This document shows, one piece after another, positions 1 to 20,275 of a stretch of DNA of 20,275 nt. The DNA is taken from positions 1-20,275 of IMG/VR virus record IMGVR_UViG_3300042517_000826. The stretch is one strand, 5' to 3'. How positions within the stretch are numbered: the first letter of the stretch is position 1; each line of letters begins with the position of its first letter. The DNA comes from a virus. The position numbers were made by a program, and so were the translations under genes. The notes under the pieces are model-generated. The model had not been told where the DNA came from. It did not search any database and saw nothing but the letters and a program-made list of their open reading frames with translations.

Positions 1-1
1 C

Positions 2-1105
2 GCAAACCGAGTTGCGTACTCCAAGCTAGAGTATAATGACGTTGACCCCGAGACGGGCGTGCCAATCGCTCCACCACAACGGGCTGACAATAATGCTCAG
101 ACTGCTCCGAGCATGAACTCTCGTTTGCAAGCGATGCAGGATATGGGTCTTAGCATCGGCATTACCCCCGAGATGCTAGGGAATGCGATTGGCGCGAATG
201 ACTCTGGCAAAGCGGTCTTTTTGCGGAATGAGCAAGGGGAGATTCCGACAGCTCACTACCATGCGAATTTGCATCAAGCCATTTCCTACTCTGCTGACTC
301 GATGATCGACTTGATGCCGATGGTTTACGACACCGACCGCGAATTTGTGTTGACCAATCAAGAGGGGAAAAAGGTTGTAGTCACGCTTAATCTTGCTGAG
401 ATTTTAAAGCCCCAATTGCGGAAATACATTAAGACCAAAGTTGCTAGTGGCCCATCATTTGAAGCGAAACGCAGAGAAGGACTTGAGACGCTTAATCTCA
501 TGATGACTACCCTTGGAACAATCAACCCCGCTTATGTGCCACCATTTGCCAAGGCTTTGCTTAAAAATAGTGGTGCAATTGGCGCAGACGATGCCTTGAA
601 ATCACTCGCCAAAATTGACCCCGCTTTTGCTGATGAGGTCACAAGCACCGAAGTCCCCGTTGAGGAATTGCAAAAAGTCCAAGCGAGCTATGAGGAAGAA
701 ATCGCGCAGATGGAAGGGCAATTACAACAATTTGTGGAGATCATTCGTCAAATGCAAAATGAACTCCAAAGCTCCAAGGATGATAACGAAACGAAACTTC
801 AGATCGCGGAAATGAATAACCAAGTCAAGGTTTTAATCGAGTCCATGAAGATTCAAAATGACCAAGCCTTGCAACAAAAAGACCTTATTTCAAGCGCGGT
901 CAATGAAGCCTTAAAAGCCATGAGCCAAAAAGAAAAAGAGGATGAAGACGAGGATGAAAATGAAGATGATCGGCAAAACCGATCAGAATCAGTGAATCAA
1001 TCGGCAAAAAATGTTAATTTAGAGGAAAATCCCGAGGATGTGAATCTTCCGACTCTTGTAAAAGGTGGAAGTGAAATCTTCAAGGGGGTCGATATTGCCG
1101 ACTAA
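2..1105 (+). CDS. Portal protein, P22 gp1-like, C-terminal part (5' end off the window)
   Basis: The frame is open to the left edge and ends at TAA 1103-1105, giving the last 367 residues. The GTG at 59 is only an internal codon, since in-frame coding sequence precedes it. P22-type portals are about 700 residues and form the dodecameric DNA channel at one capsid vertex. The visible part has a conserved-looking segment (NRVAYSKLEYNDVDPETG near the edge), a helical stretch (LNLMMTTLGTINPAYVPPFA) and a long predicted coiled coil from about nt 655 to 920. In P22 the corresponding C-terminal helices form the barrel. A strongly acidic Glu/Asp run follows at about nt 935-970, then a polar tail. The scaffold gene is immediately downstream, as in P22. 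The family call rests on recognisable sequence character plus gene order; the N-terminal domain cannot be seen. Confidence 0.85.
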   Translation, partial: ANRVAYSKLEYNDVDPETGVPIAPPQRADNNAQTAPSMNSRLQAMQDMGLSIGITPEMLGNAIGANDSGKAVFLRNEQGEIPTAHYHANLHQAISYSADSMIDLMPMVYDTDREFVLTNQEGKKVVVTLNLAEILKPQLRKYIKTKVASGPSFEAKRREGLETLNLMMTTLGTINPAYVPPFAKALLKNSGAIGADDALKSLAKIDPAFADEVTSTEVPVEELQKVQASYEEEIAQMEGQLQQFVEIIRQMQNELQSSKDDNETKLQIAEMNNQVKVLIESMKIQNDQALQQKDLISSAVNEALKAMSQKEKEDEDEDENEDDRQNRSESVNQSAKNVNLEENPEDVNLPTLVKGGSEIFKGVDIAD

Positions 1106-1127
1106 AATTGCAATCATCTCGAACCAC

Positions 1128-1134
1128 AAAGGAG
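1128..1134 (+). promoter_or_regulatory. Ribosome binding site deciding the scaffold start
   Basis: AAAGGAG lies 6 bases before GTG 1141. It lies downstream of the in-frame TTG at 1108, so translation should begin at 1141 and not at the longer alternative. Confidence 0.75.
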
Positions 1135-1140
1135 CAGAGC

Positions 1141-1971
1141 GTGCTTGATCCAAACGCTAATGAGACCGAACTCGACCAAAGCGGAAGCCTCTTGAGTGCA
1201 GAGGATAATGGCACTAATGATGATCTTGAAACCCAAGACGAGCAAGCCGAAGTTGGCGGAGAATCCAACGAAGCAGAAGAGGAAGAGCTTACACTTGAGC
1301 AAGCCAAAGAGCGCTTGAAGGCTTTGGCTGAGGATCGTGAGAAGCTAGCCAAGGAAAAGGAAAAGCTAGAACACGGGTATCAAAAGACGATTGCCAAGCA
1401 GACCGCTAAAGCAAAATCTCTTGAAGCCCAACTCAAGCAACTCCAGTTCCAAGCGCAAGCGACCGAGCCTCAGCGCGATAGCTTTGCTACGGATGAAGCG
1501 TACATTGATGCGGTTGTGGAGCATCGCTCCAAATTGCAACAAACAACGCAAGCAGTCCAAGCAGAGATTCAACAAGCACAAGAAGAGCTTGTGAAGCCTT
1601 TTTACGCACGTGCAAAAGTGCTCGGGATCACTCCCGAACAGATTGCACAATCGGCTCAGGTTATCACTCAAGCAGTCCAACAAAGCGGACTTGCGTGGGA
1701 TGCTGACCTAGCCCAAAGACTTGTTGAGAGTGAGCTTGGAGCTAAAATCACTCTGCACCTTGCCAAGCATCCACAAGATGCGCTCGTTCTTGCCCGTGCT
1801 CTACCTAGTGAGCGCGAATCACTTTTTGCAAGGCTTGAGCATGGTCTTAGCCAAGCACCGAAAACAACCCAAGCACCGCCACCGATTAAGCGTGGTTCGA
1901 GCGGTGCAAATACCACAACTGCCGATAGTGACCCGATGGCATATTGGCGACAAAAAAGAGGGATTAAATAA
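1141..1971 (+). CDS. Scaffolding protein, P22 gp8-like
   Basis: This 276-residue, Glu/Gln/Lys-rich, almost wholly helical protein lies between portal and coat, the position of P22 scaffold (303 aa). The N-terminus is acidic and disordered-looking. A coiled coil spans about residues 45-105 (KERLKALAEDREKLAKEKEK). Further Gln-rich helices follow, then a Pro-rich linker and a basic C-terminus ending in AYWRQKRGIK. In P22 a short basic C-terminal helix-turn-helix binds coat protein, and this tail is the natural equivalent. It would direct coat assembly and then leave the procapsid. The GTG start at 1141 has a good ribosome binding site. The stop shares bases with the coat start (TAATG at 1969-1973), suggesting translational coupling. 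Fast-evolving scaffolds share little sequence, so the call rests on composition, length, tail and position. Confidence 0.8.
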   Translation: MLDPNANETELDQSGSLLSAEDNGTNDDLETQDEQAEVGGESNEAEEEELTLEQAKERLKALAEDREKLAKEKEKLEHGYQKTIAKQTAKAKSLEAQLKQLQFQAQATEPQRDSFATDEAYIDAVVEHRSKLQQTTQAVQAEIQQAQEELVKPFYARAKVLGITPEQIAQSAQVITQAVQQSGLAWDADLAQRLVESELGAKITLHLAKHPQDALVLARALPSERESLFARLEHGLSQAPKTTQAPPPIKRGSSGANTTTADSDPMAYWRQKRGIK

Positions 1972-3209
1972 TGCCTAACTCCTTTAAGGTTCTCGACCGA
2001 CTCAAAGCACCCGTTGGCGCAGGTTTTTACGATGGTTTGAGCTTTGCCCGTTCCATCAAACACACTTTCGACTCCAACTCCGAAGCCCAAGGCGGGATTA
2101 AAGAGGGTCAATGGATGCGGATCATGAAGCCTCAGCGTACCACTACTACTGTGGGCAAAGTGGCGACCGCGACCGATGTTGTGCAATTGGAAGAGACTTT
2201 GGTGACTTCAATTCAACGTCACAACATGATTTCTCTTTCCTCCGTTGAGATCCTGCAAAATTGGTCTAACGCTGAGGGAACCGCCACTGAGTATGGTAAA
2301 AAGCTAGGTGTGGATATGGACGCAGATCTTTTCGGTCGTGCGATCAACCAAACTCCAAACGTGGTTTTGGCAACAGGAACAAGCGGGACTTCCTTGTCTA
2401 AGGCTGATATTCAGCGCGCTCGCTCACTCATTGCGGTCTCTGATTGTGACATGATGGATATGCGTTTCTACGTTGACCCGCTCGACATGGGTTCGTTCGT
2501 AGACAACACTTCAACCCTCTTCAATCCGACTCAGTCCATTGCTCAGCAATACTTGCGTGGCTATGAAGGTCGCGCAGTTGGTGCAGAGTGGTTTGAGTTC
2601 AACCGCAACCCCAATATTTCCATTGGCTTCACTGCGGGCGGTTCCGTTGTTGCTGACATTGTTGGTGCAATGGCATCAGCAGTCACTGTACAAGGCTCCA
2701 CAGCTTTGAGTGTTTCGGGCTTTGGCGCGAACTTGCAAGTCGAGGCGGGAACAATCTTGACCATTGCAGGGTGCAATCGCGTCAAACCCGCAACAGGATT
2801 CGACACAGGTCTTTTGGCTCAATTCCGTGTGACCACAACCGTCTCTTTGGATGGCGCAGGCGCAGGAACTTTGATCGTTGACCCGATCTATTCCACAGGT
2901 GCATACCGCAACGTTACTGCACTCCCCGCAAACACCGCAGTTGTGACAATCCTTGGAACCGCAGGCAAGATTTACCGCCAATCCCTCATGTTCCACCCCG
3001 ATGCTTATATCGCGGGTTCGGGTCGTTTGCCCGATACCACAGACGGAGGCGCACCCGCTCGTTTCGGTCAAATTGACGGGTTTGATTATCGCATCAACCG
3101 CCAACACGACATTGCAAGCGATGACACCCGTACTCGTATGGATGTATTGTACGGAATCACGGGCTACACCCGCGAGTGGTCGTGCAAAATTTGGGTTCCT
3201 ATTAACTAA
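1971..3209 (+). CDS. Major capsid (coat) protein, P22 gp5-like
   Basis: This 412-residue protein compares with 430 in P22 coat. The N-terminal part (GQWMRIMKPQRTTTT, then EETLVTSIQRHNMISLSSVE) and the C-terminal part (MFHPDAYIAG, then DDTRTRMDVLYGITGYTREW) fit the P22 coat family of the HK97 fold. Between about residues 225 and 325 lies a beta-rich segment including VEAGTILTIAGCNRVKP, resembling the insertion (I) domain that stabilises P22 coat monomers. It forms the icosahedral shell. GAGGG at 1958-1962 sits 8 bases before the ATG, which overlaps the scaffold stop. A terminator-like hairpin begins 11 bases after its stop, which would let coat transcripts accumulate above downstream genes. 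The family call is strong; exact domain borders are estimates. Confidence 0.93.
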   Translation: MPNSFKVLDRLKAPVGAGFYDGLSFARSIKHTFDSNSEAQGGIKEGQWMRIMKPQRTTTTVGKVATATDVVQLEETLVTSIQRHNMISLSSVEILQNWSNAEGTATEYGKKLGVDMDADLFGRAINQTPNVVLATGTSGTSLSKADIQRARSLIAVSDCDMMDMRFYVDPLDMGSFVDNTSTLFNPTQSIAQQYLRGYEGRAVGAEWFEFNRNPNISIGFTAGGSVVADIVGAMASAVTVQGSTALSVSGFGANLQVEAGTILTIAGCNRVKPATGFDTGLLAQFRVTTTVSLDGAGAGTLIVDPIYSTGAYRNVTALPANTAVVTILGTAGKIYRQSLMFHPDAYIAGSGRLPDTTDGGAPARFGQIDGFDYRINRQHDIASDDTRTRMDVLYGITGYTREWSCKIWVPIN

Positions 3210-3220
3210 ATTGGAATCAT

Positions 3221-3253
3221 GCCCTGCCCTACGGGGTGGGGCTTTTCTTTTTT
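3221..3253 (+). terminator. Intrinsic terminator or attenuator after the coat gene
   Basis: GCCCTGCCC (3221-3229), loop TACG, GGGTGGGGC (3234-3242) form a 9-bp stem with two G-T pairs. TTTTCTTTTTT follows at 3243-3253. The next gene starts only 13 bases later on the same strand with no room for a full promoter, so partial read-through is likely. Confidence 0.8.
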
Positions 3254-3255
3254 AT

Positions 3256-3260
3256 GGAGG
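3256..3260 (+). promoter_or_regulatory. Ribosome binding site deciding the start of the 75-aa gene
   Basis: GGAGG lies 5 bases before ATG 3266. It is too close to ATG 3263 (2 bases) and overlaps the ATG at 3254, so 3266 is the best start of three in-frame ATGs. Confidence 0.7.
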
Positions 3261-3265
3261 TTATG

Positions 3266-3493
3266 ATGGCTGAATATCCGAAGATGATGTATCTCAAAGC
3301 GCAAGACATTAGTGAGGGAGTCAAGATTTACAAGATCATTGACAACCTTGAGCAAGAGCAAGCGTTGATCGCAGAGGGCTATGTTTCCAATTGGCAGGAA
3401 TGCGGAATCGAGGAAGTCCGCAAGCGCGGTCGCCCACCCAAAGCCCCAACTGAGCCCACACCCGAGCAACCCTCAAGCGGACTATTTGACTAA
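3266..3493 (+). CDS. Small virion-region protein with basic RGRPP tail
   Basis: The product is 75 residues. It starts AEYPKMMYLK and continues with an acidic segment (DNLEQEQALIAEGYVSNWQE). Small proteins with a YPKM(L/M)Y start and an 'EG(Y/W)V' segment occur near capsid genes in many tailed phages and have no established function. The C-terminus has KRGRPPK, which looks like an AT-hook core, followed by a Pro/Glu-rich tail. It sits between the coat gene and the gp4-like adaptor, where P22 itself has no gene. Its TAA overlaps the next ATG (TAATG 3491-3495). A DNA-binding or capsid-lining role for the tail is inference only. That it is a real gene is well supported by its ribosome binding site and tight packing. 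Confidence 0.75.
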   Translation: MAEYPKMMYLKAQDISEGVKIYKIIDNLEQEQALIAEGYVSNWQECGIEEVRKRGRPPKAPTEPTPEQPSSGLFD

Positions 3494-4215
3494 TGGCGAC
3501 CGCAAGAGATCTTTGCACCCAAGCCCTGCAAAAATGCGGGGCTTTTGCCGATATTGCACCAATTCCCGCAAGAGACATGGATATAGCCCTACAAACACTT
3601 AATCAAGTCGTGGCACATCTATCCGTTGAGGCTGAATTTCCAAGCTATGACTATTTAATCACGGGCAACATCAACTCGACTCAAAGCGATTACACACTAG
3701 GCGCAACGGGTGATTTTGTCACCGCTCGCGTGCCTAGTGTGGTCAAGTCCATGCAGTACAAAAGCGGGAATGTTTGGTTCGATATGATCCAACTCGCTTT
3801 TTCTGATTTGATTTCAAGCGAGGGTGTGGAAAATCAACAATCGATGCCAACGTGGTACTCTTATCAGCGCATTACGGCTTCAACGGGAGAGATTCGCATC
3901 TATCCCCGTCCTAGTCAAACCTTCCCTATTCGCATAACCGCCACAATCATGCTTCCCGAGTACGAACTAGACGATGTTGTGACCTTGCCGAGTGCTTACG
4001 AGGGTGCGTTGATTTGGGAGACCGCGCGAATCTTGACGCTTGAATACGACAACCCATCTAAAGAGCAACAAGTAACACAAGAGGCTCGCAGACGAATCGA
4101 GATCTTGAAGCGCATGGCAAACCGACCGAAACGGGCGGTAAATGACTTCCTTTCAAGTCGCGGTCGGTGGGACATTCGCGGTGATGGCTATGTGGGTGGA
4201 GGTTTTGCAAGATGA
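3493..4215 (+). CDS. Head-to-tail adaptor / tail accessory factor, P22 gp4-like
   Basis: The 240-residue product starts with a helical segment (ARDLCTQALQKCGAF, then ALQTLNQVVAHLSVE) typical of the gp4 adaptor family, which binds beneath the portal ring and extends the channel. A middle beta-rich region includes EIRIYPRPSQTFPIRITATI and is followed by helices (AYEGALIWETARILTLEYD, then EARRRIEILKRMANRP). P22 gp4 is 166 residues, so this version is longer, but it has the expected neighbours: coat upstream and gp10-like protein downstream. Its ATG overlaps the previous stop and its TGA overlaps the next ATG (ATGA 4212-4215), indicating coupled translation. The lysozyme activity reported for P22 gp4 cannot be judged here. 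Confidence 0.8.
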   Translation: MATARDLCTQALQKCGAFADIAPIPARDMDIALQTLNQVVAHLSVEAEFPSYDYLITGNINSTQSDYTLGATGDFVTARVPSVVKSMQYKSGNVWFDMIQLAFSDLISSEGVENQQSMPTWYSYQRITASTGEIRIYPRPSQTFPIRITATIMLPEYELDDVVTLPSAYEGALIWETARILTLEYDNPSKEQQVTQEARRRIEILKRMANRPKRAVNDFLSSRGRWDIRGDGYVGGGFAR

Positions 4216-5669
4216 GCATGGTTTCTGTGCCTTGGTCGCTCCAAACTTATCAACACCGCTCACCTAATGTGAGTGCGGTTCGAACGCTCAATCTCTATCC
4301 CGAAGTGGTCAACAACGGGGCAGAGGAACAAATCATTTTGATTGGTTGTCCTGGAACTGAACGCTTTGCAACCATCCCAAACATCGGCTCAACTTGTCGC
4401 GGGATTCACACAACCGCGACAGGTCGTCTTTTTGCGGTCTATGGCGGTGTAGTTTATGAGTTTGGTGACAATGGCTCTGTGCTGAGATCTTTCCTCATTT
4501 CAGGACTTCCAACACGGGTCAAAATGGCTGATAACGGAGCCTATCTTGTGATTGTTGATAGGGTCACAATGTACTGCATTGACCTAAACGCAAACGCACT
4601 TGTACCCGTTCAAATTGATAGTGACCTCACCAATCCCACCGGAATCATTTATCTCGGTGGATTCTTTTATGCCATTGACGACACGAACCGCGTCTATTTC
4701 AGCGACATCAACCAATCCGCAAAACTTTGGAACGCAAACGGATTTTTCACGGCGGAACGCTCCGCAGATCCCGTGATTGCAATCGCCTCAGCTTCGGGCA
4801 ATGTGTGGCTTTTTGGGACTAGATCTTATGAAGTTTGGACTGAGTCGGGCGATGCTGATTTACCCTTGAGACGTATTTTAGGGTCGACCGCAGACATCGG
4901 TTGTGCCTCAGCTTATTCCGTTCAAGTGATCGGTGATTCATGTTTTTGGCTCGGGTCGAGTGCAGTTGGAACGGGGCAAGTTTACATGACCCAAGGCTAC
5001 CAAGCACAAGCAGTCACAAACCCCGCAATCTCGTATCTCATTACAAAAAACGGACTCTCTTTGCGTGATGCCTATTCGCTTAGTTATCAGCAAGAGGGTC
5101 ATGTGTTTTATGTTCTAAGCCTTGTAACTGCCGATAAAACAATAGTTTACGATGCTTCGAACGGAATGTGGCATGAGAGGGCAAGTCGTGATCCTTTGAC
5201 AAATCAGCTTCGCAGATGGGATGTGACTGATGCAACCTTCGCTTTTGGTCGCGTGATCTGTGGCAATTTGCGCGGTGAAGATCCAGCTTTGCTCACTTTG
5301 AGTCTTGATCGCTACATTGAATACGATGGTCGCCTAATCGTGCGAATCCACCAAAGCCCAATTTATAACGCAAAAGGCACTCCCCTATTTCATTCAGCTT
5401 TTGAGGTTGAAATGGAAACGGGTGTGGGGCTTCAAATTGGACAAGGCGAAGACCCCGTTGCCATGCTAGAGTTTAGTGACGATTGCCATATTTGGTATGG
5501 CGAGTTAAGGGCTAGTATTGGTAAAATTGGGAATTATAGCGCAGGAGTGCGGTGGCATCGTTTAGGTGGTCGCGCTCGGGAAAGGGTTTACAGAGTTACA
5601 ATCTCTGACCCGATTAAGGTTGTTATGCGCGGTGGTCGTCTCTTGGCTAGAGAGGGTATAGGTCAATGA
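4212..5669 (+). CDS. Packaged-DNA stabilisation protein (tail hub), P22 gp10-like
   Basis: The 485-residue, beta-rich protein begins with PWSLQTYQHRSPNVSAVRTLNLYPE, typical of the gp10 / DNA stabilisation family. P22 gp10 is 472 residues. Repeated short beta units (GGVVYEFGDNG, LGGFFYAIDDTNRVYFSD, GNVWLFGTRSYEVWTESGD) are consistent with the beta-propeller core reported for this family. In P22 a gp10 hexamer binds below gp4, plugs the channel and provides the docking surface for tailspikes. GGAGG at 4198-4202 lies 9 bases from ATG 4212. The C-terminal segment (GKIGNYSAGVRWHRLGGRARERVYRVTISDP) is also characteristic. Family call strong. Confidence 0.9.
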   Translation: MSMVSVPWSLQTYQHRSPNVSAVRTLNLYPEVVNNGAEEQIILIGCPGTERFATIPNIGSTCRGIHTTATGRLFAVYGGVVYEFGDNGSVLRSFLISGLPTRVKMADNGAYLVIVDRVTMYCIDLNANALVPVQIDSDLTNPTGIIYLGGFFYAIDDTNRVYFSDINQSAKLWNANGFFTAERSADPVIAIASASGNVWLFGTRSYEVWTESGDADLPLRRILGSTADIGCASAYSVQVIGDSCFWLGSSAVGTGQVYMTQGYQAQAVTNPAISYLITKNGLSLRDAYSLSYQQEGHVFYVLSLVTADKTIVYDASNGMWHERASRDPLTNQLRRWDVTDATFAFGRVICGNLRGEDPALLTLSLDRYIEYDGRLIVRIHQSPIYNAKGTPLFHSAFEVEMETGVGLQIGQGEDPVAMLEFSDDCHIWYGELRASIGKIGNYSAGVRWHRLGGRARERVYRVTISDPIKVVMRGGRLLAREGIGQ

Positions 5670-6070
5670 GGATCGATCAATTTCCGCGCGGGGGGATGCA
5701 AGCTGACTTAGACAGGTGGAATCAAAACCTTGGAACCGCTTTGCAGGGAGAGTGGGGACGAGGGTACACCTTGGAAATAGTTGGCTCATCCCCCCAATCA
5801 GTTGAGACCGCTTGCATCGGTCAAGCCTTGGTTGTTTCGGTTCGGTGGCAAGGCTCCGCTTCGGGTACGCTTACAATGCCCAAAATCAACGCTCAAAGCG
5901 GTGCAAGATACAAGGCGGTGCCGTCCGTTTTAAGCTACACAAACGGGGAAACATTTTTGCCCGTGATCGCAAGAGGTGAATCCTTTGTATTGCCAACTCT
6001 AAACGGAGTTGAAGCATATAATAAAGAGGTATTTTTAACAGGAGTAATACTCCTAGAGGCGGTAAAATAA
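5666..6070 (+). CDS. Unrecognised virion protein in the needle-gene position (134 aa)
   Basis: I do not recognise this protein. It has 134 residues with an N-terminal RIDQFPRGGMQADLDRWNQNL helix-like stretch, then mostly short beta segments (ALVVSVRWQGSASGTLTMP, EVFLTGVILLEAV). It shows no signal peptide, membrane segment or cysteine cluster. It overlaps gp10 upstream by ATGA (5666-5669) and the gp7-like gene downstream by TAATG (6068-6072), so it belongs to the same translational unit. In P22 this slot holds gp26 (trimeric coiled-coil needle) and gp14. It has no coiled coil and is much shorter than gp26 (233 aa), so it is not an obvious needle. A small tail or ejection accessory protein is the likeliest role by position. 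Confidence 0.7.
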   Translation: MRIDQFPRGGMQADLDRWNQNLGTALQGEWGRGYTLEIVGSSPQSVETACIGQALVVSVRWQGSASGTLTMPKINAQSGARYKAVPSVLSYTNGETFLPVIARGESFVLPTLNGVEAYNKEVFLTGVILLEAVK

Positions 6071-6903
6071 TGGAACCTTTAACAACTGCTCTTTTGGTCG
6101 GTGGTGGGGCTAAACTAGCCTCATCCGTTTTAGGGGCTTTTGGTAGTGCAAATGCAGGACGCGAAACTCGCAGAGCAATCAACCGCGCAACGGGCGAGAT
6201 TAACAAGGGCTATGATCAGGCGATGGGCTACAATCAACCCTTGCTCGATATTGGCATGGGTGGGCTTGAGGATTGGTCTGCTTTGGCGGGGCAAGGTGTG
6301 GAAGATCCGCGCGGGTTTACCTATGATAAAAACGTGATGGACTTTTTAAGCCCTGCAATGCAATACGAGCAACAAAGCGCACTCAATGCCCTTCAAGGCT
6401 CTGCTTTGGCTCAAGGAACTCTCAACTCAGGCGCAACGCAAAAAAAAGCTTTGGAGCTTTTGTCTAACATCGGTCGGCAAGGCTATGGACAAGCTCAGCA
6501 AGCGATGCAACAAGATCGCGCATTTAACGCCCAAAACTTTTGGAATGACTTTGAAGCCCGAAAACAAGCGAGACAACAACGCTTTGCCGAACTCGGACAG
6601 ATTGCAGGCGTTGGAATCAACGCAAGTCAAAATATGGGGAATCTTGCGACTCAACGCGCGGGAGCCTTGTCAAACGCTCAAATGCAAAAAGGCGTGGTCA
6701 ATTCGCAAATGGCGATGCTCCCTTATCAAGTCGGTGGGCAGATTTTGAGTGGTGCGGGGTCGAATCTATCGAGCTATTTTGGCGAATTATCCGAAAGGCA
6801 ATACAACGAAGCGCAACGCATGAAGGATTTAGAGTACATGGCTAAACTCTTGCGTGGATCAAACACAGCAGAACCCTCCCAAGCTCAACCTTTGCAATAC
6901 TGA
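6070..6903 (+). CDS. Ejection (DNA transfer) protein, P22 gp7-like
   Basis: The product has 277 residues. A small, Gly/Ala-rich hydrophobic N-terminus (LLVGGGAKLASSVLGAFGS) is followed by a long Gln/Ala-rich helical body with the pattern YDQAMGYNQPLLDIGMGGL. This layout is characteristic of the DNA-transfer proteins of P22-like phages (P22 gp7, 229 aa), which are packed in the capsid and leave before the DNA to help form a channel through the envelope. A segment such as GTLNSGATQKKALELLSNIG is also common in the family. It is the first of three consecutive large helical genes in the order gp7, gp20, gp16. The start overlaps the previous stop (TAATG). Confidence 0.82.
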   Translation: MEPLTTALLVGGGAKLASSVLGAFGSANAGRETRRAINRATGEINKGYDQAMGYNQPLLDIGMGGLEDWSALAGQGVEDPRGFTYDKNVMDFLSPAMQYEQQSALNALQGSALAQGTLNSGATQKKALELLSNIGRQGYGQAQQAMQQDRAFNAQNFWNDFEARKQARQQRFAELGQIAGVGINASQNMGNLATQRAGALSNAQMQKGVVNSQMAMLPYQVGGQILSGAGSNLSSYFGELSERQYNEAQRMKDLEYMAKLLRGSNTAEPSQAQPLQY

Positions 6904-6910
6904 GGCGATA

Positions 6911-8032
6911 ATGGAAAGCATCTTACAAATGGCACAAAATGCCACAATCAACCCTTTTGGAAACTTAGTGCAGGATTTTCAAGGGGCGCAGACGAACGCG
7001 ATCAATAATCAGCGCGGACGGATGCAGAATGAGCAAATGGCTAGGCAGATGGAGAGTGCTCAAAGACTATTGGGCATTGCCCCACAACTTGCTGAGTCGA
7101 TTAAAGCAAGTGGTGCACCATTTGCGGAGCAGTACGGGCTTTTGGTTGAAGCAGACCCTACAGAGGCTCCAAACATTTTAAATCAAATGATGGGGTTTGA
7201 GAAGGCGAATCTTAAAAACATTGCTTTGCAAAATCCGCAAGTACGCTTTTTGGTCGAAGACTTGAAAGATGAGTACATGGCAATTGAGGAGGTGAGACAA
7301 AAGCTCATTGCTCCAAATTTGCCCAAAGCTCAGTTTGACGAAGAGTTTAAGAAATATCAAGCCTTGTATTCTGCGATCAGTTCAGCAAGAGCGCAAATTG
7401 CACAGATCACAGGCAACGCAAGCCTTGCCGAGATCTTGATGCCAAAAGTTAAAAACCCCGTTGAATTTGCAATTGATGTTCAAAACCAAGGGCTTAAAGT
7501 CGAGTCAGGCAAACGCTCGGATAAGTCACTTCAGAACGAAGAAAAAAGGCTTAATCTGCAAATGGCTGAATATGGGATCAAACTCAAAGAGATTGAGAAA
7601 AAAGCCAAGGGCGACATTGACGACCGCATTTGGAAAGCTCTTGATAAAAACAATTTGCTTGCTCCTGAAGCCTACGATTCAAGCATTGAAATGCTTGATA
7701 CTGCTTACCAAATGGACTCACCTTTTGCAATTGCAAAGCTCCTATCTCAAGTCATCGAACCTGGACTTTCAGTTACAGAAGGCGAAGCAGGGAACTATGT
7801 TGTTGGTGGTCAAGGCGCATTTGCAAAATTCATTAACGATAAAGTTGGTACAAGTGGAACAAATTTGAAGCGTTTGATTGACCTTGCAAAAGACTTCATT
7901 CGTATCAAAAAAAGCCAAGCTCAACGAATTGTCAGCCAAAAAGGTGATGTTTTCGGAACCCGCAAGGATGAAAACAAAGGCAAACCAAGTGGCGCAAAAA
8001 AATCAGTTAAAGATTTACCGAGGTTCAAGTGA
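6911..8032 (+). CDS. Ejection protein, P22 gp20-like
   Basis: The best start is ATG 6911, after the gp7-like stop (6901-6903). The longer in-frame start at 6854 would overlap the upstream gene by 50 bases. The product has 373 residues, is almost entirely helical, and is rich in Gln, Glu, Lys and Ala. The N-terminal half has charged repeats (QRGRMQNEQMARQMESAQRL) and the middle a long charged coil (EEKRLNLQMAEYGIKLKEIE). At residues about 282-294 it has IEPGLSVTEGEAG, matching the (D/E)PG-x-V-x-E-(G/S)-E motif found in many phage internal or ejection proteins. The C-terminus is basic (KKSQAQRIVSQKG, then KKSVKDLPRFK). Position between gp7-like and gp16-like genes fits gp20 (471 aa in P22). Its stop overlaps the next start (GTGA 8029-8032). 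Confidence 0.75.
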   Translation: MESILQMAQNATINPFGNLVQDFQGAQTNAINNQRGRMQNEQMARQMESAQRLLGIAPQLAESIKASGAPFAEQYGLLVEADPTEAPNILNQMMGFEKANLKNIALQNPQVRFLVEDLKDEYMAIEEVRQKLIAPNLPKAQFDEEFKKYQALYSAISSARAQIAQITGNASLAEILMPKVKNPVEFAIDVQNQGLKVESGKRSDKSLQNEEKRLNLQMAEYGIKLKEIEKKAKGDIDDRIWKALDKNNLLAPEAYDSSIEMLDTAYQMDSPFAIAKLLSQVIEPGLSVTEGEAGNYVVGGQGAFAKFINDKVGTSGTNLKRLIDLAKDFIRIKKSQAQRIVSQKGDVFGTRKDENKGKPSGAKKSVKDLPRFK

Positions 8033-10101
8033 TTACAAAAGATCAAGCAAATTCAATTCTCGATGCGATGCAAGCCGATGATGGTGAAGCATTGCAAGGA
8101 ATCCTCAAAAGCGCGATTGACTCAAATCAAATCACACGCGACCAAGCGAACTCTTTGCTCGATGCAATGCAAGCAGACGATGGAGATGCAGTCCAAGGCA
8201 TCCTTTCGGGCTTGATCGGTCAGCAAGAACAAAAGCCCCTTGCCCTCCGTCCTCCCGAGGATTTCAGCCCACAACTGAGCGACACAGACAAAGCCTTGCA
8301 AATGCTATTCCCCCGCTTAACTTCGGTCGATGCGGGGCAGTCTTTCCTTGGTGATATTGGCAAGGGTGTGGGCGATGTTGCGAGTCTTCCATTTAGAACG
8401 CTTGCAGGTGGTGCTTCAAGCCTTGGGACGCTTTTGGGTGGTGGCAACGCTCAAGATGTTTTAGGAGCCTACCAAGAGCAAATGGTGAACGCTAGAGCAA
8501 CACCAAACGCAGGCGCGGTGCAAGGATTTGCTGAGGATGCTTTGAAAAACCCAGCAAATGCTTTTCTTTTTGGAACGGGCGCACTTGCAGGCAATCTCAC
8601 CAAAGGCATTTCCAACCCCCTACTTCGGGTAACTCTTGGCGGTGGCGCTGAGGGTCTTTTGAGCGGAACTGCTGAGGGCTTGATGGAGCAACGTGGACTC
8701 AAAACCGAAGCGATGAACACGGGAATCAATACCCTTTTTGGCGGTGCTTTGGGCGGTGCTACAAGCAAGTTAATTCCTGGCAATAGCAACACCCCAACCG
8801 CTCCCGAGGTCGAGCTTTTGCAAGGTCGTGTTGATGCCTTGAGTCAAGATCCAAACGCAAACCCTGATCAGTTGGCGAAAGCTATGGATGAGCTTGTGCA
8901 GGCCCGTGAGTCAATCGCAAGCGGTGATGAGGTCGCGTTGCCTTGGTATATGCCCCGTGATGCAAGCGGAAAAATGACTCCCGACCGAGCAGAGTTTGAA
9001 GTGCCTTTAATTGGTGAGCGTGGGCGCGATGTTCCTTTTGCTCAGTACCAAGCGAGGGCGAGTGAGGTTAAGAGTGGACTTCGCACAGATGATCCGTTTT
9101 TTATGGCTACCGAGGAGGTTTTGGTTCCTGCGGTTGATGCGGTCAAAAAGCAACAAAGATTTTTCGGTGACAAAATTGGCGAGATTGAGAATCGCATGGG
9201 TGGAGTTGAAACTAATTCAACCCCAATTAAATCCATTGTAGCCGATGAGCTAGATAAGGTCGGTCGCAGAGTTGTGGTTAAAGATGTGCTTGATGACAAT
9301 GGCGAGGTTGTGGATCAAGTCGCAGTCATTGAGTGGAAGCCAAACATTCAGCGCAAAGGCAAACAATCAAGCAAGGCATTGTCTCCCGAAATGATGCAGA
9401 TTGCTGAGGAAGTCTCACTACTTGATGACAATGTGAACTTTGAAACTTTGCGATCGGTTGTGAAAGATTTGGAGCAGGTTGTCAAGCGCACAAACACCCC
9501 CGATCCATTGGCTCAAGCCATGCTTAAAAGCCTAAACGCAAAATTCAAAGATCAAATTCGCGGAACAATCGAGGCGACTGATCCTAATCTTTTGACTGAG
9601 TGGGATGAAGCCATGAAGGGCTATGCAGAGCGCTCGCAGTTGCTTGGAACGATCAAGCGTAAAGCAGGTGATAAATTCGAGAATGCTGAGGGGTGGCTTA
9701 AATCAATGGTCACAACGGGCGCGAGAGGGAGCGATGAGGCATCCCGCAAGATCAAAGAATTTACAGGCTATGACATCCACAAGGCTTCGGGTTATGCGCG
9801 TTATGCAAACGAGACCGCAGGGATTAAAGAGCGCGGTGCTAGTCTTTTGAGCGAAGTTGGCAAAGGCACAAAACTTGCAGAGCAACAAGCTAAAAAGCTC
9901 CCCGTTCTTGGAACCGCAGTTGATGCAGTCAAGGCGGTAATTCCAGAGCGCAAAGCGACCGCAGGAACCGCTACCCGTGCGGTGGCTCAGTCTCAGCAAA
10001 AAAGGGTGATGGAAGCGCAAGAGCGTGAGAACTTTTTTGCTAACTACTTTAGAAACCTTGGAGCATTGAACACGGGTTATCAGGAGCAAAAAAGAAAATG
10101 A
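8029..10101 (+). CDS. Large ejection protein, P22 gp16-like by position, with N-terminal tandem repeat
   Basis: The 690-residue product starts at GTG 8029, with GAGG at 8020-8023 and a start overlapping the previous stop (GTGA). Residues 2-67 are two copies of a 33-residue unit, T(K/R)DQANS(I/L)LDAMQADDG. Residues about 100-260 contain Gly/Ala-rich hydrophobic patches (VASLPFRTLAGGASSLGTLL, ALAGNLTKGISNPLLRVTLG, TLFGGALGGATSKLI) that could insert in membranes. The rest is charged and helical. P22 gp16 (609 aa) is the last and largest ejection protein, interacts with membranes and is needed for DNA entry. The size, place and composition fit, but I see no diagnostic gp16 motif and no transglycosylase motif. 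The function is therefore inferred from order. Confidence 0.68.
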   Translation: MITKDQANSILDAMQADDGEALQGILKSAIDSNQITRDQANSLLDAMQADDGDAVQGILSGLIGQQEQKPLALRPPEDFSPQLSDTDKALQMLFPRLTSVDAGQSFLGDIGKGVGDVASLPFRTLAGGASSLGTLLGGGNAQDVLGAYQEQMVNARATPNAGAVQGFAEDALKNPANAFLFGTGALAGNLTKGISNPLLRVTLGGGAEGLLSGTAEGLMEQRGLKTEAMNTGINTLFGGALGGATSKLIPGNSNTPTAPEVELLQGRVDALSQDPNANPDQLAKAMDELVQARESIASGDEVALPWYMPRDASGKMTPDRAEFEVPLIGERGRDVPFAQYQARASEVKSGLRTDDPFFMATEEVLVPAVDAVKKQQRFFGDKIGEIENRMGGVETNSTPIKSIVADELDKVGRRVVVKDVLDDNGEVVDQVAVIEWKPNIQRKGKQSSKALSPEMMQIAEEVSLLDDNVNFETLRSVVKDLEQVVKRTNTPDPLAQAMLKSLNAKFKDQIRGTIEATDPNLLTEWDEAMKGYAERSQLLGTIKRKAGDKFENAEGWLKSMVTTGARGSDEASRKIKEFTGYDIHKASGYARYANETAGIKERGASLLSEVGKGTKLAEQQAKKLPVLGTAVDAVKAVIPERKATAGTATRAVAQSQQKRVMEAQERENFFANYFRNLGALNTGYQEQKRK
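8032..8229 (+). repeat. Two tandem 99-bp coding repeats (33 residues each)
   Basis: Units 8032-8130 and 8131-8229 encode ITKDQANSILDAMQADDGEA and ITRDQANSLLDAMQADDGDA cores with similar trailing helices. Most base differences are silent (for example gatgatggt versus gacgatgga). The unit has therefore been kept at protein level since duplication. Confidence 0.85.
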
Positions 10102-12596
10102 GCCTATTCGAAGTCAAAAACATTGTCGATGTTTACCCCCAATATCCCAACGCAAACGGACTGCCCTTGTCGGGCGGTCGTTTGGTTTTTCGGGACGCGT
10201 CCACAAATTCGCTAAAAGAGATTTACACGGATGCAGGGCTGACAACCCCCGCGAATAATCCGCAAGTTTTGGGAATTGACGGACGGACTGAGCAGGGCCC
10301 ACTTTGGTTTGGTGTTGGTGTTTACAAAGTCACTTTGCAAGCCTCGGATGGTGCGGGTGGTTGGATCGATGTGTGGACAAATCCAAGCGTTCAAGGGTCG
10401 ATTGAGGCGGGCGCGGATGTTGTAAACTTTGAGATGGTCGCAAACATCGCGGAACTCAAAAGCGCAGTTGCTGGATTTTCGGCTTACGTGTTGGTTGCCA
10501 ATTATTACACCAATGACAGGGGCGGGGGCTTGTTTAAGTGGAATGGCTCAAGCTCCGCAAGTGATGACGGGGGCGCGGTGATCGCTCCTAATTCCATGCC
10601 CGCAACGGGGCGATGGGAGCGGATTTTTTGGAATGCGGGTGTAATTGCTGACCAATTTGGCGCGGTGGCGGGTGCGAGTCCTGTTGAGGGCTTTTTGCTC
10701 CAAGCAAACGCTTATTGCAACACCACCGGTAAAAGTCTCACAATCGGCTCGGGCACTTATACCCTTTCGGCGAACTGCAATCTAAACGGGGCTTATCCAC
10801 TCATCATTGACGGGGCAGAGTTCACAAGCTCAACGGGCGCGACTTTGACCTTGGCGACAAGTGGGCTCACAATTACTCAAATTGAACCGCTACGACTTGC
10901 AACACTCAACCTAGTTATCACAAGCTATCTCGAATGGGTCTCACCGATTTGGTGGGGTGCGGTTGGCAATGGGTCGAGTGATGACTATTCGGGATTTGTT
11001 CGGATGACAGGCAGACACTCCGCTCCTGTTCTGATTGACCGAACCTTTTTGCTCTCTGCGATTGGTGCGCCCTCGATTGAGCTTATCAGCCTTTATGGGC
11101 TTTTGATCCGTGAGGGCGGTTCGATTACCTGCACATACACAGATGCTGACAAGGTAGTCATAGGCTCCATTCAAATGGCATCGCGTGCAAACTATGCTAT
11201 TGTCGCAACTGATTTAGGGGTTTTCTCATTTACTGACCGCATTCTAAGTGCAAGACTATTCTTTAGTTACAATGCGACAGAGCAAAAAGTAATCATTGAC
11301 ACGACAACATTGACCGCGCTTCGGGATGCTCAAGGTGAAAAAACATTTTCGTTTGACGGGGATTTTGATTACCTACACCAAGCCACAACAACGGGCTTTG
11401 TGAGTGATTGTTTAATCCAAAACGGAACCTTGATTTACACGGATGGGGTTAGAAGGCTCGGCTACGTTCAAGCCTCCCCTACTCAAATTTGCTTTGCCCA
11501 AATCAGCGAGGGCAATTCAATTTTGCTTGAAAATAAGATCATTTATGGCTCATGGTATGGGGTGCGCTCTGGTGATGAAACCGCGAATTTTCTTTTTGTT
11601 TTGGCGAGCCTTGGAACGAGGGTGGTTGATTTCAACAATGCCTCGTTTACCTATAATGGCACGGGATCAGTTACAATCAACACATTCAACGCGAGAAACG
11701 CAGAGATCACATTTTCGGGCACGACTCCGCTACTTGGAAATTGTGACGTGCGCGATGTGACCTTTTCAGGTGATTTCTTTTCGGTCAACACGACAACGAT
11801 TCAAAAATTCACAAATTGCCGATTCCTCTCTGCCTATACCCCCGTTTCGGCTCAAGGGTCGCATACTTTCGAAAAATGCACGTTTGACGTTGATGTGATT
11901 TACACGAGCCTAAGTGTGAACATCAATATGCTTTTTGACGGATGCACGTTTAATGGAATGGTGCAGTATTCAATCGGTGCGGTTCTGCCTGATTACTCCG
12001 CAAAATTTGTCGGTTGCTCATTCCTTGGCAATTACTCAACAATCCCTAACCTATTCTCAAATGCCAAATTGGTTGGATGTGATTTCAGACCGATTGGGGG
12101 GCGAATCGACTTTGGGCGGTATGTTTCGGTCACGTCCTGCGAGTTTAGGGATCAGAATAGTCGTATCATGTTGGTGCAATCCGCAACGAGCCTAGCCGAA
12201 ATGGAAGTCACCATTTCGAATTGTGTTTTTGGCAAAATTGCAATTGATGGAACTAATATCAGCAACGCGAGTACGATTGTGACGTCCATTATTATGACTG
12301 ACAACATCGTAAATCCAAGTAGCACTTACACGACCCCATTCAACGGGATTGTGCTATCCAATGCAACCAATATCGCATCGAGTGGGCATTATTGCCACAT
12401 TTCGAACAATATGCCGATTCTGACCACAATAGGCGACCAAGGCTCTACCTATGGCTCACTTACGCTCACATTTGACAGTTCGGTTGTAAGCAACTTCAAC
12501 ACGGATCAAGTGATTTTGCCAAGAAACCCGAAAACTACAAGCGGAGCTGCGAATCCCGCTTGTGACGTTGATACATTTAGATTAGTTACAACTTAA
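10098..12596 (+). CDS. Tailspike-like receptor-binding protein with beta-helix
   Basis: The 832-residue product starts at ATG 10098, overlapping the previous TGA. Residues about 1-95 form an anchor-like domain (SGGRLVFRDASTN, then YTDAGLTTPANNP, then GVGVYKVTLQ) resembling virion-binding domains of phage spikes. Residues about 135-170 hold YYTNDRGGGLFKWN followed by GRWERIFWNAG, a segment common just ahead of pectate-lyase-type beta-helices. From about residue 185 (DQFGAVAGA) to about 770 there are successive beta-helix-like rungs with regularly spaced 'C.F', 'CTF' and 'CSF' turns (for example FTNCRFLS, FEKCTFDV, FDGCTFNG, FVGCSFLG). Such spikes bind and often cleave surface polysaccharide. 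I cannot identify catalytic residues or the substrate. No C-terminal intramolecular chaperone was recognised. Confidence 0.82.
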   Translation: MSLFEVKNIVDVYPQYPNANGLPLSGGRLVFRDASTNSLKEIYTDAGLTTPANNPQVLGIDGRTEQGPLWFGVGVYKVTLQASDGAGGWIDVWTNPSVQGSIEAGADVVNFEMVANIAELKSAVAGFSAYVLVANYYTNDRGGGLFKWNGSSSASDDGGAVIAPNSMPATGRWERIFWNAGVIADQFGAVAGASPVEGFLLQANAYCNTTGKSLTIGSGTYTLSANCNLNGAYPLIIDGAEFTSSTGATLTLATSGLTITQIEPLRLATLNLVITSYLEWVSPIWWGAVGNGSSDDYSGFVRMTGRHSAPVLIDRTFLLSAIGAPSIELISLYGLLIREGGSITCTYTDADKVVIGSIQMASRANYAIVATDLGVFSFTDRILSARLFFSYNATEQKVIIDTTTLTALRDAQGEKTFSFDGDFDYLHQATTTGFVSDCLIQNGTLIYTDGVRRLGYVQASPTQICFAQISEGNSILLENKIIYGSWYGVRSGDETANFLFVLASLGTRVVDFNNASFTYNGTGSVTINTFNARNAEITFSGTTPLLGNCDVRDVTFSGDFFSVNTTTIQKFTNCRFLSAYTPVSAQGSHTFEKCTFDVDVIYTSLSVNINMLFDGCTFNGMVQYSIGAVLPDYSAKFVGCSFLGNYSTIPNLFSNAKLVGCDFRPIGGRIDFGRYVSVTSCEFRDQNSRIMLVQSATSLAEMEVTISNCVFGKIAIDGTNISNASTIVTSIIMTDNIVNPSSTYTTPFNGIVLSNATNIASSGHYCHISNNMPILTTIGDQGSTYGSLTLTFDSSVVSNFNTDQVILPRNPKTTSGAANPACDVDTFRLVTT

Positions 12597-12608
12597 AAGG
12601 GGGATCGA

Positions 12609-12980
12609 GTGAAACGACTTTTAATTATTTCAAGTCTTTTGGTTTTCGGGTGTGAGCTGACCGAAAACACACCAAACACAAAAGTCAATGAGATCTTCAC
12701 GGATTACTCTCTTAAAGCGGTTTTTGAAGAGAGTGATTCAAATTGGGTCTTGGTTGCGAAAAATGACGGGGCTTTTGTGGTCAAAAAAAACAAAGGTCAA
12801 GGCACGCAAGACTTTCGTTCTTATTCGGGATGCCAAGCAGTAAATGATGATGCTTGTGCGGTCGTGACCTGCCCCGCTGAATCCCTTAATTTCCGTTTTT
12901 GCAACGTGAAGACGTGGGGGATTGATTCGCTTTCTTTCACTTATGAAGGCGATACACTCAAAGGGCGGTATTTTAAATGA
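12609..12980 (+). CDS. Small Cys-rich lipoprotein between the two fibre genes
   Basis: The 123-residue product starts at GTG 12609 with GGGGG at 12599-12603, 5 bases upstream. The N-terminus MKRLLIISSLLVFGC is a short signal peptide with a lipobox (VFGC) and lipidated Cys15. Residue +2 is Glu, not Asp, which would favour outer-membrane sorting in an enterobacterial-type system. The mature part is about 108 residues with four further cysteines close together (SGC, DAC, VTC, RFC), probably two disulfides, and short beta segments. Its stop overlaps the next fibre start (ATGA 12977-12980). Phage lipoproteins of this size include superinfection-exclusion proteins that block the phage's own receptor, and outer-membrane spanin subunits. 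I recognise no homologue. The neighbourhood favours receptor blocking; this is inference. Confidence 0.78.
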   Translation: MKRLLIISSLLVFGCELTENTPNTKVNEIFTDYSLKAVFEESDSNWVLVAKNDGAFVVKKNKGQGTQDFRSYSGCQAVNDDACAVVTCPAESLNFRFCNVKTWGIDSLSFTYEGDTLKGRYFK

Positions 12981-15900
12981 ATCTGTGTCCTCCCATTGTT
13001 TTTAAGTGGTTCGATGATGACAATGCCCCCGCGCAAGGTTGGAAGCTCTATACCTACATCGCAGGATCATCAACCCCCGTTGATACTTTTACGGATTCAA
13101 GCGGTGCGAGTCAAAACACAAACCCGATTATTTTAGATGCTCGCGGTGAAGCTCGGCTTTGGCTTGATCCGTCTGTGAGCTATAAGCTAGTCGTGACAAC
13201 TCCAACGGGTGATCCTTTAAGTCCAAAGTTTGTGCAGGACGATGTGACAAACGCAGGCGGTTCTGTTTCGGGGCTGTCTCGGGTCTATTATTCCGATTCA
13301 AGCACAATCGCCTTTAGCGGTCTTGGCACTCTTGCAACTCCCCTATCGGCTCAGATTAAGCTATCGACATATGCAAACAATGCTTTGCAGATTCGACCCG
13401 ATGGGCTTTATGCTCAAGCAATCGGTGGCGGTGGGTCGGTTGCATGGGGTTCGATTACGGGTTCAATTAACGCACAATCTGATTTGATCGCAAAGTTTGG
13501 TGAGTATCTGCCCCTCACTTTCGCGAGTCCGCAAGTGTTGAATCTGACAGGCGGGAGTGGTAGCACATTTGTTTTTGCCAACGCAGGGCAATTTGTTTCG
13601 CAATCGGCAATCGACAATTCCTATCTGAGCTTACACCCCAACTCGCAGAAAATTATTTGGCAAGCGAGCAACGGAACGCAAAGCGACCTAGTTTTCCCGT
13701 CTGCCCCTGCATCTGCGAGAACATGGACTCTACCCAACGCAAGCGGAACAATCGCACTCACCTCGGATATCCCATCCGTTCCCGTTCTTTCGGTTTTCGG
13801 TCGCACGGGCGCAGTCACCGCGCAAGTGGGCGACTACTCCGCGTTTTATCAACCGCTTGATTCCGATCTAACAGCAATCGCAGGACTGACAGCAAACGGA
13901 CTACTCCGAAAAACTGCGGGTGTTTGGGGTATGGACTCCGCAACCTATCTCACGGGCAACCAAACGATCACGCTTTCGGGCGAGGTCACGGGATCGGGCG
14001 CAACTGCGATCACGACAACGCTTTCCAATAGCGCGGTGATCGGCAAAGTCCTCACGGGCTTTTCTGCGACAAACTCCGCGATTGTGGCGACCGATACGAT
14101 TTTGCAGGGGTTCAGCAAAGCGCAAGGGCAGATTAACGCACTTGTTACCGCTGATGGAACTTTCATCAAGCGCGATGGTACAAGCACAACAACTGCAACG
14201 ATTCCGTTTGCGGTGGGGCTTTCGATCACGGGCGCGATGGCAGGTGGCGAAGCGATCCGCATTCCCGATGGGTCGTGGATTCGCCCGCAGACTGCGGGGC
14301 AGGCGTTGTATCTTACGCGAGGGGCGAACCCTAGTGTCGTCAATGGCGTATTGCACTTAGATACAAGCAGTTCGATTTTGACTTATGGAGACGGGGCGCA
14401 AGTGCGTTCTCGGTTAGATCTTGGCGCAGGCGTTGTAAATCTGCAAGCGTATAACGCAAGCGGAGTCTTGCTTGATTTTCTCAGTCTTGGCGACAATGCG
14501 ATAGACTTGCGTTGCGATAATGGCAACGGATTTTCGGCAAACGCAAGCGGATCGCAGATTGTCGGTGCGTTGCAACTTAGTTCGACATTGCAAATCGGCT
14601 CAATCCCTACAGGTACACAAGTCGGCTTGCTCGGTTACGATGCAAGCGGAAACATTATTCAAGGCACTGCTTCGAGCGGTGCGACATGGGGTTCGATCAC
14701 CGGAACCCTATCAGCACAGACCGATTTGCAGAACGCGCTTAATGCAAAAATAAATATCGCAGGTCACAACGACCTCACGACCCCTTGGAGTGTTGGCGAT
14801 GCTTCGACTTGGGGAACATCGGGCGCAGGGATGCAGATTGATCCCGTTGGTGCGTATGGGCTTTATCTCAAAGGCAATGCGATCATCGAGCAAGCGGTTT
14901 CGCAAGCACTCACACTCTATCGACCCGTGACGAGTGGCGATATTTGCCTTAATTACGATGCTCAAGATTCGCTTGGTGTGCAGGCGAGTTACGCGCAAGT
15001 TTGCGGTGTTGTTGTTTCGAATACAGCAGGTTCGGTCGGTGGCGGTCTCGATTTAGAAGTAGCAATTGCTGGTGTCATGACTCCGCTTTTGCAACTGCGT
15101 CAAGCGGGATCGACTCTGTCGAGTGCGCTTACAATTAGCGGTGCGGGATGTAGCGTAAACACCAACACAAGCGACCAAGGCTATGTAGCCACATCAAGCG
15201 CATTCACAAATGGCGGTCTTTTCTTAGGTCGCTCAAGTCGCGGAACGATTGCAAGTCCTACCGCCTTACAGAGTGGTGACACGCTCGTTTTCTTGGGTGG
15301 TCAAGGCTACGGTGCAACGGGTTATAGCTCACTTTCTAGGGCGGTTATCCGCTTCCACACATCCGAAGCATGGACAGATACCGCGCAAGGCACATACATC
15401 AGCTTTTCGACAACCCCCAATGGATCGACAACTCGTACAGAGCGAGGTCGCATTGAAAACGATGGTGTTTTGAGTTGGCTCAATCGGATTGACACACCCG
15501 CTTCCACAACCGCAAGCGCAGGGCTAAGGCTCCCTCACGGAACCGCACCGACAACTCCTACGAACGGCGATGTTTGGAGTACGACTTCGGGCTTGTTTTA
15601 TCGCATCAACGGGGCGACTAAGACGAGCGCAGACCTTGAGACCACTCAAACTTTTTCGGGTGCAAAAACATTTACAAGCACCTCGGGAATTGTTGCACGG
15701 GGATTTCGCACAACCCAACAAACCAACACCCCAACGGGAACGACTTACACTTGGGCTTTGGGGAGTGGTCAAGGTCTAGGGCTAACTCTCACAAGCTCCA
15801 CGGGTAATGTCACGGTCACAATTTCGGGAGCAACTGCTGATGCGCGGTCGATCATGTTTGTGCAAGGTCATGGCTCCGCAACTCGTGACTTGAGCGTGAC

Positions 15901-16048
15901 TTTGTCGGGCGCGACGTTTATCATGACGGGCAAAACGAGCGGTGCGACAATAACACTCGACACAATCCCCATTAACGGGCGAGCATGTTACGAGTTTAAT
16001 TGGCAAAGTGCAACTGTTTGCTATATCACACGAATGGCTTTAGTCTAA
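12977..16048 (+). CDS. Large tail fibre protein
   Basis: The 1023-residue product overlaps the lipoprotein stop. Residues 1-75 form an anchor-like domain (GWKLYTYIAG, then TFTDSSGASQNTNPIILDARGE) similar in layout to the start of the spike at 10098, suggesting that both attach to the same virion site. The shaft carries widespread fibre motifs: WGSITGSINAQSDL (residue 157), FGRTGAVTAQVGDY (about 274), LDSDLTAIAGLTANGLL, and WGSITGTLSAQTDLQNALNAK (571). It also carries repeated NASG/DASG turns and Gly/Ser/Thr-rich beta segments, as expected of a trimeric beta-spiral fibre. The C-terminal 120 residues (GAKTFTSTSGIVARGFRTTQ onward) likely form the tip. No S74-type autoprotease end was seen. The role would be host binding. 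Confidence 0.87.
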   Translation: MNLCPPIVFKWFDDDNAPAQGWKLYTYIAGSSTPVDTFTDSSGASQNTNPIILDARGEARLWLDPSVSYKLVVTTPTGDPLSPKFVQDDVTNAGGSVSGLSRVYYSDSSTIAFSGLGTLATPLSAQIKLSTYANNALQIRPDGLYAQAIGGGGSVAWGSITGSINAQSDLIAKFGEYLPLTFASPQVLNLTGGSGSTFVFANAGQFVSQSAIDNSYLSLHPNSQKIIWQASNGTQSDLVFPSAPASARTWTLPNASGTIALTSDIPSVPVLSVFGRTGAVTAQVGDYSAFYQPLDSDLTAIAGLTANGLLRKTAGVWGMDSATYLTGNQTITLSGEVTGSGATAITTTLSNSAVIGKVLTGFSATNSAIVATDTILQGFSKAQGQINALVTADGTFIKRDGTSTTTATIPFAVGLSITGAMAGGEAIRIPDGSWIRPQTAGQALYLTRGANPSVVNGVLHLDTSSSILTYGDGAQVRSRLDLGAGVVNLQAYNASGVLLDFLSLGDNAIDLRCDNGNGFSANASGSQIVGALQLSSTLQIGSIPTGTQVGLLGYDASGNIIQGTASSGATWGSITGTLSAQTDLQNALNAKINIAGHNDLTTPWSVGDASTWGTSGAGMQIDPVGAYGLYLKGNAIIEQAVSQALTLYRPVTSGDICLNYDAQDSLGVQASYAQVCGVVVSNTAGSVGGGLDLEVAIAGVMTPLLQLRQAGSTLSSALTISGAGCSVNTNTSDQGYVATSSAFTNGGLFLGRSSRGTIASPTALQSGDTLVFLGGQGYGATGYSSLSRAVIRFHTSEAWTDTAQGTYISFSTTPNGSTTRTERGRIENDGVLSWLNRIDTPASTTASAGLRLPHGTAPTTPTNGDVWSTTSGLFYRINGATKTSADLETTQTFSGAKTFTSTSGIVARGFRTTQQTNTPTGTTYTWALGSGQGLGLTLTSSTGNVTVTISGATADARSIMFVQGHGSATRDLSVTLSGATFIMTGKTSGATITLDTIPINGRACYEFNWQSATVCYITRMALV
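13445..14728 (+). repeat. Dispersed shaft repeat within the tail fibre (two copies)
   Basis: Copies at 13445-13486 and 14687-14728 encode WGSITGSINAQSDL and WGSITGTLSAQTDL, 1242 bases apart. This is a common structural motif of phage fibre shafts, and the two copies may bound equivalent shaft segments. The coordinates span both copies; the sequence between them is ordinary fibre coding. Confidence 0.7.
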
Positions 16049-16057
16049 GGAATAAAA

Positions 16058-16369
16058 ATGGAACAAATCGAAACCCCGAAACCGCCCGTTTTCGTTTTCG
16101 AAGCGACTCTCACAAACCACGCTTGGAATGGCGTGATCGTTCCAAAATGCCTCGCTCGATGCGCCAAGGTTGATATTTTCGAAAACACCGCAACGACCTA
16201 CACCGAATATTTCTCGATCCTCGCAGACGGAAATGTGGTGCATTTGACCACGATAAACGACACTTTCGAGATTGATTTAGACCAACCTTTGAGAGCGCAA
16301 GTCTTAGCGCATTTTCAAAGTATTTTTAGTGTGACTCAGCCACAATCAAACCCTGATCTTTGGAGCTAA
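16058..16369 (+). CDS. Unrecognised small protein downstream of the fibre (103 aa)
   Basis: AAGGA at 16047-16051 lies 6 bases before ATG 16058. The product has 103 residues and begins with a proline-containing lead (ETPKPPVFVFEATL). Alternating beta-like segments follow (NGVIVPKC, AKVDIFENTATTYTEYFSIL), then a helix-like RAQVLAHFQSIFSV. There is no signal peptide or membrane segment. It follows directly on the fibre gene, where tail fibre assembly chaperones often lie, but nothing in it is diagnostic. A fibre-associated or chaperone role is only a positional guess. Confidence 0.7.
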   Translation: MEQIETPKPPVFVFEATLTNHAWNGVIVPKCLARCAKVDIFENTATTYTEYFSILADGNVVHLTTINDTFEIDLDQPLRAQVLAHFQSIFSVTQPQSNPDLWS

Positions 16370-16371
16370 AA

Positions 16372-16692
16372 ATGGGTGTACGTGATTATTTCTTGGAAGT
16401 CAGTGCAGGCACAATTCCCGCAGACTACTCAAACTCTGTCGCATCGAATTTGAACGCAGGCGGTGAATTTATCCGTTTTATTAACGGCACAAACCAAGAT
16501 GTTGAAGTCGAAGTGCGGTGGAGTGCTGACAACAATTCCACCATGCGCGACTCGACCGAGAACCTTACAATCAAGGCGGGAGATCGGTATACGCGACCCA
16601 TGCGACACTCGGGAGGCGTTCGCATTCGCCACAAGGGAATTGCTCCGTCAAGTGGTACAATGGTCGTGAACTCTTGGAGTGCGACTCTATGA
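16372..16692 (+). CDS. Unrecognised small beta-rich protein (106 aa)
   Basis: ATG 16372 with GGAG at 16362-16365, 6 bases upstream, is preferred over an in-frame TTG at 16360 that lies inside the previous gene. The product has 106 residues: GEFIRFINGTNQDVEVEVRW, then STENLTIKAGDRYTRPMRH, then GGVRIRHKGIAPSSGTMVVN. This is a sequence of beta strands with polar turns, suggesting a compact sandwich such as a virion decoration or tip-associated domain. It has no cysteines or membrane segment. The stop overlaps the next ATG (ATGA 16689-16692), so it is made together with the LamG-like protein. Function unknown. Confidence 0.72.
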   Translation: MGVRDYFLEVSAGTIPADYSNSVASNLNAGGEFIRFINGTNQDVEVEVRWSADNNSTMRDSTENLTIKAGDRYTRPMRHSGGVRIRHKGIAPSSGTMVVNSWSATL

Positions 16693-17312
16693 GACTAGAC
16701 GCGATCAGCGCGGTTCTTGAGGAAACGATTTTCTCGGGAGCAGGCGCACCAAGCGGAACACCGCCCTACATCGGGGCGGTTTATGTTGACACGACAACGG
16801 GAACGCAGTATGTTGGGCGGAATGTGCTGAATTTTAATGGCGACACATCAATCGCAATTCCCTTGATTTTGTGTGATCGGGTCACGCTCAAGATTTGGCA
16901 CAATGACCCTGCACCAAGTGCAATGCGACCCTTTTTGAGTAACGCAGGGTACACAAGTCGATCGATTCGCTCACAAACAACTGGATTTGTAAACACCACT
17001 AACTCACCCACAACTCAAATCAATGGCGCATCGGTTGCAAACAACAGCACCGACTTTCCCGCAAATCAATGGAGCACTCTTAATGTGAGCTTTTCGGGTA
17101 ATGTTTTTGAAGTGACGAGCATTGGACGCAGACCATCGGCTCAAGGTTTAATCGGTCGCATGGCTAGCATTGAGATGTACTCAAGCGGTGTATTGGCGCG
17201 GAATTACTCGATTGATGACAACGGAACAACGATCATCGATAGCGTAGGCGGTCAAAACGGAACACTCACAATCGGAAGCGGATCATGGCAACTCGATTGG
17301 GTTCCGATTTAA
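16689..17312 (+). CDS. LamG-like / concanavalin-fold protein, probable tail-associated binding protein
   Basis: ATG 16689, with GGAG at 16676-16679 9 bases upstream, overlaps the previous TGA. The longer TTG start at 16674 has no better signal. The product has 207 residues. The N-terminal 45 residues contain PPYIGAVYVDTTTGTQYVG, a pattern seen in phage fibre-associated proteins. From about residue 48 (LNFNGDTSIAIPL) to the end it follows the layout of LamG-like jelly-roll domains: strand pairs, WSTLNVSFSGNVFEV, then RMASIEMYSSGVLARNYSIDDN and DSVGGQNGTLTIGSGSWQLDW. Such domains bind carbohydrate or protein. Its place at the end of the fibre block suggests a third surface-binding component. 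A strong terminator follows. Confidence 0.7.
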   Translation: MRLDAISAVLEETIFSGAGAPSGTPPYIGAVYVDTTTGTQYVGRNVLNFNGDTSIAIPLILCDRVTLKIWHNDPAPSAMRPFLSNAGYTSRSIRSQTTGFVNTTNSPTTQINGASVANNSTDFPANQWSTLNVSFSGNVFEVTSIGRRPSAQGLIGRMASIEMYSSGVLARNYSIDDNGTTIIDSVGGQNGTLTIGSGSWQLDWVPI

Positions 17313-17315
17313 CTC

Positions 17316-17336
17316 AAAGCCCTTCGGGGCTTTTTT
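17316..17336 (+). terminator. Intrinsic terminator ending the tail-fibre block
   Basis: AAAGCCC (17316-17322), loop TTCG, GGGCTTT (17327-17333) and a run of six T (17331-17336) form a compact stem with a very stable tetraloop. It begins 3 bases after the stop of the LamG-like gene and ends 11 bases before the next gene. Lysis genes therefore depend on read-through or an unrecognised promoter upstream. Confidence 0.9.
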
Positions 17337-17347
17337 AGTTTTAACAC

Positions 17348-17920
17348 ATGGAACAAGAAGTAACAAACACTCTGCTTGGAATTTTAAGCCTACCACCTTG
17401 GCTTGAAGCGATTTTAGCAATCGGCTCAGTCAGCTTTTTACTTTGGATGAGTTGGATTAAATCGAAAAGGCAGACGGAAGCTCTTGAGGCTTTGGAAGAT
17501 GCGTGCAAGGCTCTTTGTGCGGTTTCACGGGAAACGATAATCGAACAGCGCAATTTGTACGGAATGATTCAAAACCGCTTAGAATCGGACTCAACGCTCA
17601 ACGCAAATTCAGCCGATATTTTTGTGGGTGGCGCAATCAATTCCGTTTTTTATCAAGTCATGAGTTTTTGCATTGAAATAAAGGGCGAAAAGCCCGAGAA
17701 TTTAGTGCAGGATTTTTGCGGGGATTGCTTCATTGAATTTGCATCGAGTTTGTCTAGAGTGCAAAAATCAAACGGGAAATGTCTTGGGGATTTTGCACAA
17801 ATTATGCGGTGGCATTTTGAGGAGCGTTTGCCAAATAAAATTTTGGTGAATCAAGACCCCTTAATAGCATCGCAATACATAAAATCAGTTTTAGAAAAGG
17901 AGTGGGCGCGGTGGAGATAG
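17348..17920 (+). CDS. Single-TM, Cys-rich membrane protein of the lysis cassette (holin candidate)
   Basis: The 190-residue product starts at ATG 17348 with no clear ribosome binding site ahead of it. One transmembrane helix lies at about residues 19-37 (LEAILAIGSVSFLLWMSWI) and is followed by KSKRQ. By the positive-inside rule the short N-terminus would be outside and the 150-residue C-terminal domain in the cytoplasm. That domain is helical and contains six cysteines (DACKALC, SFC, DFCGDC, GKC, allowing for spacing). It overlaps the endolysin gene start by about 10 bases, so a holin or holin-regulator role is plausible. The topology differs from T4 holin (N-in, large C-out), and it is large for a class III holin. 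I do not recognise a family. Confidence 0.7.
   Translation: MEQEVTNTLLGILSLPPWLEAILAIGSVSFLLWMSWIKSKRQTEALEALEDACKALCAVSRETIIEQRNLYGMIQNRLESDSTLNANSADIFVGGAINSVFYQVMSFCIEIKGEKPENLVQDFCGDCFIEFASSLSRVQKSNGKCLGDFAQIMRWHFEERLPNKILVNQDPLIASQYIKSVLEKEWARWR
17895..17902 (+). promoter_or_regulatory. Ribosome binding site deciding the endolysin start
   Basis: AAAAGGAG ends on the first base of an in-frame GTG at 17902, which therefore cannot be the start. The GTG at 17911 lies 8 bases downstream at ideal spacing. Confidence 0.75.
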
Positions 17921-18399
17921 ATAAAATAAGTTTAGACCGAATTGAGCTTTTGCACCCTAGGCTCAGGGGCGAAGCAAAGAAAATTTTAGAGCGGTGTTGG
18001 CAAAGTGGGCTAAGAGTACGATTTACGCACACTCTGAGGACATTTGCAGAGCAGTCAGAGATCTACGCTCAAGGCAGGACAAAAGCGGGTGAGATTGCAA
18101 GCTATGCCAAGGCAGGCATGAGTTGGCACAATTACGGGCTCGCAATTGACATTTGCTTTTTGGTGCAAAATGGCGCGAGTTGGGATGAGTCAAAAGATTG
18201 GAACGGAAACGGAAAAGCCGATTGGCTTGATGTTGTGGCGATCTTTGAGGCTCACGGGTGGACTTGGGGTGGTCGGTGGAAAGGAAAGAAACGCGATGGG
18301 GCGCATTTTCAAAAGTCTCTAGGGCTTACGATTGGGAAGGCTTTGGAATTGCACAGGCTGAAGCAAGTTGATGCGCAGGGGTATCTATGCCTAAAATAA
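17911..18399 (+). CDS. Endolysin, M15-family zinc peptidase (L-alanyl-D-glutamate peptidase type)
   Basis: The 162-residue product, with GTG start, matches the size and motifs of the phage T5-type endolysin and VanY-like M15 peptidases. The zinc site is visible as SWHNYGLAID, giving ligands His73 and Asp80 (pattern SxHxxGxAxD), and DGAHF with His132. RFTHTLRTFAEQSEIYAQGR (35-56) matches the substrate-side helix. The enzyme would cut the peptide stem of peptidoglycan after holin-mediated release; no signal peptide is seen. Residues 96-107 (DWNGNGKADWLD) match an EF-hand calcium loop at positions 1, 3, 5, 6, 9 and 12. It overlaps the upstream membrane-protein gene by 10 bases and the next gene by 13. 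Family call strong. Confidence 0.92.
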   Translation: MEIDKISLDRIELLHPRLRGEAKKILERCWQSGLRVRFTHTLRTFAEQSEIYAQGRTKAGEIASYAKAGMSWHNYGLAIDICFLVQNGASWDESKDWNGNGKADWLDVVAIFEAHGWTWGGRWKGKKRDGAHFQKSLGLTIGKALELHRLKQVDAQGYLCLK

Positions 18400-18851
18400 C
18401 ATGGGAGCTTTGTGCATGTTGTGGGCGCGAAGTGAAGCAAAATGGTTGTGGGTCAGATGCCACGTTTTGGCAAAGGGCTTTGACTCGTGTTTTAGATAAT
18501 TTGAATCCAGTTACAACAACCTTATTCCGTCCTGCAAGCGATCTACATGATATTTTATATCATCAAGGCGATATTGACAATGTCGGTTTATTTGAAGCCC
18601 AAAAAAGCGCGGATGAGGAATTTTTGCAGATTGCACTTTTTGCGATTGAGCATCCCGAGGTTACAGAATTAGGGCGGTTCAATCGGTGGCTTGTGAAGTC
18701 GCAAAAGTGGTATTTCCGCCACAAGGCTTATCAGTATTTTAATGCCTTGCGTTGGAAAGGGCATGAAGTCTATCCGAAATTACCATGCACTCATGCAGAA
18801 CGCGAATTTATCAAAGGGGATGTCCATGAAGTGGATCAAGCTGATTCTTGA
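18387..18851 (+). CDS. PLA2-like HDxxY protein in the lysis cassette
   Basis: ATG 18387 has AGGGG at 18377-18381, 5 bases upstream, and overlaps the endolysin 3' end by 13 bases. The product has 154 residues. The N-terminus has clustered cysteines (ELCACCGREVKQNGCGSD). Residues 52-61 read DLHDILYHQG, followed by EAQKSADEEFLQIALFAI. The HD-x-x-Y core with a following 'AD..F' helix is the active-site pattern of the phospholipase A2-like superfamily (His54/Asp55, Tyr58). It is seen in several small phage and parvovirus proteins. The C-terminal part is helical and aromatic (RWLVKSQKWYFRHKAYQYF), compatible with membrane contact. No signal peptide is visible. An enzyme role is inferred from the motif; a calcium-binding loop is not clear. 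Confidence 0.65.
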   Translation: MPKITWELCACCGREVKQNGCGSDATFWQRALTRVLDNLNPVTTTLFRPASDLHDILYHQGDIDNVGLFEAQKSADEEFLQIALFAIEHPEVTELGRFNRWLVKSQKWYFRHKAYQYFNALRWKGHEVYPKLPCTHAEREFIKGDVHEVDQADS

Positions 18852-18897
18852 GCTTTTGAAAAAAGGAAAAGGCTTTAATCGAGGCATTCGAGGCTAA
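18826..18897 (+). CDS. Putative 23-aa cationic amphipathic peptide
   Basis: AAAGGGG at 18813-18819 lies 6 bases before ATG 18826, and an in-frame ATG at 18820 is too close. The predicted peptide begins MKWIKLILELLKKGKGF and ends in RGIRG before TAA 18895-18897. It combines an amphipathic helix with net positive charge, like membrane-active peptides. It overlaps the HDxxY gene by 26 bases in another frame and is followed by the terminator that closes the lysis operon. The good ribosome binding site, placement and non-random composition support it, but an ORF this short may not be expressed. Confidence 0.5.
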   Translation: MKWIKLILELLKKGKGFNRGIRG

Positions 18898-18898
18898 C

Positions 18899-18931
18899 AA
18901 AAAAGGACTCCAAAAACGGAGTCCCTTTTTT
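18899..18931. terminator. Bidirectional intrinsic terminator between convergent operons
   Basis: GGACTCC (18905-18911), loop AAAAAC, GGAGTCC (18918-18924). On the + strand it is followed by C and six T (18926-18931). On the - strand the six A at 18899-18904 read as a T run after the same stem. It lies between the + lysis genes and the - gene ending at 19007, so it can stop both. Confidence 0.92.
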
Positions 18932-19006
18932 CTTGGGTTTGGAGACGAAGCCTTGCCAAGAGATCGCTGTTTGGGTTCACAACGCACAACAATTCAAATA
19001 TACACT

Positions 19007-19426
19007 CTATTCAAGCTTTGGCGCAATTGTCCAAGATGTTTTTTGCGGTTCTTTTTGGGTTTCGATCTCTGAGCGGACTTTGAGCACGTTTGTAAGTTGC
19101 GTATCAGCTCCGCAAGAGTCGCATTTGCCTTTATCATGCACGACAATCTTATAATCGAAGGGCAGGTCATCGCGGTGGTCTTGCTTCACGCAGGACTCGC
19201 AAACTTTGGCATTGTCGGGTAGCTCCTGGACTTTGACTTTGGCGTGGATTGGCGCGGTGGGAAATTCCATCACTTGAGGCACTTTGGGCAACTTCTCAAT
19301 GCGTTTTTCTTCGCGCTTGAGCAACTCTTGAGCCTCTTTGAGATCTCCGCTTAGGATCGATTCTATGGCTTTCCCGCTCAAGTAGCTCGCATTTGATTCG
19401 GCCAAAAATTCAGTTGTTGAGTTCAT
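19007..19426 (-). CDS. Small protein with two CxxC pairs (zinc-ribbon-like), unknown function
   Basis: ATG at 19426 (minus) has GGAG at 19439-19436, 9 bases upstream. The longer TTG start at 19441 would include the ribosome binding site itself. The product has 139 residues. The N-terminal half is a charged helix (AIESILSGDLKEAQELLKREEKRIEKL). The C-terminal half holds VCESC and KCDSC separated by about 24 residues, a typical zinc-ribbon or knuckle arrangement. The function could be nucleic-acid or protein binding, and no family is recognised. It is the last gene of the minus-strand run, about 75 bases from the bidirectional terminator. Confidence 0.75.
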   Translation of the reverse strand: MNSTTEFLAESNASYLSGKAIESILSGDLKEAQELLKREEKRIEKLPKVPQVMEFPTAPIHAKVKVQELPDNAKVCESCVKQDHRDDLPFDYKIVVHDKGKCDSCGADTQLTNVLKVRSEIETQKEPQKTSWTIAPKLE

Positions 19427-19447
19427 TTTGTGGTTCTCCAAAAGTTT

Positions 19448-19465
19448 AACCCCCTTGCGGGGGCT
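19448..19465 (-). other. GC-rich hairpin with GCAA tetraloop between minus-strand genes
   Basis: On the minus strand AGCCCCC-GCAA-GGGGGTT forms a 7-bp stem (one G-T pair) with a GNRA loop. It lies 4 bases after the stop of the 54-aa gene and just ahead of the ribosome binding site of the 139-aa gene. The downstream minus sequence AAACTTTT is a poor T run, so this may be a weak terminator, RNA-stability element or attenuator. Confidence 0.6.
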
Positions 19466-19469
19466 AGTT

Positions 19470-19634
19470 TTAAATCAAGCGATTTTCAACAAAGGACTGA
19501 AAATCGCGTTTGACTTGTTCAAATTCTGCACGGGTTGCGACTTTTGCGGGGTTTTCGACCTTTGCGATAAACTGATCGACAACACGCTTCAGAGCCTCTT
19601 TATTGAGAACTCCATTCTCCCAAATCTGATCCAT
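19470..19634 (-). CDS. Small unknown protein (54 aa)
   Basis: ATG at 19634 (minus) is preceded by GAGGAATCG, with GAGG 5 bases before the start. The product has 54 residues, begins MDQIWENGVLNKEALKRVVD and ends VKRDFQSFVENRLI, and is mostly helical and charged. Its first 35 bases overlap the end of the 82-aa gene upstream in another frame. No motif is recognised. It is supported by its ribosome binding site, codon character and a tight place in the minus-strand run. Confidence 0.6.
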   Translation of the reverse strand: MDQIWENGVLNKEALKRVVDQFIAKVENPAKVATRAEFEQVKRDFQSFVENRLI

Positions 19635-19848
19635 TCGATTCCTCGGTGGTTAATGTGATTTCCTCCGCTTGAGGAGGAGTTGCCTCAGCAACGGGTACAA
19701 TCTCGATAATACCTTGAATCATAGCCTCGATTCGTGGCATTATCTCGGCATTGGCTTGTTTTTCGGCTTTGTAGGTTTTGGCTAGAGCGCGGATCGCGTT
19801 TTCTAGGCGGTCAAGCGCGACAATAACGGGGGCTTTTTCCTCAGTCAT
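19600..19848 (-). CDS. Small helical acidic protein (82 aa)
   Basis: ATG at 19848 (minus) has GGAGG at 19859-19855, 6 bases upstream. The product has 82 residues: an N-terminal coiled-coil-like helix (IVALDRLENAIRALAKTYKA), a hydrophobic patch (IEAMIQGIIEIVPVAEA) and an acidic Thr/Glu/Ser-rich tail. No family is recognised. Its start overlaps the 3' end of the next upstream gene by 8 bases, showing one operon. Confidence 0.68.
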   Translation of the reverse strand: MTEEKAPVIVALDRLENAIRALAKTYKAEKQANAEIMPRIEAMIQGIIEIVPVAEATPPQAEEITLTTEESNGSDLGEWSSQ

Positions 19849-20005
19849 TTTCCGCCTCCGTTTCGGCTTTTGGCTCTGCCTTTTTAAGTTGGCTCTGTGC
19901 TTGGGCTTGGATTTCGTGGATCATTCCCGCGCTTTGAGCATAGGGCAGTTGCGAGAGAGCTTGCAAGATGAAATTCACTTGTTGCTCGTTAAAAGTAAAC
20001 TGCAT
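19841..20005 (-). CDS. Small helical protein (54 aa)
   Basis: ATG at 20005 (minus) has AAAAGGA 6 bases upstream. The product has 54 residues: FNEQQVNFILQALSQLPYAQ, then AGMIHEIQAQAQSQLKKAEP, then a charged Ala/Glu/Lys tail. Small proteins of this type, with a helix ending in 'LP(Y/F)' followed by a Gln-rich helix, are frequent in tailed phages and have no known function. The stop overlaps the start of the 82-aa gene. Confidence 0.68.
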   Translation of the reverse strand: MQFTFNEQQVNFILQALSQLPYAQSAGMIHEIQAQAQSQLKKAEPKAETEAEND

Positions 20006-20095
20006 TGTGGTTCCTTTTATACTTTTGGTTTGTGCCTGATTCGTGGTTCGATCAGGTGGGCTTGGGGTTACGGCTCCAAGCCCTTAAAATTTACA
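20006..20095 (-). other. Intergenic spacer with two hairpins
   Basis: CTGAT/ATCAG (20036-20055, short loop) and GGGCTTGG/CCAAGCCC (20058-20083, 8-bp stem, 10-base loop) lie between the partial gene and the 54-aa gene. The second hairpin starts 13 bases after the upstream stop on the minus strand but has no T run in that direction. They may be a weak terminator, processing sites or a regulator-binding region. No convincing promoter is seen. Confidence 0.5.
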
Positions 20096-20275
20096 TCATT
20101 TTCTGCGAACAATAAACTCATCACACCGCGCTTCGGCTTTTCCGTTTTCGATTTTCGATGCCAAGACGACACCAGAGTGGCGAAAAGTCACCCAAGGGCA
20201 GGGCGCAAAAAGCCTGCCGATGGAATCAGTTTTTGAGCGAATTGTGGTTCCATCTTCGCAGTGACTTGCAAAGGG
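20096..20275 (-). CDS. C-terminal part of an unknown protein (5' end off the right edge)
   Basis: One minus-strand frame is open from the right edge to TGA at 20098-20096, giving 59 residues. They include CEDGTTIRSKTDSIGRLFAP, CPWVTFRHSGVVLASKIENG and ARCDEFIVRRK. It is mostly beta-like with three cysteines and a basic end. The other two minus frames close earlier, and the spacing to the next minus gene is typical of an operon. Too little is visible to name a function. Confidence 0.55.
   Translation of the reverse strand, partial: PFASHCEDGTTIRSKTDSIGRLFAPCPWVTFRHSGVVLASKIENGKAEARCDEFIVRRK

Follow-up and report, generated by a model that had tools for sequence, protein, structure and literature searches.

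The gene at 18387-18851 of the window (the whole 20,275-nucleotide stretch of viral DNA analysed here) encodes a phospholipase A2 (PLA2)-like protein. Its sequence and its place beside an endolysin gene suggest a phospholipase that damages membranes during lysis, and we give this role at lysis a probability of about 0.6. The window is a 20 kb piece of a short-tailed P22-like phage with portal, scaffold, coat, gp10-like closure and ejection protein genes. The PLA2-like gene lies in a compact cassette 3' of the tail genes, bounded by two terminator-like hairpins. A single close homologue was found, in another phage contig (L001), with 78% identity over the full 154 residues. The elements of the cassette and the motifs of the protein, in window coordinates, are as follows.

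17316-17333, plus strand: terminator-like hairpin 5' of the cassette (7 bp stem and T-run; L001 has the same hairpin just before its cassette).
17348-17920, plus strand: 190-aa protein with one N-terminal transmembrane segment (hydropathy peak 1.74, residues 19-37), holin candidate.
17902-18399, plus strand: M15-type endolysin (PF13539, E 5.5e-16; PHROG 2649/465 endolysin, 2.4e-25).
18387-18851, plus strand: PLA2-like protein, 154 aa, without signal peptide; ATG start (homology and model).
18411-18422, plus strand: Cys9-x-x-Cys12 (CxxCG), branch-specific, kept in L001.
18441-18452, plus strand: NGCG, Asn19-Gly22, a family motif and, going by PLA2 homology, the likely equivalent of the calcium-binding loop.
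18546-18569, plus strand: HDxxYxxG, residues 54-61, with putative catalytic His54, putative calcium ligand Asp55, Tyr58 and Gly61 (family profile aligned to the PLA2 His/Asp).
18609-18623, plus strand: ADxxF, residues 75-79, with Asp76 as putative second dyad member (column at least 90% conserved).
18786-18794, plus strand: Cys134-x-His136, branch-specific, possible partner of Cys9/Cys12, kept in L001.
18826-18897, plus strand: 23-aa amphipathic ORF, the final ORF of the cassette, overlapping the 3' end of the PLA2-like gene; same peptide in L001.
18905-18924, plus strand: terminator-like hairpin at the cassette end, identical in L001.

The ORF, with its DLHDILYHQG and SADEEFLQIAL segments, was present as the initial annotation had described it. 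The overlap with the endolysin gene was also confirmed, at 13 nt, and that endolysin was identified as an M15 peptidase. A Shine-Dalgarno-like AGGGG stands immediately 5' of the ATG, and the ORF is a real gene, since its 78% identical homologue lies behind the endolysin of L001. The 190-aa protein matched no family in Pfam or PHROGs; its transmembrane segment and its position 5' of the endolysin suggest a holin.

The cassette is mosaic, and the PLA2-like gene is its better conserved part: L001 and the window share the hairpins and the beginning of the transmembrane protein, but their endolysins are only 39% identical, and in L001 an added lipoprotein gene (5540-6001) separates the endolysin from the PLA2-like gene. 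The gene had been described as directly behind the endolysin, which is correct for the window but is not a fixed arrangement. In the transmembrane protein (17348-17920 in the window, 4506-5087 in L001) the first 70 residues are nearly identical and the remainder is quite different; positive charges following the transmembrane helix suggest that this remainder is cytoplasmic. The 23-aa ORF encodes the amphipathic, basic peptide MKWIKLILELLKKGKGFNRGIRG and stops before the terminator. Its L001 counterpart (6440-6511) has a GTG start and one different residue, and three differences past the PLA2-like stop are all synonymous. It may act on membranes as a lysis peptide, or be a remnant.

Single-sequence searches of Pfam, PHROGs, NCBIfam, PDB, and phage and plasmid records gave nothing convincing; in Pfam nothing matched the window protein up to an E of 5, and there was no direct match to PF09056 or PF07087. 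A scan for HDxxYxxG-x13-ADxxF was rejected as a PLA2 identifier, having picked up chance frames and three DUF1353 proteins along with L001. Because DUF1353 proteins matched too, the originally noted core is ambiguous and cannot separate them from PLA2-like proteins. A second scan used the DNA pattern AATGGNTGYGG (NGCG), followed after 66-96 nt by HDxxYxxG, and yielded at least 119 stretches; apart from L001, at least 115 could be read as members of a single protein family. An independent profile was built from 81 relatives, with the window protein and L001 left out. Among 177,635 PDB sequences it matched four solved PLA2s, 1faz (E 1.9e-10), 4aup (3.5e-9), 7ygk (7.7e-8) and 8k1w (1.3e-6), and gave no significant match beyond these. 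In Pfam, 26 of the 81 members touched PF09056 and 29 touched PF07087. The window/L001 pair aligned to the phage profile with an hhalign E of 3.9e-11 (probability 97.2).

Motif-preserving controls were run because the motif used to gather the family occurs in the window protein as well. With hmmsearch the window protein scored 31.4 bits, compared with a mean of 10 (SD 3.9, maximum 24.6) for 2000 motif-keeping shuffles, and L001 scored 33.7 bits against a shuffle maximum of 29.3. When the motif was masked, ADxxF and the C-terminal part still scored 11.4 bits (single-comparison E 1.2e-5). In bacterial genomes, ORFs that carried the DNA search pattern by chance reached at most 16 bits and true members 48 to 156. 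In an HD-blind scan (NGCG ... DxxFxxN, HD not required), HDxxY was found in 65 of 65 members and 0 of 7 chance ORFs.

The AlphaFold model obtained with two sequences was unusable (pLDDT 42). With an 89-sequence alignment the pLDDT rose to 74 for the whole protein and about 85-97 for residues 41-130, in a model that depends partly on the sequence argument because the alignment was anchored on shared motifs. Its helices 41-63 and 68-88 are paired, as in PLA2s. Foldseek gave no significant match of the model in PDB or BFVD, and the absence of other folds from its lists is no evidence against those folds. When the Foldseek candidates were aligned with VIA-align, the best two were PLA2s, 8k1w (Z 8.4, 98 residues, 3.6 Å) and 4aup (Z 7.9, 97 residues, 3.2 Å), and unrelated helical chains began at Z 5.7; the tool's guidance does not treat a Z in this range as sufficient by itself for helical proteins, and the outcome agrees with the sequence result. 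A PLA2 fold is thus well supported for the window protein by model and sequence together.

The earlier assignment to the PLA2-like superfamily is borne out by the profile, shuffle, masked-motif, HD-blind and structure tests, and homology of the window protein to PLA2 is close to certain. Neither of the outcomes named beforehand as refuting that assignment, a model lacking the paired helices or His54/Asp55 varying among homologues, was observed. A coincidental HDxxY core in a protein unrelated to PLA2 would be in keeping with the lack of a single-sequence match in Pfam, PHROGs, NCBIfam or PDB and of a significant Foldseek match, but every one of those tests points to PLA2, and coincidence is disfavoured as very improbable.

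The closest solved folds are the group XIV secreted PLA2s of S. violaceoruber (1faz) and Tuber borchii (4aup; PF09056), with which the window protein shares the His/Asp dyad, the Asp after the His and the paired helices. Group XIV enzymes are secreted and have two structural disulfides, whereas the window protein has no secretion signal and has lost one conserved Cys. In these PLA2s and in TtaP, a DUF1353 protein, the dyad consists of the His and a later Asp, and the Asp adjacent to the His is also important (PMC11525133). By homology the catalytic dyad should therefore be His54-Asp76, with Asp55 as calcium ligand; of the catalytic His-Asp core originally proposed, His54 stands and Asp55 gives way to Asp76 as its partner. 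The Asp76 column lies outside the NGCG-HDxxYxxG pattern used for collection. Conservation of His54 and Asp55 was found both in L001, the sole close homologue, and in the 65 HD-blind relatives.

With DUF1353 (PF07087) and TtaP the window protein shares HDxxY, the ADxxF dyad residue, the absence of a signal peptide and of disulfides, occurrence in phages or prophages and a muramidase-gene neighbourhood, the gene for TtaP accompanying that of a muramidase similar to those of prophages (PMC11525133). TtaP hydrolyses PE/PG, requires the dyad Asp and is active without disulfides (PMC11525133). DUF1353 proteins have a DLxSVPR segment, which the window protein lacks; the phage family as a whole is related to DUF1353 (hhalign E 5.6e-8), and the window protein alone gave E 0.0028 (probability 11).

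The features shared with the phage NGCG/HDxxYxxG family are NGCG, HDxxYxxG, ADxxF, a C-terminal AxxYxxA/V...G, the lack of a signal peptide and the endolysin neighbour. This family includes PHROG 6098 and the 'phospholipase A2 domain protein' of Vibrio phage 1.097.O. The window protein is a divergent variant rather than a typical member, since it and L001 have Ser51 where 111 of 112 relatives have a Cys, three residues before the catalytic His, a residue that the search pattern did not require. The window branch also has a longer loop (31 residues between NGCG and HD, as against 22-26 in nearly all relatives) and added CxxCG and CxH motifs; a CxxC 5' of NGCG occurred in only 2 of the 112 relatives and a CxH in none. 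Identity to family members other than L001 was about 16-28%. Phage DUF1353/PLA2-like proteins were known already, one member of the wider clan is biochemically proven and one relative was annotated as having a PLA2 domain. The large phage family itself has no name, however, and the window branch differs from the rest of it in its cysteines and the length of its loop. No paper was found on the NGCG/HDxxYxxG phage family as such; it was missed in annotation because its members fall mostly under Pfam thresholds and are unnamed in PHROGs.

In the family, the Cys before the His and the NGCG Cys would tie the loop to the helix, as in PLA2s, so that Ser51 leaves Cys21 without its partner. The clustered N-terminal cysteines had been put down as unexplained. 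Cys21 can now be accounted for by the NGCG loop of the family, and Cys9 and Cys12 are particular to the window branch. A zinc site made of Cys9, Cys12, Cys134 and His136 is a guess. The protein might then be a catalytically dead descendant with another role, such as a zinc-bound structural protein, and the lost Cys, the lengthened spacer and the gained CxxC and CxH would suit that reading; but the residues His54, Asp55, Tyr58, Gly61 and Asp76 are intact, and identical in L001 at 78% overall identity, and TtaP works without disulfides (PMC11525133). We consider a dead descendant improbable and an active enzyme quite likely.

The genomic setting was compared across 50 family-carrying contigs with six peptidoglycan-hydrolase Pfam families, and a hydrolase was recognised in 30 contigs. 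Five of the six were found (PF00959, PF01510, PF08291, PF13539 and PF05838); PF00182 had no match in these contigs, a result that carries no information. The nearest hydrolase was within 1.2 kb in 18 of the 30 contigs (2.9 expected; maximum 10 in 20,000 random placements) and within 0.5 kb in 13 (1.6 expected; maximum 8 in 20,000 random placements). Since the hydrolases come from unrelated families, the linkage probably arose repeatedly. Endolysins were also among the commonest assigned neighbours in a PHROG scan. The motif-guided search for phage relatives thus recovered a family recurrently placed beside unrelated endolysins, and the lysis setting first seen in one cassette extends to five endolysin families, far above chance expectation.

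The remaining 12 of the 30 contigs have the PLA2-like gene more than 3 kb from a recognised hydrolase, which agrees with an accessory lipid enzyme that is dispensable for lysis and serves host takeover, vesicle formation or exclusion of other phages. TtaP, a related active PLA2, left the host envelope without overt disruption (PMC11525133). Related P22-like podophages (P26218, VvAW1 and others) have other, holin-like proteins beside the endolysin, and no HDxxY protein was found there. It is difficult to see why the gene would be linked to unrelated endolysins, even in overlapping frames, if the two did not share a step, and an accessory role appears unlikely, though it is the least unlikely of the alternatives. 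Slightly less credible is an entry enzyme, carried inside the virion or on its surface and acting on host membranes during DNA ejection, in the way that the parvoviral capsid PLA2 acts at entry. Some relatives do stand among head genes (in Vibrio phage 1.097.O, with terminase on one side and a head completion adaptor on the other), and a virion protein needs no signal peptide. The window gene, however, shares a terminator-bounded cassette with the endolysin, 3' of the tail genes, and endolysin linkage across hydrolase families is the dominant pattern.

In keeping with a lysis role against an outer membrane, members without an apparent signal peptide were found in named genomes of Pseudomonadota, Campylobacterota, Desulfobacterota, Bacteroidota, Gastranaerophilales and Neomarinimicrobiota, and in one Methanoperedens bin. 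These bacterial groups are double-membraned; the Methanoperedens bin is the exception. In a sample of 398 Pseudomonadota and 398 Bacillota genomes the matches were too few for comparison. The Kineococcus and Trueperaceae chromosomes (L203, L227) encode NGCG-HDxxY proteins with apparent signal peptides that look secreted, and these possibly bridge the phage family and the secreted PLA2s.

Gram-negative lysis is explained by holin, endolysin and spanin, and many phages have no recognised spanin. The initial annotation had recognised none in this cassette, and in agreement with it no lipobox ORF was found there. The only lipoprotein found in the window (12609-12980) is far upstream, between tail genes, and shows weak similarity to the L001 lipoprotein. 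A lipoprotein gene stands beside the PLA2-like gene in L001 and in four distant endolysin-linked loci (L079, L121, L124, L135). PHROG 812 spanin matches in related contigs cover only the lipoprotein-signal part of the model. Thiohalocapsa phage LS06 has a family gene plus an annotated Rz-like spanin elsewhere; this and the neighbouring lipoprotein genes argue that the PLA2-like gene is no simple spanin replacement. The protein may just as well work beside an outer-membrane lipoprotein as in place of a spanin. Spanins (Rz/Rz1) are membrane-anchored fusion proteins, not enzymes, and the likeness lies in the proposed step, the loss of outer-membrane integrity after wall cutting. The PLA2-like protein itself has a maximum 19-residue hydropathy of 0.55 and no lipobox, transmembrane segment or hydrophobic N-terminus.

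For the catalytic activity, its calcium dependence, its timing and the target membrane of a lysis phospholipase, we infer the following course. One short cassette would yield the holin candidate, the M15 endolysin and the PLA2-like protein together, and the last of these, having no signal peptide, would be held in the cytoplasm until lysis. Once the inner membrane is holed, it would enter the periplasm with the endolysin, where the NGCG loop and Asp55 would bind calcium and His54-Asp76 would activate water to cleave the sn-2 ester of phospholipids. The resulting lysophospholipids and fatty acids would weaken the outer membrane and the remaining inner membrane, and with the wall cut the cell would open. 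A patatin-type phospholipase has been proposed as a lysis gene of phage WO, which also has a double-membraned host; it belongs to a different enzyme family, and WO has no endolysin, whereas the window phage has one (PMC9203015).

More tentatively, and in our judgement rather doubtfully, the family may be a widespread dedicated lysis PLA2 in phages of double-membraned bacteria, acting on the outer membrane as an enzyme either together with spanins or in their place. Low calcium in the cytosol would keep the enzyme harmless, helped in most members by a loop disulfide that has not yet formed, and the window branch would have swapped the disulfide for a CxxC/CxH site. A common PLA2-like phage family beside unrelated endolysins offers a testable enzymatic way of breaching the outer membrane, and suggests that the muramidase and phospholipase pairing in the typhoid toxin islet (PMC11525133) originated in phage lysis.

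Several existing names were encountered in the family. Of its members, 41 are matched by PHROG 6098, of unknown function, and 24 by PHROG 1158 ('tail assembly chaperone'), the latter around HDxxY. The member in Thiohalocapsa phage LS06 (L147, 4935-5354) is annotated 'DNA binding protein'. This name and 'tail assembly chaperone' look wrong.

Virtually the same PLA2-like gene was seen on about a dozen scaffolds of Methylophaga thiooxydans DMS010 (L156, L157, L159, L186, L201, L212, L220, L225, L247, L248, L255, L262), which points either to a prophage present in several copies or to an artefact of assembly. The NGCG-HD DNA pattern also turns up in many spirochaete genomes, those of Treponema among them, with a fixed spacing of 127 nt that is out of frame (L153, L160, L162, L181, L184, L187, L204, L205, L216, L217, L223); these matches are probably one conserved unrelated sequence.
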